Source: Candidatus Limosilactobacillus merdigallinarum
Lineage (GTDB): Bacteria; Bacillota; Bacilli; Lactobacillales; Lactobacillaceae
Reading direction: 5' to 3'
Assembly: GCA_019114515.1 (NCBI GenBank)
Contig: DXFH01000024.1
Location: 1 to 64,000 of the forward strand
DNA: 64,000 nt
Part shown: piece by piece, positions 1-64,000 of the stretch
Numbering within the stretch: the first letter of the stretch is position 1
Layout: every line of letters starts with the position of its first letter
Program-made: the position numbers and the translations under genes
Notes under the pieces: model-generated
What the model saw: only the letters and a program-made list of their open reading frames with translations
Database searches by the model: none
Told to the model about the DNA's origin: nothing

Positions 1-227
1 CCATGAAGGAAGACGGCTTCTTAGATGACATGGTTAAGCAGCGTTACGCTAGCTGGGATGAAGGCTTTGGCAAGTCCATTGAAGAAGGTAAAGAAAACTT
101 CAAGACGATTGAACCAAAGGTTTTGGACATGTCACAATCTGAGTTGCGGGCATCTACGCAGTCTGACCACCTGGAAGAAATCAAGGACACCATTAACCAC
201 TACATCATTGAAACGTTAGCTAAGTAA
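1..227 (+). CDS. xylA: Xylose isomerase, C-terminal end only (gene starts before the window)
   Basis: The last ~75 codons of xylose isomerase, which interconverts D-xylose and D-xylulose in the cytoplasm. The visible part has the typical C-terminal segment around RYASWDEGFGK and ends IIETLAK at a TAA (225-227). The Met at position 3 is internal; the catalytic part lies upstream of the window. The next gene is xylulokinase, the usual partner, which supports the call. The family is recognised from the tail and the neighbourhood only, so integrity of the rest of the gene cannot be judged here. Confidence 0.88.
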   Translation, partial: MKEDGFLDDMVKQRYASWDEGFGKSIEEGKENFKTIEPKVLDMSQSELRASTQSDHLEEIKDTINHYIIETLAK

Positions 228-246
228 TAAATCGCATTAAAAATTG

Positions 247-288
247 AAAAGGATTCGCATCACCGCATTTCTGATGCGGGTCCTTTTT
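247..288 (+). terminator. Rho-independent terminator between xylA and xylB
   Basis: A 12-bp stem (251-262 with 272-283, one G-U pair) is followed by five T and preceded by A residues at 247-250. It lies between the xylA stop and the xylB ribosome-binding site, only 19 bases before the xylB start, so it probably lowers xylB expression relative to xylA rather than ending the operon. Confidence 0.85.
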
Positions 289-306
289 CATATAAGGAGG
301 AAAAAT

Positions 307-1821
307 ATGAACGAATACGTACTCGGGGTCGACTTGGGCACAAGCGCCGTCAAAGTATCCGCAATGGATCATGAGGGGACAATCAAGGCTCAGCAAAGCT
401 ATGAATACCCACTCAGTCAACCAGAACCAGGATATTCAGAACAAAATCCCCAAGATTGGCTGTATGCCACTACCATTGCCATCGACCGTTTGATTTTACG
501 TGATGGCATCAAAGCAGAAGAGATCAAGGGCATTTCCTATTCTGGCCAAATGCATGGCCTTGTTTTGCTGGACAAGGATAATCACGTTTTACGCCCAGCC
601 ATTCTCTGGAACGATACGCGGACGACTAAACAATGCCATGAGATTATGGATAAACTTGGCGACCAATTTATTGATATTACGGGCAACCGGGCATTGGAAG
701 GCTTTACCTTGCCAAAGCTGTTGTGGGTTAAAGAGAATGAACCTGATGTTTGGGCAAAAGCAACGCATTTTGTGCTGCCGAAAGACTACGTGCGTCTCTG
801 CATGACCGGCAAGATTGGCATGGACTACTCTGACGCGACCGGGACGGTCCTGTTGGATATTAAAGCAATGAAGTGGAGCAGCTTCCTATGCAAGACCTTT
901 GATATTCCCGAAAGCATGTGCCCACCGTTGATGGAATCCATTGACTGCGTAGGGACGATTTCTGATTCCTATGCCATGTTCTCAGGATTATCAACCGCGA
1001 CAAAAGTCTTTGCCGGTGGTGGTGATAATGCCTGTGGTGCTGTCGGTGCTGGCATCTTAAAGCCAAACATGGTAATGTCTTCGATTGGTACCTCTGGTGT
1101 TGTGCTCAAGTATGAAGAGAATGCACAAGTTAACTACCATGGCCAAATCCAATACGAATGTCACGCCATTCCAAATACTTACTACTCAATGGGGGTTACT
1201 CTGGCAGCTGGTCACTCCTTAAACTGGTTTAAACACAAATTCGTGGCCGATATGGACTTCTCGCAAATGGTCGAAGAAGCTTCTAAACGTCCAATTGGCG
1301 CCCATGGACTGCTGTTTACGCCATATGTCGTCGGTGAACGAACTCCATATGCGGACGCTGACATTCGTGGGAGCTTTATTGGCGTTGATTCAGTGCAAGA
1401 CCGTTTTGACTTTGCCCGTGCAATCATGGAAGGAATTACCTTTAGCTTCAAAGATATCCTGAAGATTTATGAGGAAAATGGTCAAGACTTTGATACCGTC
1501 GTTGCAATCGGTGGCGGGGCCAAGAGTGCCTTTTGGCTACAGATGCAAGCAGATATCTTTAACAAACCGGTCATTTCCTTAACGAATGAACAGGGACCAG
1601 GTCTGGGGGCTTCTATGTTGGCGGCAGTCGGTTTAGGTTGGTTTAAGGACTTGCAAGAATGTGCCAAACAGTTTGTTCATTTTGGTAAAAAGTACCTGCC
1701 AAAGGAACAGAATGTACAATGCTATAATCAACTTGATGAACTTTATCGGCAAGTATACGGCCAGACAAAAGACTTATCACACAAGCTGTTATCGTTCCGT
1801 CGCCAGCAGGCAAACATGTAA
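307..1821 (+). CDS. xylB: Xylulokinase
   Basis: Phosphorylates D-xylulose to xylulose 5-phosphate, feeding the phosphoketolase or pentose phosphate route. A FGGY sugar kinase of 504 aa, the normal length. The N-terminal phosphate-binding motif [10 protein letters not shown], the substrate-loop region SYSGQMHG (about residue 80), the ATPase motif [13 protein letters not shown] and the C-terminal [12 protein letters not shown] are all present. An in-frame Met 21 codons upstream exists (244), but the start at 307 has a consensus AAGGAGG at 293-299 and begins exactly where the family begins, whereas the upstream codons fall in the terminator hairpin. It follows xylA and precedes uxuA in the same direction. 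Confidence 0.95.
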
Positions 1822-1846
1822 ACTGATTATTTGAGGAGGATTATCA

Positions 1847-2920
1847 ATGTTAAAAATGGGCTTTCGGTGGTTCGGGGCTGACGATGACCCGATCACTTTG
1901 CAACAAATTCGTCAAATCCCTGGGACTAAGCAGGTTGTATCCGCTCTATATGACATTCCTGCAGGAGAAGTGTGGCCGCTTGAGCGGATTCAGGCATTAA
2001 AGAAGCAGATTGAAGATGCCGGGATGAAGTTCGAGGTCGTGGAAAGCGTCAATATCCACGATGATATTAAGGCCGGCCGGCCAAAACGGGACGAATACAT
2101 TGCTAATTACCAAGAAACGATCAAGAACCTGTCCAAGTGCGGAATTAAGGTTATTTGCTACAACTTTATGCCAATCTTTGACTGGATTCGTACCAATCTT
2201 GCATACCCGTTACATGACGGATCTAACGCGATGGAATTTGAATTTGAACAGCTGAGTGATGATCCACATGAATTATTGGAATCTATGAAGAAGGGCTCGA
2301 ATTCATATTCACTGCCAGGCTGGGAACCAGAACGGATGGCGCAGTTAGCCAAGTTGTTTGACGAATATGCCGGCATGACTGGTGATCAATTGCGGGCAAA
2401 CTTGAAGTACTTCTTGGATGCGATCATTCCTACATGTGAAAAGTATGGCGTTAAGATGGCCATGCACCCGGATGATCCGCCATTCAATTTGTTCCACCTG
2501 CCACGGATTTACAAGAACCGCGAAGATATGGAAAAGATTATGCTTTTGCATGATAGCCCATATAATGGGTTTACGATTTGTACTGGTAGTCTAGGTGAGA
2601 ATCCGGCTAATGATCTGCCTTCCATCATCCGTGAGTTTGTAAAGAAGGATCGGGTACCGTTCATGCACACGCGGAACATCAAGTTCACTAACGAACGCGG
2701 TAACTTCCATGAATCAGCGCACTTATCCAGCGAAGGTTCGTTGGACATGTTTGAAATCATGAAGGCGTTGCATGATTGTCACTATGATGGCTATATCCGT
2801 CCTGACCACGGCCGTAATATTTGGGGGGAACAGGGACGTCCTGGCTATGGCCTGTATGATCGGGCCTTAGGGATTACTTACTTGGAAGGCCTGTGGGAAG
2901 CATTGGAAAAAGACTACTAA
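1847..2920 (+). CDS. uxuA: Mannonate dehydratase
   Basis: Dehydrates D-mannonate to 2-keto-3-deoxygluconate in the hexuronate pathway, in the cytoplasm. The protein is 357 aa, usual for the Firmicutes UxuA family, and opens with MLKMGFRWFG and the conserved segment ending GEVWP near residue 43; it contains the metal-site region MAMHPDDPP near residue 204 and an HTRNIK segment. A GAGGAGG-type site lies 10 bases upstream. No glucuronate isomerase or mannonate oxidoreductase is visible in the window, so the remaining steps must be encoded elsewhere. Its placement between xylB and alpha-glucuronidase suggests it handles glucuronate released from glucuronoxylan fragments. Confidence 0.93.
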   Translation: MLKMGFRWFGADDDPITLQQIRQIPGTKQVVSALYDIPAGEVWPLERIQALKKQIEDAGMKFEVVESVNIHDDIKAGRPKRDEYIANYQETIKNLSKCGIKVICYNFMPIFDWIRTNLAYPLHDGSNAMEFEFEQLSDDPHELLESMKKGSNSYSLPGWEPERMAQLAKLFDEYAGMTGDQLRANLKYFLDAIIPTCEKYGVKMAMHPDDPPFNLFHLPRIYKNREDMEKIMLLHDSPYNGFTICTGSLGENPANDLPSIIREFVKKDRVPFMHTRNIKFTNERGNFHESAHLSSEGSLDMFEIMKALHDCHYDGYIRPDHGRNIWGEQGRPGYGLYDRALGITYLEGLWEALEKDY

Positions 2921-2972
2921 AAGCAGTTAGTTTATTTGTGAAAAATAAAAACATTTAAAACATCTATTGAGG

Positions 2973-3023
2973 AGACGTTTACGTATAGTCGTTGTTATGG
3001 CGGTGTGCGTGAGCGTCTTTTTT
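2973..3023 (+). terminator. Terminator after uxuA
   Basis: An 11-bp stem with two G-U pairs (2973-2983 with 3008-3018) ends in a run of six T (3018-3023). It separates the xylA-xylB-uxuA transcript from the alpha-glucuronidase unit. Confidence 0.8.
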
Positions 3024-3075
3024 CTTGCCAGAAAATTAATTTAGTCAGTAAAGTTTTGAATTATCCAATTAAACC

Positions 3076-3103
3076 TTGTAAGCACTTTCATTCATGCTAT
3101 AAT
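3076..3103 (+). promoter_or_regulatory. Promoter with overlapping CcpA (cre) site before the GH67 gene
   Basis: An extended -10 (TG one base before TATAAT at 3098-3103) lies 16 bases after a TTGTAA -35 (3076-3081). The 15-mer at 3076-3090 matches the Gram-positive catabolite-response consensus WTGNAANCGNWNNCW at all defined positions except one (A for G at position 9). A cre sitting on the -35 box normally means repression by CcpA when a preferred sugar is present. Promoter call is from sequence; CcpA control is inferred. Confidence 0.7.
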
Positions 3104-3114
3104 AATTCATGGAT

Positions 3115-3183
3115 AGTTAGTTTAGCGAACCAATTATCTAAAATAAAGTTATTTCAGAGATAAGGTTTTAGATAATCCTAACT
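3115..3183 (+). promoter_or_regulatory. Large dyad in the 5' leader of the GH67 gene
   Basis: An 11-bp perfect inverted repeat (3133-3143 with 3166-3176) is flanked by a second 6-bp one in register (3115-3120 with 3178-3183), just after the promoter. As RNA it is a long stem ending 11 bases before the GTG at 3195. As DNA it could be a repressor operator; the stretch 3117-3141 loosely resembles the ROK-type XylR operator layout, but the match is imperfect. No XylR gene is in the window. Confidence 0.5.
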
Positions 3184-3194
3184 GAATTTAATAG

Positions 3195-5237
3195 GTGGTG
3201 TATGAATTGGATAAAGCATGGTTAGACAATCGGATTATTCATGCTGCAATGAAAAATGATTCATTTGCTTTTGCACCAGCTGACATTGATGGTGGTGATG
3301 CGATTCGCTTGCAGTTGCAAAGCGACATTATCAATTGGCTGCAACTTCCATTGATGGCTGATGCGAAAAAAGCAACGGTAGTTCTGGAGAAGAGCGCTGG
3401 CAAATTTGATAACGATGAAGCCTTTCAATTATCAAAGAAGGGCTCACAAGTAATTATCACTGGTAATACAACGAAGGCTTTGATGTATGGCTTTTACGAA
3501 CTGTTACGCGAAAAGGTAATGGATGCCAAGTTAAATACTTCGTTGCAATCGCCAAGTCAGCCGCTGCGGATGATTGACCATTGGGATCAAACTGATGGCA
3601 GCATTGAACGTGGTTATGCGGGAGCCTCAATCTTCTTTGGCAAACCAGACAAACTGGATAATCCTGATGTGGGTAATTTTGATGTCAAACACATCGATGG
3701 TGATATTTTCCGTCATGACCGGACACGGATGATTGCTTATGCACGGATGCTTGCTTCAGTGGGTATCAACGCGGTGTCATTGAACAACGTTAACGTCCGT
3801 GAACAAGGAATTGAATTAATTACTCCTAAGTATCTAGATGGGGTTGATGAAATTGCCACGATTTTCCGGGGCTTCGGGATCAAGACCTTCTTGGCAATTA
3901 ACTGGGCTTCACCAAAACTGATCGGCGGCTTAGAAACTTCTGATCCAGTTGATCCGCAAGTACAAGAATTCTGGGCTAACGTTTGTGACAACATTTACTC
4001 CGTGATTCCAGACTTCGGCGGTTTCGTAGTCAAGGCTGACAGCGAAGGCGAACCGGGGCCTTACCAATATGGTCGGGATCACGCACAAGGTGCCAACATG
4101 CTGGGTCAAGCCATTAAGCCTCATGGTGGTTTAGTTATCTGGCGGGCATTTGTTTACAACGCTCACCAGGATTGGCGTGACCGAAAGACTGACCGTGCCA
4201 AGGCCGCTTACAACAACTTTGTTCCGTTGGATGGTCACTTTGCTGATAACGTAATCCTGCAAATGAAGTTTGGCCCAATCGACTTCCAAACTGCTGAACC
4301 GCTGCAGCCATTGTTTGGTAAGCTGCGGCACACCAACCAGATGATGGAATTCGAAATTTCTGCTGAATACCTTGGTCATCAGATTGATGTTAACTATGCG
4401 GTTAAGCAATGGTACAAGATGCTGAATTACGACACCAAGTACGATGATTTAAAGGATCCGCACTCAGGTGCCTTGCTGAAGGAAACGGCCGTTAATCCGG
4501 CACACACCGGAATGGCAGCCGTTGGTAACGTCGGCATGAGCGAACACTGGACAAATAACCCGTTAGCACAAGCAAACCTTTATGGTTATGGCCGTCTGTG
4601 CTGGAACAACCAGGAAACTCCGGAAGATATTCTGCATGAATGGGTTGAATTAACCTTCAAACAAAGCGACAGCAAGACTAAGGATACCATCTTCGACATT
4701 GTTGACACTTCTAACGACACTTACAAAGACTACTGTGCACCATTGGGTGTCGGCTTCATGGTAGTTCCTCACTATCACTATGGTCCATCCGTTAACGGTT
4801 ACGAATACGACCGGTGGGGCACCTATCACTTTGCTGACCGCAATGGCGTAGGGGTTGATCGGACAATGGCCACCGGATCCGGATTTATTGGTATGTATTC
4901 CGATAAGCTGTCCAGTGAATACGAAAACCTGGAAACGACACCTAAATCAGTGGTTCTCTTCTTGCACCATGTTCCATATGACCACGTCTTCTCTGATGAC
5001 AAGACGTTGATTCAAACAATTTATGACCTGCACTTTAAGGGGTATGAAAACGTTGAAAAGTACATTGAGGAATGGGCAACTGTTTCCGGCAAGATTGACG
5101 ATCGGGTTTACGAAGCGGTCAGTGATTGCTTAAAGAAGCAGCTAGCGAATGCTCTTGAATGGCGTGATCAAGTCAATACTTACTTCTACCGGATGTCCGG
5201 AGTTCCTGACGATCAAGGACGCCTAATTTATGAATAA
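3195..5237 (+). CDS. aguA: GH67 alpha-glucuronidase
   Basis: Removes (4-O-methyl)glucuronate from the non-reducing end of aldouronic acids, the oligosaccharides left from glucuronoxylan. About 680 aa, full family length. The GH67 signature HWDQTDGSIERGYAG is at 129-143 and the catalytic candidates are in context: Glu284 in ADSEGEPGP (acid), Asp346 in PLDGHF and Glu368 in FQTAEP (base pair). No signal peptide, so intracellular. The start is uncertain: GTG at 3195 or 3198, or TTG at 3207, which is better spaced from the GGTGG at 3194-3198; numbering here is from 3195. It begins its own transcription unit behind a promoter with a cre site. GH67 enzymes are uncommon in lactobacilli. Confidence 0.94.
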   Translation: MVYELDKAWLDNRIIHAAMKNDSFAFAPADIDGGDAIRLQLQSDIINWLQLPLMADAKKATVVLEKSAGKFDNDEAFQLSKKGSQVIITGNTTKALMYGFYELLREKVMDAKLNTSLQSPSQPLRMIDHWDQTDGSIERGYAGASIFFGKPDKLDNPDVGNFDVKHIDGDIFRHDRTRMIAYARMLASVGINAVSLNNVNVREQGIELITPKYLDGVDEIATIFRGFGIKTFLAINWASPKLIGGLETSDPVDPQVQEFWANVCDNIYSVIPDFGGFVVKADSEGEPGPYQYGRDHAQGANMLGQAIKPHGGLVIWRAFVYNAHQDWRDRKTDRAKAAYNNFVPLDGHFADNVILQMKFGPIDFQTAEPLQPLFGKLRHTNQMMEFEISAEYLGHQIDVNYAVKQWYKMLNYDTKYDDLKDPHSGALLKETAVNPAHTGMAAVGNVGMSEHWTNNPLAQANLYGYGRLCWNNQETPEDILHEWVELTFKQSDSKTKDTIFDIVDTSNDTYKDYCAPLGVGFMVVPHYHYGPSVNGYEYDRWGTYHFADRNGVGVDRTMATGSGFIGMYSDKLSSEYENLETTPKSVVLFLHHVPYDHVFSDDKTLIQTIYDLHFKGYENVEKYIEEWATVSGKIDDRVYEAVSDCLKKQLANALEWRDQVNTYFYRMSGVPDDQGRLIYE

Positions 5238-5272
5238 AATGCTCGCTTTCGTTTATGAAAGGAGGGCAAATT

Positions 5273-7165
5273 ATGAGCAATTCAATTAAGTTATCCCCAC
5301 TATTAACGGACGGCGTTGTGTTGCAGCGTGAAAAAAACGTCAGGTTATGGGGACACGTCAATCCGGGCGACAGCATACATGTCGAAATTGACAAACGCGA
5401 AGTGGAGTCATTTGCGGATGATAGCGGAAATTTCCAACTGGTTTTGCCGAAGCACGCCGCTGGCGGTCCGTACACGTTGACCGTGAAAAGCGATGATAGC
5501 GAAGTCAAAGTAAAAGACGTCTATTACGGTGATGTTTGGCTGTTGGCCGGGCAATCAAATATGCAATTGCCAATCAGCCGGCTAGCGGAACTATATCCGG
5601 ATGAAATAAAAAAGGCTAAAGATCAGTTGATCCATTACTTCAAGGTTCCCGAACATTATCAGTTTAATAGCCCAGCCGATGAACTGGCTGGCGGCAATTG
5701 GGAAAGCGCAACTGGTGAGAAGATCGCCACGATGTCTGGTATTGGTTATTTCTTTGCGCAACAGATGCGTAAACAGGAAAAGGTGCCGATTGGCCTGGTA
5801 CAAAGCGCGGTTGGCGGTACGCCTTTGCGCTGCTGGTTGAGTGAAGATGACCTGGCACAGTTAAAAGAATTGCCAGTCGATTTTCAAGCGCTGAAGGATG
5901 AACAGCTAATGAAGCAGTTTACCGACGAAAGCGCTCGTTACCAGCATCAGTACGATGAGGACCGTGATCACATCGATCGTGGCCTGCAGGAAGACTGGGT
6001 GCATCAAGAACTAGATAATTCCTGGCAACCAGTTGATATCGGTCAGCCAATTGCCAAGTCGTTAATGACGAGCGGCTCAGTTTGGTTTAAAGGCCAAATT
6101 AATGTGCCAGCTAAGTTAGTTGGTCAGTCCGCGATGATGCGTTTGGGTACCGTGATTGACAGTGATCAGACCTACGTCAACGGCGAAAAGGTGGGCGAGA
6201 TTGGTTACCAATACCCGCCTCGCAATTACACCATTGAAAAACTACCGGCCAAGTTAGACATTACGCTCAGACTGAAAATTGACCAAAAGACCGGAGGATG
6301 GCGCAAAGATAAACGGCATGTAATAGAAGCAGCCGGTGAAGTCATTGACTTAAATAAAGGGCAATGGTTCATGAAGCGGGGCTGCTCAATGCCGAGCCGG
6401 AAACAGTGGTTCTTCCCACAATACTTGCCAGTGGGACTGTATAATGGTGAGATTTATCCGCTACGTAACTTCTGCTTTAAGGGCATCCTTTGGTATCAGG
6501 GGGAGAGCGACAGTCATAACCCGGTAAATTATGGCAAGGTCTTTACCCACTTGATTCAAAGCTGGCGGCAATTATTTAAGCGGCCCGACATGCCATTCTT
6601 GTTTGTCCAACTACCAAACTGCGGGATTGAACCCAACCATGACTGGGCAGCGGTGCGCGGACAACAGGCACAGGCAATGTTTCTTCATCATACCGCCATG
6701 GCCGTGGCCTTGGGATATGGCGAAGACAATGATCTGCACCCGTTAAATAAAAAGGCAGTGGTCGCGCAGTTAATGAAGCTGACTCACCGGATGCAGAAAT
6801 ATCCTGATGGCTGTGCCTCGGGACCAGTTGCCTTAAGGGCAGCTAATGATAATGGTCAAATTGTCATTGAATTTCAAACCTATGACCGTCATTTAAATGC
6901 GGAAGCTGGAAACGCATTTGTCTTAGAAACGAATGGTGAGCGTTTCTTGCTGGATGACTACCAAGTACAAGCTGATTCGATTGTGATCAACTTGCCACGA
7001 CGGGCACGGATCGGACCTGACTCGCATATCGCTTATGCTTGGTCGAATACGCCGACCCTGTTTGTGACCGATAAGGATGGCAGTGCTGCAGCTCCATTCA
7101 AGTTGGTCATTCGCCCCGAGTACCATGTTTCTAGCGTGTTTACCCACGTTCTTTCTAAAATGTAG
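5273..7165 (+). CDS. SIAE/DUF303-type acetylesterase (probable xylo-oligosaccharide deacetylase)
   Basis: A 630-aa SGNH-fold esterase of the sialate O-acetylesterase type. The nucleophile block LLAGQSNMQLP puts the catalytic Ser at 95; a Gly block (GILWYQGESDSHNP, near 410) and a C-terminal Asp/His block (GEDNDLHPLN, near 485) complete the site. Between the two halves lies a beta-sandwich insert of roughly 80 residues (about 265-350), usual for this family. No signal peptide. Start at 5273 is set by GGAGGG at 5261-5266; an upstream in-frame Met at 5255 has no site. Between alpha-glucuronidase and the oligosaccharide importer, removal of acetyl groups from xylo-oligosaccharides is the likely job, inferred from context; sialate deacetylation is the family's other known activity. 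Confidence 0.85.
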   Translation: MSNSIKLSPLLTDGVVLQREKNVRLWGHVNPGDSIHVEIDKREVESFADDSGNFQLVLPKHAAGGPYTLTVKSDDSEVKVKDVYYGDVWLLAGQSNMQLPISRLAELYPDEIKKAKDQLIHYFKVPEHYQFNSPADELAGGNWESATGEKIATMSGIGYFFAQQMRKQEKVPIGLVQSAVGGTPLRCWLSEDDLAQLKELPVDFQALKDEQLMKQFTDESARYQHQYDEDRDHIDRGLQEDWVHQELDNSWQPVDIGQPIAKSLMTSGSVWFKGQINVPAKLVGQSAMMRLGTVIDSDQTYVNGEKVGEIGYQYPPRNYTIEKLPAKLDITLRLKIDQKTGGWRKDKRHVIEAAGEVIDLNKGQWFMKRGCSMPSRKQWFFPQYLPVGLYNGEIYPLRNFCFKGILWYQGESDSHNPVNYGKVFTHLIQSWRQLFKRPDMPFLFVQLPNCGIEPNHDWAAVRGQQAQAMFLHHTAMAVALGYGEDNDLHPLNKKAVVAQLMKLTHRMQKYPDGCASGPVALRAANDNGQIVIEFQTYDRHLNAEAGNAFVLETNGERFLLDDYQVQADSIVINLPRRARIGPDSHIAYAWSNTPTLFVTDKDGSAAAPFKLVIRPEYHVSSVFTHVLSKM

Positions 7166-7172
7166 CCCTTCT

Positions 7173-7191
7173 CCCTCATGATGAGTGAGGG
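7173..7191 (+). terminator. Hairpin after the acetylesterase gene
   Basis: A 6-bp GC-rich stem (7173-7178 with 7186-7191) with no clear T-run behind it. It may slow RNase or partly terminate; read-through to the transporter gene is likely. Confidence 0.4.
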
Positions 7192-7264
7192 GCTGCATAG
7201 CGATTATTATTTGTCATTTTAGTTATTGTTGTTTTGTTATTTTACAAGTTAGGAGATTTTTAAA

Positions 7265-8872
7265 ATGAACGAATCTGCAAAACAAGCGCCTAACACTAAC
7301 CAGCGTAAAGTTGGGATGTGGACGTCGATCGCCTTTGGTTGTACTGATATGATGGGCGGGGGCTATGGTGCCTTAGTTGGTGCCTACCTGATGTTCTTCT
7401 TCACGACATTCTGTAATCTGTCAGCTTTGCAAGCCGGTTCCATTATCGGGCTGGCAAAGGTTGTCGACTCTGTTACTTCGATTGTTATGGGTCGTTTGTC
7501 CGATACTTTCTGGCGGACGAAGTTAGGTCGGCGCTTTGGTCGGCGTCACTTCTTCCTATTAATCGGATCTCCACTGATCTTAATTGTTTACAGTCTGCTG
7601 TGGATCCCAGGAGTTAGTTACGCTTACTACCTGATTGTTTACTGCCTGGTTGAAATTGTTGTTACGATGGTCTTGATTCCATATGAAACCTTACCATCTG
7701 AAATGACCACGGACTTCAACTCTCGTTCTAAGATGTCTACTACCCGGATGTTCTTCTCCGGTGCCATTACTTCTGTTGTTACCCTGGTTGGTGGTTTGTA
7801 CATTAAGGCCATGGGTCAGCACAACCCATACGCTTACACCGCTACTGGTGTGACCTTTGCTATTATCTTTGCCGTTGCCTGCCTGATTACTTGGAAGTTC
7901 ACCTGGGAACGTCCAGTTGAAGAAATCCAAGCAACTGCTGATCCTAATGAAGCTCACCAAAACCTGGGGCAATTCCTCTGGACTGCTTTAAAGTCCTACG
8001 TTGCTACCTTGAAGGTTAAGGCCTTCCGTCAGCACATGTACCTTTACCTGTTAGGGGTCACTGCGCAAGACCTGTTCTCCGGTGCCTTTGTTTACTTCAT
8101 CGTTTTCGGTTACGGTCTGTCCACTTCCACGGCTTCATTCTTACTTTCCTTAGGGATCATCGGTTTGCCACTGACCCCAGTTAACTACTGGCTATTTACC
8201 CGTCTGGGTGCTAAGAAGTGCTACGTTCTGTACTTCGCCTTAGTTATCGCTGGTTTAGCTGCATACTACATCATGTACATGATGAACTTAACTCATGCAC
8301 AACTGATTCCAGCATTGATTATTGTTACTGCTATTTACCTGTTCTTCAAGGGTGGTGCTTACTCCATTCCTTGGAACGTCTTCCCATTCATCCCTGACGT
8401 TGACGAAATGATCACTTCCAAGCGTCGTGAAGGTGAATTTGCTGCAATGATGTCATTTATTCGTAAGTTAACTTCTGGTTTAGCTTCTGTTTTCTTGGGC
8501 TGGGTATTGACCGAAAACGGCTTCAAGACTGGTGCTACTGTTCAATCTGCACAAGCAACGCACGCCGTTGTTTACGTTCTGATCTTCGGTACGGGCATCT
8601 TAACCTTAGCCGCAATGTTCATTGCCGTAACCTTCAACCTGGATGCTAAGACCCACAAGGTTCTGGTTAACGAAATCAACCGTCTTAAGGCTGATGGCAA
8701 AAAGGCCGACGTTAAGCCTGAAGTTAAGAAGGTTGTTGAATCCTTGACTGGTGTTAAGTACGAAAACTGCTGGCCAGCAGGTGACGTCGCTGCTACTACT
8801 GCTGCTAATAATTCGCAGAACACGCCAACTAACAGCTCCAGCAATGATTCCAATGGTTCATCCGCTCAATGA
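7265..8872 (+). CDS. GPH-family sugar:cation symporter (likely xylo-oligosaccharide or glucuronide importer)
   Basis: A 535-aa integral membrane protein of the glycoside-pentoside-hexuronide family, with about 12 hydrophobic segments, the N-terminal FGCTDMMGGG region and the conserved loop after helix 2-3 (GRLSDTFWRTKLGRRFGRR). A cytoplasmic C-terminal extension of about 60 residues ends in a Thr/Asn/Ser-rich tail; there is no IIA domain of the LacS type. An AGGAG site lies 9 bases before the ATG. The gene lies between an esterase and a beta-xylosidase, so the substrate is probably a short xylo-oligosaccharide, inferred only. Codon use is visibly more biased (GTT, GCT, GGT, TAC, TTC) than in its neighbours, which suggests high expression. 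Confidence 0.9.
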   Translation: MNESAKQAPNTNQRKVGMWTSIAFGCTDMMGGGYGALVGAYLMFFFTTFCNLSALQAGSIIGLAKVVDSVTSIVMGRLSDTFWRTKLGRRFGRRHFFLLIGSPLILIVYSLLWIPGVSYAYYLIVYCLVEIVVTMVLIPYETLPSEMTTDFNSRSKMSTTRMFFSGAITSVVTLVGGLYIKAMGQHNPYAYTATGVTFAIIFAVACLITWKFTWERPVEEIQATADPNEAHQNLGQFLWTALKSYVATLKVKAFRQHMYLYLLGVTAQDLFSGAFVYFIVFGYGLSTSTASFLLSLGIIGLPLTPVNYWLFTRLGAKKCYVLYFALVIAGLAAYYIMYMMNLTHAQLIPALIIVTAIYLFFKGGAYSIPWNVFPFIPDVDEMITSKRREGEFAAMMSFIRKLTSGLASVFLGWVLTENGFKTGATVQSAQATHAVVYVLIFGTGILTLAAMFIAVTFNLDAKTHKVLVNEINRLKADGKKADVKPEVKKVVESLTGVKYENCWPAGDVAATTAANNSQNTPTNSSSNDSNGSSAQ

Positions 8873-8902
8873 CTTTGATGTTTAGAAAAGAAGGTATTTT
8901 CG

Positions 8903-10525
8903 ATGAAGATTAAAAATCCCGTTTTGCCGGGTTTCAATCCAGATCCGAGCATGATCCGGGTTGGCGATACATATTACATTGCTAACTCGACATTTGAATG
9001 GTTCCCTGGCGTGCGTTTGCACGAATCAACCGACATGGTTCACTGGCGCTTATTGCCGTCACCACTGTCAACAACTACTTTATTAAACTTGCATGGTGAT
9101 CTTTCATCAGGCGGAATTTGGGCACCAGACCTTTCTTACCACGACGGTAAGTTTTGGCTGATATTTACCGATGTTAAAACCATGGAAGGACCATTCAAAG
9201 ATTGCATTAACTATTTGACAACGGCCGATAAGATTACCGGTCCCTGGTCAGACCCGATTGAACTCGATGGCACGGGATTTGATGCTTCACTGTTCCATGA
9301 TGACGATGGTCGCAAGTACCTCGTACAGGAAACCTGGGACCACCGGGAATGGAAACCAACTTTTCACGGGATTACGTTGACGGAGTATGATCCCAAAGCG
9401 CAAAAGTTGTTACCAAAAACACGCCGGGTCATTTATGACGGCACTGATGTTGCCTTAGTCGAAGGGCCGCACCTGTACAAGATTAACGGTTACTATTACT
9501 TATTTGCTGCGCAGGGGGGCACCGTTTGGACACACCAAGAGGTGGTTGCTCGCTCAAGGACCCTAGACGCCCACTCATTTGAGACGGAGCCGGGTGATAT
9601 CTTCTTGACGAACTTTGATACCCCGCGGATGCCCATCCAAAAGCAAGGCCATGGTGCCCTGGTTAACACGCCGGCTGGTGAGTGGTATTATGCCTCACTT
9701 TGCGGCCGTCCGTGGCACCACGAAAATGAATCTGTCTTCGATCCACGCGGCTGGTGTTCACTGGGTCGGGAAACCGCCATTCAAAAGGTTGAATTTGATG
9801 ACGATGGTTGGCCGCGTGTAGTTGGCGGGCACGGTGGCATGGTTGAAGTACCAGCGCCAAAAGATGCTAAGCCAATGACGGATGTGCCTGATAATCACTC
9901 GTTTGTAGATCAATTTGACCAACCACAATTGAACCTGGAATGGCAGACTCTGCGGGACCCATTCGATGCCCGCATGGGTCACCAGGGTGATGGCCAGCTC
10001 ATTTTACGGGGCCAACAATCACTATCATCAACGTTTAATGTGTCCTTGATTGCTGCTCGTTGGCAAGCCTTTCACTTCACGGCTGAAACGAAAGTCAGCT
10101 TTGATCCTTATACTTACCAACAAATGGCCGGACTGGTTAACTTCTACAATGATCGTCACTACTCCTGGATCTTTATTACCTATGATGAAGACCGTGATTG
10201 CCGAGTCATTGAAGTTGCTGAAAATAATAACAATCATTACCATTCCTTCTTACGCGATCGGGCGATTGTGATTCCTGATGACGTCCATGCTGTTTACTTT
10301 AAGACGGTGGTTGAAAAGCAATCTTATCACTACGCTTATTCTTTTGATGGTCACGAGTGGCATGATATTGACGTGCAATTGGATGCGGCAGTCTTATCAG
10401 ACGACTATGTTTTACAAAACTATGGTGGCTTCTTTACCGGCGCCATGGTTGGTCTGGCATGTGTAGATTACTCCGGATTCTACCAGCCAGCGACCTTCGA
10501 TTTCTTTAAATATCAAGAGCGATAA
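8903..10525 (+). CDS. xynB: GH43 beta-xylosidase
   Basis: Cleaves xylose from the non-reducing end of xylo-oligosaccharides in the cytoplasm with inversion. 540 aa, the standard length for the two-domain GH43 beta-xylosidases. The catalytic triad is in register with the well-studied Selenomonas enzyme: Asp14 (NPDPS, base), Asp127 (GFDASLFHD, pKa modulator) and Glu187 (LVEGPH, acid). The C-terminal beta-sandwich (about residues 330-540) that closes the active site is present. No signal peptide. Some members also release L-arabinose. It lies 30 bases after the symporter gene. Confidence 0.95.
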   Translation: MKIKNPVLPGFNPDPSMIRVGDTYYIANSTFEWFPGVRLHESTDMVHWRLLPSPLSTTTLLNLHGDLSSGGIWAPDLSYHDGKFWLIFTDVKTMEGPFKDCINYLTTADKITGPWSDPIELDGTGFDASLFHDDDGRKYLVQETWDHREWKPTFHGITLTEYDPKAQKLLPKTRRVIYDGTDVALVEGPHLYKINGYYYLFAAQGGTVWTHQEVVARSRTLDAHSFETEPGDIFLTNFDTPRMPIQKQGHGALVNTPAGEWYYASLCGRPWHHENESVFDPRGWCSLGRETAIQKVEFDDDGWPRVVGGHGGMVEVPAPKDAKPMTDVPDNHSFVDQFDQPQLNLEWQTLRDPFDARMGHQGDGQLILRGQQSLSSTFNVSLIAARWQAFHFTAETKVSFDPYTYQQMAGLVNFYNDRHYSWIFITYDEDRDCRVIEVAENNNNHYHSFLRDRAIVIPDDVHAVYFKTVVEKQSYHYAYSFDGHEWHDIDVQLDAAVLSDDYVLQNYGGFFTGAMVGLACVDYSGFYQPATFDFFKYQER

Positions 10526-10537
10526 TTCGGATTCAGG

Positions 10538-10619
10538 GCGTATTTCAAGCTTGGACGACCTTGATAACGCTCAGTAAAAAGGCCTCCTAATGTTCGCTTG
10601 CCGAACTTGGGAGGTCTTT
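10538..10619 (+). terminator. Two hairpins, the second a terminator, between the GH43 and GH39 genes
   Basis: The second hairpin (10578-10619) is a two-tier stem: ten base pairs outside (10578-10587 with 10610-10619) and five inside, ending in TCTTTG, so it should terminate at least partly. Just upstream is an imperfect stem (10538-10549 with 10560-10570). The pair may let the GH39 and aquaporin genes be expressed at a lower level than the genes before them. Confidence 0.6.
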
Positions 10620-10651
10620 GTGCAACTTACACGTTAATAATGGAGGATAGA

Positions 10652-12103
10652 ATGAATACACACTTTAATAATCAAGCCTTTGAATGCGTTGGCTCAGGCC
10701 GCTTAGGGTTGGCATTAGATCATGAGTACTTGGAAGAATTGGCGTTAGTGCAGCGTGAATTAGGCTTTAAACGGATTCGTTTCCATGGGCTCTTCCATGA
10801 CGATGTTGGCATTTACCAGCAACATGAAGATGAGCAGGGCAATGTCGAAGTTGAATATAATTATACCTACCTGGACCGGATCTTTGACAGCTTCCAGCGC
10901 CTGCACATTAATCCTTGCTTAGAAACCGGCTTTATGCCAGCCAAGCTAGCTAGCGGTCCCGAAACTTTTTCTTATTGGCAAGGCCATATCACACCGCCCA
11001 ACAATGAACAGCGCTGGTTAGACCTCGTTACCACCACCTTGAAGCACCTCGTCGATCGTTACGGGGAGACCGTTTATACCTGGCCGATTGAAATTTGGAA
11101 CGAACCGAATATAGACCAGTTTTGGTCCGGTGATGAGGACGATTACCTGCATTTCTTTGCGATTACCTTTAACGCCATCAAGCAACTTGATGATCGCTTT
11201 ATCGTTGGTGGTCCAGCAATTTGCGGCGTGCAGGATGAAAAATGGATCAAGGACTTTTTAGCTTTCTGTGAAAAGGAAAACCTGCACCCAGACTTCATTA
11301 CTCGGCATTTCTACACCGTCAGTGTTGTACCCACCGCGGGCCACTACCGCTATCCAGAATTACGGGACTTAAAAGAAAGCCTGCACGAACTAGAAACCTC
11401 GCGTAAACTGATTGACCAGTCCAGCTTAAAGGGACTACCGATGTATATCACCGAATTTTCCACCTCCTATTCGCCGGACGCGCCATTGCATGACACCGTA
11501 AAGAACGCAGCCTACGTGGCGGATATGTTGTCGAAAATGGGTGATACTTGTGAGCTATACTCGTACTGGACCTTTGGCGATGTCTTCGAAGAAAAGGGGA
11601 TCCCGTACCAGTTGTTCCATGGTGGCTTTGGCTTATTAGCCGACCATCAGATTAAAAAGCCCACTTACTGGACTTACGTCTTCTACAAGCAATTGTTGGA
11701 TCATTGCACACTGAAGAATGACCATGCAGTAGTCACCAACGATGATCAGGGATGCCAAGCTGGGGTGGTTTGGAATTACCGCCGCGACCATGATGTGGCC
11801 CCGTACTACTATGACATTAAGCAAGATCAATTTGATAGTGCCGTCTTGACTCTACAGCTGGTTGATCAGAACCATGGTAATCCATTGAAGACTTGGCATT
11901 ACTTAGGTGAACCGGCCAACCCGCAAGCAGCGGATGTCAAACTGATAAAGCAGGCCGCTAATCCGGAGATCAAGACGGTAATCCTTCACCGGGGTGAAAG
12001 CTATTCGCTGGCCGTTTCCGCGGATGCAGTGGTCGGCTTCACGGTTAAGCCACGCTCAACGGCGTCAGATAGAGGATTTGATTACACTAAGTTAACAAAA
12101 TAA
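10652..12103 (+). CDS. GH39 beta-xylosidase
   Basis: A retaining beta-xylosidase of 483 aa. The acid/base Glu151 is in the EIWNEPN motif and the nucleophile Glu268 in YITEFS, the two clan GH-A signatures; GH39 members are typically 490-500 aa. No signal peptide. The reading frame is open back to 10598, but GGAGG at 10642-10646 sits 5 bases before the ATG at 10652 and the upstream codons fall in a terminator. It follows the GH43 beta-xylosidase, giving two enzymes with the same nominal reaction but different mechanism and probably different tolerance for substituted oligosaccharides (inference). Confidence 0.9.
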   Translation: MNTHFNNQAFECVGSGRLGLALDHEYLEELALVQRELGFKRIRFHGLFHDDVGIYQQHEDEQGNVEVEYNYTYLDRIFDSFQRLHINPCLETGFMPAKLASGPETFSYWQGHITPPNNEQRWLDLVTTTLKHLVDRYGETVYTWPIEIWNEPNIDQFWSGDEDDYLHFFAITFNAIKQLDDRFIVGGPAICGVQDEKWIKDFLAFCEKENLHPDFITRHFYTVSVVPTAGHYRYPELRDLKESLHELETSRKLIDQSSLKGLPMYITEFSTSYSPDAPLHDTVKNAAYVADMLSKMGDTCELYSYWTFGDVFEEKGIPYQLFHGGFGLLADHQIKKPTYWTYVFYKQLLDHCTLKNDHAVVTNDDQGCQAGVVWNYRRDHDVAPYYYDIKQDQFDSAVLTLQLVDQNHGNPLKTWHYLGEPANPQAADVKLIKQAANPEIKTVILHRGESYSLAVSADAVVGFTVKPRSTASDRGFDYTKLTK

Positions 12104-12127
12104 GAACAGGAGAGGAAGAGTTAAGCG

Positions 12128-12835
12128 ATGAACGGATTTATTGGTGAATTTTTAGGAACCTTTGTCTTAATGGCTACCGGTACGGCGATTGGTGCCGGAA
12201 TCCATTTGAATAAGACGAATAATAGTCATCATGACGACTGGTACTTAATTGCCTTTGGCTGGGGCGTTGCGGTCACAATGGGCGTGTACGTTGCCGGATC
12301 ATATGGCTCTTTAGGACACTTAAACCCGGCAATCACGCTGCCATATGCCATTTGTGGCTTGTTCCCCTGGCACCAGGTTGTGCCTTACATTTTAGGACAA
12401 ATGTTAGGGGCTTTCTGCGGCGCCGTTGTCAACATGATCTTCTTCTGGCCCCAATTTCCCCGGACCAGTGCTAAGGAAGGGAATACAATCGGTATCTTCT
12501 CTACGGTACCAGCGATTCGTTCACCATTTTTCAACTTTTTCTCGGAATTCTTTGCCACTTTTATGATGGTGCTAATCATGTTAAACCTCGGTAACTTTAC
12601 TCAAGGACTAAAACCATTTGTCGTGGGCTTAGTCATCTTCCTGATTGGTTCAGGGTTGGGTACGACCACTGGTTTTGCGCTGAACCCTGCCCGTGACTGG
12701 GGCCCACGAATTGCCTACACGATTGTGCCATTACCGCACAAGGGGAGTGCTGACTGGGCCTACGCCTGGGTACCGCTATTGGGGCCCATGGCTGGCGGCC
12801 TGGCAGCCGCCGCTTTGCAGGTAATGATTCACTAA
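12128..12835 (+). CDS. glpF: Aquaglyceroporin (MIP family)
   Basis: A 235-aa channel with six hydrophobic segments and both pore motifs, HLNPAITL near residue 67 and ALNPARDWGPR near 185; the Asp after the second NPAR is the mark of glycerol-type rather than strict water channels. The start is 24 bases after the GH39 stop and preceded by an AGGAGAGGAAG stretch. Glycerol or small polyol passage is the family role. Its place at the end of a xylan locus might indicate release or uptake of small polyols, but it could equally be a passenger. Confidence 0.88.
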   Translation: MNGFIGEFLGTFVLMATGTAIGAGIHLNKTNNSHHDDWYLIAFGWGVAVTMGVYVAGSYGSLGHLNPAITLPYAICGLFPWHQVVPYILGQMLGAFCGAVVNMIFFWPQFPRTSAKEGNTIGIFSTVPAIRSPFFNFFSEFFATFMMVLIMLNLGNFTQGLKPFVVGLVIFLIGSGLGTTTGFALNPARDWGPRIAYTIVPLPHKGSADWAYAWVPLLGPMAGGLAAAALQVMIH

Positions 12836-13002
12836 CCGTTGTGACTTTTACAAAAGCGCTATGTAAGCAGGTTAGATGGTGGCTATTATGGAACTTGTCA
12901 TTCATGGATAGAAGATTGAATACGAGGAAAGCCTAGACGAACTTGCTTAACTACATAGGTGCTTTAGTTTGCTCATGATACGAGGCATGATTTATGGGAT
13001 AA

Positions 13003-13034
13003 AATGGCTGAGCTGCAAAGCTCGGTCATTTTTT
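13003..13034 (+). terminator. Terminator closing the hemicellulose locus
   Basis: A 12-bp stem (13003-13014 with 13019-13030, one G-U pair) with a GCAA-type tetraloop and following T-run. The 165 bases between the aquaporin stop and this hairpin hold no convincing gene; a short broken frame around 12888-12950 is too degraded to name. Confidence 0.88.
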
Positions 13035-13102
13035 GTGAGAAGCGTTGCCGAGGATATTTATATTTCGTAAAAAATAAATATCAAAATTCTGGAGGAAATA
13101 TT

Positions 13103-13738
13103 ATGGACAGAATCTAATTGAAGCGTAATGCTAAACAGACCCTTTCTGGCAATTGGCAATGGGCAGTTATCTTGACCCTGCTTACTAGTATTATTAGCGG
13201 CGGTATTGGTGGCGTGACATGGGGAATCGGTTACTTTATTGCCGAGATGATTTGGATTGTCTATGACTATGCCGTACTAGATTTTACGAAAGGTACACAA
13301 GAACAGAATTATTTCAATGCAATGTTTTGTGCGTTTACCAATAATCGCTTTATTCCGGTGTTTTTAACCTGGTTGCTGGAATTGATCTTTCTTTGTTTGT
13401 GGAGTTTGTTGCTAATTGTGCCTGGGATTGTTAAGGCAATGGCATACTCACAAGCATTTTATATTGACAAGGACCTGATTGAATCAGGAAAAGATATCCA
13501 AGCCACCGAAGCGATTAAGCGGAGCCGTGAATTAATGGTCGGCCATAAGTGGGAATTTTTTGTTCTTCAACTGAGCTTCATGGGATGGGCAATTCTTAGC
13601 TGCCTGACATTCGGTATTGGTTTCTTATGGCTATTACCATATGTTCACACCACGAACGCTTTGTACTATCGTCAATTAGCCGGTGACCGGTTCCGATCAA
13701 CAGTTGAGAATCCGACGAATGAAATGAAGAGCGAGTAA
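13103..13738 (+). pseudogene. DUF975 membrane protein with a stop at codon 5
   Basis: An integral membrane protein of the DUF975 family, function unknown. A consensus GGAGG (13091-13095) points to the ATG at 13103, but the frame reads ATG-GAC-AGA-ATC-TAA before continuing without a break to 13738. The downstream part is intact for 206 codons, starts at a TTG (13118), and has the family layout: several hydrophobic segments, a polar ERMxG-like stretch (here SRELMVGHKWEFF) and a C-terminal LYYRQL segment. The TAA looks like a point change in an otherwise normal N-terminus. The TTG is 22 bases from the Shine-Dalgarno, so some re-initiation is possible but full expression is unlikely. Confidence 0.75.
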
Positions 13739-13781
13739 GTGTAAAAATTACTAGAGGATGGCAACATTAAGCATCCATGTA

Positions 13782-13934
13782 TTAAATAAACACTCCCAGC
13801 GCGCAACAAATGGCCTTCAGTGTTCCGGTAAAATCGAACACTGGAGTTATTGTTAAATAAATAGGTTCTACATCATTTGCACCGATGAAAACTCCAACAG
13901 TACCGAAAAAAGTAGAACCAAACATAGAAATCAT
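13782..13934 (-). CDS. Possible 50-aa hydrophobic peptide gene, unrecognised
   Basis: A minus-strand frame from ATG at 13934 (second ATG at 13925) to TAA at 13782 encodes about 50 residues rich in Phe, Gly, Ile and Thr, with a first hydrophobic stretch (STFFGTVGVFIGA) and a hydrophobic end (CCALGVFI). Just upstream another frame reads LIGKFAKLIRLAAK, which joins well with a single frame change, so this may be the tail of a decayed short membrane protein. No good ribosome-binding site is seen. It fills the otherwise empty stretch between the DUF975 gene and the terminator at 14023. Confidence 0.25.
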   Translation of the reverse strand: MISMFGSTFFGTVGVFIGANDVEPIYLTITPVFDFTGTLKAICCALGVFI

Positions 13935-14022
13935 ACTTTAGCAGCTAACCTAATTAATTTTGCGAATTTACCAATAAGCCAATAAGGTTGATGGGAAGTA
14001 CTAAAAAAGGCTATTAATAAGT

Positions 14023-14062
14023 AAAAAGGACCATCCTGGCAAATGTGCTAGGGTGGTCTTTC
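14023..14062. terminator. Bidirectional terminator between DUF975 and the aldo-keto reductase gene
   Basis: A strong stem (about 14027-14041 with 14046-14059) flanked by AAAAA on the left and TCTTT on the right, placed between convergent genes. Confidence 0.8.
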
Positions 14063-14078
14063 CTGTCTCTTGGTTTAT

Positions 14079-14933
14079 CTAAATAATTGCTAGTGGTTGC
14101 TTACTTTTTGGCTTTGGAAATTCCTTGGCTAATGCTTCTAATTCATCGTTAGTGAACGCGATCTCACCAGCTGCCACATTGTCTAAGGCATGTGCCGGCT
14201 TGCTAGCTTTGGGAATGGTCAGGACATGGCCATTACGTATAGTCCAAGCCAGCATGATCTGGTAGACGGTCGCATGATGATTGGCGGCCAATTCCTGTAA
14301 TAAGTGATTGTGGATCAGAGTACCCGAAATCGTATCCGCCTCGGCCAACGGGGAGTAGGCGATCAAAGGTACCTGGTGATCTTCCTGCCAAGGAAGCAAA
14401 TCGTACTCAATGCCGCGTTCATCCAGGTTATAGAGGCCCTCATTAGCGACGCAATTGGCTCCATTCGGTAACTGCCACAGCTCTTTCATATCGGCAGTAT
14501 CAAAGTTGGATACACCCCAGGACCTGATTTTACCTTTCTTTTGCATGGCTGCTAGTTCGTTCACGGTTTCGGCTAACGGAATCGTAGCGCTGCGCCAGTG
14601 TAAAAGGTAAAGGTCAAAGTAATCAGTACCCACTAATTGCAGGCTGCGATCAAGGCTGTTTTCCAGTTGCGCATGACTAGCATTGCTAGGTAGCACTTTA
14701 TCAATCAGGAACAGCTGTTGCCGCTTAAAAGGCCGGATCGCTTCCCCGACCAGTTTTTCCGAGCGACCGTTGCCATACATTTCGGCCGTATCAATTGCCG
14801 TGGCACCAGCATTAATGGCTGCCTGCATCGCCTTGATTTCGTCAGAACGGGTAGTCTGTGAATCACCCAAATGCCAAGTACCGATCCCGACCGCCGGCAG
14901 AGTTTGTTGATTAATCGTCACTGTCTTAATCAT
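14079..14933 (-). CDS. Aldo-keto reductase
   Basis: An NAD(P)H-dependent carbonyl reductase of 284 aa in the AKR (alpha/beta)8 family. The catalytic tetrad is complete and at the canonical spacing: Asp48 and Tyr53 (AIDTAEMYG), Lys79 (LIDKVLP) and His112 (LYLLHW). The C-terminal cofactor segment TIPKASKPAH is present. Substrate cannot be told; a xylose or general aldehyde reductase role is possible. A GGAGCG-type site precedes the ATG. Single-gene unit, convergent with the upstream + strand locus. Confidence 0.9.
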   Translation of the reverse strand: MIKTVTINQQTLPAVGIGTWHLGDSQTTRSDEIKAMQAAINAGATAIDTAEMYGNGRSEKLVGEAIRPFKRQQLFLIDKVLPSNASHAQLENSLDRSLQLVGTDYFDLYLLHWRSATIPLAETVNELAAMQKKGKIRSWGVSNFDTADMKELWQLPNGANCVANEGLYNLDERGIEYDLLPWQEDHQVPLIAYSPLAEADTISGTLIHNHLLQELAANHHATVYQIMLAWTIRNGHVLTIPKASKPAHALDNVAAGEIAFTNDELEALAKEFPKPKSKQPLAII

Positions 14934-14986
14934 CGTCGCTCCTTTCGTTGGCTAAGCCTGATGATAATAATCAGAAAAGGTGATGA

Positions 14987-16000
14987 TTAGTCATCCTGGT
15001 AGCGTAAGTCATCAAATTTACGGTGAGCGTTCTGCTTGGCCATACTTTGCGTTTGATAATAAACTTCCTCAGTCCAGATACCAGCACCGCCGGCCTCAAC
15101 TAGCACTTTCACTTGCTGACCGTCAATGGTTTCGGTGTGAACGGCGTAATAAGCCCCGTCACCAGCACCTTGTGTCCAGGTGCGGAGATTTAACCAGTGC
15201 ATCCCATCATGGTCGAAGGTATATCCCCGCATCCAATCTTTCGTCGCATCCTGGATGGCTTTGTTGGTGTAATTATCGTTATTTTCAGCGAAAGCCTTGG
15301 ATTGCTTATAAATATGGTAGGAATGGCCATAAGTCTGGATGGTGTTCTGCCCAAAGGTGATCTGATTATCTTTACTGTACCAGGTCCCTTGCATAGCAGA
15401 TGGGACATTTAAGACGCCGGCATTGCCATACTTGCCGTTACTGGATGAAGAACTGCTGCTTGAACTATCGTCGCCATTGCGTTTGTCGTTTACCTGGGCG
15501 TTTTTGGCTAACTGGTTGGCATATGCGCTTTGGCCGTTCTTATTTAGGTAATTAACCATTGATTTGCGGCTGACCGTGCCTAATTTCTTCGCATCTTTAC
15601 TGCTGGAAGCATTACTGAAGATGTTAACATTATCGCCATCCACCGTATAAACCAGTTTCGATGACTGGTTATTGGCATGAACGTTGTAAGCGACCCCTTG
15701 ACCTTTACTGCTCAATTTGTAGTGGTTAGCATTGTACAAGTCTACTTGCAAGGTGGACTTGTGGGCTGATTTGGCGGTAGTTGCCCAATCCTTACCGTAC
15801 TTGTTGCCGGCGTAGGTAGTTACTACACTGACCATTTGTTGTGGTGACAGGTTATCGGCACTCATTTTTTCGCTGGACTTGCTGGCCAAAAGACTGCTGG
15901 ATGAACTACCGCTGTTGGTTGGTGAACTTTGCGCACCACATCCAGCAAGGGCCAAACAGAGCCCGGCAACAGTCAGCATTGTAACATGTTTCTTATTCAT
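14987..16000 (-). CDS. Lipoprotein, Lreu_0056-like
   Basis: A 337-aa secreted lipoprotein. Signal peptide with a lipobox LALAGC (Cys21) followed by a Ser-rich linker, then a first domain (about 48-165) beginning LSPQQMVSVVTTYAGNKYG that resembles the Lactobacillaceae Lreu_0056-type domain, a second Ser tract (near 177-186), and a C-terminal beta-rich domain (about 190-325) beginning with a GTWYSKDN-like segment. Anchored on the outer face of the membrane. Function unknown. Its own promoter region lies in 16001-16080. Confidence 0.75.
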   Translation of the reverse strand: MNKKHVTMLTVAGLCLALAGCGAQSSPTNSGSSSSSLLASKSSEKMSADNLSPQQMVSVVTTYAGNKYGKDWATTAKSAHKSTLQVDLYNANHYKLSSKGQGVAYNVHANNQSSKLVYTVDGDNVNIFSNASSSKDAKKLGTVSRKSMVNYLNKNGQSAYANQLAKNAQVNDKRNGDDSSSSSSSSSNGKYGNAGVLNVPSAMQGTWYSKDNQITFGQNTIQTYGHSYHIYKQSKAFAENNDNYTNKAIQDATKDWMRGYTFDHDGMHWLNLRTWTQGAGDGAYYAVHTETIDGQQVKVLVEAGGAGIWTEEVYYQTQSMAKQNAHRKFDDLRYQDD

Positions 16001-16112
16001 TATTATGACTCCCCCTTGATTTAATTACATCCTCACTTTATAACAAAATTTGTGGCAAAACAACTAGCAATTAATTAGGAAAGATCTGCTAAAATAATCC
16101 TGAGGTGATCTA

Positions 16113-16859
16113 ATGGAAGTTGAAATCAAACGCGACAATTTGACCCTGCATGGACTGTTAGAAGGTACGTCTACTGTACAAAATGACACCGTCGCCATCT
16201 TAATGCACGGCTTTAAAGGTGATTTAGGCTACGATAACAGTAAGATTTTGTATGCTTTGTCACATGCCTTAAATGATCAGGGACTTGCGACCATTCGCTT
16301 TGACTTTTCCGGAAGTGGCAAGAGTGAAGGGCGTTTTGAAGATATGACCGTCTTCTCTGAAATTCAAGATGGAATTGCAATTATCAATTATGTCCAGAAT
16401 GTCATGCATGCCAAGCATATCTACCTGATTGGCCATTCACAAGGCGGAGTAGTGGCTTCGATGCTGTCCGGATATTATCGCGACATCTTAGATAAACTAG
16501 TATTAATGGCACCGGCTGCCACTTTGAAGGACGATGCCTTAATGGGTGTATGCCAGGGGAGCCACTATGATCCGAATCATATTCCCGCAATAGTGGATGT
16601 ACATGGCTTTAAAGTTGGCGGGGCCTACTTTCGGACTGCCCAATTAATGCCGATCTACGAAACCGCCCAGCATTTCGACCATCCGACTTTATTAATTCAC
16701 GGTTTAGCTGACCAAGTTGTTTCACCAGAAGCGACGAGAAAATATAATGTCATCATGCCGCAAACCGAAATGCACCTGATTGAAGGAGAGGGCCACTTAT
16801 TTAAAGGCCCACAGCGTCCCGCAGTTATCCAGCTGGTGACAAACTTCCTATTAAAGTAG
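16113..16859 (+). CDS. Cinnamoyl (feruloyl) esterase, LJ0536 type
   Basis: An alpha/beta hydrolase of 248 aa, closely similar along its length to the cinnamoyl esterases LJ0536/LJ1228 of Lactobacillus johnsonii. Ser109 in GHSQGG, Asp200 in HGLADQ and His228 in GEGHLF form the triad, each shifted by three from the LJ0536 positions; the insertion domain (about 135-190) that shapes the phenolic pocket is present (MGVCQGSHYDPNHIP). It releases ferulic, caffeic or p-coumaric acid from plant esters, linking it by function to the xylan genes 4 kb away. A GAGGTG site and an extended -10 (TGCTAAAAT, about 16089-16097) lie upstream. Confidence 0.9.
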   Translation: MEVEIKRDNLTLHGLLEGTSTVQNDTVAILMHGFKGDLGYDNSKILYALSHALNDQGLATIRFDFSGSGKSEGRFEDMTVFSEIQDGIAIINYVQNVMHAKHIYLIGHSQGGVVASMLSGYYRDILDKLVLMAPAATLKDDALMGVCQGSHYDPNHIPAIVDVHGFKVGGAYFRTAQLMPIYETAQHFDHPTLLIHGLADQVVSPEATRKYNVIMPQTEMHLIEGEGHLFKGPQRPAVIQLVTNFLLK

Positions 16860-16880
16860 ATATTTGGCTTAACATAACAG

Positions 16881-16930
16881 AAAAGGAGCATAACGTTGAC
16901 GATTATAGTCTGCGTCGTGCTCCTCTTTTC
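16881..16930. terminator. Bidirectional terminator between the cinnamoyl esterase and NhaC-family genes
   Basis: A two-tier stem starting AAAAGGAGCA at 16881 and closing with the complementary TGCTCCTCTTTT by 16929, between convergent genes. Confidence 0.85.
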
Positions 16931-16936
16931 TTAAAT

Positions 16937-18340
16937 TTAGTTTTGTGGTTGGGGCTTAACTAAACAACCCGCAATAATGCTGAAAATCGTTACCAAGAAC
17001 GGGAAGAAGGCCCATGGGATAAACTTCAGCGGATTGATTTGCAAAGCGGTGGCAATGAAGACGCCGGAAACCGACCACGGCACAATAGCGTTGACCGCAG
17101 CACCGGCATCGTTTAAGACCCGGGTCATGAATTTACGTGGCAGTTTTAGTTGGTCAAAAGAATGGACAAAGGATTGCCCCGGCAAGATGATTGCTAAGTA
17201 GTGTTCACCGACGACCAAGTTCACCCCGATACAAGTAAGGGCAGTGGCAAAAGTCAGCCGCCCCGCGCTCTTAGTAATGCCCGATAAGTGGTCAATGATT
17301 GCGCCAATAATGTTAAAGCGGATTAAGAGGCCACCCAAGGCCAGGGCAAACACGATCAGGGCCAGCGAGGTCAGCATGCTGGCAATGCCACCCTTGGAAA
17401 GCAAGGCATCAATGGTCTTATTCCCGGTATGAGAAACGAAGCCGTTCAGGATTGTTTTAGTGATGGTGCTAATGCTAGTGGATGGTGCGTGCAGCCAACC
17501 TAAGCCCGCTGCAAACAGGGAACTCAGTCCTAATGACGGGATAGCGGGTACTTGCAGGATGGCCAGCACAATCAGCAGCGCTACTGGCAACATTGCCCAG
17601 CCGGAAATCCAAAAGCCATTTTGTAAGCCATTCATCATACGGTGCACGGCGGTTAAACTAACTGATTTGGAATTGAGTCCTAAGAAGGTGTAGACAACCA
17701 TGCAGACCGCCCAGGCCGGGATATCGGTGATTAAGAGAGAACGGATGTGTTCGTAGATACTGATTTCACCCACGCTAGCGGCCAAGTTGGTGGTTCCGGA
17801 TAATGGGGAAATGTTAGAACCACAGAAGGCCCCGGATACGATCACACCGGCAGTGAGGCCAGGATTAATCTTCAAGGTTGCACCGATGCCGATAAAGGCA
17901 ATCCCCATTGTCGAAACCGTGGTAAAGGAACTCCCACAGGCGACTCCCACTAAAGTACAAACCAAGAAAACGGTTGGTAAGAAGAACTTTCCGGAAATAA
18001 TTTTAAAGCCGAAGAACATGATGGTCGGGATGGTACCGGAGAAGATCCAGGTAGCAATTAATACCCCGATGGATAGGAAAATGATCAGGGGGTCAACACC
18101 GGCCCTTAGACCATAACGCATGCCGTCCATGACAGTATCCCAGCTGAAGCCGCGCAGTTTACCGTAAATGGCGAGCAACGTGAAGGCAATGAAGAGGGGT
18201 GCTTGCGGCTGCTGATGCTTGATGATGATTAGGAAACCTAAGATGCATAAGATGACAATTAAGACGATCAGACTTTCACCAAAGCTCAAGTCAGGTTCTG
18301 TTTGTTGTTCATTATTATTTGATTTTTTGAAAATACTCAT
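16937..18340 (-). CDS. nhaC: NhaC-family transporter (annotated Na+/H+ antiporter; candidate tyrosine transporter)
   Basis: A 467-aa polytopic membrane protein with about 11-12 hydrophobic segments, of the NhaC ion-transporter family. Family hallmarks are the GSSFTTVSTMGIAFIGIG and SGAFCGSNISPLSGTTNLAAS segments (about residues 130-185) and the C-terminal LNDAGAAVNAIVPWS. Generic annotation would be Na+/H+ antiporter. Members of this family sit next to tyrosine decarboxylase genes in lactobacilli and enterococci, and some Firmicutes members are under Tyr-specific T-boxes (recollection of comparative surveys). Here the 5' leader encodes a Tyr-rich peptide, so tyrosine or an aromatic amine is a plausible substrate. 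Start ATG at 18340 with AAAGGA upstream. Confidence 0.85.
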   Translation of the reverse strand: MSIFKKSNNNEQQTEPDLSFGESLIVLIVILCILGFLIIIKHQQPQAPLFIAFTLLAIYGKLRGFSWDTVMDGMRYGLRAGVDPLIIFLSIGVLIATWIFSGTIPTIMFFGFKIISGKFFLPTVFLVCTLVGVACGSSFTTVSTMGIAFIGIGATLKINPGLTAGVIVSGAFCGSNISPLSGTTNLAASVGEISIYEHIRSLLITDIPAWAVCMVVYTFLGLNSKSVSLTAVHRMMNGLQNGFWISGWAMLPVALLIVLAILQVPAIPSLGLSSLFAAGLGWLHAPSTSISTITKTILNGFVSHTGNKTIDALLSKGGIASMLTSLALIVFALALGGLLIRFNIIGAIIDHLSGITKSAGRLTFATALTCIGVNLVVGEHYLAIILPGQSFVHSFDQLKLPRKFMTRVLNDAGAAVNAIVPWSVSGVFIATALQINPLKFIPWAFFPFLVTIFSIIAGCLVKPQPQN

Positions 18341-18363
18341 ATTTAATCAATCCTTTAAAATAC

Positions 18364-18407
18364 AAAAACGCCAACTAGACGCAGACATTGGTCAATCTAG
18401 ATGGCGT
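18364..18407 (-). terminator. Attenuator terminator before the NhaC-family gene
   Basis: On the minus strand a 12-position stem with 11 pairs (18407-18396 with 18379-18368, one T-T mismatch) runs into TTTTT (18368-18364), about 24 bases before the start codon. Its 5' arm is also the 3' arm of the alternative antiterminator stem. Confidence 0.88.
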
Positions 18408-18449
18408 GCTTTAACGGACGTGTTCAAATGACCGACCATGCTAGATTGA
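18392..18449 (-). promoter_or_regulatory. Antiterminator stem of the NhaC-family leader
   Basis: Minus-strand bases 18449-18436 pair with 18404-18392: nine contiguous pairs, a one-base bulge (18440) and four more pairs. This uses the 5' arm of the terminator (18407-18396), so the two structures exclude each other. It also excludes the hairpin 18460-18454/18446-18440 (seven pairs), which acts as an anti-antiterminator. Confidence 0.75.
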
Positions 18450-18476
18450 AATCACCTAGCAAAGTCATGCTTAAAT

Positions 18477-18551
18477 ACAACTCTGCTTAGGCGCGAACAT
18501 CTGTGGCCCGCACCTAAGTGGTACCGGCCTACGCGAAATAAGCATAGTTGT
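18477..18551 (-). promoter_or_regulatory. Competing leader stems of the NhaC-family attenuator
   Basis: Two exclusive structures share a 3' arm. Stem 1 pairs the Asp13-Tyr17 codons of the leader peptide (18551-18539) with 18489-18477, 12 of 13 positions. Hairpin A pairs 18518-18509 with 18495-18486, ten pairs with one G-U. Both use 18489-18486, so a ribosome sitting on the leader codons decides which forms. Bases 18491-18485 can also pair with 18460-18455, the arm of the anti-antiterminator. Confidence 0.65.
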
Positions 18552-18588
18552 CATAATACGCACGAGGATTTAAGCTGAATAACTTCAT
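18529..18588 (-). CDS. Tyr-rich 19-aa leader peptide (attenuator)
   Basis: A short frame on the minus strand, ATG at 18588 to TAG at 18529, preceded by AGGAAAGG (18606-18599). The peptide is MKLFSLNPRAYYDNYAYFA: four Tyr in its last nine residues plus two Phe. It is the first well-placed frame after a near-consensus promoter and is followed by competing hairpins and a terminator before the NhaC-family gene. That is the layout of amino-acid leader peptides controlling transcription attenuation. An overlapping frame from the ATG at 18595 gives 14 residues without Tyr enrichment and is less likely to be the working one. Proposed role: ribosome sensing of charged tRNA-Tyr, or nascent-peptide sensing of tyrosine. 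Confidence 0.75.
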   Translation of the reverse strand: MKLFSLNPRAYYDNYAYFA

Positions 18589-18638
18589 TTGACATAGTCC
18601 TTTCCTATTTTGGTTGATTACCTTGATTCGATGGCTTC

Positions 18639-18667
18639 ATTAAAACATTCTCATTTCATGCTGTCAA
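18639..18667 (-). promoter_or_regulatory. Promoter of the NhaC-family leader transcript
   Basis: Minus strand: perfect TTGACA -35 (18667-18662), 17-base spacer, TTTAAT -10 (18644-18639) with TG one base upstream. Predicted start near 18632, giving a leader of about 290 bases before the coding region. Confidence 0.82.
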
Positions 18668-18690
18668 TCCTCATTTTAAATTAATTTCGA

Positions 18691-18721
18691 TATAATACAT
18701 TGTTTTTTGATAACCAATGTA
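18691..18721 (+). promoter_or_regulatory. -10 box and dyad before the PLD/AAA+ gene
   Basis: TATAAT at 18691-18696 with no convincing -35, directly followed by a 7-bp inverted repeat (18696-18702 with 18715-18721, 12-base loop). A dyad at the expected start point is a candidate operator for an unknown regulator. The -10 and dyad are visible; the function is inferred. Confidence 0.4.
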
Positions 18722-18815
18722 AGCGGATTGATGTCAAGGCTTGCAATGCTTATGCAAATATCCGAAAATAGACTACGTATGCATTTATGCTGAAAATAAT
18801 GAGGAGATCAAGCAA

Positions 18816-21167
18816 ATGTCGACTGGAGATCCAGAAAAAGCACAGATTAATGACAAACGAATTCATGTGGTGCATAACCATGAAGACGCGCAAATGTCGA
18901 TTCAAGAGATTTTTGATGCGCAGTCATACCCCCAAATGATCGGGGTCACGGGTCAAATTACGGCTGATTTTATTAACCAATACTTGAGCAGCTTTGTGCA
19001 GGTTGAATTGGCGTTGGGTAATCTGCCAACCAATCAACATTTTCGCAACTTAGAAAACGTGACCAAGGGTGCCTTGGCGACTGCATTACTGAATACTGCT
19101 AATAAAGAAGCCATCAAGCTATTTCAAGGCCTCAGCTCACAGCTACAGCTGACGGCTTTAGCGGGAGTTTTAAAACTCGAAATTGCGCCTACGCAGCTGT
19201 TGCATTCGCGTTTTTACTTATTGGCCAATCCGGTAACCGGCAATACGCGGGTTGTTTTAGGGTCGATTGATTTAACGAAGGACTCATTTGATCCGGATGC
19301 CAATCGTTTCGAAGAGGTACTGATTTTTGATAATGACCCGCTATATGGCAACCTGCTGAATCACTTTAAAGAAGATATTCGTCCAGTTGTTCAGCCATAC
19401 TTTACCAACGAGCTGCTGACAGTGGCGGAAAAACAACTGAAGGCTAACCGGGCAGCTAATGGCAATAATGATAGTGTCATCATCTTATCGAATGAAGAAA
19501 CCGATGAGATTGCCCAGCGAGAAATGATCAACCTGATTGTTGATGACGTGCAGCGGCAGCTAGACAAGCAGCTGTTGGATCCCGAAACTACGCTGGCCAT
19601 GCGTAATGTGACTGCCAACCGTACCCATGACGCAGATATGGAAGAGCGGGCTATTCGGCAGCGGGATACAGTACTGATGCTGGAAAAGGAATCTGTATCG
19701 CCACGGGCTGCACACCCGAAGATCAAGGACCGGGATCAAATTGCTAAACGGGTGACGGATACTTTGCAATCATCCGTCTCACCACAGGACCTGGCAGTGG
19801 AAAAGAAATACACGACCTTCTTATATGACCGGCCACTGGAAAGAAACATTGCCCACAATCAGACGGGACTCTATACGCCTAACGATGCGGGTACTTACCC
19901 AATTCCGTTTGGTAAGCTGGCCACGGTTTCTCAAATCAAGGCCGGTTTGCAGCAGATTGAAGCTGTGATTCGCGGCTACCAACAGTATGTCGTGGACTTC
20001 ACGCCAGAATACGGAAAACGGTACTACGAAGCCATCATGTACGCCTTTACTGCGCCATTTTTGTGGGAGATTCGCCAAAAAGCGAGTTTGAACCCCGAAG
20101 ACGGGAACGACATTCCGAACTTCCTGATCTTGGGTTCCAGTGCCGGGTCAGGAAAATCAACTTTGTTAAGGATTATCAACCAACTAACCTGGAATACCTC
20201 GAAATCCATGATCGACTTCGGGACGATTTATCCGGCAGACGCGCCACAGCGTAAAGCTAAGACAATGCAGGCATTACAGAGCTACATGATGCAAGGGAGT
20301 ACCTATCCTGTATTGGTTGACGAAATCGAACCGTACTTCTTCCATCAGCCGCAATACAGTCGGCGGCTGATCGTTGATACGACTAACGAATTAGTAAACA
20401 GCCCTAAACCAGTGGCACCACTGATTGGGACGACTAACTACAATTCCGGCTTCACCATGCGGCGGGAAACTGCACGGCGGACATATTACCTGCAGTTAGA
20501 CAAGGTCATTGATAGCACTAAGAAGGGCGATGCATCTAAATACATTTACGGCGTCCGCGAGAAAATGGACAATACCTTGTTTAAGGACTTCGTTGTGCGC
20601 CTTGCTAACTACTTAGAAGACGACAGTACGCCATGGCGGATGTTCGATAAGAACACTGGTCAACTGGACTTCTTGGCGATGACTAGGCGGATTTTCCGTT
20701 ATTACTATCAATTAGCAGATATGCCGATTCCGGATTACTTCTCCGATGGTCTTTGCGATGACTTTGGCGAAAATGCGCGGAGCAAGTGGGCTAAACTGTA
20801 CTTGACGCAAAAGAAGGACTTCCTGTTCCGCAAAGACAAGAACAGCTTGCTGTTTGACATTACCAAATTGACGACCTTTAATGGTTTTTCCAATGATTCA
20901 GTCGAAGAGTACCGGAATGCATTGCCGGTTGAGCTCTGTGTTGATGGAATCAACGGTAAAAATGGCAAGTTCGTCGAGATCAAAGCACCGGCATTTTATA
21001 ACTGGATCGGTATCGAGAACCCACAGCTGCAGCCGGTTGCGGATGCTGATAATGACGATCAAGACAAAGATAAAGAAGCAGATGAGAATGATGAAAAACC
21101 GGCAGAAAAACCGCAAAAAGAACCGAAAAAGAAGAAGCGTGGTTTCTGGGCGCGGCTATTTGGTTAA
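18816..21167 (+). CDS. PLD-like domain fused to AAA+ ATPase, unknown function
   Basis: 783 aa. The N-terminal third (about 25-185) looks like one phospholipase-D-type module: HSRFYLLAN at 130-138 then LGSIDLTKDSF, i.e. the HxK...GSxN(L/I)T layout with Arg in place of the catalytic Lys, and only one copy of the motif. A helical linker follows (215-340). The C-terminal part is a P-loop ATPase: Walker A GSSAGSGKST at 440-449, Walker B YPVLVDEIE (Asp502, Glu503), sensor-1 GTTNYN near 540 and an Arg-rich RRETARR. The tail is acidic, then KKKKRGFWARLFG, a likely membrane-binding amphipathic end. Start is set by GAGGAG at 18801-18806; a longer frame opens at 18741. First gene of a six-gene run. Candidate defence, DNA-repair or membrane-remodelling protein; not identified. 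Confidence 0.75.
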   Translation: MSTGDPEKAQINDKRIHVVHNHEDAQMSIQEIFDAQSYPQMIGVTGQITADFINQYLSSFVQVELALGNLPTNQHFRNLENVTKGALATALLNTANKEAIKLFQGLSSQLQLTALAGVLKLEIAPTQLLHSRFYLLANPVTGNTRVVLGSIDLTKDSFDPDANRFEEVLIFDNDPLYGNLLNHFKEDIRPVVQPYFTNELLTVAEKQLKANRAANGNNDSVIILSNEETDEIAQREMINLIVDDVQRQLDKQLLDPETTLAMRNVTANRTHDADMEERAIRQRDTVLMLEKESVSPRAAHPKIKDRDQIAKRVTDTLQSSVSPQDLAVEKKYTTFLYDRPLERNIAHNQTGLYTPNDAGTYPIPFGKLATVSQIKAGLQQIEAVIRGYQQYVVDFTPEYGKRYYEAIMYAFTAPFLWEIRQKASLNPEDGNDIPNFLILGSSAGSGKSTLLRIINQLTWNTSKSMIDFGTIYPADAPQRKAKTMQALQSYMMQGSTYPVLVDEIEPYFFHQPQYSRRLIVDTTNELVNSPKPVAPLIGTTNYNSGFTMRRETARRTYYLQLDKVIDSTKKGDASKYIYGVREKMDNTLFKDFVVRLANYLEDDSTPWRMFDKNTGQLDFLAMTRRIFRYYYQLADMPIPDYFSDGLCDDFGENARSKWAKLYLTQKKDFLFRKDKNSLLFDITKLTTFNGFSNDSVEEYRNALPVELCVDGINGKNGKFVEIKAPAFYNWIGIENPQLQPVADADNDDQDKDKEADENDEKPAEKPQKEPKKKKRGFWARLFG

Positions 21168-21192
21168 TCCATCTTCCTAAGGAGGGCTGCGC

Positions 21193-22038
21193 ATGAAGAT
21201 TAAATGGGGACATCATTTTTTACGCATTTTTATCATCGTTGTCCTGGTATTGCTGGCCCTGCAGGTATATTTACTGAAAGGCGTACGCGGTAAGGCTATT
21301 CCGGCCGATCGTCAAGATGTTCATTATTCATCTACGCCGACCCTATTAATACCTGGCTGGGGTGGTAACAGCTGGACCTATCAACGTTTGATTCATCGTG
21401 CACAAAAAGAAGATATTGCGCAAAAAGCGATGACGATCTGGGTGGCTCCCAATGGACGAGTAATCGTTAAGGGCAAATTGAATCACCATAATCCAGTTAT
21501 TCAGCTGCTCTACATTTGGAACTATACCAGCGGCTACAGCAAGCAAACTCAGCAGCTTAGACGGGTAATGTTTATGCTGCATAATCAATACCATATTAAG
21601 AAGATGAACGTTGTTGCTCACTCCTATGGCGGTACTGAATTTTTCCACGCTGACTTGCGCTCACCAAAGCTGCAAAAAGAGGTTCATGTATCGCATTTAG
21701 TATTGCTCGGGGTGCCAGTCGATGAGAGCTTCGGACGGAAAACTCGTTACACGCCATTACTAGTTCATCGTTCTAAAGATCAGAATTTCACTCAATTGCA
21801 AGAAGCGGTGGATGCCCATTCAATAACAAGCATTCAACGAATTGACAACTGGATGGGGCAAACGAAAAAGGGTACTGATGGGGCGGTGCCGCATGTTCAG
21901 TCGCAGATGTTGAAGACGCTGTTACTAGGACAAGACGTCGAGTACCATGAGCACATTTACAAGCACACTAACCACTCACAGCTGCACCAGCGCAAAGAAG
22001 TATTGAATCGGTTGATGGATCTCCTATGGGAGAAATAG
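21193..22038 (+). CDS. Membrane-anchored DUF915 alpha/beta hydrolase
   Basis: 281 aa with an N-terminal membrane anchor (about residues 10-30, positive-inside KIKWGHH before it), then an alpha/beta hydrolase fold. The oxyanion segment LLIPGWGGNSWTYQ (near 51-64), nucleophile Ser in VVAHSYGG (near 142), Asp in GTDGAVPH (near 227) and His in HTNHSQLH (near 260) match the DUF915 layout common in lactobacilli. Substrate unknown; extracellular-facing ester or lipid hydrolysis is likely. AAGGAGGG stands 7 bases before the ATG, 25 bases after the PLD/AAA+ gene. Confidence 0.85.
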   Translation: MKIKWGHHFLRIFIIVVLVLLALQVYLLKGVRGKAIPADRQDVHYSSTPTLLIPGWGGNSWTYQRLIHRAQKEDIAQKAMTIWVAPNGRVIVKGKLNHHNPVIQLLYIWNYTSGYSKQTQQLRRVMFMLHNQYHIKKMNVVAHSYGGTEFFHADLRSPKLQKEVHVSHLVLLGVPVDESFGRKTRYTPLLVHRSKDQNFTQLQEAVDAHSITSIQRIDNWMGQTKKGTDGAVPHVQSQMLKTLLLGQDVEYHEHIYKHTNHSQLHQRKEVLNRLMDLLWEK

Positions 22039-22053
22039 TTAGGAGGATTTTTC

Positions 22054-22236
22054 ATGCATAAAGAACATGGACAGGTAACCGGCCTCATTTGGCGGGGCGT
22101 TGAAGACGTTGCTTTGTATAAACGTTTAGAGGAATACGCAAACGAACACGAATTAACCGTTGCACAAGCGGCAAAACAACTAATTCACCAAGGATTAGAT
22201 CAGAAGAAAAAGCAGGGAGCAAAACAAGAAAAATAG
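22054..22236 (+). CDS. Small protein, ribbon-helix-helix-like
   Basis: 60 aa, preceded by AGGAGG with good spacing, 15 bases after the hydrolase gene. A short beta-strand-like start (GQVTGLIWRGV), two predicted helices (VALYKRLEEYANEHE and TVAQAAKQLIHQGL) and a basic tail (KKKQGAKQ) suggest a ribbon-helix-helix DNA-binding protein. The family is not recognised with certainty. It might regulate the run it lies in or pair with the protein encoded 12 bases downstream. Confidence 0.6.
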   Translation: MHKEHGQVTGLIWRGVEDVALYKRLEEYANEHELTVAQAAKQLIHQGLDQKKKQGAKQEK

Positions 22237-22248
22237 AAAGGTGATTAC

Positions 22249-23418
22249 ATGCTCAAAATAGCCCAACAGTTGCAGTTACGTTGGCCACATAAAACGATCC
22301 AGCATGGTCAAGCTGATCGTAATGGCAGTAATCATCCTTTACTCAACTGGTATGTTAAGTCTGCTCAGCTAAAGGATATGGAGATGGTGCTCTTTATTAA
22401 TGAGGCCACCCTTACGCCGATTGTGGTTCCCGGCATTGATTTTCTGCGGGTGGACGTGCGCTTGGTTTTTCAGGAAGTGCTGTTGCAAATGCTGGCTTTA
22501 AGGATGGTTAGCCACCAAAAAGCACGGACCTATATTGACCGTTGCCTTGCCACTGATCAGTTTGAACCCAACTTAACCACGAACTTCATGGTAGAAAAGG
22601 CCAGTCAAGAATATCGGCAAACTTTAAGCAAACAGGAAATTGATCTGGTTCACGACCAGGAAGAAGGGCGATTAATGCAGGACTTGGTTAATCTTGGCCA
22701 CCAATTAACGGCTTCTTCATCCTATATGGCTGCTAAGTCGGCGGCAGATCAGGTGCTAGCTCAGCAGGTTAACGACTTAATTACGATTGCAGCGGAGTCC
22801 GGCAAAAACGCCAGCAAGCTGCGCCTTAGCTATAATCAATGGGCGAATCAGCGTTCATTAATGCCTAAGGATAAAGGCTTTGACCAGGCATGCCAGCAGA
22901 TACGGGAATTAAATGTGCACTTTCTTTCCGGATTTCATGAGTGGCTCAGTCAATCGCTAGATAAGCAGGCATTAGATGACATCGTAAAGATCATCGCTGA
23001 TTTTCAAAATCACTTCTTACTAAAAAAACATCCGTTGACCATTTGTGACGATTTAACTGCGGTATCCAGCTACTTAATGGCAAAGATGCCGCAAAATGAT
23101 CAGCAGGCAGCGATTACTTACTTGCGTGCGTTTGACTTGATGGGTCAATATGTCATGGGAATTAAACTATGGACTGATAATGACTTTAAGGTTTACCACG
23201 ACGCTTTAATCGATGGTGGTCAAGGCTTAGTTGAGTCGGCGGATTCTCCGCAAGATAAGCAGGCAGCTTACCTAAAGATGGTTTATGAGATGTTAGTCGA
23301 ACTGACTGATCGGCAGACGAATGTTTTGAAGCAGGCCCTAAGCCAGCTATCCAACCAGCAGCGCACAAAATTGCAGCGCCTTTTACAAGAAGTAAGCGAC
23401 ACTGAAAAGGAGAAGTAA
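22249..23418 (+). CDS. Unknown protein with DUF6933-like N-terminus
   Basis: 389 aa, soluble, mostly helical. The first ~100 residues resemble the DUF6933 pattern (short basic start, LLNWYVKSAQL, then MVLFINEATLTPIVVPG, then a helix). The rest, rich in Gln, Asp and Leu, is not recognised. AAAGGTG precedes the ATG; the stop is two bases before the PgpA start, so the two genes are probably translationally coupled. Function unknown. Confidence 0.6.
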   Translation: MLKIAQQLQLRWPHKTIQHGQADRNGSNHPLLNWYVKSAQLKDMEMVLFINEATLTPIVVPGIDFLRVDVRLVFQEVLLQMLALRMVSHQKARTYIDRCLATDQFEPNLTTNFMVEKASQEYRQTLSKQEIDLVHDQEEGRLMQDLVNLGHQLTASSSYMAAKSAADQVLAQQVNDLITIAAESGKNASKLRLSYNQWANQRSLMPKDKGFDQACQQIRELNVHFLSGFHEWLSQSLDKQALDDIVKIIADFQNHFLLKKHPLTICDDLTAVSSYLMAKMPQNDQQAAITYLRAFDLMGQYVMGIKLWTDNDFKVYHDALIDGGQGLVESADSPQDKQAAYLKMVYEMLVELTDRQTNVLKQALSQLSNQQRTKLQRLLQEVSDTEKEK

Positions 23419-23419
23419 A

Positions 23420-23917
23420 ATGCTTAAGCAAGATTTTAAATATCCGGATACGAAAGCTTATGATTTTGTGGTGCAGACATTGCAGAAGCGCGGAGTCGAC
23501 CTGCATGATTTAGCCCAGATGGCCTATGATTTGCAATCAGACTTTCTCCCTGATTTAACGGTTAAAGAATGCTATGACAATTTGATCCAGGTCATGCACA
23601 AACGTGAATTGTTAAATAATGCGATGGTGGCCTTGGAATTAGACCGTTTGTGCGAAGAAGGCCAAATTAAGGAGCCGTTAGAATCGATCATCAAAAATGA
23701 TGCCGGCGTCTTTGGCGTTGATGAAGCACTAGCAATTCAAATTTCCGAAATTTACGGTACGATCGGTGTTACCAATTTCGGCTACATGGATAGGGTGAAG
23801 AAGGGGATTATTCGTAAATATGATCGCGATCCCCAGCATGTTAACACCTTTATCGATGACTTATTAGGAGCTATCGTTGCCGCCTTGTGCGGGAAACTAG
23901 CGCATAAGTATGCCTGA
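23420..23917 (+). CDS. Phosphatidylglycerophosphatase A family protein
   Basis: 165 aa, the length of the Firmicutes YutG/PgpA-type family. Recognised by the N-terminal YPDTKAYDFVVQTLQKRGV segment with LAQMAYDLQ, and the C-terminal acidic DEALAIQISEIYGTIGVTNFGYMDRVKKG region ending in a hydrophobic helix. Family role is dephosphorylation of phosphatidylglycerophosphate to phosphatidylglycerol, though these soluble Firmicutes members are poorly tested. AAGGAG lies 9 bases before the start. Confidence 0.8.
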   Translation: MLKQDFKYPDTKAYDFVVQTLQKRGVDLHDLAQMAYDLQSDFLPDLTVKECYDNLIQVMHKRELLNNAMVALELDRLCEEGQIKEPLESIIKNDAGVFGVDEALAIQISEIYGTIGVTNFGYMDRVKKGIIRKYDRDPQHVNTFIDDLLGAIVAALCGKLAHKYA

Positions 23918-23933
23918 TGAGGGAGGAATACCC

Positions 23934-24869
23934 GTGTCCAAACAGCTAAAGGGAATTTTATTTGCCGCGGCTGGCGCTTCTTTGTGGGGTGGCTCCGGTG
24001 CAGCAGCCCAGTACCTTTTCTCTAATACCAATATCAACACTGCTTGGCTGGTTTCATTACGACTGCTGACTGCAGGGATTCTGCTTACTTTGTGGAGCCT
24101 CTGGAAAATGCCGGATCAGGTCCATGAATTAACCCATTCTAAATATAACTTGAAGATGTTAATTGCCTTTTCTATCTTTGGCATGCTGAACTCGCAATTG
24201 ACGTATTTCTTGGCGGTTAAGTACAGTAATGCACCAACAGCGACGGTGATTCAGTACCTGCAACCGGTCATCATCATTATCTGGATGGCCTTGGTTAGTC
24301 ATAGATGGCCGCGGCGCATCGATTGCCTGTCCATTTTGGTGGCTTTAGTCGGAACCTTCTACCTGGTTACGGGCGGCCATTTTGATAAATTAACCCTGAC
24401 GCCGACAGCTATTTTCTGGGGCGTTTGGTGTGCCTTTGCGGCCGCTTTGTATACTTTATTGCCAGCGCCGCTTTTAAAAAAGTTTGATGCATTAGCGGTC
24501 TGTGGCTTAGCAATGCTGGTGAGCGGCATTATTATGCTGCCAGTGTTGATTAAGAATGGCTGGCCACAGCTGACAACTGGCCAATGGTGGTTGATTATGT
24601 ACATTATCGTCGGTGGAACGATGTTTTCTTATACCTTGTTCCTCCAGAGTATCCGCTATGTGGCACCGTCAGTTACGGGAATTTTAAGTGCGTTTGAACC
24701 GTTAGTGGCAACGATTCTAGCGGTGACTTTACTGGGGACTCGTTTAACCGTCGCGGCCGTCTTTGGTTCATTACTAATTTTGCTAACGACTGTCATGCAA
24801 TCAATTCCGTTGAATAAAATCTTTGGCCTGCGTCATTTCCATTGGAAACATCTTTGGCACCATGAATAA
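23934..24869 (+). CDS. EamA/DMT-family permease
   Basis: A drug/metabolite transporter of 311 aa with ten hydrophobic segments and two EamA repeats; the first begins GILFAAAGASLWGGSGAAAQYLF, the second near AIFWGVWCAFAAALYTLLP. GTG at 23934 has GGGAGGAA at 7 bases and is the better start; the frame is open from 23910 inside the PgpA gene. Substrate unknown. Last gene of the six-gene run, followed by a terminator. Confidence 0.88.
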   Translation: MSKQLKGILFAAAGASLWGGSGAAAQYLFSNTNINTAWLVSLRLLTAGILLTLWSLWKMPDQVHELTHSKYNLKMLIAFSIFGMLNSQLTYFLAVKYSNAPTATVIQYLQPVIIIIWMALVSHRWPRRIDCLSILVALVGTFYLVTGGHFDKLTLTPTAIFWGVWCAFAAALYTLLPAPLLKKFDALAVCGLAMLVSGIIMLPVLIKNGWPQLTTGQWWLIMYIIVGGTMFSYTLFLQSIRYVAPSVTGILSAFEPLVATILAVTLLGTRLTVAAVFGSLLILLTTVMQSIPLNKIFGLRHFHWKHLWHHE

Positions 24870-24871
24870 AC

Positions 24872-24903
24872 AAAACGCCGTCAGTTTGGACTGACGGCGT
24901 TTG
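24872..24903. terminator. Bidirectional terminator
   Basis: A perfect 13-bp stem (24874-24886 with 24891-24903, TTGG loop), AAAA on the left and TTTGTTTG on the right, between convergent genes. Confidence 0.93.
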
Positions 24904-24917
24904 TTTGTGTTAATCAA

Positions 24918-26714
24918 TTAAACGCGGCGAGCTCGCAATCCCCAGAGGATGCAGACAGTGTCGACAACTTCTTGCAAGAGGGCACCGATAATCGTTGGTA
25001 CGTAGCCGGTACTGCAAATCAGCATCAGGCCGATGCAGACAAAAATACCGATCAAAACAGCCTGCTTAGCGATTTTTAAAGTTTTTTCCGCAATTGCAAC
25101 GGCATCCGCGACCTTAGCAAGGTTATCGGTCAAGATAACAACATCCGCCGATTCACTAGCGGCGGTGGAGCCATGCGCTCCCATCGCGATGCCGACATCT
25201 GCAGCCTTCAAAACTGGGGCATCATTGACACCATCACCGACCATGATGCTGGGACGAGCATCTTCCGGCAATTGCTGGAAGTGCGTGATTTTATCACCCG
25301 GCAGAAGGTCAGCGTAGACTTTGGTGATACCCACTTGCTGGGCGATCTGCTTGGCAATTTGTAGTTGATCACCCGTAATCATGATGATTTCGCGAACGCC
25401 ATACTGCTTAAGCCGTTCAATCGTCTGAGCAGCTTCTGGACGTACCTCGTCGCTTAATTCAATTCGTCCCCAGTAATGACCATCAACACTGATATATGAA
25501 GCGGTCTTGTTCATTGCCTTAATATCATTATCGTCAGTGACAAAGTGCAATTTGCCAATCTTTACTTGATGGCCGTCAATAGTGGCAACAACCCCTTTAG
25601 CGGTAACTTCCTGCATAGCGGTTGGGTTGAGCAGGGTTAACCCTTCCGCCCGAGCACGCTCCACAATTGAGCGCGCCAATATATGTCCGGAATTCTGCTC
25701 GGCACTGGCGGCGTATTGCAATAACTTTTGTGGATCGACGTTGTCACTGGGCACAATCGCGCTGACCGTTAATGAACCCCTAGTTAATGTTCCCGTTTTA
25801 TCAAAGGCGGCTGATTGGGCATCAGCTAATTTTTCAATGATGTCCCCCGTTTTAATTACGACACCATCCGCTGAACTGCGGCTCATCCCGGAAACAAAGG
25901 CAATCGGTGCGGCTAAGATTAGGGGACAAGGGGAAGCCACGACCAGGACTTGGGCAAAGCGGACCGGATCTTTAGAAACAAACCAGGCAATACCGGCAAT
26001 AATGTAGGAAATGATAGTAAAAGGCAGGGCATAACGGTCAGCCAGCCGGACAAAGTGGGCGGGCTTTTCTTCGGCTTGCTGAATCAGGTTAACTAATTGC
26101 TGGTACTGGCTGTCAGCTGCTTTACGGTCCACATTCAGCAGCAAACGGCCATCACCATTAACGGAACCTGACAGTACCTGATCACCCAGATGCTTGCTGA
26201 ACGGTGCGGATTCACCAGTCAGTGCCGATTCATCCACTGTGCTTTCCCCACTAATCACCGTACCATCGACGGGGATTAACTCCCCAGGACGAACGATTAC
26301 CTGGTCATTAATTTCCAGATGGTCGACCAAGACATCTACGACTGTGTCATTAGTTTGGCGGTGGGCCTTTTGCGGTGCCTTATCTAACAAGGATTGCAGG
26401 TCACTGTGTGCTTTGTGGTTGGCGTAGTCTTCTAAGGAGTCGCCACCGATGAGCATTAACAAAATCACCATTGCTGCCCAGTATTCCTGCACGGCGAGCG
26501 TTGCTACAATGGCGGTAATCGCTAATAGGTCTACCCCGTAATCACCGGCCCGTAACTTTTTAATCATGTCAATTAACATCGCCAAGGCAATCAAACCGCC
26601 AGCGACCGTATTAATTACTTGCGCCCACAGCGGCTGGCCCAACACCCATTGGCAAAGTGCCGCGACACAGGCTACGACAATTAATGCGATTAATTTTGCA
26701 CGGTTAGTTTTCAT
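24918..26714 (-). CDS. Heavy-metal P1B-type ATPase
   Basis: 598 aa, a metal-exporting P-type ATPase of the ZntA/CadA type lacking the N-terminal HMA domain. Eight hydrophobic segments; SPCPLIL metal-binding motif in helix 6, TGES actuator loop, [10 protein letters not shown] with the phosphorylated Asp, an [13 protein letters not shown] nucleotide-binding motif and [10 protein letters not shown]. It exports divalent soft metals such as Cd, Zn, or possibly Co/Mn; ion choice cannot be read. AGGAG lies 6 bases before the ATG. No metalloregulator gene is adjacent. Confidence 0.9.
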
Positions 26715-26848
26715 GATATGCTCCTATTCTGATTATTTATATCCATTATGAAGCATTCATTATATTAAAACAATTTTGGCAAACAAAAACGAGACATAAA
26801 GTCAAAAAAGCCCCGGTATTGCGTAACGGAAACATCAGGAAATAAAAT

Positions 26849-28024
26849 TTACCTTTCAATCAAGCAAGCAGCCCCCATACCACCACCGATACATAAGGAG
26901 GCTAGACCACGGTGAGCGTTATTTTGCTGCAGTTCGTTTAATAATGTCACGATGATGCGTGCACCAGATGCACCTAACGGGTGACCGAGTGCAATGGCGC
27001 CACCGTGCGGGTTAACCTGTGCCAAGTCGATCCCTAACTTATCAATCACGATCAAAGAAGAGACAGCAAAGGCCTCATTCAATTCTAAATAATCAATCTG
27101 GCCAATTGACAGTTTTTGCTGGCGCAGTAATTTTTGCGATGCGGGCAGGGGACCGATACCCATGATTTGCGGATCAACGCCCACAATACTCGTTTTACGA
27201 AGGTAACCGAGAATCGTTAACTGATGGTCATGAGCATACGTTTCACTGGTCATCACTACTGCTGCTGCCCCATCATTTAAGCTGGAAGAATTGCCAGCGG
27301 TGACTTGACCATCTGCTTTAAAGACGGGCTTTAATTTACCCAATTGGTCCATATCGGTTTGACGGATATTTTCATCTTCAGCGATCACGGTGACTTGACC
27401 ATGCCGGTCAGTAATGTGGACGGGTACTATTTCATGCGTAAATAAGCCATTCTTTTGTGCCTTGGCAGCCAATTGGTGACTCCGTAATGAAAACCGGTCT
27501 AGTCGGGCGCGCGCGATCGGATGCTCTTCTAACATGTTTTCTGCGGTCTTGCCCATGGGATAATGATAGAAAGCATCTTCAAGACCGTCATGATAGAGGG
27601 AGTCGACCAGTTCACCATTGCCGAAGCGGTAGCCAAAACGCGCTTTGGGCAACAAATAAGGTGCATTAGACATGCTTTCCATTCCACCAGCAACCACCAC
27701 TTGATTTTGTCCCGTCATGATAGACATGGCCCCCAAGCGAATCGCCTGCATTCCTGAACCACAAACGTCATTGATCGTTGTGGCAGGAACTGCTAATGGC
27801 AGTCCCGCCTTTATGCTGGCTTGTCGGGCAGGATTTTGCCCGTTCCCCGCTTGAAGAACATTGCCGAAAAACACCTCATCCACCTGGTCACTAGCCACGG
27901 TTGACTGGGATAGGGCAGCATGGATAGTTAATGCGCCTAGTTGTACCGCCGATAAGGAAGATAAACTGCCACCCAATTTGCCAATCGGCGTCCGCTTAGC
28001 CGCTACGAATACAACTTTTTCCAT
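26849..28024 (-). CDS. Acetyl-CoA acetyltransferase (thiolase)
   Basis: Condenses two acetyl-CoA to acetoacetyl-CoA, first step of the mevalonate route in lactobacilli. 391 aa. Cys88 in NDVCGSGM is the acyl-binding residue, with GHPLGASGARI (His) and CIGGGMGAA (second Cys) near the C-terminus. It lies 8 bases after the patatin-like gene, so the two probably share a transcript. Confidence 0.95.
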   Translation of the reverse strand: MEKVVFVAAKRTPIGKLGGSLSSLSAVQLGALTIHAALSQSTVASDQVDEVFFGNVLQAGNGQNPARQASIKAGLPLAVPATTINDVCGSGMQAIRLGAMSIMTGQNQVVVAGGMESMSNAPYLLPKARFGYRFGNGELVDSLYHDGLEDAFYHYPMGKTAENMLEEHPIARARLDRFSLRSHQLAAKAQKNGLFTHEIVPVHITDRHGQVTVIAEDENIRQTDMDQLGKLKPVFKADGQVTAGNSSSLNDGAAAVVMTSETYAHDHQLTILGYLRKTSIVGVDPQIMGIGPLPASQKLLRQQKLSIGQIDYLELNEAFAVSSLIVIDKLGIDLAQVNPHGGAIALGHPLGASGARIIVTLLNELQQNNAHRGLASLCIGGGMGAACLIER

Positions 28025-28032
28025 GAAGCCAC

Positions 28033-28893
28033 CTATTTTCCCAAGTAATCGATCATTGCCAGCAACATATTTTCTGCTTGTGCCTGACCTTGATGATACA
28101 ATTCTGCAATTTTACTGGTATCAGATTCAAGCCGACAAACCTTAACAAAATTATCCAGAGCAAAGGTGAACCATTCGCCACTCTTGGTTTTACGGTTGAC
28201 GACGTTGACTTGGTGATTATAGGTGCGTGGCCGGTTGACCCCGGTCTTGGCAAATGCAGGGTGGTCTTTGAAGGTATGGTGGTACATCCGCTTAACCAGT
28301 CTGCCGCTTAATTTTTTGTGGTAATCATGAGGACGAGTGCGCACCACGACCACTTTCTTGTAGCCTGGTGTTTTTGCTACATTATAAGGAATCGAATCAG
28401 CAACCCCGCCGTCCATGCAGAGGCTGGCAGAAGTAATTTGTGGTTCCATCAAAAATGGCATTGAGCATGATTCTTTCAGGTCATTCACTAAATCTTGGCC
28501 GACTGGATTGGTAAAGGTCACCGCATTACCAATATCCAATTTAGTCGCGACAATCGTAAAGATGGAACGGGACCGCCGGTAAGCGGCTTCGTCGTAATTA
28601 TTCCAATCCCAACCATGGTCTTCAAACAGAAAATCCAGATTTAAAATGTCCTGATTACGCATAAACAGGTGCCACATTGAAATGTAGTCGCGATCCTTAC
28701 GATAGTGGGTATTAACCCGGAGCATCCGCCCATACTGTTTAGCAACATATTGAGCACCACAAAGGGTACCAGCAGAGACGCCGATGACACTTTTGAATTC
28801 AATATGGTGGGCTAAGAACGTATCAGTGATACCGGTAGAATAATTACCGCGCATCGCGCCACCTTCAAGTACCAGGGCTGCATCATATAACAT
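28033..28893 (-). CDS. Patatin-like phospholipase
   Basis: A serine acyl hydrolase of 286 aa. The oxyanion loop GGAMRG, nucleophile Ser40 in GVSAG and catalytic Asp in MDGG form the patatin dyad. Cytosolic, no signal peptide. Similar short patatins (YqhO/RssA-like) are widespread in Firmicutes and act on membrane lipids or acyl esters. The ATG at 28893 has GGAG at 8 bases; a GTG three codons earlier is less well placed. First gene of a patatin-thiolase pair. Confidence 0.85.
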   Translation of the reverse strand: MLYDAALVLEGGAMRGNYSTGITDTFLAHHIEFKSVIGVSAGTLCGAQYVAKQYGRMLRVNTHYRKDRDYISMWHLFMRNQDILNLDFLFEDHGWDWNNYDEAAYRRSRSIFTIVATKLDIGNAVTFTNPVGQDLVNDLKESCSMPFLMEPQITSASLCMDGGVADSIPYNVAKTPGYKKVVVVRTRPHDYHKKLSGRLVKRMYHHTFKDHPAFAKTGVNRPRTYNHQVNVVNRKTKSGEWFTFALDNFVKVCRLESDTSKIAELYHQGQAQAENMLLAMIDYLGK

Positions 28894-29027
28894 TTTTATC
28901 ACTCCAGAGATGTAATAAGCATTATTGTAATGAAAGCAAAACAGTTCGGCAAGTATTTAACAAGTTAATAAGGCACGGTTAGTTAACGGTAAAAGTATTA
29001 TGTTAACTATAGCTGCTGGCGACGTAT

Positions 29028-29897
29028 TTAGGGCAGAGCAGCCCGATGTTGGATAATGAAGTCCACAAATTGCTGGCTAGCAATCGGCATGAGTTCACGC
29101 GGCTTTTGTAAAATCCCAATCCGCCGCTGCACATTCGGGATTAAAGGCCGAATGGCAACGTTATAAGATTGCTTTTGCAAAACCAAATCGGCGAGGATGC
29201 TAAAGCCCAGGCCAGCTTCGACCATCGAGAGAATCGAATAGTCATCATGCACCCTTAGCTTAATGTTAGGTTCAATGCCGTTTTCGTGAAAGGCCTCCAA
29301 GGGTTCACTGTACAATCCTTCTTCAAGCATTAAAAAGGGTTCGTCTTTGAGATCGGTTAGGAGGACCGCTTCTTCTTTGGCCAGCGGATGATCGATTGGC
29401 AGGATTGCCCTTAAATCACCTGCACGTAAGAATTTGACCGGTTCTTGCGGCATAGCGGCCGGGTTCACAAAGCCAAAGTCAATTTCGTTGTTATGGATCC
29501 ATTCGGGAATGGTGGTGTAGTCACCTTGCAGCATCACAAATCGCACCCCCGGATGCAATGCTTGAAACTTTTTAATTAATTGAGGCAGCCAGTGTGCGGA
29601 GATACTAGAAATGGTCCCAATCTTAATCACGGCAGACTTTAGACCGGTGATTTCCTGAGCTAGTTCCTTAACGTTATCCCAATCCTTTGCCGTTTGCGAT
29701 AATAATGGCATTAGCCTTTGTCCTTCCGGGGTTAGTTGGACATGATGGTTTGAACGGGCCAGCACTTGCACGCCCAATTCTTTTTCTAGGCTGGCAATCA
29801 TTTGACTAATTGCGGACTGTGTATAGCCTAGCTGTTTAGCGGCTGCCGTAAACGAGCCGGTCGCAAGAATATTTTCCAGCGCAGTGATTCTTTGCAT
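29028..29897 (-). CDS. LysR-family transcriptional regulator
   Basis: 289 aa: N-terminal winged helix (about 1-60, with FTAAAKQLGYTQSAISQMIASLEKE) and a substrate-binding domain (about 90-285, with IGTISSISAHWLPQL). It is divergent from the PhzF-family gene, with a dyad between them, so it probably controls that gene and itself. Effector unknown. Confidence 0.93.
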   Translation of the reverse strand: MQRITALENILATGSFTAAAKQLGYTQSAISQMIASLEKELGVQVLARSNHHVQLTPEGQRLMPLLSQTAKDWDNVKELAQEITGLKSAVIKIGTISSISAHWLPQLIKKFQALHPGVRFVMLQGDYTTIPEWIHNNEIDFGFVNPAAMPQEPVKFLRAGDLRAILPIDHPLAKEEAVLLTDLKDEPFLMLEEGLYSEPLEAFHENGIEPNIKLRVHDDYSILSMVEAGLGFSILADLVLQKQSYNVAIRPLIPNVQRRIGILQKPRELMPIASQQFVDFIIQHRAALP

Positions 29898-29919
29898 ACA
29901 TTAGTACTCCTTATTAATC

Positions 29920-29945
29920 TATTAGAAAGATTCGTTTAACTAATA
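29920..29945. promoter_or_regulatory. Candidate LysR operator
   Basis: An inverted repeat TATTAG-N14-CTAATA in the 99-base divergent region between the LysR and PhzF genes, a typical place and layout for LysR binding. Confidence 0.5.
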
Positions 29946-29996
29946 AACATCTTCAGTATAAAATCAGAATTGAAAAAAGCAAAGGAGATCTGAAAT

Positions 29997-30782
29997 ATGA
30001 AGATGTACCATGTCGACGCATTTACTGATGAACTATTTAAGGGTAACCCCGCAGATGTTTGTTTTCTGGATCAATTTCCAGAAGATTCATTGATGCAAGC
30101 CATTGCAACGGAAAATCGTTTATCCGAAACGGCCTTTGCGGTGCAAAAGAGTGCTAACGAATATGACCTGCGCTGGTTTACGCCAGGTGGTGAGATTAAC
30201 TTGTGCGGACACGCAACCTTAGCCACTGGCTACCTGGTATTTAAGTACCGTCAGCCAGGTTCTAAGGTAGTTAAGTTTGCTACCCAAAGCGGCGAATTAA
30301 CGGTCGAAGAGGTCAATGGTCGCTATCGTATGAACTTCCCCAGCTATCAATTAAAGGAAGTGCCCGTTACTGACCAAATGACCCAGGTCTTCGGCGTAAA
30401 GCCGCTAGCTGCGTACCAAGATCGTGACCTGCTGTGCATCTTGCCAACAGCAGCGGACGTTAAGAATTGCCAGCCGAGTCAAAAAGCACTGTCTGAGTTG
30501 CCAGGATTGTTGCAAAACATCACGGCAAAGAGCGATGATCAAAAATATGATTGCGTATCACGGTCATTTGCCCCGAAACTAGCGGTGGAAGAAGATCCGG
30601 TTTGTGGCAGTGCCCACTGTCAAATTGTCCCTTACTGGGCACAAAAGCTGGGTAAGAAAAACATTACCGCCTTTCAAGCTTCACAACGCACGGGTGTCTT
30701 GTACTGTGAAGACCTTGGCGCACGGGTGTCTATGGCTGGCGATGCCGTACTGTATTCCAACGGTGAATTGAACGTGCAATAA
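29997..30782 (+). CDS. PhzF-family isomerase/epimerase
   Basis: 261 aa of the PhzF (diaminopimelate epimerase-like) fold, two pseudo-symmetric halves. The conserved active-site Glu44 is in NRLSETAFAV, followed by the GGEINLCGHAT motif (about 63-73) and the C-terminal DPVCGSAHCQIVPYW. Real substrates of such stand-alone PhzF proteins are unknown; phenazine synthesis is not implied. AAAGGAG precedes the ATG. A hairpin with weak T-run follows at about 30813-30852. Confidence 0.88.
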   Translation: MKMYHVDAFTDELFKGNPADVCFLDQFPEDSLMQAIATENRLSETAFAVQKSANEYDLRWFTPGGEINLCGHATLATGYLVFKYRQPGSKVVKFATQSGELTVEEVNGRYRMNFPSYQLKEVPVTDQMTQVFGVKPLAAYQDRDLLCILPTAADVKNCQPSQKALSELPGLLQNITAKSDDQKYDCVSRSFAPKLAVEEDPVCGSAHCQIVPYWAQKLGKKNITAFQASQRTGVLYCEDLGARVSMAGDAVLYSNGELNVQ

Positions 30783-30812
30783 GTTGGCACAAAATAATTT
30801 TATTTAAACAAA

Positions 30813-30852
30813 GAAGGAGGGATGTCCTTTTGTGGGATAGTCCTCCTGTTTG
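30813..30852 (+). terminator. Probable terminator after the PhzF gene
   Basis: A stem of AAGGAGGG against CCTCCT with an inner stem, followed by TGTTTGC rather than a pure T-run. Confidence 0.5.
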
Positions 30853-30966
30853 CTATGTAAGCATTGTAAAAACTAGTTTATAATAAAATTAACAATAAAT
30901 ATGTCAGACTAGTCGACAAAGTTTCCTCAAGAAAAGCCGGCAGTTGGGCAAAAGAGGTGGTTTGTG

Positions 30967-32277
30967 ATGGCTGACGAAAAGAAAATGACAGTGTTCCAAT
31001 TAACGGTGATGACGACGGTCAATATGATTGGATCTGGTGTTATCATGCTGCCATCCAAACTGGCAGAAGTAGGGACGATGTCCGTGCTTTCCTGGATGGT
31101 CACGTTAACGGGCGCCCTTTGCCTTGCTTACGTCTTTGCGCGCTGTGGCATGTTAACTGACAATACGCAGAACGGAATGGGTGGCTACGCGGAATACGCC
31201 TTTGGTCGCAGCGGTAATATGATGGCGAATTTTACCTATGCGATTTCGCTCGTGTTGGCAAATACAGCAATGGCCGTTTCCATCGTCGGTTATGGGGAAA
31301 TGGCATTGGGGATTCGTTTAAAGCCCACGCAAGTAGCCATTGCGGCCATGATGGTTCTTGCCATTAGTATGGTCGCAAACTTCTTTGGCTCGCATTATAC
31401 CGGCATGATCAGTTCAATTACGGTGTGGGGCGTTATCATTCCTGTCCTCTTCCTATGTACCGCCGGCTGGTTTTGGTTCAGTCCCCATACTTATGTCCAG
31501 GCCTGGAACCCGCACCAAATGGGCTTTTTTAAGGGCATCAGCGTCTCAATTCCCATTACTTTGTGGGCATTTTTAGGCTTGGAATCGGCGGTAGCTAACT
31601 CAGACTCCGTTAATGATCCGAAGCGTAATGTGCCGATTGCCATCATCGGCGGTACGATTGCGGCGGGGACCATCTACATTGCCTCGACCAACCTTATCCA
31701 AGGAATTGTGAACAATGGCAGTATAGTAAAGTCCACCGCACCATTTGGCACGGCATTTACCTATATGTTTAATTCCAGGATTGGTGTCTTAGTGATGGTT
31801 CTGCTAACCTTGTCTTGCTGGGGTTCTTTATTGACCTGGCAATTCACGTTAGCGGAGGTCTTTCGTTCCTCTGCTAAAGCAGGTTATTTCCCGAAGATTT
31901 TTGAGCGCCGCAACCGCTTTGGTGCGCCCGTGTGGGGCATGTTGATTATCTTGGCAGGGCAGTTATTACTATCTTTGATGACGATTAGTCCCAACCTCAA
32001 TGCACAATTTAACGATCTGGTCGACTTAGCCGTGGTAACTAACTTGATTCCGTATATCCTGTCGATGGGCGCTGCTCGTCAGTTACAATTAAGTGCTGGT
32101 CTCTCTTCTAGCAGTCCGAATTTTAAAGTCACCAACTTCTTGGCCCTTTTGGCCGGAATCTATAGTATTTATTCGATGTATTCCTGTGGTTTATTATCAT
32201 TAGACTTAGGCGCTGGCGTGATCTTCATTGGCTGGCTAGTTTATGGCCTGATGCCGCATGAAGCAGCACAGGATTAA
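30967..32277 (+). CDS. potE: PotE-like putrescine:ornithine antiporter
   Basis: A 436-aa APC-superfamily permease with 12 hydrophobic segments, very similar to Escherichia coli PotE across its length (TVNMIGSGVIMLP near the start, ISSITVWGVIIPVLFLC, LWAFLGLESA, NVPIAIIGGT). PotE exchanges ornithine for putrescine, coupled to ornithine decarboxylase in acid resistance; no decarboxylase gene is beside it here. ATG at 30967 preferred over the GTG codon before it because of the GAGGTGG spacing. A monocistronic unit ending in a strong terminator. Confidence 0.85.
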   Translation: MADEKKMTVFQLTVMTTVNMIGSGVIMLPSKLAEVGTMSVLSWMVTLTGALCLAYVFARCGMLTDNTQNGMGGYAEYAFGRSGNMMANFTYAISLVLANTAMAVSIVGYGEMALGIRLKPTQVAIAAMMVLAISMVANFFGSHYTGMISSITVWGVIIPVLFLCTAGWFWFSPHTYVQAWNPHQMGFFKGISVSIPITLWAFLGLESAVANSDSVNDPKRNVPIAIIGGTIAAGTIYIASTNLIQGIVNNGSIVKSTAPFGTAFTYMFNSRIGVLVMVLLTLSCWGSLLTWQFTLAEVFRSSAKAGYFPKIFERRNRFGAPVWGMLIILAGQLLLSLMTISPNLNAQFNDLVDLAVVTNLIPYILSMGAARQLQLSAGLSSSSPNFKVTNFLALLAGIYSIYSMYSCGLLSLDLGAGVIFIGWLVYGLMPHEAAQD

Positions 32278-32313
32278 ACGGCAGCTGCTGAGTAATTAAT
32301 TTAGCAAAAGAAA

Positions 32314-32357
32314 AAATCGTTGGTTTCAACAATTTTTTGAAATCAACGATTATTTTT
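32314..32357 (+). terminator. Terminator after potE
   Basis: A 14-bp stem with one G-U pair (32316-32329 with 32337-32350) and TATTTTTATT behind. It touches the 3' end of the opposing GH3 pseudogene. Confidence 0.88.
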
Positions 32358-34553
32358 ATTGAGTTAATTCGATGAAGTGTTGAATAGCTTGCGGATCAAT
32401 CCCTAATATGACTAATGCGCGTACCGGCATGTTCATAAAAATGGCACCGCCGTCACTATCAGCAAGCGATTGTAATGACTTTTGTAAACCAGATTCAACC
32501 AGTGCTTGCTGAACCTTGGCGTCTTTAGAGTTTAAGACATCACCAATATACGATTCAGCACTAATTGTCTGTGTTGATTCACTGCCAATGGTCAGTCAGA
32601 AGTGCTTGGTTAAGCGGATGTCGCGCGATGAAGAACCGATGGCAATTTCATAGGTGCCATTGTCGGCTTCCCAACGCTGGTCCTGAGGGTTGTACCAGCT
32701 GAACGCCCACCGATTAAGCTGAAATTCAACAGTTTGTGATTCACCCGGGTGCAATTCAATTTTTACAAAGTGACGTAATTCTTGCATCGGCATAACCTTA
32801 TGACTAGTTTGGTTACGAACATAGAGCTGCGCGACTTCCTTGCCAGCTAATTTGCCCGTGTTCTTGAGCTTAAAGCGAACCGTCACACCCGTTTTGCTCT
32901 GCGTTATTGTTAAGTCCCGGTATTCAAAGCTAGTGTAACTTAGGCCATGACCAAATGGGAAACGAACAGGGTAGTGATGGAGGTCGTAATAACTATAGCC
33001 GACCATTAAGCCTTCAGAATAGTTTTCATTATCGAGATCACGGTCAAAACTGCCATATGGCGGATTAGCAACTAACCGTAATGGGAAAGTTTCGGCTAGC
33101 TTTCCGGATGGGTTCACTTTGCCGCTGAGAACGTCCCAGTTTGCTTGGCCAACCGCTTCACCCGCTAAGTAGTTTTCCACAATAGCAGGTACTTGGTCGG
33201 CCCGGGACATTTCCACTGCGGAGCCATTTTGCAGGACAACGGTAACATTATCATTAGCCATTGAAACTCTCTCTAACAAGTCGATTTGATTTTTAGGCAA
33301 ACTGATACTGGTCTTGTCGAAGCCTTCTGTTTCCATTGCTTCGGGGAAACCGGCGAAGAAGATAACCTGGTCGGATTGTTGAGCGAGTTTAACTGCTACT
33401 TCCATATCTTTTTCATTGTCATTATCATCTAAAGAGTAGCCCTTGGCATAATGCGTATTGCTTGGTGCGGCATCTAATGGAGTAACTAGCTGGTGGGCAT
33501 TCACGTGGGAGCTGCCGCCACCTTGGAAACGAGGTTTAGCAGCTAGTTCACCAATAATGGCCACTGAATTATGGTGATCCAGCGGCAGTTGACCTTCATT
33601 TTTCAGAAGGACAATACTTTCATCCGCCACATGACGGGCAAACTCATGCTGCTTTTCTTTGTCGTAAGCGGCTACCGGTTGGGTAGGGTGGGCATATTTG
33701 GCAACTGTCTTCAACACCCGTAAAACAGAGCGGTTAAGGGTTGCTTCGTCTAGTCGTCCATCATGAATACGTCCACAATCTCATCAACGGAATACTTGCC
33801 CTTGCCAGGCATTTCAAGGTCTAAGCCAGCCTTAATTGCTGCAACATGGTCAGCAACCGCTCCCCAGTCAGACATCACCATGCCTTGAAATCCCCATTGA
33901 TTACGCAAAATAGTCGTTAATAAGCGTTCATTTTGCGAGTTCAGCGTACCGTTAATCTTGTTGTAGGAACACATTAATGTTGCGGGGTGAGCTTGTTTGA
34001 CGATGCGTTCAAAAGCAGACAGGTATATTTCGCACAGAGTACGTTCGTCAACATTAGAAGATGACGTAAAGCGTTGGTTCTCACGGTTGTTGGCCGCAAA
34101 GTGCTTCACAGACACGCCAACGCCTTGCGATTGCACTCCTTTAACGTATGCCGCCCCCATCCATCCAGCCAGCAGCGGATCTTCAGAGAAATACTCAAAG
34201 TTACGACCAGCAAGCGTACTGCATTTAATGTTAATGCCGGGGCCCAGTAGAAAGGCAATTTTTTCTGCTCGTGCCGCGATGCCTAATTGTTGACCGAGTT
34301 GATAAAGTAAATGGTCATCAAATGAACTGGCAGTTACAGCAGAAGAAGGGAAGCAAATAGCATCAACCGATTGATTAACTCTCAGTGCATCCGCTTGGTC
34401 ATCCTGTTTGCGTAAACCAGAAGGACCATCTGAGACCTGAATGGATGGATAAGCCTTGCCCTTAGCAGTGAATCAGAAGTCTTGGCCCGATACTAATGCG
34501 GCACATTCTTTTAATGGTAGCTTTTCTACAAAATTAAGATCAAATTGAGTCAA
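32356..34553 (-). pseudogene. GH3 beta-glycosidase, inactivated by two TGA codons and a frameshift
   Basis: A GH3 family beta-glucosidase/xylosidase that would be about 732 aa. TTG start at 34553 behind AAGGAGGG. Lesion 1: TGA at 34475-34473 (codon 27, where the family has Trp after SGQDF). Lesion 2: a one-base deletion near 33764, where VDEIVDV must change frame to give IHDGRLDEATLNRSVLR. Lesion 3: TGA at 32598-32596 after RLTKHF, with 80 sense codons following before TAA at 32356. Between them all GH3 features are present: DGPSGLR, GPGINIK, GRNFEYFSEDP, VKHFAANNRE, the nucleophile motif MSDWGA, and a fibronectin-like C-terminal domain. It once served plant or cell-wall glycoside use. Confidence 0.9.
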
Positions 34554-34579
34554 GTTAGTCCCTCCTTAGGGCCGTCTAA

Positions 34580-35205
34580 TTATTTTTTGATTGAAGCACT
34601 GGCCATGGTGTCAGGTTTATTCTTTTCTGCTTGTAGCTGTTTGTCTTTTTTAACCACGCTGCCGGTACGATCATAGTGGATGCCATGAGGAGTTGGTTCG
34701 TTAATTCCTAACACTGTTCGCCATTCTTTTAGCGGATGGTGAATTTTAGCAGTCAATTTATCACAATCGATGCGCCAAACGGGAACCTTGGCTATGCCGT
34801 CTTCGGTGATAGGGACAGGGATATCCTTTACATAATGATGAATCAGCAAAAGCAGTGCGGCCTGCTTTTCTTTAGCAGATGGCACTAGCTTGGCAGGTCC
34901 ATTGCCCATTACGCTGCGGTAGACGGGCGCGAAAAGGCTGATTGAGCAGGTGGCGTGTATGTTAAATCATGGGGGCCATCATCGGTTTCAAAACTAATCT
35001 GCGGATGCTCTGTAAGTAAATGTCCTTTCTTACCATTGTTACTTCCATGAATGTAAATCATGTAATGTCCCTTAGTATCTTCCTGGTAGCCAAAGTGGAC
35101 TGGCACCACGTATGCAGCATCACCATCGTTAATCCCCAAGTGAAGAATTTGACAGTGTTCTAGCACCCAATTAATAATCGCATGATTGGTATATAGCTCA
35201 CTCAT
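34580..35205 (-). pseudogene. Pyridoxamine-phosphate-oxidase-like flavoprotein, frameshifted
   Basis: A split-barrel FMN-binding protein broken in the middle. The first part (35205 to about 34940) reads from MSELYTNHAIINWVL through the HFGYQEDTKGHYMIYIHGSNNGKK strands; at TYTPP the frame fails and after about 20 wrong residues stops at 34909. Shifting one base at about 34950 restores CSISLFAPVYRSVMGNG and the remainder to 34580. So one base has probably been lost. Lies 19 bases upstream of the GH3 pseudogene, and a C-terminal extension of about 50 residues is unusual for the family. A sequencing error is the alternative. Confidence 0.8.
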
Positions 35206-35349
35206 AAAACCATCTCCTGCTAATATTTAACGTTATTTTACTCTATAGTTCTGACTTCGACGGTCTACCATAGATAATCACCACTTCTTAAAAACTATAA
35301 GGGTTTAGAACCGTTATGAAATGATTCACAAAACGGGTGATTTCGCGTG

Positions 35350-35390
35350 AAAAAAATCACAAATCCTTATCTACCAAGGGCTTGTGATTC
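35350..35390 (-). terminator. Terminator after tRNA-Ala
   Basis: Minus strand: a 14-position stem closed by AATCACAA and TTGTGATT, followed by seven T. It ends the transcript carrying the tRNA. Confidence 0.88.
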
Positions 35391-35418
35391 ATCATGATTG
35401 CTCAATAACCATATGTTA

Positions 35419-35491
35419 TGGACTATGCGAGATTCGAACTCGCGACCTCCTGCATGCGAAGCAGACATTCTCCCAGTTGAACTAATAGCCC
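35419..35491 (-). tRNA. tRNA-Ala, anticodon CGC
   Basis: 73 bases that fold into a full cloverleaf on the minus strand: 7-bp acceptor stem including the G3-U70 pair that marks alanine tRNA, 4-bp D stem, 5-bp anticodon stem with loop TTCGCAT (anticodon CGC, reading GCG), 5-bp T stem with the TTCGAAT loop, discriminator A. CCA is not encoded. Flanked by a strong terminator. Confidence 0.88.
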
Positions 35492-35538
35492 GTTACATTG
35501 ACCATTGTAGCAGGAAATTGGACAACTGAAAGAATATT

Positions 35539-35712
35539 TTAAAAGTCCTCATTAACTAATCCCTTTGTAGCGTCTGCCTTGTGTTTTTTCAATGCTGCCT
35601 GATGTTCAGAGAGAAAATAACCATCCCATTTCACTTTGCCACGATCATGGTAGTAATAATCGAAAAATTCCGTAGCTACTTGGTCTGCTTGGTCTGTATT
35701 ATAAAAAGTCAT
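35539..35712 (-). CDS. Small hypothetical protein after the Y-family polymerase
   Basis: 57 aa, acidic N-terminal half with FFDYYYHDR and a Lys/His-rich second half. Starts 19 bases after the polymerase gene with AAAGGTG upstream; an in-frame TTG three codons earlier is possible. In many Firmicutes a small YolD-like protein accompanies UvrX-type polymerases, but this sequence is not YolD. Probably co-transcribed with the polymerase and so SOS-inducible. Function unknown. Confidence 0.6.
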   Translation of the reverse strand: MTFYNTDQADQVATEFFDYYYHDRGKVKWDGYFLSEHQAALKKHKADATKGLVNEDF

Positions 35713-35731
35713 ATCCAACACCTTTTCTTAT

Positions 35732-37030
35732 TTATTCCAGACTATTGCCGCCATTATGGCCACCAACTAAACCGCTGCGGGCAATGAAGGTACCGCCATG
35801 CTGCAAGCTGCTAGCACGCACGATTGATGTTTTGCCGAAGCGATGGCGGATGATATCCATCGTTTCTTCTAAATGCAGTGGATTATAGGCATTATCATTG
35901 AAAATACTGAGCTGTTCACCAAAGCGATCCACTAATCGGGTACAAGAAACCCCGATTTCTCTTACTGTCGCATGATTATCCCAGTATTTTTCAAAAAGGT
36001 AGATTAATTGCTGATTAATGGTTTGTGTTTCTGCAGTTGCATTATCTAATTTTAGTGAATGCGCAAAACCAGTGTTGCCGTCTTTATCAACAGCGCCCAT
36101 CGAATAGCCAATTGACAGGTAAACACCTTCTGCTTGTTTACCTTGTTCGCGTAATCGAGAAGCTACTTGAGCGCCAATTTCTTTAATGACCAGTTCAATT
36201 TCATTGACATCATTGTAGTCACGTGGCAGCACTTGTGAATTACCAACGCCTCGACTGCGGCGAAGAATTGTACTGTGTAAATCAGTACGATCGATGCCCC
36301 AGGCAGTAGCGTATAATTGGTCGCCCATAATGCCTAAAGCCGCATGCAATTCAAAAGGATCACAATGAGCTAGCTGGTACATCGAATGAATACCTAGACG
36401 ATTTAAACGTGCTTTCGTTCGTTCGTTAATTCCCCAGACATCCGTTAAATTCTTAATGGGCCAAATCTTTTGTTTAACGGTCTGATTAGTAATAACGCCA
36501 ATGAATTCACGATTATGTTTGGCATAAATGTCGAGTGCCAACTTAGCTTGCAAAGGATTATTACCAACGCCCACAGTAGTAATCAACGATAATTTGGACT
36601 TCACCTCATGCTGAATCTGGCGAATAACATCGAGAATATTATTGCTAAATAAGTGCCAAGAGTCAGTGATATTGAGGATGGATTCATCAATGGAATAGGG
36701 CAATAGGTCTTTGGGGTCTACATATTCAGCAAAAATCTGATTAACGGCGAGATTCTTATTAATGTACAAATTCATTCGTGGCGGTACCACAATGATGCGG
36801 CCATCACGCGGCAAGTTGCGCTGCCGAAAAACGTTTTGGATATGAAATTCCCGCTTGGCGGTAGGGGAGGCAGCCATCACTAAACCACCACCGGTATTAG
36901 CAGCTTCGGACATGACAACTAACGGCGTGGTTAAAGGATCTAGACCGCGCATTGTGCACTCTACGGTAGCATAGAAGGATTTGTTATCAATTAGTAGAAA
37001 AACGCCAGTAGGCTCGTTGCTATAATCCAA
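35732..37030 (-). CDS. Y-family DNA polymerase, UvrX/UmuC type
   Basis: A translesion polymerase of 432 aa. The palm motif near the start (LLIDNKSFYATVEC) carries the first catalytic Asp; YSIDESILNIT carries the second Asp/Glu pair. The helix-hairpin-helix region (VWGINERTKARLNRLGI) and the little-finger domain (about 240-400) are present. It lacks the C-terminal beta-clamp signature of DinB and matches the UvrX/ImpB group often found on plasmids and in SOS cassettes. TTG start at 37030 with GAGGTGG 7 bases upstream. Controlled by SOS boxes just upstream. Confidence 0.9.
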   Translation of the reverse strand: MDYSNEPTGVFLLIDNKSFYATVECTMRGLDPLTTPLVVMSEAANTGGGLVMAASPTAKREFHIQNVFRQRNLPRDGRIIVVPPRMNLYINKNLAVNQIFAEYVDPKDLLPYSIDESILNITDSWHLFSNNILDVIRQIQHEVKSKLSLITTVGVGNNPLQAKLALDIYAKHNREFIGVITNQTVKQKIWPIKNLTDVWGINERTKARLNRLGIHSMYQLAHCDPFELHAALGIMGDQLYATAWGIDRTDLHSTILRRSRGVGNSQVLPRDYNDVNEIELVIKEIGAQVASRLREQGKQAEGVYLSIGYSMGAVDKDGNTGFAHSLKLDNATAETQTINQQLIYLFEKYWDNHATVREIGVSCTRLVDRFGEQLSIFNDNAYNPLHLEETMDIIRHRFGKTSIVRASSLQHGGTFIARSGLVGGHNGGNSLE

Positions 37031-37048
37031 AATATTGCCACCTCATAT

Positions 37049-37108
37049 CGAACGAATGTTTGCATAGATACTATAACATAAAACTTTGTATACGAGAACA
37101 TATGTTCT
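37049..37108 (-). promoter_or_regulatory. SOS (LexA) boxes before the Y-family polymerase
   Basis: A perfect GAAC-N4-GTTC palindrome at 37096-37107 (14 bp including flanks) and a second, one-mismatch CGAAC-N4-GTTTG site at 37049-37062, bracketing an extended -10 TATAGT (37073-37068). Match to the Gram-positive LexA consensus CGAACNNNNGTTCG; damage induction is inferred. Confidence 0.78.
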
Positions 37109-37156
37109 AAAAAAGAACGAAAAAAATGATTGCTATTGAGCAACCATCGCTATAAG

Positions 37157-37732
37157 TTATTTTGGAAAATGAATATACTTGCTGGGCAACTCGTCGACTA
37201 ACCATACTTGATTGTTACCGAAATAAAAATGGATCTCATCGATAACAGCTTTTTGCGTATCAATTGTGAGGATAACTGGATGATCATCATGACGACTGCC
37301 GACTTGCTTAGCGGTCTGTACATCGGTGGACAAGTGGACGTATTGTCGCTGCATTGGCAACAGCCCCAGTTTCTTGATGCTAGGAATAAAGCGGCGCGCT
37401 GTACCGTGATAAAGCACTGCTGGTGGCGTCGCAGCCGGGTGTTTAATAATTCCGGGAATGGAATGGCCATACAGAGCGCAAATTTGGCCATTTTTGATTT
37501 TGAAACGTTCCTTATCGGCATGCGCCATAATGCTTTCAATACGTTCTTTAGTCAACGATGGTTGAAAGTGATGAATGCGATTCATTGCTTTTAAAAACTG
37601 ATTCAGGTCAGTATAGCCATACTCATCTAGTTTTAAGCCATATTTACCAGGATTGTGGCGTAAGGCATACGACATTTTCTTGCTAATAAACTTGTCTGAA
37701 CGATTGTCGAAACGATGGTTAGTTTGATGCAA
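37157..37732 (-). CDS. kptA: RNA 2'-phosphotransferase
   Basis: A KptA/Tpt1 protein of about 191 aa. It moves a 2'-phosphate from RNA to NAD+, the last step of tRNA splicing in yeast. Family motifs: ISKKMSYALRHNPG near the N-terminus, RFKIKNGQICALYGHS, the ADP-ribosyltransferase LYHGTA and YVHLSTD, and the C-terminal VWLVDELPSKYI. TTG at 37732 has GGAAGG 7 bases before it; another TTG at 37756 extends the frame by 8 residues. Bacteria have no known tRNA-splicing need for it, so the substrate is open. Confidence 0.9.
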   Translation of the reverse strand: MHQTNHRFDNRSDKFISKKMSYALRHNPGKYGLKLDEYGYTDLNQFLKAMNRIHHFQPSLTKERIESIMAHADKERFKIKNGQICALYGHSIPGIIKHPAATPPAVLYHGTARRFIPSIKKLGLLPMQRQYVHLSTDVQTAKQVGSRHDDHPVILTIDTQKAVIDEIHFYFGNNQVWLVDELPSKYIHFPK

Positions 37733-37856
37733 AGTGATTTCCTTCCTCTTGACCAATGTCTGTTATCGATTCTACCACGGGAATGGTAGGGCTTTCTATT
37801 AATGCGTTTGTAGTGCATAATAAGAAATGAAATCTTTTTAAAAGGAAGCCGCATTA

Positions 37857-38720
37857 ATGAAAATTGGATTCATCGGTACCGGGGTAATGGGAACCGGCAT
37901 TGTAACTAATTTACTGAAACACCATGAAGACGTAACGGTTTACAATCGCACCAAGGCTCATGCTCAGCCAGTGCTTTACCAGGGAGCTCAGTGGGCTGAT
38001 TCACCAGCATCATTAGCGCAGGATAACGATATTGTGATGACGATGGTGGGCTTTCCTAAAGACGTAAAAGAAGTTTATTACGGCGAACAGGGGATTTTCC
38101 AAACTGCTCACGCTGGTCAATATTTGGTAGATATGACGACCAGCAGTCCCGCCCTTGATCAGAAAATCAGCCAAACAGCGGAAAAAATTGGTGTTCATGC
38201 GCTGGATACACCTGTTTCAGGTGGTGATATTGGCGCCAAAAATGGTCAGCTAACTGTGATGGTTGGTGGTAAACAAACCGATTTAACGGCTCTACAACCA
38301 GTATTTGCCGAATTTAGCAAATCAGTGCATTATTTTGGCCCTGCTGGTGCCGGTCAAAATGCCAAAATGGCTAACCAAATTACGATTGCCGGTACAATGA
38401 CCGGAATGACCGAAGCTTTAGTATATGCAAAGGCAGCAGGATTAGATTTAGGACAAGTAATAGCTACTCTGCAGGGCGGAGCGGCAGAAAACTTCAGCAT
38501 GGGCAGCTATGGTCCACGCATCTTAAAGGGTGACTATACTCCTGGCTTCTTTGCCAAGCATTTCTTAAAGGACTTGCGCATTGCTTTAGATACTGCCGAT
38601 GAAATGCAACTAAACTTGCCCGCCACAAAACAAGCTAAAGAACTGTATGAAGCCTTAGTAGACCAGCAAGGTTTAGGTAATGATGGTACGCAAGCGTTGA
38701 TTAAATTATGGTGGAAGTAA
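37857..38720 (+). CDS. Beta-hydroxyacid dehydrogenase (HIBADH/GarR-like)
   Basis: 287 aa with an N-terminal Rossmann fold (GFIGTGVMGTGIVTNLL), the substrate motif DTPVSGGDIGAKNGQL and the catalytic Lys in GAGQNAKMANQ (near 175). It oxidises 3-hydroxyisobutyrate, tartronate semialdehyde-type or succinic semialdehyde-type substrates; choice unknown. AAGGAAG lies 8 bases before the start. Confidence 0.9.
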   Translation: MKIGFIGTGVMGTGIVTNLLKHHEDVTVYNRTKAHAQPVLYQGAQWADSPASLAQDNDIVMTMVGFPKDVKEVYYGEQGIFQTAHAGQYLVDMTTSSPALDQKISQTAEKIGVHALDTPVSGGDIGAKNGQLTVMVGGKQTDLTALQPVFAEFSKSVHYFGPAGAGQNAKMANQITIAGTMTGMTEALVYAKAAGLDLGQVIATLQGGAAENFSMGSYGPRILKGDYTPGFFAKHFLKDLRIALDTADEMQLNLPATKQAKELYEALVDQQGLGNDGTQALIKLWWK

Positions 38721-38760
38721 CTCATTAAGCGTAATAGCGTAATTAAGAGGAGGTGTGTTT

Positions 38761-39864
38761 GTGTTAATAACAAGAAAATGCGGGATCATGCTAGTAGTAG
38801 CATGTAGCCTAGCTAGTTCAGCACTTACATGCCCAACTACTGTCCATGCGGATAGCAATACCATTACTGAGGCGCAGCAGCAACAGTTGCGCCAAGCGTT
38901 AAAAAAATCTCATGCGAATGCCATTATTTTGGTTAATGGTAAGCGGGCTAACCAGCCAATGGTTATTAGCAATCAAATCAAGCAGAAAGGCAAACGAGCT
39001 AAAGCAATTGATCCAGACCGACTATTTCCAATTGCGTCGTTTCAAAAATCAATGACTGGCATTGCGGTTGAACAGCTGTTGCATGAAAAAAAGCTTTTCC
39101 TCACCACTTCATTAGCAATGTATTGTCCTAACGTTCGCACTGCCAAGCAGATTCGGGTTCAGCAACTCATTACGCACACCAGCGGCTTAGCTGACAGTAA
39201 TGATATGGCTCATAAAAATTGGCACAAGCAATCGAACTTAATGGATTACACTCAACACAATTACGATTTAACGGGCAAACCTAATCAATGGCATTACGCC
39301 AACGTTAATTATGGCTTTTTAGCGATCATTATTGGTAAAGTCAGCCACCAAAGTTATTACTCGTATATGAAAAAGAATGTTTTGCAGCCATATCATTTAA
39401 AAGCAAAGTTTTATTCACAGGTAACGGATAAAAAGAAACAAATTACCCCTTCAATTGATATTTCGTATCAAAAGGATCCTCATGAAAAAGGACACCCTTG
39501 GCGTTATTTAGGACGTGAGGTAGCAACCGAATATGGTGCAGGGGATATAATGTGCTCACCAAATGACTACTGGCGTTTCGTAAATAGGGCCTTATTGTCC
39601 CAGCCAACGAGACTAATACGATATGAGCATTATGCTGCGGGGAATGATACGCCATATTATGCGGGACTATACATTCATCCCCATGAGATTCATACAAACG
39701 CTTCCTATGATGGGTATTCAGCTACCATGTATTCAGATTGGATTCACCATAAAACCATCATGGTGTTTAGCAACAATTTATCGCATAAACAAATGCGTTC
39801 ATTGGCGCCGGTAGTTTACCGGATTTATTATGGATCTAATCACAAAGGTGGATTTGCCTACTAA
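38761..39864 (+). CDS. Secreted serine hydrolase of the beta-lactamase (class C) fold
   Basis: About 367 aa with a signal peptide (positive start ITRKCG, hydrophobic stretch, cleavage near TVHADS). SxxK motif in IASFQKSMTG and YxN in HYANVNYG are in class C/DD-peptidase order; the third motif is not clear. Similar proteins act as carboxypeptidases, esterases or penicillin-binding-like enzymes at the cell surface. GTG at 38761 is best placed after AGAGGAGG. The gene starts 40 bases after the dehydrogenase and ends at a terminator. Confidence 0.82.
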   Translation: MLITRKCGIMLVVACSLASSALTCPTTVHADSNTITEAQQQQLRQALKKSHANAIILVNGKRANQPMVISNQIKQKGKRAKAIDPDRLFPIASFQKSMTGIAVEQLLHEKKLFLTTSLAMYCPNVRTAKQIRVQQLITHTSGLADSNDMAHKNWHKQSNLMDYTQHNYDLTGKPNQWHYANVNYGFLAIIIGKVSHQSYYSYMKKNVLQPYHLKAKFYSQVTDKKKQITPSIDISYQKDPHEKGHPWRYLGREVATEYGAGDIMCSPNDYWRFVNRALLSQPTRLIRYEHYAAGNDTPYYAGLYIHPHEIHTNASYDGYSATMYSDWIHHKTIMVFSNNLSHKQMRSLAPVVYRIYYGSNHKGGFAY

Positions 39865-39872
39865 TTTAGGGG

Positions 39873-39905
39873 AAGAGGGGATAATCACCCCTCTTTTATT
39901 TTGCA
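39873..39905 (+). terminator. Terminator after the serine hydrolase
   Basis: GAGGGG at 39875-39880 pairs with CCCCTC at 39888-39893, followed by TTTTATTTTG. Confidence 0.8.
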
Positions 39906-39995
39906 CGTTTGCTAATTTAATGTATAATGTTTATTAAATGAATAGTGTAGTTTAATGGTTAATGCTTATTAATATCAAAAAATGAGGCTGAAGTA

Positions 39996-40508
39996 ATGGC
40001 AGATTTAAGGATAAAAAGAACCAAAAGAGCTACTCATATGGCATTGGAGCAACTCTTATTAAATAAAAACTATCATGATTTAAAGATCAAAGACTTAGTT
40101 GATGCCGCATTAATTAATCGCAACACCTTTTACCTGCATTATCGCAATCTAAATGACGTTTTAAACGAAGTTGTTGTAGAAGTATTAGCTCGTCAATCAG
40201 CAAGCATTACTGCTGAGCAATTTAGTCAGCAGCCATTTAACCTTTTTTACCAGTTATGGACGAATTTAACGCCAACAGAACACCAAATTCTCCGTCATCA
40301 GCAAGCAGATCCAGGTTTTGAAAGTATTATAATTCGTATGATCATGCAGCAGATTCTAATCATGTATCCTGACGATTCTAATGTCTGGTTTGCATTTGGC
40401 AAAGTCACAGCCATTATTGCTTGGATGAGTGTTCATCATCAAAATTGGCACATTGATACAGACGCTCAGCAACTGCAAATGATGTATGATCAACAAAAGC
40501 TAGTTTAA
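39996..40508 (+). CDS. TetR/AcrR-family regulator
   Basis: 170 aa: an N-terminal TetR helix-turn-helix (KIKDLVDAALINRNTFYLHYRNLNDVL, about 31-57) and a short all-helical effector domain, like the small 'TetR_C_8' proteins of lactobacilli. A TGTATAATG -10 lies at about 39922-39930. Target and effector unknown; it is a single-gene unit. Confidence 0.85.
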   Translation: MADLRIKRTKRATHMALEQLLLNKNYHDLKIKDLVDAALINRNTFYLHYRNLNDVLNEVVVEVLARQSASITAEQFSQQPFNLFYQLWTNLTPTEHQILRHQQADPGFESIIIRMIMQQILIMYPDDSNVWFAFGKVTAIIAWMSVHHQNWHIDTDAQQLQMMYDQQKLV

Positions 40509-40535
40509 AATTCAGCTCAGCGCCAAATAAATAAC

Positions 40536-40568
40536 AATAGCGACCTAGTTAACAACTAGATCGCTATT
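40536..40568. terminator. Bidirectional terminator
   Basis: A near-perfect 15-bp stem (40536-40550 with 40554-40568) with a three-base loop, T-rich on the right, between convergent TetR and acetyltransferase genes. Confidence 0.88.
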
Positions 40569-40571
40569 TCT

Positions 40572-41120
40572 TTATTGTTCATCTAATTGCTTAACCATTA
40601 GCCAATCCACTTGCGGATCATTACCAACGGGAAAGCTATGGGTACCAACTTTCTTAAAACCATAATGGTGATAGAATCCCTTGGCATTTTCGTTGTGTTC
40701 CCAGCAGCCAAGCCAGATTTGTTTTTTATTAGCTTTATTTGCTTGTTCTAAAGCAAAACGCATTAATTTGCCGCCAAAATGCTGTTTTTGGAACGCTGGT
40801 AAAACATAAATTCGCTGAATTTCCATGGCGTCATCAAAGTCAGGTTCTGTTTGTGCCGGACCAACGTTTAATTTGATATATGCAACCGCTTGGCCGTCAA
40901 TCATGTAAAAATAGGTTTTGCTGTAAGGATCTTGTAAGTCCTTTAATAATGCTGACAAGGAATAATATGTTTGATTGAAGTGTTGAATATCTTCATCAGG
41001 CGTATACGGGCCAAAAGTAGCAGCAAAACTTTCACACGCAATTGCTTGCAACGTTACTAAATCGTCATGATCAGTCGTAACTTCACGAAACCCATTTGCA
41101 ACTTGTTGATTATCAGCCAA
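40572..41120 (-). CDS. GNAT-family N-acetyltransferase
   Basis: 182 aa; acetyl-CoA-binding motif in RIYVLPAFQKQHFGGKLMRFAL (about 113-134) and the C-terminal GFYHHYGFKKVGTHSF. TTG start with GGAGG 8 bases upstream. Acceptor substrate unknown. Confidence 0.85.
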   Translation of the reverse strand: MADNQQVANGFREVTTDHDDLVTLQAIACESFAATFGPYTPDEDIQHFNQTYYSLSALLKDLQDPYSKTYFYMIDGQAVAYIKLNVGPAQTEPDFDDAMEIQRIYVLPAFQKQHFGGKLMRFALEQANKANKKQIWLGCWEHNENAKGFYHHYGFKKVGTHSFPVGNDPQVDWLMVKQLDEQ

Positions 41121-41237
41121 AATTAAAACCTCCAGTGAATAGTATCGATAACGTCAATATAGCAAAGCAAACGTGACTCCGTCAAATTGCACTATTTACT
41201 TTACATAATATATATTAAACAAAGTAACCATATTATG

Positions 41238-41268
41238 AAAAAGGAGGTCCCCCCCTCTGGCCTCCACA
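41238..41268 (-). terminator. Terminator after the ECF S-component gene
   Basis: Minus strand: GGAGG against CCTCC with a G-rich loop (about 41264-41243) followed by TTTTT. Confidence 0.7.
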
Positions 41269-41277
41269 TTATTTCTT

Positions 41278-41793
41278 TTAGAATTTGATTCGTTTATTAA
41301 TACTAGGAACAACCAGCATTGCTACCACTGCACCAACAATGCCTTGCAAAATATTAGTGCCGATACCTAATAAGCCAGCCGCCAATTTGTACATAATCGT
41401 GTCAGCAATAAAGTAAGCAACTACCATGATCACAATGCCCACAATTAATGCCAGCCAGTGAGCGCTTTTGCTGTCAGTTTTACGGTAAATCCATCCAGTA
41501 ATGAAACCTTCCAGACCATGTGCGACCAGCGAAAACGGTGCATACTGTGTAAATCCGGAAATTAAATCCAGTAGCAGTCCGCCGAAACCGCCAACCACAC
41601 CACCATAAGCGGGTCCTAATAGCATAGCGGCAATAAAAATACCGGCATCACACAAGTTAACGTTGCCATGAGTCCACGGAATTGGAATGATAAAAATTCG
41701 TCCAAAGACGACCGTAATTGCCAATAATAAGGCTGCGAAAATAAACGAACGCAATCCATTTTCTTTTTTATTCACAAATTTATTCACAAACAC
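41278..41793 (-). CDS. ECF transporter S-component, probably for vitamin B6
   Basis: 171 aa with six hydrophobic segments; the N-terminal half has the ECF-S pattern (IPIPWTHGNVNLCDAGIFIAAMLLGP, then GGFGGLLLDLISG). It delivers substrate to the shared EcfA/A'/T module. The gene immediately upstream on the same strand encodes a pyridoxal kinase, so pyridoxine, pyridoxal or pyridoxamine is the likely substrate (PdxU/PdxU2-type); this is inferred from context. Start GTG with AAGG upstream. Confidence 0.8.
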   Translation of the reverse strand: MFVNKFVNKKENGLRSFIFAALLLAITVVFGRIFIIPIPWTHGNVNLCDAGIFIAAMLLGPAYGGVVGGFGGLLLDLISGFTQYAPFSLVAHGLEGFITGWIYRKTDSKSAHWLALIVGIVIMVVAYFIADTIMYKLAAGLLGIGTNILQGIVGAVVAMLVVPSINKRIKF

Positions 41794-41861
41794 TCGACCT
41801 TCTTTTTACAAGTTTCAGTCTTATTTTCACGAATAATTGAACAAACGTCAAGGGCTGTGCT

Positions 41862-42686
41862 TTAACTTTTACTGATAAGCTGCAGCAGATTGCGCAGTTT
41901 TAAACCGTAACGCCGGTCTTCCTCTGGGTATGCACTGGTTTCTTTAATAGCATTGCTTAACTGCTGACAGCTAATTTGAACAGCCGTATTTAAATCTTTA
42001 CCGCTTAACAGATTGCCCATTAATAATGCCGCAAAAGTATCGCCAGCGCCATAAAAATGACCAGGATAACGCTTGCTGATAAAGCTATTAATGCGGTGGC
42101 CGTCATATAATAGCGTAGTTTCAGCCGTTTTCTCAATAGGAACGCCAGTAGCTACGACAGCTGCCTGTATCCCCTGTTCATGCAACTTACTTAAGAGGAA
42201 CTTAAAATTGCTGAGAGTGGCGTTTAAGGGCTTCTTTAGGCCCGCTAGTAAGCATAGCTCAAACCAATTAGGCGAAATGACGTCAGCGGATTGGCAAAAT
42301 TGAAGCATGTAATGAGGGTAATCTGTACTCAATCCTGGATATAAGGCCCCACGATCAGCCATCACCGGATCGATCAAGACCAGCCCCTTGATGTTAGTTA
42401 ACAAATGACCGAGCTGGTCCATCAGCTTAGTGGATCCTAAATAGCCAATTAATGCACCCTGCAATTGTAGTTCCGGAATCGTTTGCCAATGTTTAACCGC
42501 CGCCTGCATCCATTCATGTGTATCCAGCCGTGCAGGTATGTTAAAGCCCTCTGTTTGCGTTGATAATAAGGCGGTTGGCAATGCTGCCGTTTCAATGTCA
42601 AAAGCCTGCAGAATATTCAATGCAGCCAACATTGAAATTTGTCCTAAGGTAGAAAAATCTTCTACTACAAGAGTACTTGGCGACAT
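41862..42686 (-). CDS. pdxK: Pyridoxal kinase
   Basis: 274 aa of the PfkB/ribokinase fold, PdxK/PdxY type: N-terminal VVEDFSTLGQISMLAALNIL, a DPVMAD motif (substrate/metal), and the C-terminal anion hole HFYGAGDTFAALLMG with catalytic Asp. Phosphorylates vitamin B6 vitamers in the cytoplasm. GAAGGAGG precedes the ATG. First of a two-gene unit with the ECF S-component. Confidence 0.88.
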   Translation of the reverse strand: MSPSTLVVEDFSTLGQISMLAALNILQAFDIETAALPTALLSTQTEGFNIPARLDTHEWMQAAVKHWQTIPELQLQGALIGYLGSTKLMDQLGHLLTNIKGLVLIDPVMADRGALYPGLSTDYPHYMLQFCQSADVISPNWFELCLLAGLKKPLNATLSNFKFLLSKLHEQGIQAAVVATGVPIEKTAETTLLYDGHRINSFISKRYPGHFYGAGDTFAALLMGNLLSGKDLNTAVQISCQQLSNAIKETSAYPEEDRRYGLKLRNLLQLISKS

Positions 42687-42751
42687 TGTAAATCCTCCTT
42701 CATGAGCAATGTTTAAGTTGACCTATTAAGTATAACCTGATGATGACCAAG

Positions 42752-42778
42752 AAAAAAGAGCCCATCAGTAGGCTCTCT
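42752..42778 (-). terminator. Terminator after the HesB-like gene
   Basis: Minus strand AGAGCC against GGGCTCT with a short loop and six T. Confidence 0.85.
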
Positions 42779-42818
42779 ATCCATTAATAATAGTGGTTAA
42801 TTTTAGGCAATTGCTACA

Positions 42819-43214
42819 TTAACAATCGTGGGCAGGTGCAGTCTGCTTATTTGCCAAATCAACGTGTGACACCCGCATCACTTCAACGTTGTCCGTTAAC
42901 AGGCGGTAATCACTTTTCAGCGGTAAGGTAAAGTAGCGTGGGTTAAAATCAATCGTCATATGTTCATCGTATTGCGGTTCATCAAAGTCCTTGTAGTAAA
43001 TTGGTCCGAGATTAGACGCAAAATGGGCGTTAAAATCTGGTACTTGTTCATCTTGTTCGACAAAGATTAATTTGTAATTAACGTCTAAAGAACAGTTGCC
43101 CAATTTTGAAAATGGCCCTACCCCGTCATCAAAATCTAAAATTATGCGGTAGTCATGACCATCTAAATACTTTGCCAACCGTTTTTGTGCTGCAGCGGTA
43201 AATGTTAGATCCAT
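42819..43214 (-). CDS. HesB/IscA-like iron-sulfur family protein
   Basis: 131 aa of the Lactobacillales HesB-like (Fe-S biosynthesis fold) family. Opens MDLTFTAAAQKRL, has a DFDDGVGPFSK segment, and the core continues to about residue 115. The usual three-Cys metal site is absent apart from Cys42 and the final Cys, so Fe-S binding is doubtful. Start at 43214 set by AAGGGGGAA; a GTG-type codon 7 residues earlier is not preferred. Confidence 0.7.
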   Translation of the reverse strand: MDLTFTAAAQKRLAKYLDGHDYRIILDFDDGVGPFSKLGNCSLDVNYKLIFVEQDEQVPDFNAHFASNLGPIYYKDFDEPQYDEHMTIDFNPRYFTLPLKSDYRLLTDNVEVMRVSHVDLANKQTAPAHDC

Positions 43215-43333
43215 TTGCAATTCCCCCTTTGTCATAACTTGTTTATGATTATACGTTACTAATGGGCGAAAGGCTCAGATTTTGCTTACAAAAAATAATC
43301 CAGCTGCGGTAAAGTGCAAGTTTCTTGGCTAAC

Positions 43334-43372
43334 AAAAAGGAACGTGTCGCCTTTCACCGTTGACACATTCCT
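43334..43372 (-). terminator. Terminator after the TauE/DUF1634 pair
   Basis: Minus strand: an 11-bp stem (about 43371-43361 with 43347-43337), followed by TTTTTG. Confidence 0.9.
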
Positions 43373-43384
43373 GATTACTTGTTT

Positions 43385-43768
43385 TTAAATTCCTGCACGT
43401 CCAATCACCATGGCGATAATCAAGATCACCATCACTAAAGAAGTGATCCAAACATACATCTGGTCATGCATTTCCCAGAAAGCGTAAATTGAGACGATAA
43501 CTCGTAATGCCGGCGTGAGGATCAAGAGAAATAACCCCAGCATGATAACTGCATACGGCTTCAGTGCGGCCACTCCCCTACCAATTGCGGTGAAGGTGGT
43601 TGGGTGCACACCAGCCGGATAACCGGATTTGCCGCTGACAAAGAGCATTAACAGACCAATCACAATTACCGCTGCTGAAAGAATGACACCGACCTGCATA
43701 ACACGACCGATGATATCTTCTACGTTGTCCATTTCTTTTTTGGTAATGGTTGGTTGTTTCTCAGCCAT
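43385..43768 (-). CDS. DUF1634 membrane protein
   Basis: 127 aa with three hydrophobic segments and the DUF1634 core (VEDIIGRVMQVGVILSAAVIVIGL). The start codon overlaps the stop of the TauE/SafE gene by one base, so translation is coupled. DUF1634 proteins regularly follow TauE/SafE permeases and are thought to be partners. Confidence 0.88.
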   Translation of the reverse strand: MAEKQPTITKKEMDNVEDIIGRVMQVGVILSAAVIVIGLLMLFVSGKSGYPAGVHPTTFTAIGRGVAALKPYAVIMLGLFLLILTPALRVIVSIYAFWEMHDQMYVWITSLVMVILIIAMVIGRAGI

Positions 43769-44625
43769 TAGTGCATCACCCCGAATCCTTTAAGAATCAT
43801 TTGCACACCCATGATAAACAGGATTGGTACGAAAATCATACGCAATAAGCGCGGATGAATTCGCTGCATTAGCCGCGTACCAATAGAAGCACCAATTAAG
43901 ATTCCAATGGCTAATGGACCAGCAATGTGTGGTTGAATAGAACCATTGAAGAAGTACACCGTTGCACTAGCAGCAGCGGTGACCCCCATCATCAGGTTAC
44001 TGGTAGCACTCGATGGCTTAAGGGGCATCTTCATGATGGTGTCCATCGCAATCACCTTAAAAACACCACTCCCGATACCCAGCAGGCCACTGGCAAGACC
44101 AGCACCATACATCATGGCGAAACCACCGGGTACGTGGGTAACTTGGTACGAGTGCTCTTTTTGATCCAGTTGATCATAGTAGGAACCCTGCAACTTTAAC
44201 TTACGTGCTAACGGATCATCTTGGACTCCCATCGCATCAGTTTTAATTTTGCTCCGCAGCTTTTGAATCATATTGTAAGTAGAATATACCAGGAAAATGC
44301 CAAAAAGCACTTCCAGCCATTTACCATCAATGACACCAGTTAAAATGGCACCTGTGATGGCTCCAATAGTGGTTGCAATCTCCAAAAACATGGCTACCCG
44401 TAAATTAAGCAGGTCATCTTTTAGGTAGGCAATTGTCGCTCCTGAACTAGTAGCAATCACTGCAATCACACTGGCACCAATAGCGTACCGCATTGGCAGA
44501 CCTAAAACGACGCTTAAGATGGGGATAATAATCATGCCCCCACCAATACCGAGCAACGCTCCCAAACTGCCGGCAAACACACCTACTAAAAGCAGAATAA
44601 AAGTTGTTTCAAGCAATTCTCTCAC
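43768..44625 (-). CDS. TauE/SafE-family anion permease
   Basis: 285 aa with about eight hydrophobic segments in two repeats; the first begins GALLGIGGGMIIIPILSVVLGLP, the second GLASGLLGIGSGVFKV. Family members export or import sulfite, sulfoacetate and related anions; substrate unknown. Co-transcribed with DUF1634. Confidence 0.88.
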   Translation of the reverse strand: MRELLETTFILLLVGVFAGSLGALLGIGGGMIIIPILSVVLGLPMRYAIGASVIAVIATSSGATIAYLKDDLLNLRVAMFLEIATTIGAITGAILTGVIDGKWLEVLFGIFLVYSTYNMIQKLRSKIKTDAMGVQDDPLARKLKLQGSYYDQLDQKEHSYQVTHVPGGFAMMYGAGLASGLLGIGSGVFKVIAMDTIMKMPLKPSSATSNLMMGVTAAASATVYFFNGSIQPHIAGPLAIGILIGASIGTRLMQRIHPRLLRMIFVPILFIMGVQMILKGFGVMH

Positions 44626-44642
44626 CTATTAATTCTTATGCC

Positions 44643-44683
44643 AAAACAAAAGACCGGCTGTTTATTCACAACCAGCCTTTTTG
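44643..44683 (-). terminator. Terminator after ppaC
   Basis: Minus strand: a 13-position stem with G-U pairs (AAAGGCTGG against CCGGTCTTT) and TTTTGTTTTG. Confidence 0.75.
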
Positions 44684-44698
44684 ATCTGCAATAATAAA

Positions 44699-45634
44699 TT
44701 AGCCTTCAAAAGCGTCCGTCAAAGGAGGAACAACTTGCTTCTTCCGTGAAACAACGCCTGGCAGGTTCATACGCTTGTTAGCGTCCAGCTTCTTGCCAAA
44801 TGCTTTTTCAACCTTGTCTGGGTTGGCACCAACAACCAGCAATTCAGAATCACTGTTTAAGATGTTAGTAACAATCAAAACAAAGGTATCATAGCCATTT
44901 TGACTCATTAAGGACTGCATTTCCTTTTCTAAGTAAGCTTGGCGAGCAAATACATCGTCTAAGTCAACAGTGTTAACTTGGCCAATCCGCAGAGTAGTAC
45001 CACCTAATTCAAAGGTCTTAGCATCGCCGTCAACAATTTCATTGTCAGACTTAGCAGCAATGTTGGTACCAGCCTTTAGCATGTTGATGCCGTATGTTTC
45101 GTAGTCTGTTTCACCAGAAATCTTAGCCAAGCCCTTAACAGCTTCGCGATCATGATCAGTCGTGGTTGGGGACTTCAGCAGCAAAGTATCAGAAATGATC
45201 GCGGACATCATCATCCCTGCCAAGTGAGCTGGAATATCGATGTGCTTTTCGTTGAACATTTCGTAAAGGATGGTGCTGACACAGCCGTATGGACGCAAGT
45301 TTGCCCATAATGGCTGTGCAGTGTTGAAGTTGGCAATCCGGTGGTGGTCAACCAAGTGGGTAACCGTAACCTTATCAATGTCAGGGGCACTTTGCTGTGG
45401 TTCGTTGTGGTCTACTAACATGACAGAATCAACTTCGTTTGAAACGGTCTTAACAACCCGCGGAGCCTTCATTTCGAAGTGCTTCAATGCGTATTGGGTT
45501 TCTTCGTTTGGTTCGCCTAAAGCAACAGCTTCGGTTTCGTAACCTAATTGATTTTGATAATAGGAAAAGGCCATAGCAGCGGTGATAGCATCAGTATCAG
45601 GGTTTTGGTGACCAAAGACTAATTCTTGACTCAT
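44699..45634 (-). CDS. ppaC: Manganese-dependent inorganic pyrophosphatase
   Basis: Hydrolyses pyrophosphate in the cytosol. 311 aa, family II (DHH superfamily): metal motifs GHQNPDTDA (N-terminus), VDHNE and LVDHHR (DHH), then a DHHA2 domain ending with [19 protein letters not shown] lies upstream. Confidence 0.96.
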
Positions 45635-45679
45635 ATGCGGAATTCCTCCTTAATTTATATCACTATTTATTTTATCACG

Positions 45680-45706
45680 GCCCTAATCGCTCTGCAGGGC
45701 TTTTTT
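45680..45706 (+). terminator. Plus-oriented terminator at the parC/ppaC junction
   Basis: GCCCT (45680-45684) pairs with AGGGC (45696-45700), then TTTTTT on the + strand. Both flanking genes are on the minus strand, and the minus strand has no T-run after the stem, so it would stop antisense transcripts entering parC. Confidence 0.55.
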
Positions 45707-48182
45707 AATTACTGGTTTCTTTTTCCGGATTAGGAGTGTCAGATTCAGCAACAATCTTTTGTCGGATCGTTACTGGCGTTCCTTGACTATCCGTGTCCAC
45801 AACGAAAACGCCGTTGGACTTGGCCGTGCCTAAATGATGGTCAGTCACTAAGACGTCCTGGAAGGCTGGCCGATCAGTAATGATTTCCATTGCTCCCGTA
45901 AAGTCTGCCGGGTAAGCAATAAAGTTCGCGATTTCATGAGGATTACGCTTGATGCGGTGCAGCACCAGATTACCCCTTCTAGCCCGCGCGCCGACATCTA
46001 ATTCACTGACGGCCATTTCTTTAAATGCGCCGCGTTGCGTAATGATAGCCAAAAGATCATCATCATGTGCCAGCACCAGGTTCATCAAACGGTCGTCATC
46101 TTTCAGATTGATGGCCCGTACACCAGCGGTCCGCAGTCCTTGCGTTGGTACTGCGGTTACGTCAAAACGCAATGCATAACCTTGTCGGCTGATGCCTACT
46201 AAGGTTTGATTTTCCATTTCTGGTTCGAAGTATTGTACGTTAATTACTTCTGCTTCGGGATCTTTAAGCTTCATCACCAGACTGGCATGTGATTTATAAC
46301 GGGATCCCGGTTTCAGTTCACTGAGTGCCGTTTGCTTAACTTGGCCGTCACTGGTTGAAATAATAACGGTTCCTGGCAAATCAAGCCGTTTCAAGATCAT
46401 GGCACTAATGATTTCTTCATTATCGGCTAAGCCAATTGTTTGTGAAATGTGTTCACCAGTGTCTTTCCACTTCACATCGGTCAATTCATGGACCGGCCGG
46501 TAAATAACGTGGCCCAGGTTGGTAAACATAAACAGGTGTGATAACGTTGATGCTTTTTGTACCAACAACGGGTAATCATCCTCACGCAAGCCGTTGTCAT
46601 TAAAGTCTGAAGCTTTGTATGAACGCAAACTGCTGCGTTTGATGTAACCAGCATGTGAGACCATCACCATCACATCTTCGTTTGCGACAGTTACTGTCCG
46701 CGCAACCTTTAATTGCGACACTTGGTTTTGAATTTGGGTCCGCCGTGGCGTAGCAAATTCCTTCTTAATCACCAGCATCTCATTTTCCAGCACCCGATCA
46801 AGCTCATCCTTTTCGGATAAGATCTTCTCAAAAGCAGCAATTTCTTTTTGCAGCTTAGCTTGTTCATTCTGCAGGTCGGTCACGTCCGTATTGGTTAACC
46901 GGTACAGCTGCAAGGCCACAATGGCAGCTGCCTGCTTATCGGAAAACTGATACTCGGCAACTAAATTCTGCTGGGCATCCTTACGATTTTTGCTGCGACG
47001 AATGGTATGGATAACGTCGTCTAAGATCGATAAGGCTTTGATCAGCCCTTCGACAATGTGCAGCCGTTCTTGATCTTTGTGCAGGTCAAACTGTGTCCGC
47101 CGCGTAATGATCTGCTGCTGGAATGTCAGATAGGAACGCAGATAGTGCTTCAGACTAATCCGCATTGGCCGCTGATCATCAATCGCCACCATGTTGAAGT
47201 TGTAGTTAATCTGCAGGTCGGTATTCTTGAGCAGGTAATTTAAAATTCCTTGCGCATCGGCATTATGCTTCAGTTCAATGGCAATCCGTAAGCCGGAACG
47301 GTCGGTTTCGTCCCGGGCTTCCGCGATGCCTTCAACCTTTTTAGCTAAACGCAAATCGTTAATCCGCTTGACTAGCTGTGCCTTGTTAACTCCGTATGGA
47401 ATCTCATCGACAGTAATCTGCTGACGATTGCCCCGCAGACTATCAATTCTGGTCTTGGCCCGGACAACTACCCTGCCGCGGCCAGTAGTGTAGGCTTTAC
47501 GGATGCCGTCACGTCCCTGAATAATTCCCCCTGTTGGGAAATCAGGGCCGGGAACCAGTTTCATCAAATCATCTAGACTAGCTTGCGGATGCTTCAACAG
47601 GTAGATTAACGCGTCGATTAATTCAGCCAGGTTATGCGGCGGAATTTCAGTAGCATAGCCGGCAGAAATCCCGGTAGACCCATTAAGCAGCAAGTTAGGA
47701 ATCCGTGAGGGCAGGACAGTTGGCTCCTTCTCCGTATCGTCGAAGTTTAAGGTCATTTCGACGGTGTCTTTGTCAATGTCTTGCAGCATCAAGCCCGCAA
47801 TTTTGCTCAGACGTGCTTCGGTGTAACGCATCGCAGCTGCCGGGTCACCGTCCATCGAACCATTATTCCCGTGCATTTCAATTAGGGGTTCGCGTAACTT
47901 CCAATCTTGGCTCAGGTGGACCATGGCCTCATAGATTGAACTGTCACCGTGCGGGTGAAAATTACCCATCACGTTACCAACGGACTTTGCGGACTTCCGG
48001 AAGACCTTATCGTAAGTGTTGCCGTCCTTGTTCATGGCAAACAGGATCCGGCGTTGGACCGGTTTCAACCCGTCACGGATATCGGGTAACGCACGTGACT
48101 GAATAATCGATTTGGAGTAACGGCCAAACCGGTTGCCCATTAATTGTTCCAGTGTACGATTTTCAATTTTGCTTTCACTCAA
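45705..48182 (-). CDS. parC: DNA topoisomerase IV subunit A
   Basis: 825 aa; decatenates daughter chromosomes with ParE. Catalytic Tyr120 in AAMRYTEARLS; the quinolone-determining stretch HPHGDSSIYEAM carries the wild-type Ser82 and Glu85-type residues. Breakage-reunion domain then a six-bladed C-terminal beta-pinwheel (about 500-800). TTG start with AAGGGAG 9 bases upstream, 29 bases after parE. Confidence 0.95.
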   Translation of the reverse strand: MSESKIENRTLEQLMGNRFGRYSKSIIQSRALPDIRDGLKPVQRRILFAMNKDGNTYDKVFRKSAKSVGNVMGNFHPHGDSSIYEAMVHLSQDWKLREPLIEMHGNNGSMDGDPAAAMRYTEARLSKIAGLMLQDIDKDTVEMTLNFDDTEKEPTVLPSRIPNLLLNGSTGISAGYATEIPPHNLAELIDALIYLLKHPQASLDDLMKLVPGPDFPTGGIIQGRDGIRKAYTTGRGRVVVRAKTRIDSLRGNRQQITVDEIPYGVNKAQLVKRINDLRLAKKVEGIAEARDETDRSGLRIAIELKHNADAQGILNYLLKNTDLQINYNFNMVAIDDQRPMRISLKHYLRSYLTFQQQIITRRTQFDLHKDQERLHIVEGLIKALSILDDVIHTIRRSKNRKDAQQNLVAEYQFSDKQAAAIVALQLYRLTNTDVTDLQNEQAKLQKEIAAFEKILSEKDELDRVLENEMLVIKKEFATPRRTQIQNQVSQLKVARTVTVANEDVMVMVSHAGYIKRSSLRSYKASDFNDNGLREDDYPLLVQKASTLSHLFMFTNLGHVIYRPVHELTDVKWKDTGEHISQTIGLADNEEIISAMILKRLDLPGTVIISTSDGQVKQTALSELKPGSRYKSHASLVMKLKDPEAEVINVQYFEPEMENQTLVGISRQGYALRFDVTAVPTQGLRTAGVRAINLKDDDRLMNLVLAHDDDLLAIITQRGAFKEMAVSELDVGARARRGNLVLHRIKRNPHEIANFIAYPADFTGAMEIITDRPAFQDVLVTDHHLGTAKSNGVFVVDTDSQGTPVTIRQKIVAESDTPNPEKETSN

Positions 48183-48211
48183 AGGTTTGAACTCCCTTCT
48201 CGCTTAATTTG

Positions 48212-50182
48212 TTATTTAACATGGCCTTTGCTTTCAACCAATTTGTCGGACTCGGTATCGTCGCTCATAGTGAAGTGGACGTTTTCTTCAATCCATTCCC
48301 GTCGTGGCTCAACTTTGCTGCCCATCAGGGTGGTGACCCGTTTTTCAGCTAAGTCAGCGTCTTCAATCCGTACCCGAATTAAAGTCCGTGTAGCCGGGTT
48401 CATGGTGGTTTCCCACAGTTGGTCAGCATTCATTTCACCAAGCCCCTTGAAGCGCTGTAACGAAGCACCAGCACCCATCTGCTTGGTTAACTTGCGTAGC
48501 TCATCATTGGTCCAGGCATAAGTAATCTTTGTTTTGGCCCCTCTACCTTGTTGCAAACGATACAGTGGTGGCAAAGCAATGTAAATCTTGCCTGCTTCAA
48601 TCATTGGCCGCATGTACTTGTAGAAGAAAGTCAGCAAAAGGATTTGAATGTGGGCCCCGTCATCATCGGCATCGGTCATAATGATGATCTTGTCATAATT
48701 AGAGTCTTCTACATTGAATTCAGAACCGACACCGGCTCCCACCGTGTAGATAATGGTATTTAGTTCTTCATTCTTTAAGACATCATCTAGCTTGGCCTTT
48801 TCGGTGTTTAACACCTTACCGCGCAATGGCAGGATTGCTTGAAACTTTCGATCCCGGCCTTGTTTAGCTGAACCACCGGCGGAGTCTCCTTCGACCAGGA
48901 AGAGTTCATTCTTGCTGGCATTCTTGGACTGCGCAGGCGTTAATTTATCAGAAAGGTTTCGTTCCTTGCGACTGCGGCGCTTGCCGTTACGGGAAAGATC
49001 CCGGGCTTTGCGAGCAGCTTCCCGTGCTTCCCGAGCCTTAATAGACTTGCGAATCAGCATTTGGGCAAAGTCGCCGTTTTCCATCAGTGTGTAGCCAAGC
49101 TGGTCGCTAACAATGGCATCCACGATTTTACGTGCTTCAGGGGTCCCTAATTTATCTTTAGTTTGCCCTTCAAATTGCAGGATCCGTTCCGGAATCCGGA
49201 CGGAAATAACGGCCGTGAGCCCTTCACGCACATCGCTGCCTTCCAAATTCTTGTCACGATCTTTCAATAGGCCAACTTTACGGGCGTAATCATTGAAGCT
49301 CTTGGTCCAAGCATTACGGAAACCAGCTTCGTGCGTTCCACCATCAGGGGTACGCACGTTATTGACAAAGGACAAGATATTTTCGGAATAACCGTCATTA
49401 TATTGGGCAGCAACGTCTACTTCGACCCCATCTTGTTTGCCGCTGAATGAGAGCACCTTGCCTAGCGTTTCCTTGCCTTCGTTCAGGTAATCAACAAAAT
49501 CCACGATCCCGTTTTCGTATTGGAAAGTGTCACTTTGTTCCTGCCCAGCTCGTTCGTCAGTCAGAGTAATCTTTAGGCCCTTCAGCAAGAAAGCTGATTC
49601 GCGTAAACGATTGGCCAGGGTGTTGTAATCGAAAACGGTGGTCGAGAAAATCGTTGGATCAGGTTTGAAGGAGACAGTTGTCCCGCTGCCATCACGCGTT
49701 TTACCTAATTTTCTTAATGTCCCAACCGGGTTACCACCATTTTCAAATTTTTCTTGGTAACGAACATGGTCGCGGACGATGGTCAAAGTTAACCAGATCG
49801 AGAGAGCATTAACTACTGAAGCACCGACCCCGTGCAGACCACCGGAAGTCTTATAGCCATCAGCTTGGCCAAACTTACCACCGGCATGCAACACAGTCAT
49901 GATGACTTCGGGAGTTGGTTTACCACTCGCGTGCATTCCCACTGGCATGCCTCGTCCGTGGTCTTGAACGGTAATTGAATTGTCTGCACCAATGGTCACT
50001 GCGATCTCATTACCAAAGCCAGATAAAGCTTCATCAACGGCGTTATCGACAATTTCATAGACTAAATGATGCAAGCCGTAAGTATCCGTGGAACCAATAT
50101 ACATACCAGGACGCTTACGAACGGCCTCTAAGCCCTTTAAAATTTTAATGGATGAGGAGTCATATCGATATTTATCTGCCAT
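48212..50182 (-). CDS. parE: DNA topoisomerase IV subunit B
   Basis: 656 aa; ATPase subunit of topoisomerase IV. GHKL ATP site (EIVDNAVDEALSG, DHGRGMPVG, GLHGVGASVVNALS), then the Toprim domain with EGDSAGGSA and DADDDGAHI. ATG at 50182 is 7 bases after AAGGAGG; the TTG one codon earlier is not preferred. Operon parE-parC, divergent from plsY, as in other Firmicutes. Confidence 0.95.
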   Translation of the reverse strand: MADKYRYDSSSIKILKGLEAVRKRPGMYIGSTDTYGLHHLVYEIVDNAVDEALSGFGNEIAVTIGADNSITVQDHGRGMPVGMHASGKPTPEVIMTVLHAGGKFGQADGYKTSGGLHGVGASVVNALSIWLTLTIVRDHVRYQEKFENGGNPVGTLRKLGKTRDGSGTTVSFKPDPTIFSTTVFDYNTLANRLRESAFLLKGLKITLTDERAGQEQSDTFQYENGIVDFVDYLNEGKETLGKVLSFSGKQDGVEVDVAAQYNDGYSENILSFVNNVRTPDGGTHEAGFRNAWTKSFNDYARKVGLLKDRDKNLEGSDVREGLTAVISVRIPERILQFEGQTKDKLGTPEARKIVDAIVSDQLGYTLMENGDFAQMLIRKSIKAREAREAARKARDLSRNGKRRSRKERNLSDKLTPAQSKNASKNELFLVEGDSAGGSAKQGRDRKFQAILPLRGKVLNTEKAKLDDVLKNEELNTIIYTVGAGVGSEFNVEDSNYDKIIIMTDADDDGAHIQILLLTFFYKYMRPMIEAGKIYIALPPLYRLQQGRGAKTKITYAWTNDELRKLTKQMGAGASLQRFKGLGEMNADQLWETTMNPATRTLIRVRIEDADLAEKRVTTLMGSKVEPRREWIEENVHFTMSDDTESDKLVESKGHVK

Positions 50183-50217
50183 CAAAGGGCCTCCTTACTA
50201 AACAATTTACGAAAAAA

Positions 50218-50274
50218 GTCTGTATTCGACAGACATGACAAAACAATGTTACTCGAAATTTGCGCTTGGTGCAA
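50218..50274 (-). promoter_or_regulatory. parE promoter and 5' hairpin
   Basis: Minus strand: TTGCAC (50274-50269), 17-base spacer, TAACAT (50251-50246). About five bases after the predicted start is a 6-bp hairpin (50234-50229 with 50223-50218) followed by six T, like a very short terminator. Confidence 0.45.
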
Positions 50275-50344
50275 ACGGCCAAGGCTAGTCAGCACAAGTA
50301 ATCAGTGATATTATTACTCCGTGAATTTATTTAGGAGCTATTAA

Positions 50345-50962
50345 ATGATATACGTATTTATGATAATCGTTGCCTACCTGTTGGGATCAATTCCATCTGG
50401 GTTATGGGTAGGTAAACTGTTCTACAACCAAGATATTCGCAAGGAAGGCAGCGGCAATATTGGGACGACGAATACCTTCCGCGTCCTCGGTCCGAAAGCC
50501 GGTACAGTTGTCCTGATAATGGATATTCTAAAGGGGACGCTGGCATCATCGCAGCCCTACTTTTTCCATGTTGATATTAACCCGCTTTTAATCGGTCTGT
50601 TTGCTTCAATCGGCCACACTGTCTCAATTTTTGATCATTTTCATGGCGGTAAAGCGGTAGCAACGAGTGCCGGGATCCTCCTAGCCTATAATCCCGGATT
50701 ATTTGTGGTTGCGGCCACTATTTTCATTCTTACCCTTTGCTTAACGAGCATGGCCAGTTGCGCTAGCATCATTGGCATTACTTCCGTTTTCGTAATTGCC
50801 TTATTCATTCATGATACTATTTTGGCTTGGATTGCCGGATTGTTATCATTACTGGTGATTTACCGACACCGCGCGAACATTAACCGGATCATCCATGGCA
50901 GGGAATCAATGGTTTCCTTCGGTTTAGGGCAATATCTCCGGAAAAAACATCAATCACATTAA
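50345..50962 (+). CDS. plsY: Glycerol-3-phosphate acyltransferase (acyl-phosphate type)
   Basis: 205 aa integral membrane enzyme with about five hydrophobic segments; transfers acyl from acyl-phosphate to glycerol 3-phosphate, the first step of phospholipid synthesis. Motifs GSIPSGLWVGK, REGSGNIGTTNTFRVLG-type (here KEGSGNIGTTNTFR) and FHGGKAVATSAG are present. Divergent from parE. Confidence 0.95.
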   Translation: MIYVFMIIVAYLLGSIPSGLWVGKLFYNQDIRKEGSGNIGTTNTFRVLGPKAGTVVLIMDILKGTLASSQPYFFHVDINPLLIGLFASIGHTVSIFDHFHGGKAVATSAGILLAYNPGLFVVAATIFILTLCLTSMASCASIIGITSVFVIALFIHDTILAWIAGLLSLLVIYRHRANINRIIHGRESMVSFGLGQYLRKKHQSH

Positions 50963-50985
50963 TTCAGTGTAAGATTATTAATTTA

Positions 50986-51023
50986 AACGAGTGGCGGGCT
51001 TTAATTCCCGGCGCCCGTTTTTA
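50986..51023. terminator. Terminator between plsY and xerC
   Basis: A 13-position stem with two mismatches (50986-50998 with about 51006-51018) followed by TTTTTATTT; overlaps the xerC stop. Confidence 0.7.
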
Positions 51024-52223
51024 TTTATCCTCGTGGTCGTTTTTAGCACGGGGAAAGTATTTTTCATATGATTTTTGCAAATTTTCCCGCGTGACGTGGG
51101 TATAGATCTGGGTTGTGGACAAACTCGCATGGCCTAGCAATTCCTGAACCGTTCGAATATCGGCCCCATTATCCAACATAGCTGTCGCAAAGCTATGCCG
51201 CAGCATGTGGGGATGGATGTCCGAATTGACCGAGCTCACTTGGATGACCCGGTTCAAAATGTACTCAATCCCGGTAGAAGTGATGGGTTTGCCATAATGG
51301 TTAATGAACAAGAAATCATGGTGCTGACCATACTTGGCCATTAATGGTGTACGGCAATTTGTCAGATAATTTTTCACAGCCTTTTTAGCGTATTGGCCAA
51401 AGGGAACGTAGCGCTCCTTATCGCCTTTTCCGTGGATCAGAATTAATGAAAGATCCCAATTAATCTGCTCTTGCTTAAGAGATGAACATTCACTAACCCG
51501 CATGCCAGTTGCATACAAGAGTTCTAGAATCGCCCGGTTACGAAAATCCAGCGGTCTTCCCTGACCATCAGCTGCCTTAAACAGTGCCTTCATTTCTGGT
51601 TCATAGAAGTAACGAGGTAAGTCACGCGGATGCGTCTTTAAATGGATTTCGGTGAAGGGATTATCGTCAACCAGATGATTGCTCAAGAGGAAGTCGAAAA
51701 AGTTGCGGAGGCTAGCTAATTCACGACTGATGGTTGTCCGTGCCCGATGCAATTGGTTTTGGTGGGCAAGATAGCGTTCCATATCCAGACGGTCTACTGT
51801 AAGCCAGCCCTGCCATTCACCTTGCTCTTCCAAAAATTGGCGAATCATTTTTAAATCGTTATGGTAACCAGTACTCGTTGCTTGAGATAACTGCCGCTCG
51901 CTGGTGAGATAAATCATGAAAAGGTTAGCTAAATCAAATGGGTTGTCAGCAGTTATTTGGGCATCTTGCAAAACTCCCCCAAACTGGTCTAAGGAAGTTA
52001 ACAGATTCCTTAATTCAGTCGCCTGCTTTCCTGCCTGCTGCTCCAAGCTTAAAAATGCGGCAAAGTCATTACTGGTGAACTGCGACCATCCAGGGAAACT
52101 AGTCGTTTGCGCAAATGTTTGTTCAACCCGTGCCGCAGCAGCAAAAAGTGTTTGCTGCTGGGTTTGATACATCTCCTCTTTAGCCATCATCGCTGCTAAA
52201 TCCTGTCTTACTTGATCTTGCAT
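51021..52223 (-). CDS. xerC: Tyrosine recombinase XerC with N-terminal extension
   Basis: Site-specific recombinase that with a partner resolves chromosome dimers at dif. 400 aa, about 100 longer than usual. The SAM-like DNA-binding domain starts near residue 97 (FDLANLFMIYLTSERQLSQATSTGYHNDL), and the catalytic residues follow in order: Arg in TGMRVSE, Lys in HGKGDKER, His-x-x-Arg in HMLRHSF, His in LGHASL and Tyr in TTQIYTHV. The first ~95 residues are helical, Gln/Ala-rich and unrecognised. Start ATG at 52223 after GGGAGG. Lies downstream of topA as in other lactobacilli. Confidence 0.88.
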   Translation of the reverse strand: MQDQVRQDLAAMMAKEEMYQTQQQTLFAAAARVEQTFAQTTSFPGWSQFTSNDFAAFLSLEQQAGKQATELRNLLTSLDQFGGVLQDAQITADNPFDLANLFMIYLTSERQLSQATSTGYHNDLKMIRQFLEEQGEWQGWLTVDRLDMERYLAHQNQLHRARTTISRELASLRNFFDFLLSNHLVDDNPFTEIHLKTHPRDLPRYFYEPEMKALFKAADGQGRPLDFRNRAILELLYATGMRVSECSSLKQEQINWDLSLILIHGKGDKERYVPFGQYAKKAVKNYLTNCRTPLMAKYGQHHDFLFINHYGKPITSTGIEYILNRVIQVSSVNSDIHPHMLRHSFATAMLDNGADIRTVQELLGHASLSTTQIYTHVTRENLQKSYEKYFPRAKNDHEDK

Positions 52224-52245
52224 TTGAACCTCCCAGATAAACAAA

Positions 52246-52293
52246 GAGGCCGCCTAGCATTATTTTATCGCTTGCTAGGAGCCTCCTTTTTTA
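52246..52293. terminator. Terminator between topA and xerC
   Basis: A long stem (about 15 pairs, one bulge) centred on CCTAGCA/TGCTAGG; T-runs on both strands (TTTTTT on +, CTTTGTTT on -). Confidence 0.8.
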
Positions 52294-52303
52294 ACCATTG
52301 AAA

Positions 52304-54436
52304 TTATTTTTGTACCGGTTCTTCATAGTCACCATTTGGACAAACTACCTGTTTGCCGCTCTTAACCTTCTTTTCGACTAAGAAATGGCCATCCTTAGGG
52401 CAATTACGACCAATTGGCTTATCCCAAGAAACAAAATCACAATCAGGGTAGCGTGAACAGCCATAGAAGGTCCGGTTCTTACGCGACTTACGTTCAACAA
52501 CCGTTCCCTTGCCACACTTTGGACAAACAATGCCGGTATCCTTCACAATCGCTTTGGTATTGCGACAGTCGGGGAAACGTGAACAAGCATAGAACTTGCC
52601 ATAGCGGCCCATCTTAACCACCATTGGCGCACCGCAGATATCACAGTTAATTCCTGCTAACTGATCCTGCATCTGCACCTTTTCGACTTGTTCTTCTGCC
52701 TTGGCTACTTCTTTGCTAAACGGCTGGTAGAAGTCATCGACGACCTTTACCCACTTTTTCTTGCCTTCTTCAATGTTATCCAAGTCGGCTTCGACATCAG
52801 CCGTAAACTTAGCGTTGGCAATTTGTGGGAACTGCTTTTCAATTAAGTCGTTAACCACTTCGCCTAACTCTGTAGGTTCGAAGTGCCGAGAAACTAGCCG
52901 CACGTAGTAACGACGTTGAATCGTGTCCAAAGTAGGTGCATAAGTAGATGGCCGCCCTACCCCGTTTTCTTCAAGGGTTTTAACCAACGCAGCTTCAGTG
53001 TACCGAGCCGGTGGTTGCGTAAAGTGCTGAGCCGGATTATCACTCACCATCTTTACTTGACCACCTTCGGCTAAGTCTGGCAAGATATTGTTTTTATCCT
53101 GACTGCGCTTGTAAACCTTCGTAAATCCAGCAAATTTAACTTTGGAACCATTAGCACGGAAATTAACCCCATTTTGGGTAATAGTAACCGTCATGGTGTC
53201 AATGATTTCTGGTGTCATTTGGCTAGCTACGAAACGACTCCAAATCAGGCTATACAGCTTGTATTGATCATTGGTCAAATACTGTTTCATTTCGGCTGGC
53301 GTCCGGTAGACAGACGTTGGGCGAATGGCTTCGTGGGCGTCTTGAGCCCCTTCTGGCAGCTTGCCCTTTACCGGTTTAACAGCGGCATATTGACCACCAT
53401 ATTTTTCATGGATAAACTGTGACGCTTCATGCTTGGCAATCCCGGCAATTCGCGTCGAGTCAGTACGCATATAAGTGATGAGACCTACTGCAGCACCCTT
53501 GCCAATGTTGATTCCTTCATATAGTTGCTGAGCCGCCATCATCGTCTTCCGGGTACGGAAATTCAAACGCCGGTTGGCAGCTTGTTGCATCGTAGAAGTA
53601 GTGAATGGTGGCTGTGGTTGACGACGTCGTTCTTTCCGGTCAACTTTATCGATATTGAACGACTTTTTCCGGTCAATTTTAGCCAAAATCCGCTGCACAT
53701 CTTGATTATTGTGCAGATCAACCTTCTTATTGTTTTCACCATAGAAGGATGCCTTGAACTTTTCTGAACGGCCCTTTTGGAATTCAGCATCAATACTCCA
53801 ATACTCTTCGGGCTTAAAGTTACGAATTTCCTTTTCCCGTTGAATAATCAGGTTCAAAGCGACCGATTGCACACGACCGGCACTGAGGCCTTTTTTGACT
53901 TTGCGCCAAAGAATCGGACTAATGGAATAACCTACTAAGCGGTCAAGCACACGACGCGCTTGCTGGGCATCAACCAAGTCCATATTAATGGTACGTGGTT
54001 CTTTAAAGGCTTCTTTTACCGCATCCTTGGTAATTTCGTTAAAAGTTACCCGGTTCTTGTCCTTATCATCCATCTTTAACAGGTTGGAGACATGCCAGGC
54101 AATGGCTTCCCCTTCACGGTCGGGGTCGGATGCAAGATAAATTGCTTTTGCATTCTTCGCATCTTTGCGGAGTTCTTTAATGACGTCCCCCTTACCTCGA
54201 ATAGTGATGTAATCCGGCTTATAATCGTTATCGATTTCAACGCCCATCCGACTCTTCGGCAAGTCACGAACATGACCCAGGCTAGCAACAACCTTGTAAG
54301 TCCGGCCAAGGTAACGACCAATGGTTTTCGCCTTCGATGGTGATTCCACGATCACTAGCTTTTTACGGTTAGTACGGGTACGTTTTTTAGTAGTAGTTTT
54401 TGTCGTTGTTGATTTTTTGCTTGTTTTAGTTGCCAC
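52304..54436 (-). CDS. topA: DNA topoisomerase I
   Basis: 710 aa; relaxes negative supercoils. Toprim domain ([19 protein letters not shown], then [13 protein letters not shown]), catalytic Tyr in YMRTDSTR, and three C-terminal zinc-ribbon-type modules: two four-Cys units (CDICGAP..., CPKCGKG...) and a third that keeps only CP...CP. N-terminus is a Lys/Thr-rich tail. GTG start with AGGAG upstream. Confidence 0.95.
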
Positions 54437-54523
54437 TGTACGGCTCCTATCTTGTTTTGTTTTCTTTCATATTAATAAGCCATTTTTGACTGGCTGTCAA
54501 ATCAATAAGGAAGAATTTAAAAC

Positions 54524-54540
54524 TTGATAACGTTTATCAA
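54524..54540. repeat. Palindrome at the end of dprA
   Basis: A 7-bp perfect dyad (54524-54530 with 54534-54540) with a 3-base centre, overlapping the dprA stop and lying about 90 bases before the topA start. Could be an operator or a weak transcript end; no T-run. Confidence 0.35.
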
Positions 54541-55403
54541 AACGAGGACATTGTTAATTCTTCAAGGATATCGCTGGCATTTAAAGCTGGACGGGCACCT
54601 TCAGCAATTAATTCATTACAGCCTTTGGATAGTGGTTGCATGATCGAACCTGGGACCGCTAAAACGTTCCGGTTTTCTTGAACTGCAATATTCGCCGTGA
54701 TCAGGCTGCCACTTTTTTGTCGAGCCTCCACCACTAAGCAAGCCGTGGCTAAGCCTGCAATAATACGGTTGCGTTCCGGAAAATGAAACGGTAAGGGACC
54801 TGTACCCAGTGGATATTCCGTTAATAATAATCCGGACTGCACGATCATGTTTTGCAAATCAGCATTTTCGCGTGGGTAAAACCTATCCAAGCCATTACCA
54901 ATAACGGCGATGGCATTACCAGCATGTTTTAAAGTCAGCCGATGTGCAGCCCCATCTATCCCACGCGCTAAGCCACTAACAATGGTAATGTTTTGAGCTA
55001 CGATTGGTGGTAATAATTGTCTGAGCACGGCTTGCCCATACGGGGTCATATTACGGGCACCAACCACCGCTAACTTCTTGTCTGAGAGCAGTTCTCGCTT
55101 TCCAGCGTAATATAAGACAAGTGGCGGACAGAAACATTCACGTAAGCATTGTGGATAATCGGGATCTAGCAAGCAAACATACGGCACGCCATGATTTAAA
55201 ACCAGCAGTTTGTCTACGTCACTATCCATAAAATGATCAACAAAGTAATCCATTGTTTTCGTTGATAAGCCGGCTTGTTGTCCTAAGAAACGATAATTAT
55301 TAAACTCATGAAATTTGTGGGCAGTCTGCCAAACACGGTATTTGCTAAGCAATCCCATATGGGGGCAAAGGTGCAAACGCAGTAAAAAGTCTCTTTCCAG
55401 CAT
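54537..55403 (-). CDS. dprA: DNA-processing protein DprA (Smf)
   Basis: 288 aa; protects incoming single-stranded DNA and loads RecA during transformation. Short N-terminal helical part, then the Rossmann-like core with VVGARNMTPYGQAVL, SGLARGIDGAAHR, GNGLDRFYPREN and SGSLITANIAVQENRNVLAVPG. Lacks a C-terminal winged-helix domain, usual for lactobacilli. AGGAGG before the ATG. Confidence 0.94.
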   Translation of the reverse strand: MLERDFLLRLHLCPHMGLLSKYRVWQTAHKFHEFNNYRFLGQQAGLSTKTMDYFVDHFMDSDVDKLLVLNHGVPYVCLLDPDYPQCLRECFCPPLVLYYAGKRELLSDKKLAVVGARNMTPYGQAVLRQLLPPIVAQNITIVSGLARGIDGAAHRLTLKHAGNAIAVIGNGLDRFYPRENADLQNMIVQSGLLLTEYPLGTGPLPFHFPERNRIIAGLATACLVVEARQKSGSLITANIAVQENRNVLAVPGSIMQPLSKGCNELIAEGARPALNASDILEELTMSSF

Positions 55404-55457
55404 AAAAAAGTCCTCCTGTATTTAAAAAACGCAGAAGGCTTGATTTTGAATTAATTT

Positions 55458-56225
55458 TTAGTAGCGATCTACTGGGGCAAAAGTGCGCCGGTGAATTGGG
55501 CAAGGCCCATTTTCTGCTAATCCTTGCAGATGTTGTTTCGTGCCATAGCCCATATTCTGAGCAAAATCGTACTGTGGATACAAGCGGTCGTATTCTGCCA
55601 TCAAGTGGTCACGGTATTCCTTAGCAACAATGCTCGCAGCAGCGACACTAATGCTCTTTTGATCTGCCTTGATCAGGGTGGTTTGCGGAATCGGGTTATT
55701 TAGTTTGACAGCGTCAATAATCAAATGACTGGGATGGTGGTCTAAGGCATTGATGGCGTCCGTCATGGCTTCCTTATCAGCTTCGAGCACGTTAACGCGG
55801 TCAATCTCTTGAGCCGACCGGACCCCAATGCTGACTTCGACGGCTTCATCAACTATTTTTAAGTACAGTTGTTCACGCTCATGACGCGTCAGCATCTTAG
55901 AGTCGGTCACGCCTAGCAAATTAAAGGAGGGATCTAAAATGACCGCACAGGCAACTACCGGTCCGGCTAATGGTCCTCGCCCGACCTCATCGATCCCAGC
56001 AACATACTGATTGTCGCTTTGCCAAAGAGCGTTTTCATACAAAAAGCGGTGCTGAAAAGCCGCCTTAGCCTTTTGTATACGATCTAAGCGTTTTAAGCAG
56101 CGTTTTACGGCATTTTGCACCCCTTTGCGGCCATCATTAGTACATTCGTTCAAAAATGGATCAGTGGTCGAATGAACGTCATTTAAACGGTTTTGAATTT
56201 CTTTAACTGTTAATTGCTCAGTCAT
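55458..56225 (-). CDS. rnhB: Ribonuclease HII
   Basis: 255 aa; removes ribonucleotides and RNA primers from DNA. Catalytic acids in GIDEVGRGPLAGP, DSKMLTRHER and the HLIIDAVK segment. N-terminal ~65 residues are the extension typical of Bacillales/Lactobacillales. ATG at 56225 overlaps the rbgA stop, so the genes are coupled; an in-frame Met six codons earlier is not needed. Confidence 0.95.
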   Translation of the reverse strand: MTEQLTVKEIQNRLNDVHSTTDPFLNECTNDGRKGVQNAVKRCLKRLDRIQKAKAAFQHRFLYENALWQSDNQYVAGIDEVGRGPLAGPVVACAVILDPSFNLLGVTDSKMLTRHEREQLYLKIVDEAVEVSIGVRSAQEIDRVNVLEADKEAMTDAINALDHHPSHLIIDAVKLNNPIPQTTLIKADQKSISVAAASIVAKEYRDHLMAEYDRLYPQYDFAQNMGYGTKQHLQGLAENGPCPIHRRTFAPVDRY

Positions 56226-57090
56226 TGTTTGCTTCCTGTTCAATATCTGCTGGCGTTTCTAATGAAATTAACCCCAGTTTGCCCTTACGCACGTCCCAAA
56301 TCAGGCGGTCACTGCCCCGCTCATAATCATCACGGAAGCCCATTTTCGCCGTGATAGTCATTAACAAGTCAGGATTGCCAACGCTTGGGTCTACTTGATC
56401 GTCAGTTAAGCGATAGCGCTTTTGTAATTCTGGTAAGCGGTACTGGCGCAAATATTCCAACGCAAATAAAGCAACATCATCTTTGGCATAGATGCCATCA
56501 CGAATTGCGCCCGTCAAAGCAAGCAGGTTGCCTTGGCGTTCGGAATTAAATTTAGGCCATAAGACACCCGGGGTATCCAACAATTCCAAATCTTTGCTGG
56601 AACGAAGCCATTGTTGGCCAGTCGTGACTCCTGGCCGGTTACCGGTACTAGCCACATTCTTCTTGACTAAGTGATTAAGCAACGTCGATTTGCCGACATT
56701 GGGCACGCCGACACACATTGCCCGCATTGCCCGTTGCCGCATTCCTTTTGCTTGTTGTTGCTCTGCTTTTGGCCGAAGAATCTTGGCAGTTGCACGACTC
56801 ACGATTTTGCTGACGTTGTGGTCACGGGAATCCAATGCCAGTATTGGTTGCTGATGCTCTTTAAAGAATGCTAACCACTGCTTAGTAACTGCCGGATCAG
56901 CTAAATCCGTCTTCGTTAAAATTAATAGGTGTGGCTTATCGCCCATTGACCGGGCAATCTCGGGGTTCTGGGTTGAGTACGGTACCCGTGCATCCACCAA
57001 TTCAAATACAATATCGACTAAGTGCATCTGTTCCCGAATTTGCCGCAAGGCCTTAGCCATGTGCCCCGGGAACCATTGAGTCATTGCCAT
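56218..57090 (-). CDS. rbgA: Ribosome biogenesis GTPase A
   Basis: 290 aa circularly permuted GTPase of the YlqF family, needed for late 50S assembly. N-terminal WFPGHMAKALRQI, then G4 (TKTDLAD), G1 (GVPNVGKSTLLN), G2 (PGVTTGQQW) and G3 (DTPGVLWP) in the permuted order, then the C-terminal ANTAR-like helix. AGGAGG 5 bases before the ATG. Confidence 0.95.
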   Translation of the reverse strand: MAMTQWFPGHMAKALRQIREQMHLVDIVFELVDARVPYSTQNPEIARSMGDKPHLLILTKTDLADPAVTKQWLAFFKEHQQPILALDSRDHNVSKIVSRATAKILRPKAEQQQAKGMRQRAMRAMCVGVPNVGKSTLLNHLVKKNVASTGNRPGVTTGQQWLRSSKDLELLDTPGVLWPKFNSERQGNLLALTGAIRDGIYAKDDVALFALEYLRQYRLPELQKRYRLTDDQVDPSVGNPDLLMTITAKMGFRDDYERGSDRLIWDVRKGKLGLISLETPADIEQEANND

Positions 57091-57099
57091 GATTTCCTC

Positions 57100-57321
57100 C
57101 TAATTCATCTTTTCTAAGTATTTTTGCCAAGCCTCATCAAAAATCGTCATTGAGGGCAAGTAATCAGCCGTTTCTTCTAAATAATGGGAAATCTCATCAA
57201 AATCCTGGGATTGCTTAGGAAAAGTGGTGTCATAAAAGGCATTGTTGGCAAATTGCTCGATTTCGTCGGGATTGTCAGGTTGCCGTTGTGTCATTAGATA
57301 ATGATAAAAGCTTTCAAGCAT
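57100..57321 (-). CDS. YozE-family (UPF0346) protein
   Basis: 73 aa, acidic. [28 protein letters not shown] and the [10 protein letters not shown] core match the YozE/UPF0346 family; function unknown. Nine bases separate it from rbgA and three from the ypmS-like gene, so all lie on one transcript. Confidence 0.9.
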
Positions 57322-57324
57322 TTA

Positions 57325-57924
57325 TTATTTGCCTCCCTTAGGAATGGTAATGAGAAATTTAAACTCACCCTTCTCCATATGTACTTCCTGGGCAGAGTAA
57401 TGGAGTGAGCGATGCTTGCTGTATCGGTTAAGATCAAGCGTGATGGTCTTCTTTTTCTGGTTGACGTAGACCCAATTAGGTAGCTTGTAATTAGACTTGA
57501 TGTAGCTCAGAACAAATTTAACCGGCAAGTTAAGCTGTCCCACAGATAAGCCCTTGGTTTGCAAGAGAATGTTGCCATTTGACAAGCGTTTAGGAATAAA
57601 GTTCAGGGCAAATTGGACTTGAGCACCCAGAAAATGTGTCTTGCCAATTACTGTTGCATACTTGTTTCCGACGACAAAGCGATATTTAACCTTGTCATCC
57701 TTTAAAAAGCGGTCCAGGTAGTTCTTGGACAATGCATTCACTTGCCGCCGGTTCAAAGTCACTGCCACCGAGGTGTCGGTAGTTGAGTATGCTTCTTGCT
57801 GTGCCGGTACATTAGTCGGGGCCGTTGCTTTAAAGAATATGGTCCCGATAACGAGCAAAATTAGCGTAAGCAGGGTAAAGAATGCCCATTTCCACGGATT
57901 ATGTTTTGTTGACTTATTCCTCAT
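57325..57924 (-). CDS. ypmS: YpmS-family (DUF2140) protein
   Basis: About 199 aa: one N-terminal membrane anchor (KWAFFTLLTLILLVIGTIFF) and an external beta-rich domain with VTLNRRQVNALSKNYL. Function unknown; regularly found after the YpmR-type hydrolase. ATG at 57924 follows GGGAGG; the frame is open 14 codons further up inside the previous gene. Confidence 0.88.
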   Translation of the reverse strand: MRNKSTKHNPWKWAFFTLLTLILLVIGTIFFKATAPTNVPAQQEAYSTTDTSVAVTLNRRQVNALSKNYLDRFLKDDKVKYRFVVGNKYATVIGKTHFLGAQVQFALNFIPKRLSNGNILLQTKGLSVGQLNLPVKFVLSYIKSNYKLPNWVYVNQKKKTITLDLNRYSKHRSLHYSAQEVHMEKGEFKFLITIPKGGK

Positions 57925-57937
57925 GGACAATCCTCCC

Positions 57938-58843
57938 TTAACTCTTTTCGTACATGAACGAATCATGTTTTTCCATTTGCTTTAATAATGCCTTGGTTAT
58001 TTGTGTATATCCCCGATGGTTAGGATGGAAATTATCATCAGTCGAGATATACTCATTCAAGTTTTTATCATTATGGTCCATAATGGCAACCACTTGTTTT
58101 TGACTGATTGCGGTTTGGTTGACTTCTTTAGATGTCTTCATTAACTTGGCGCGGTCATGTTTAGTTTTATATTGACCATATGACATTAAATGGTCGATAT
58201 CGACGAAGTATGCCGGCTGGAATTTCTGCACCGTACTTTTACTAGTTTGATTCCACTTGGCGATTGAATCATTAATAATAGAGACTTGTGGGAAATAAGT
58301 ATACACAGGATTGTAGATACTAAACAAGAAAATCGGTGCATGTGGGTTTTGCTTACGCACCGCCTTAAATAGTGCCATTAATTTTTTATGATAAACCAGT
58401 TTGGCCTTTGCCACGTCTTTATCGACACCCTTTGGCGATGATAAAAGGTCACCCTCCAGTTTCTGCATGAGGTCATTGCCACCAACAGTCATCACAATTA
58501 CGTCTGCTTTTCGCAGATTTTTACGCATTTTCGGCTGATTATTGAGGCGCTTTAAAATCTGGTCAGAACGGTCGCCACTGACACCATAATTCCAGGTACT
58601 AACTTTGGTATTATATTTTTTCTCCAAGGCCGGTTTGATTTGACCAACGTAACCGCCGTTATTTTTCTCATCCTCCTGTCCATAGGTTAATGAATCACCA
58701 ATTGCTACCAAACGCACGTGTTTTTTAACGATTTTGGCAGGTTGGGGTTCATGACTTAATGGCCGTTGTGCATAATAGTAAGCGCCGCCAGCTGCCAGTA
58801 ATACCACCACAATTAGAAGGAGCCATTTCCAGACCTTTTTCAT
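57938..58843 (-). CDS. GDSL/SGNH hydrolase, YpmR-like
   Basis: 301 aa with an N-terminal membrane anchor and an SGNH lipase/esterase fold: Ser in AIGDSLTYG (block I), Gly in NYGVSGDRS (block II), Asn in TVGGNDLM (block III) and Asp/His in DDNFHPNHRGY (block V). Faces the outside of the membrane; substrate unknown. Gene order with ypmS matches Bacillus. Confidence 0.9.
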   Translation of the reverse strand: MKKVWKWLLLIVVVLLAAGGAYYYAQRPLSHEPQPAKIVKKHVRLVAIGDSLTYGQEDEKNNGGYVGQIKPALEKKYNTKVSTWNYGVSGDRSDQILKRLNNQPKMRKNLRKADVIVMTVGGNDLMQKLEGDLLSSPKGVDKDVAKAKLVYHKKLMALFKAVRKQNPHAPIFLFSIYNPVYTYFPQVSIINDSIAKWNQTSKSTVQKFQPAYFVDIDHLMSYGQYKTKHDRAKLMKTSKEVNQTAISQKQVVAIMDHNDKNLNEYISTDDNFHPNHRGYTQITKALLKQMEKHDSFMYEKS

Positions 58844-58868
58844 TCCAATCTCCCTCCTTAATTAAACG

Positions 58869-58897
58869 AAAAAGGCTGAGAATCACCCAGCCTTTTA
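58869..58897 (-). terminator. Terminator after degV
   Basis: Minus strand: AAAAGGCTG against CAGCCTTTTT with an 8-9 base loop. Confidence 0.88.
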
Positions 58898-58898
58898 A

Positions 58899-59741
58899 CT
58901 ATTCCGTGTAATAGTGCAAACTATTGGCACCTAAACCAGTATGCGTTGCAATAATCGGTACGGTTTCACGCACAACAATATTTACATCAGGGAAAAGTGC
59001 ATGCACCTTGTCATACAGGCGCTTAACTTCTTTATCTGCCTGAACGTCAGAGATACCGATAGCTAAAACTTTTGGTCCTTCTTTCATTTGTTGCAGGATC
59101 TTATCCCACTCACGGTGAATGGACTTAATGCCACGACCCTTGGAAGCAATGTGAATTTCACCGTCTTTAATTTCTAGCATAACTTTAATGTTCAGCAAGT
59201 TAGATAGTGTGCCGGCAAATTTGCTTACCCGGCCACCAGCAACCAAGTTATCAAGTTTATCAATTGCTAAGAAGAGCTTGGTGTGATCATACACGTCCTT
59301 CATCTTGGCCACTGCATTATCCACGCTACCACCATTTTCAATCACTTTTGCGGCGGCAATGATTTGGAAAGCCATTGCCCGGTCGGTTTCATGGCAGTCC
59401 ACAACGGTTACCTTGGTCTCGGTCATCGAAGCTGCCTGTTCAGCCGCGTGAATGGTGCCGCTAATGGAAGCCATCATGGTAATACAGAGAACTTCACTCC
59501 CATCAGCACCCAGTTTGTCAAAGGATTCTACAAACTTGCCAATCGGTGGCTGCGACGTCTTTGGCAGACTCTTAGCAGCTTTCATTAATTCAGGGAACTG
59601 ATCATTAGTGATGGTTTCGCATTCAGTATAAACCGTTCCATCAATCATCACTGTTAATGGAACGATGGTAATATCATATTTTTTAATTTCTTCTTCAGTC
59701 AAACCAGCCGAAGAATCGCAAACAATTTTAATTTTTGACAT
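58899..59741 (-). CDS. DegV-family fatty-acid-binding protein
   Basis: 280 aa; DegV/FakB-type proteins bind fatty acids and present them to the FakA kinase. Starts KIKIVCDSSAGLTEEEI, has the TSQPPIGKF and MASISGTIHAAEQAA segments that hold the carboxylate, and ends with HTGLGANSLHYY. FakA is not in the window. Confidence 0.92.
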   Translation of the reverse strand: MSKIKIVCDSSAGLTEEEIKKYDITIVPLTVMIDGTVYTECETITNDQFPELMKAAKSLPKTSQPPIGKFVESFDKLGADGSEVLCITMMASISGTIHAAEQAASMTETKVTVVDCHETDRAMAFQIIAAAKVIENGGSVDNAVAKMKDVYDHTKLFLAIDKLDNLVAGGRVSKFAGTLSNLLNIKVMLEIKDGEIHIASKGRGIKSIHREWDKILQQMKEGPKVLAIGISDVQADKEVKRLYDKVHALFPDVNIVVRETVPIIATHTGLGANSLHYYTE

Positions 59742-59904
59742 GGATTTTTACCACACTTCCTGAGCATTTTGGTATAATGTATCTAGTTATCAAAACTAGA
59801 TGATCTCATATCAATGTTAATTTAACACAGCTCATGTTTTAAAACTGCATTTAGTATACCAAAACTTTTTTGATATTTCATGAACGAAAGGAGAATCACG
59901 CCGA

Positions 59905-60561
59905 ATGGCTAAAGGACAACATAAGAAAGGTAATCACCCGTTATCATCAAGCGTGGCCATTGAGGTCGGTAACGCTATTACCCATGGATTTGGCGCTGCC
60001 TTATCTATTGCTGGGCTGGTGCTTTTAATCATCCAGGCAGTTCATCGTGATGGAGCCATGCGCATCGTCACTTTTACCATCTATGGCAGCGTCTTGATCC
60101 TCTTTTACTTGGCCTCGACCCTATTTCACAGCCTCGTTTTTACGCGTGCCAAACACGTCTTTCGCATTTTTGACCATGCAATGATTTACATGTTAATTGC
60201 CGCCACGTATACCCCTTATTGCTTAGTGTGCATCAAAGGATGGCTAGGCTGGACCATCTTTGGCATTGAATGGGCCTGTGCAATTGCCGGAATTGTCTAC
60301 AAGATCATCTGGATTGACAAGACTAATTGGTGGTCCACCGTCATCTATGTAATTATGGGTTGGTTATGCATGGTTGCCTTTTGGCCGCTCTGGAATCACC
60401 TCGGTCCTACCGGTTTTGGCCTCTTGTTAGCTGGCGGCATCGTCTTTACAATGGGCGCTGTGCTCTATAGCTTTCCCGGTAAGTATACCCACCTCATTTG
60501 GCACGTCTTTGTTTTGGTAGGAACAATATTGATGTATTTCTCAGTCCTACTTTTTGTTTAA
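59905..60561 (+). CDS. Hemolysin III (PAQR/YqfA) family membrane protein
   Basis: 218 aa with seven hydrophobic segments. Metal-site residues typical of the family: ASTLFHSL (His), RIFDHAMIYMLIAATYTP (Asp/His) and the C-terminal HLIWHVFVLVG (two His). Function in bacteria is uncertain. Its 3' end overlaps the convergent folA gene by 15 bases. Confidence 0.92.
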   Translation: MAKGQHKKGNHPLSSSVAIEVGNAITHGFGAALSIAGLVLLIIQAVHRDGAMRIVTFTIYGSVLILFYLASTLFHSLVFTRAKHVFRIFDHAMIYMLIAATYTPYCLVCIKGWLGWTIFGIEWACAIAGIVYKIIWIDKTNWWSTVIYVIMGWLCMVAFWPLWNHLGPTGFGLLLAGGIVFTMGAVLYSFPGKYTHLIWHVFVLVGTILMYFSVLLFV

Positions 60562-61047
60562 TATCCATTCTTCAAACACATAGTTTTCTTTAGCGGAGTC
60601 GGTTAACGATCCCGTTTTTTTATTGACTAAATGCCACTTTGCTAAATCGATTTGCGGCATTTTAGTGTCACCGTGATGGTCACCAGTAACTAAGGTGCGG
60701 TAGAGAATGTTCACGTATGGTGCCATTAGTTTGAATATCTGCGCACCACCAATCACCATGTAAGGCTCATGTTCATCATGTGCAGCAATCCAATTCATTA
60801 ACTCGCTTACTGAATGAACGACCACTGCCCCCTGAATTGACTGTTCCTGGCGACTAACCACGATGCTCTTGCGGCCTGGTAATGGGCGCCCAATAGAATC
60901 AAAGGTTTTACGTCCCATAATCATTGGATGCCCCATCGTCACCTGCTTGAAATGCTGCATGTCTTCCGGAATATGCCAAGGAAGCTGTTGGTGCAAACCG
61001 ATCCAGCCAGCTTCATCTTCAGCATAAACAAATGCAATTTGTGTCAT
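60547..61047 (-). CDS. folA: Dihydrofolate reductase
   Basis: 166 aa; NADPH-dependent reduction of dihydrofolate. N-terminal IAFVYAEDEAGWIGLHQQLPWHIPEDM, GRKTFDSIGRPLPGRKSIVVSR and the MVIGGAQIFK motif. The segment DxxGxIG is slightly altered (EDEAGWIG). Eleven bases after thyA, forming a thyA-folA operon. Confidence 0.95.
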   Translation of the reverse strand: MTQIAFVYAEDEAGWIGLHQQLPWHIPEDMQHFKQVTMGHPMIMGRKTFDSIGRPLPGRKSIVVSRQEQSIQGAVVVHSVSELMNWIAAHDEHEPYMVIGGAQIFKLMAPYVNILYRTLVTGDHHGDTKMPQIDLAKWHLVNKKTGSLTDSAKENYVFEEWILNKK

Positions 61048-61058
61048 ACCAATTCTCC

Positions 61059-62021
61059 TTAGATAGCTACTGGTGCCTTGATTGATCCTTCATGCTCGTA
61101 ATTATCCAGCTTAATATCATCCATTTCGTACTGGTCAACGGGCTTGGCTTCATCAGGCAAAATCAAGTGTGGTGCAGAATGAACGGGACGCATTAACTGT
61201 TCCTTGATTTGCTGAATGTGGTTGCTATAAATATGCGCGTCGCCCAAAGTGTGGACAAAGTCGCCTACTTGCAGGCCACATTCTTTGGCCACGAGGTGCG
61301 TTAATAACGCGTAAGAAACGATGTTGAATGGTACACCCAAGAAAATGTCAGCGGAACGTTGGTAGAGTTGACAACTCAGCTTATTATCATTCACATAGAA
61401 TTGGAACAAAGTATGGCATGGTGGCAACGCCATTGATGGCACATCTTCAGGATTCCAAGCCGACACAATCATGCGCCGCGAATCAGGGTTATGCTTAATC
61501 GTTTCAATAACGTTGTGCAGCTGGTCAATGGTTTCGCCGGTGATGGTCTTCCAGTGCCGCCACTGGCTGCCGTAAACCAGCCCTAAGTCACCATACTTTT
61601 GGGCAAATTCATCGTCATCTAAAATCCGCTGGCAGAACAATTTATGCTGTTCAACATATTCTTTTTTGAAATCAGGGTCCGTCAACCGACGATGACCAAA
61701 GTCCATCATATCAGGGCCATTATACTCATCACTTTCAACCCACTTCTTGAAGGCCCATTCATCCCAAATGTGGTTATGGTGCTGCAATAAGAAACGGATA
61801 TTAGTGTCGCCACGCAGGAACCACAGTAATTCGCTTTTCACTAAGCCAAAAGCCACTTTTTTGGTCGTTAAAATGGGAAAACCCTTTTGCAGGTCAAACC
61901 GCATTTGGTAGCCGAAAACAGAGCGCGTACCGGTTCCTGTACGGTCATCTTTATAATGGCCGTTCTCTAGCACGTACCGCGCCAAATCAAGATATTGTTG
62001 TTCGTTTTCATTAATTACCAT
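61059..62021 (-). CDS. thyA: Thymidylate synthase
   Basis: 320 aa; makes dTMP from dUMP using methylene-tetrahydrofolate. Active-site Cys in [13 protein letters not shown], phosphate-binding Arg in [10 protein letters not shown] and C-terminal KAPVAI. Length includes the ~50-residue insertion typical of Lactobacillus enzymes (FFKKW...YVEQHKLF region). AGGAG upstream. Confidence 0.97.
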
Positions 62022-62032
62022 GTTAGTTCTCC

Positions 62033-63934
62033 TTATTCATCCACAAAGCTTGACAAGTATTCCCAGCGCTTGGTCTTTTCATCAACCTGTTTTTGGACTT
62101 CATTCAGTTTCTTTTGTAATTTTGCTAATTTGACGTAATTATCACCATTTTTCGCCATTTGCTTTTCAAGGTCTTTTTGCTGAGCATCTAGTTTATCTAA
62201 ATCATCGTCTAAGTGATTAAACTCTAGCTGTTCTGCGTAAGTTAGCTTAGTTTTCTCTTTCTTTGCTGGCTGCTTAGGCTTTTCATCAGACTGTGATTTC
62301 GCCTTCGCTGGTTGCTTATTCTGTGATTTTGCCTGTTTCTCGCTGGCAGCCAGGTAGTCTGTAAATAGACCCGTGTATGGTTGAATATCGCCATTACCCT
62401 TAAAAATCAATAATTGATCAGCAACCCGGTTTAAGAAGTAACGGTCGTGGGAAACAGTGATCACAGTGCCATCAAAATCATCTAAGTAATCCTCCAGCAC
62501 TTCCAGAGTATTGATATCCAAGTCATTTGTCGGTTCATCTAAAAGCAAGACATTTGGTTGCTGCATCAGGATCTTTAGCAAGTATAGGCGACGTTTTTCT
62601 CCACCGGATAGCTTCCGAATCAGCGTGCCATGCATAAAGCGAGGGAACAGAAACTGCTCTAACAAGTTGGTAACACTGATCTTTTCGCCACTGGCTGTCC
62701 GTACCGTGTCAGCAACGTCAGTCAAATAGTTGATTACTCGCTTACTATCGTCGATCGGTTCTGTCTGTTGTGTGTAGTAGCCGATTTTAACCGTTTCACC
62801 AATCTTAATAACGCCGCTGTCCAGTTTCTGCGTACCAGAAATGACATTAAGCAAAGTGGTCTTGCCGGCACCATTTTCTCCAGAAATCCCGATGCGATCA
62901 CCCGGCTGTACTAACCAGTTAAAATCCTTCAGAATCTGGCGTTTACCAAAAGCTAGGTTGGCGTCTTTAACATTAATAACGTCTTTGCCTAAACGAGTAG
63001 ACCCCAGGTTAATTTCAACATTGCCTTCCGTTTGCAAGTTGCCGACCTGCGTTTTTAGCTGGTTGAAACGATTAATCCGGCCCCTTTGTTTGGTCGACCG
63101 GGCCTTGGCACCATGCCGCATCCATGCTAATTCTTTTTTGTACAATGCCTGGCGCTTGCGCTCTGCTTCGGTTGCTAGTTCTTCACGCTCCGCCTTTTGT
63201 TGCAGAAAATCCTGGTAGTTGCCATCATAATGGTAAAGCGTCCCAAAGGATAATTCCCAAATGTGGTTAGTTACCTGATCTAGGAAGTAGCGATCATGGG
63301 TAATGACGATGACCGCACCCTTGTAACCATTCAGAAAGGTTTGCAACCATTCAATGGATGAAATATCTAGTTGGTTGGTCGGTTCATCAAGCAAAAGCAG
63401 GTCAGGGTGTTGAATTAATACCTGCGCTAAGCCAACCCGTTTCTGCTGGCCACCAGACAAAGTGCCTATCTTCTGCTGCCAGTCATTAATCTTCAACTGG
63501 GTTAGGATCGTTTTAACTTGGCTATCTGCATCCCATAAGTCTTGCTGATCCATAATGCCCTGCATTTTCGTAAACTGGTCGGCCGATTTGCTATCTTCAG
63601 GATGATCGCTGAATTGCTGTAATGCCATTTCATAACGACGAATGGTAGCAAAGATGCGTTGATCACCGGCAAAAACAGCATCCATAATCGTCTTATCAGG
63701 GTCAAGATCCGGCTTTTGCTTCAAATAACCAATGGTATAGTCATTCGGTTTGATGATTTCACCACTATCAGCACTGGTTAACCCGGCTAAAACATTTAGA
63801 AAAGATGTTTTACCGCTACCGTTGACACCAATTAGACCAATCCGGTCATTCTCATTAACAATTACGGAAACATTTTTAAAAAGCGTTTTTTCACCGTAAA
63901 TACTCGTCAAATTATCCGCGCGAAGTGTTTGCAT
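62033..63934 (-). CDS. ABC-F ATPase, Uup type
   Basis: 633 aa; two ABC cassettes on one chain, no membrane domain. First: GVNGSGKTS and [13 protein letters not shown] with [10 protein letters not shown]; second: GENGAGKTT and [13 protein letters not shown] with [10 protein letters not shown]. The linker between them (about 240-290) is charged and helical, and a C-terminal Lys/Gln-rich coiled coil (about 540-633) marks the Uup subfamily, which acts on ribosomes or branched DNA. Not an obvious antibiotic-resistance member. Start at 63934. Confidence 0.9.
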
Positions 63935-64000
63935 TATAAGTCCCCTTGATTAATTAACTGCTCACTATATTTTAACAAAGCCGGCAGTGAGTTGGCTACC

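Follow-up and report, generated by a model that had tools for sequence, protein, structure and literature searches.

The 64,000-nt stretch of Candidatus Limosilactobacillus merdigallinarum DNA analysed here (the window) carries, before the gene for an NhaC-family transporter, a leader region that we read, with a probability of roughly 0.85, as a ribosome-mediated transcription attenuator that would sense tyrosyl-tRNA supply through the Tyr codons of a short leader peptide. The computation behind this reading yields conserved codons, covarying helices, helices that exclude each other by overlap and, in the mean of 30 leaders, a predicted dependence of the fold on ribosome position. The element is, moreover, quite likely a member of a single family of codon-programmable attenuators spread across the order Lactobacillales, a leader-peptide counterpart of the T-box, of which RF02863 would be an enterococcal branch misfiled as an sRNA. 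In such a family the switch (helices E/A, C, B, D, P, AT, and T) would stay while the codons are swapped and the partner strand compensates, with Tyr codons for nhaC, Ile/Leu/Val codons for ilvA-, ilvB-, ilvE-, and livJ-like genes, and mixed Phe/Tyr/Trp codons for MFS-chorismate mutase, aroE, aroK, chorismate mutase, DAHP synthase, and ABC binding-protein genes.

All parts of the element lie on the minus strand. A sigma-70-type promoter, TTGACA-N17-TTTAAT (18639..18667; -35 at 18667-18662 and -10 at 18644-18639), precedes a ribosome-binding site read from the sequence, AGGAAAGG (18599..18606), and a leader ORF of 19 codons, MKLFSLNPRAYYDNYAYFA (18529..18588), in which codons 11, 12, 15, and 17 are Tyr codons. 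An intrinsic terminator is placed between this ORF and the transporter gene (16937..18340, 467 residues). An earlier note on this DNA had described the promoter, the leader ORF with these four Tyr codons, the alternative stems, and the terminator, and we find each of them where it had been put. The leader RNA is more stable than its shuffled counterparts (folding z = -4.94), none of 200 shuffles being as stable. The transporter scores 155.7 bits against the gathering threshold of 23 for the Pfam model PF03553 and is thus NhaC-type; against TIGR00931 (Na+/H+ antiporter NhaC, equivalog) it reaches 357.5 bits, under the curated cut-off of 370, and a sequence search at E<=0.001 returned no related solved structure. 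The leader codons, together with the accessible text of PMC2494555, suggest that the gene encodes a probable tyrosine transporter. A divergent ORF of 808 residues on the plus strand (18741-21167), which matches no Pfam or NCBIfam model at E<=0.001, lies across the promoter.

Eight helices make up the element. Helix E pairs 18575-18570, within the early leader codons, with 18474-18469 (spanning 18469..18575), and helix A pairs the Tyr-codon region 18551-18539 with 18489-18477 (12 of 13 pairs; spanning 18477..18551). Helix C (18528-18520/18514-18506, spanning 18506..18528) begins directly 3' of the stop codon and shares a central strand with helix B (18518-18509/18495-18486; 9 of 9 counted pairs at 18517-18509/18495-18487), so that only one or the other forms. 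Helix D (18493-18484/18461-18453, spanning 18453..18493) is, by overlap, exclusive with A, B, and P. The last of these, the anti-antiterminator hairpin P (18465-18454/18446-18435; 11 of 12 pairs), has a strand in common with the antiterminator AT (18449-18436/18404-18392, spanning 18392..18449), as does AT with the terminator T (18407-18396/18379-18368 followed by a T run, spanning 18364..18407; 9 of 10 counted pairs at 18406-18397/18378-18369). AT can be seen by eye in the 13-pair register with one bulged C that had been proposed for it, and in the consensus register 18448-18433/18406-18393 it forms 11 of 12 pairs. Helices C and E are additions to the stems listed in the earlier note.

These overlaps suggest the following course of events. 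The leader would be transcribed with a ribosome following the RNA polymerase and translating the 19-codon peptide. When Tyr-tRNA, presumably the cellular readout of tyrosine, is short, the ribosome would wait at Tyr11/12 (or at 15/17) and cover the 5' arm of A, leaving the bases 3' of the stop codon free; C could then form and take the strand that B needs. With C formed, the strand CGCCTAAGCA would be free to form D with TGCTAGGTG, D would block P, and the 3' arm of P would become available for AT, allowing transcription of the gene whose product would take up tyrosine. When Tyr-tRNA is plentiful, the ribosome would reach the stop codon and cover the 5' arm of C; B would form, D would be disfavoured, P would form, and the terminator would be made in place of AT. 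If the leader is not translated, A (with E) or B would hold the CGCCTAAGCA strand and the gene would be OFF.

We searched 50 genomes of the genus and found a relative of the gene in 49. Close orthologues, defined as those with about 77% identity or more (L009-L041, n=33), retain the element in 32 of 33 cases; in 31 of the 33 it was found upstream, L031 having an insert before the gene, and at L028 it sits about 400 nt further upstream. The only close orthologue that lacks it is L032 (G034), whose whole genome is devoid of a match to the family model R1 described later. The DNA 5' of the L032 gene differs and looks coding-like by eye. The inserts that separate the terminator from nhaC measure about 400 nt at L028 (2512-2916, minus strand) and about 200 nt at L031 (1289-1500). 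Loci from the named collection, which include L. secaliphilus, L. kribbianus, L. oris, L. pontis, L. caviae, and L. equigenerosi, carry the element in 13 of 13 cases. A 31-row alignment (A1), in which L028 and L032 were left out, has TTTAAT in 31 of 31 rows, with the -35 hexamer altered or cut off in a few, and GAAAGGA or a near variant as ribosome-binding site in the 31 rows. The first codon of the Tyr doublet is TAT in 27 rows, TAC in 3, and TTC in 1, and the second is TAT in 31 of 31. Counted from the stop codon, position -8 is Tyr in 30 of 30 nhaC leaders, and the last ten residues of these leaders have mean shares of 0.39 Tyr, 0.01 Phe, and 0.00 Trp. In the leaders of L016, L021, and L022 the Tyr doublet is kept and the other Tyr codons are gone. 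With pairwise identities of 0.45-1.0 (median 0.67) the leaders differ widely from one another, and the conservation of the doublet and of the stems is therefore informative. The check that the earlier note had proposed, namely whether orthologues have lost the Tyr codons or the stems, does not overturn the reading.

Covariation was assessed on 30 distinct orthologous leaders against 500 shuffles, which ignore relatedness. In the set A+C+P+T, 93.7% of cells are paired and two-sided changes occur in 17 of 44 pairs; the corresponding figures are 93.3% and 10 of 30 for the set C+D+AT, 90.9% and 4 of 9 for helix B, and 94.4% and 5 of 6 for helix E. Each of these four exceeds 500 of 500 shuffles on covariation score and on cells paired, and sliding the register by 1-3 columns lowers pairing to 18%-48%. 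Two-sided change is seen in one pair or more of each of the eight helices. Taken singly, T has 94.7% of cells paired with 6 of 10 two-sided pairs, and AT has 97.5% and 3 of 8 in its core and 67.5% in its outer four pairs. Helix D, which contains the pairing of 18491-18485 with 18460-18455 suggested in the earlier note, has 97.4% of cells paired, with a two-sided change in only 1 of 9 pairs. In the same orthologue set, the number of pair types in helix B was reached by 41 of 500 shuffles and that of two-sided pairs by 49 of 500. Helices D and C, which are absent from the alignment structure, were assessed in a set of 75 distinct leaders from other genes and genera, where none of the shuffles equals them in score, in paired cells, or in cells with two-sided change; in that set the pair types and two-sided pairs of D were reached by 257 and 240 of 500 shuffles, and the pair types of C by 320 of 500. 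Of 30 prepared stretches, 24 were aligned in A2; the diverged L039 was left out of this alignment and of the folding.

For the effect of ribosome position, each of the 30 leaders was folded minus everything up to the front edge of the ribosome, at every codon and with two footprint sizes. Mean AT is 0.65-0.72 when the A-site stands on Tyr positions 1, 2, or 5 (numbered from the doublet) and 0.60 or 0.39, depending on footprint size, at Tyr position 7. It is about 0.3 well upstream and climbs to 0.61-0.67 over the one or two codons that precede the doublet; a ribosome at the stop codon gives 0.22-0.24 and a ribosome-free leader 0.01. The ON range thus begins one or two codons ahead of the Tyr doublet and not at it. 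Out of 30 leaders, the number with AT above 0.5 is 23-24 when the ribosome stands at the doublet, 6 when it stands at the stop codon, and 0 when there is no ribosome. When the segment from the stop codon to P is shuffled (90 copies), AT is 0.13-0.20 everywhere and the position dependence is gone. Predicted AT is thus highest around the Tyr doublet and low both at the stop codon and on ribosome-free leaders, from which we expect a shortage of tyrosine to turn the gene ON. The earlier proposal of a Tyr-codon leader with a complete attenuator thus draws support from orthologues, from covariation, and from footprint-constrained folding alike.

The opposite polarity would follow if the leader encoded an arrest peptide of the TnaC type, with excess free tyrosine holding the ribosome at the stop codon and causing antitermination when tyrosine is plentiful. 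The sequence of the window itself allows this, because with AT complete its copy reaches an AT of 0.97 with the ribosome at the stop codon, and indeed 0.74-0.97 at all ribosome positions except the start codon (0.06; 0.12 without a ribosome). In the orthologue folding, however, a ribosome at the stop codon blocks C and B forms (mean 0.97; 1.0 in the window's copy), and helix D when first made drops from a mean of 0.93 on either doublet codon to 0.32 (0.42 in the window's copy), while mean AT is 0.22 there as against about 0.7 on the Tyr doublet. In relatives, moreover, Phe/Trp or Ile/Leu/Val codons take the place of the critical ones according to the gene, as described later, which fits decoding rather than the recognition of one particular nascent peptide. 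Of the two polarities that the earlier note had left side by side, a Tyr stall that turns the gene ON is therefore favoured and antitermination from the stop codon is disfavoured, although the window's copy permits AT in that state. We consider an arrest peptide improbable, and we hold it at that level and the attenuator no higher than given above because the window's copy, with AT complete, does not separate the stop codon from the Tyr codons.

Unlike the 30-leader mean, the window's copy separates ribosome positions at the intermediate stage only. When P has just been made, D is predicted at 0.87 with the ribosome at Tyr12 and at 0.93 at Tyr15, whereas P is predicted at 0.83 at Tyr11, 0.86 at Tyr17, and 1.0 at the stop codon. 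In the orthologue mean at this stage P wins wherever the ribosome stands (0.91-0.98); since P beats D there, the decision would have to be kinetic or be made once AT is complete, and we regard a kinetic ON/OFF decision as probable on the basis of these models.

T-boxes and CodY are the regulators usually credited with controlling amino-acid genes in lactic acid bacteria. The earlier note took attenuation by amino-acid leader peptides to be rare in lactobacilli, and this claim of rarity is wrong: the model R1, which was built from 24 leaders of nhaC genes, has matches in 85 of 397 Lactobacillaceae genomes, spread over 17 of 40 genera. The window's genome has a single R1 place even at E<=10. Among the matches listed, we read 76 of the 83 that do not precede nhaC. 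All but one of these 76 leaders are rich in Tyr, Phe, and Trp, with a register from the stop codon that is largely common, the exception being L141, which is without a sound leader call; the genes behind them encode MFS transporters, chorismate mutase, shikimate dehydrogenase, shikimate kinase, and amino-acid permeases. The share of Phe in the last ten leader residues is 0.20 for MFS genes (n=48) versus 0.01 for nhaC (n=30). Folding of the non-nhaC leaders covered 72 loci, L141 being left out along with L086, L101, and L116, which have no terminator call. Mean AT in this set is 0.47 at codon -7 from the stop, 0.22 before it, and 0.29 at the stop codon, a weaker contrast than for nhaC, and even at the best codons AT outcompetes P at only 30 of the 72 loci; a helix-agnostic measure on the 72 loci is noisy, at 0.66 versus 0.52-0.59 by ribosome position and 0.35 without a ribosome.

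Several of these loci deserve mention. An MFS transporter gene under an aromatic leader (L093:2-1411, minus strand), the one MFS gene that was scanned for such a fusion, encodes a C-terminal chorismate mutase domain (PF07690 + PF01817). Two APC permease genes (L089 and L107) stand under the Phe-rich leaders SFFNFAYFM and NFFNFAYFM, and the L089 permease is closest to the branched-chain transporter BcaP (577 bits, below the cut-off of 690); the two may be Phe transporters or exceptions to the match between codons and genes.

A second model, R2, was built from 76 leaders and has matches in 187 of 395 Lactobacillales genomes, spread over 47 of 80 genera; in a class-wide search it matches 24 of 299 genomes, 20 of the 24 in Lactobacillales. 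We read 81 loci of the order and class, chosen among the matches listed, leaving out L162, L164, L166, L167, L170, L171, L179, L181, L183, L186, L193, and L194, several of which are places already among the 76. Aromatic leaders, such as one ending in ...NNYYFSYFR, precede aroE, ABC_sub_bind, and other genes at 70 of the 81 loci; Ile/Leu/Val leaders, such as one ending in ...LIISIIR, precede ilvA-, ilvB-, ilvE-, and livJ-type genes at 10, and one locus has no leader call. The branched-chain amino acid (BCAA) genes match the Pfam families PALP, TPP enzyme, Aminotran_4, and Peripla_BP_6, from which the names IlvA, IlvB, IlvE, and LivJ are inferred.

Codon class and gene class agree throughout. 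We classified 154 of 157 loci (the three others being L141 and L200, for want of a leader call, and L131, for want of a gene call), assigning gene classes by blastp to 15 representatives from the same loci, 14 of them named by Pfam. An aromatic leader stands before a gene outside the BCAA class, which does not equal a proven aromatic gene, at 144 loci and a BCAA leader before a BCAA gene at 10, with 0 mismatches of either kind (Fisher 6.5e-16, relatedness ignored, the ten BCAA cases all coming from family f5). The ABC_sub_bind/SBP genes have putative substrates; one of them has the solved relatives 6hni, 3lkv, and 3lft, which we take to bind aromatic amino acids.

Some further loci found with R2 lie at the edges of this picture. 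At L251 a leader with Phe codons, ending in ...AVFFNSNFR, precedes a gene for a D-isomer 2-hydroxyacid dehydrogenase, perhaps of phenyllactate metabolism, and at L171 an aromatic leader precedes a gene outside the classified set. Within the class Bacilli, R2 also matches outside the order in G865, G892, G901, and G911, and the loci read there have aromatic leaders before an aminotransferase gene (L191), an MFS-like gene (L253), and a DAHP synthase gene (L254). These matches would reflect either horizontal spread or an older origin.

None of the Rfam families matches the element of the window or 11 other loci of the family, and at E<=5 RF02863 in particular finds nothing in 18340-18700. Among 13 order-wide loci, RF02863, "Enterococcus sRNA 2410," matches a single one, L189, which stands before aroE. 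This model matched 12 of 12 chosen R2-positive genomes (11 over the cut-off) and 0 of 14 control genomes, and in 12 of 12 genomes it falls on an R2 place; 15 of its 22 matches coincide with R2 and one does so weakly (E 0.041), the other six being outside the comparison. The transcript could be mainly a trans-acting small RNA, as its enterococcal relative is filed in Rfam, and the accessible text of PMC5593968 describes E. faecium sRNA_2410 as a 195-nt RNA with two transcripts by Northern blot. Yet the loci read have an amino-acid-type gene downstream, a leader ORF, alternative stems, and codons that match the gene class, and a terminated leader would itself show up as a short RNA, so that we rate a trans-acting role as less probable still than an arrest peptide. 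Least probable of all is a leader that senses tRNA or a metabolite with the ORF incidental: T-boxes are in use in the window's genome, where 5 of the 19 matches at E<=0.001 pass the Rfam cut-off, but none is present here, the Tyr doublet is conserved with synonymous change between TAT and TAC, and across gene classes the RNA is constant whereas the class of codons follows the gene.

The T-box model RF00230 finds nothing in the window, nor in 18340-18700 with the threshold relaxed to E<=5; this agrees with the earlier remark that no T-box is present, and a T-box at this locus is rejected on these searches. The statement that Tyr genes normally use T-boxes is nevertheless right for related genes, both in the accessible text of PMC2494555 and in our set. 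Before four more distant relatives, L042-L045 (68-71% identity), which are probably orthologues, T-boxes stand instead of the element (E 1e-9 to 3e-15, under Rfam's cut-off), and a 43%-identical paralogue in the window's genome also has a T-box. The specifier of the T-boxes at L042-L045 and L049 reads TAC (Tyr) by eye. Neither T-box nor leader element can be seen by eye at L046-L048 (58-61% identity). Within the NhaC gene family, control by tyrosine thus appears to have switched between tRNA sensing and leader-peptide sensing, in one direction or the other. At three of the four loci L042-L045 a small ORF with adjacent Tyr codons (...NRYYC..., ...NRYYYRR..., and ...KGYYF...) is seen by eye behind the T-box, possibly a second tyrosine-sensing step in addition to the T-box. 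A 41%-identical nhaC paralogue (L050, L051, and L055) has another leader upstream, e.g., MIQVFSKATSYQRYL in L051, with a B-like hairpin and a terminator by eye; R2 matches weakly at L051 (E 0.025) and L055 (E 0.026) and not at L050.

Because this leader-peptide family is so wide, membership in it gives many transporters of putative specificity a regulatory input and a likely substrate class, and an enterococcal "sRNA" that had been an orphan finds a possible explanation. The family also forms a natural series of exchanged codons in one RNA switch, in which the way attenuator specificity evolves can be put to a direct test.

Attenuators of this kind are known, but the family, its Tyr/NhaC member, and the exchange of codons across genes apparently are not described in the literature covered, in which we found no account of this leader family and from which subscription journals were largely absent. 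The accessible text of a 2005 list by Merino (PMC1173090, Table 7) has a predicted attenuator before an aro operon of Lactobacillus plantarum, accompanied by further putative attenuators of aromatic operons in Enterococcus, Lactococcus, and Streptococcus; a leader peptide, an RNA family, or an NhaC gene is not described in that portion. RF02863 is filed as an sRNA, shares its places with R2, and has no match in the window, and a terminated leader could appear as the Northern pattern given for E. faecium sRNA 2410 (PMC5593968, as far as its accessible text goes). The leu-phe leader RF01743, which matches in Lactococcus lactis, has no match in the window and matches 0 of 18 genomes of the relatives and 0 of 295 genomes of the order, and identity with it is rejected. 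His leader attenuators have been proposed in Firmicutes, according to the accessible parts of PMC9413887 and PMC2965389; like the attenuator proposed here they are leader-peptide attenuators in place of T-boxes, and by description they differ in having His codons and in occurring in Bacillus, Eubacteriales, and Erysipelotrichales. For BCAA genes, ribosome-mediated attenuation is an established mechanism in Firmicutes, with S. aureus and others reviewed in PMC6123439 (accessible text). In Listeria monocytogenes, the accessible text of PMC5864092 presents Rli60 as a ribosome-mediated attenuator of ilv-leu which, like the window element, is a Firmicute leader peptide with regulatory codons, in a short RNA of about 200 nt; when mutation abolishes translation of the leader, less of the downstream region is transcribed. 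By description, Rli60 responds to BCAA with a 13-residue peptide and two alternative hairpins, whereas the window element has Tyr codons and a longer C/B/D/P chain. The Tyr T-boxes that the accessible text of PMC2494555 lists before NhaC-family genes share with the window element the gene family, transcription antitermination, and presumably the signal, uncharged tRNA-Tyr, and differ from it in sensing the tRNA directly, with no leader peptide, where the element described here would sense it through a translating ribosome.
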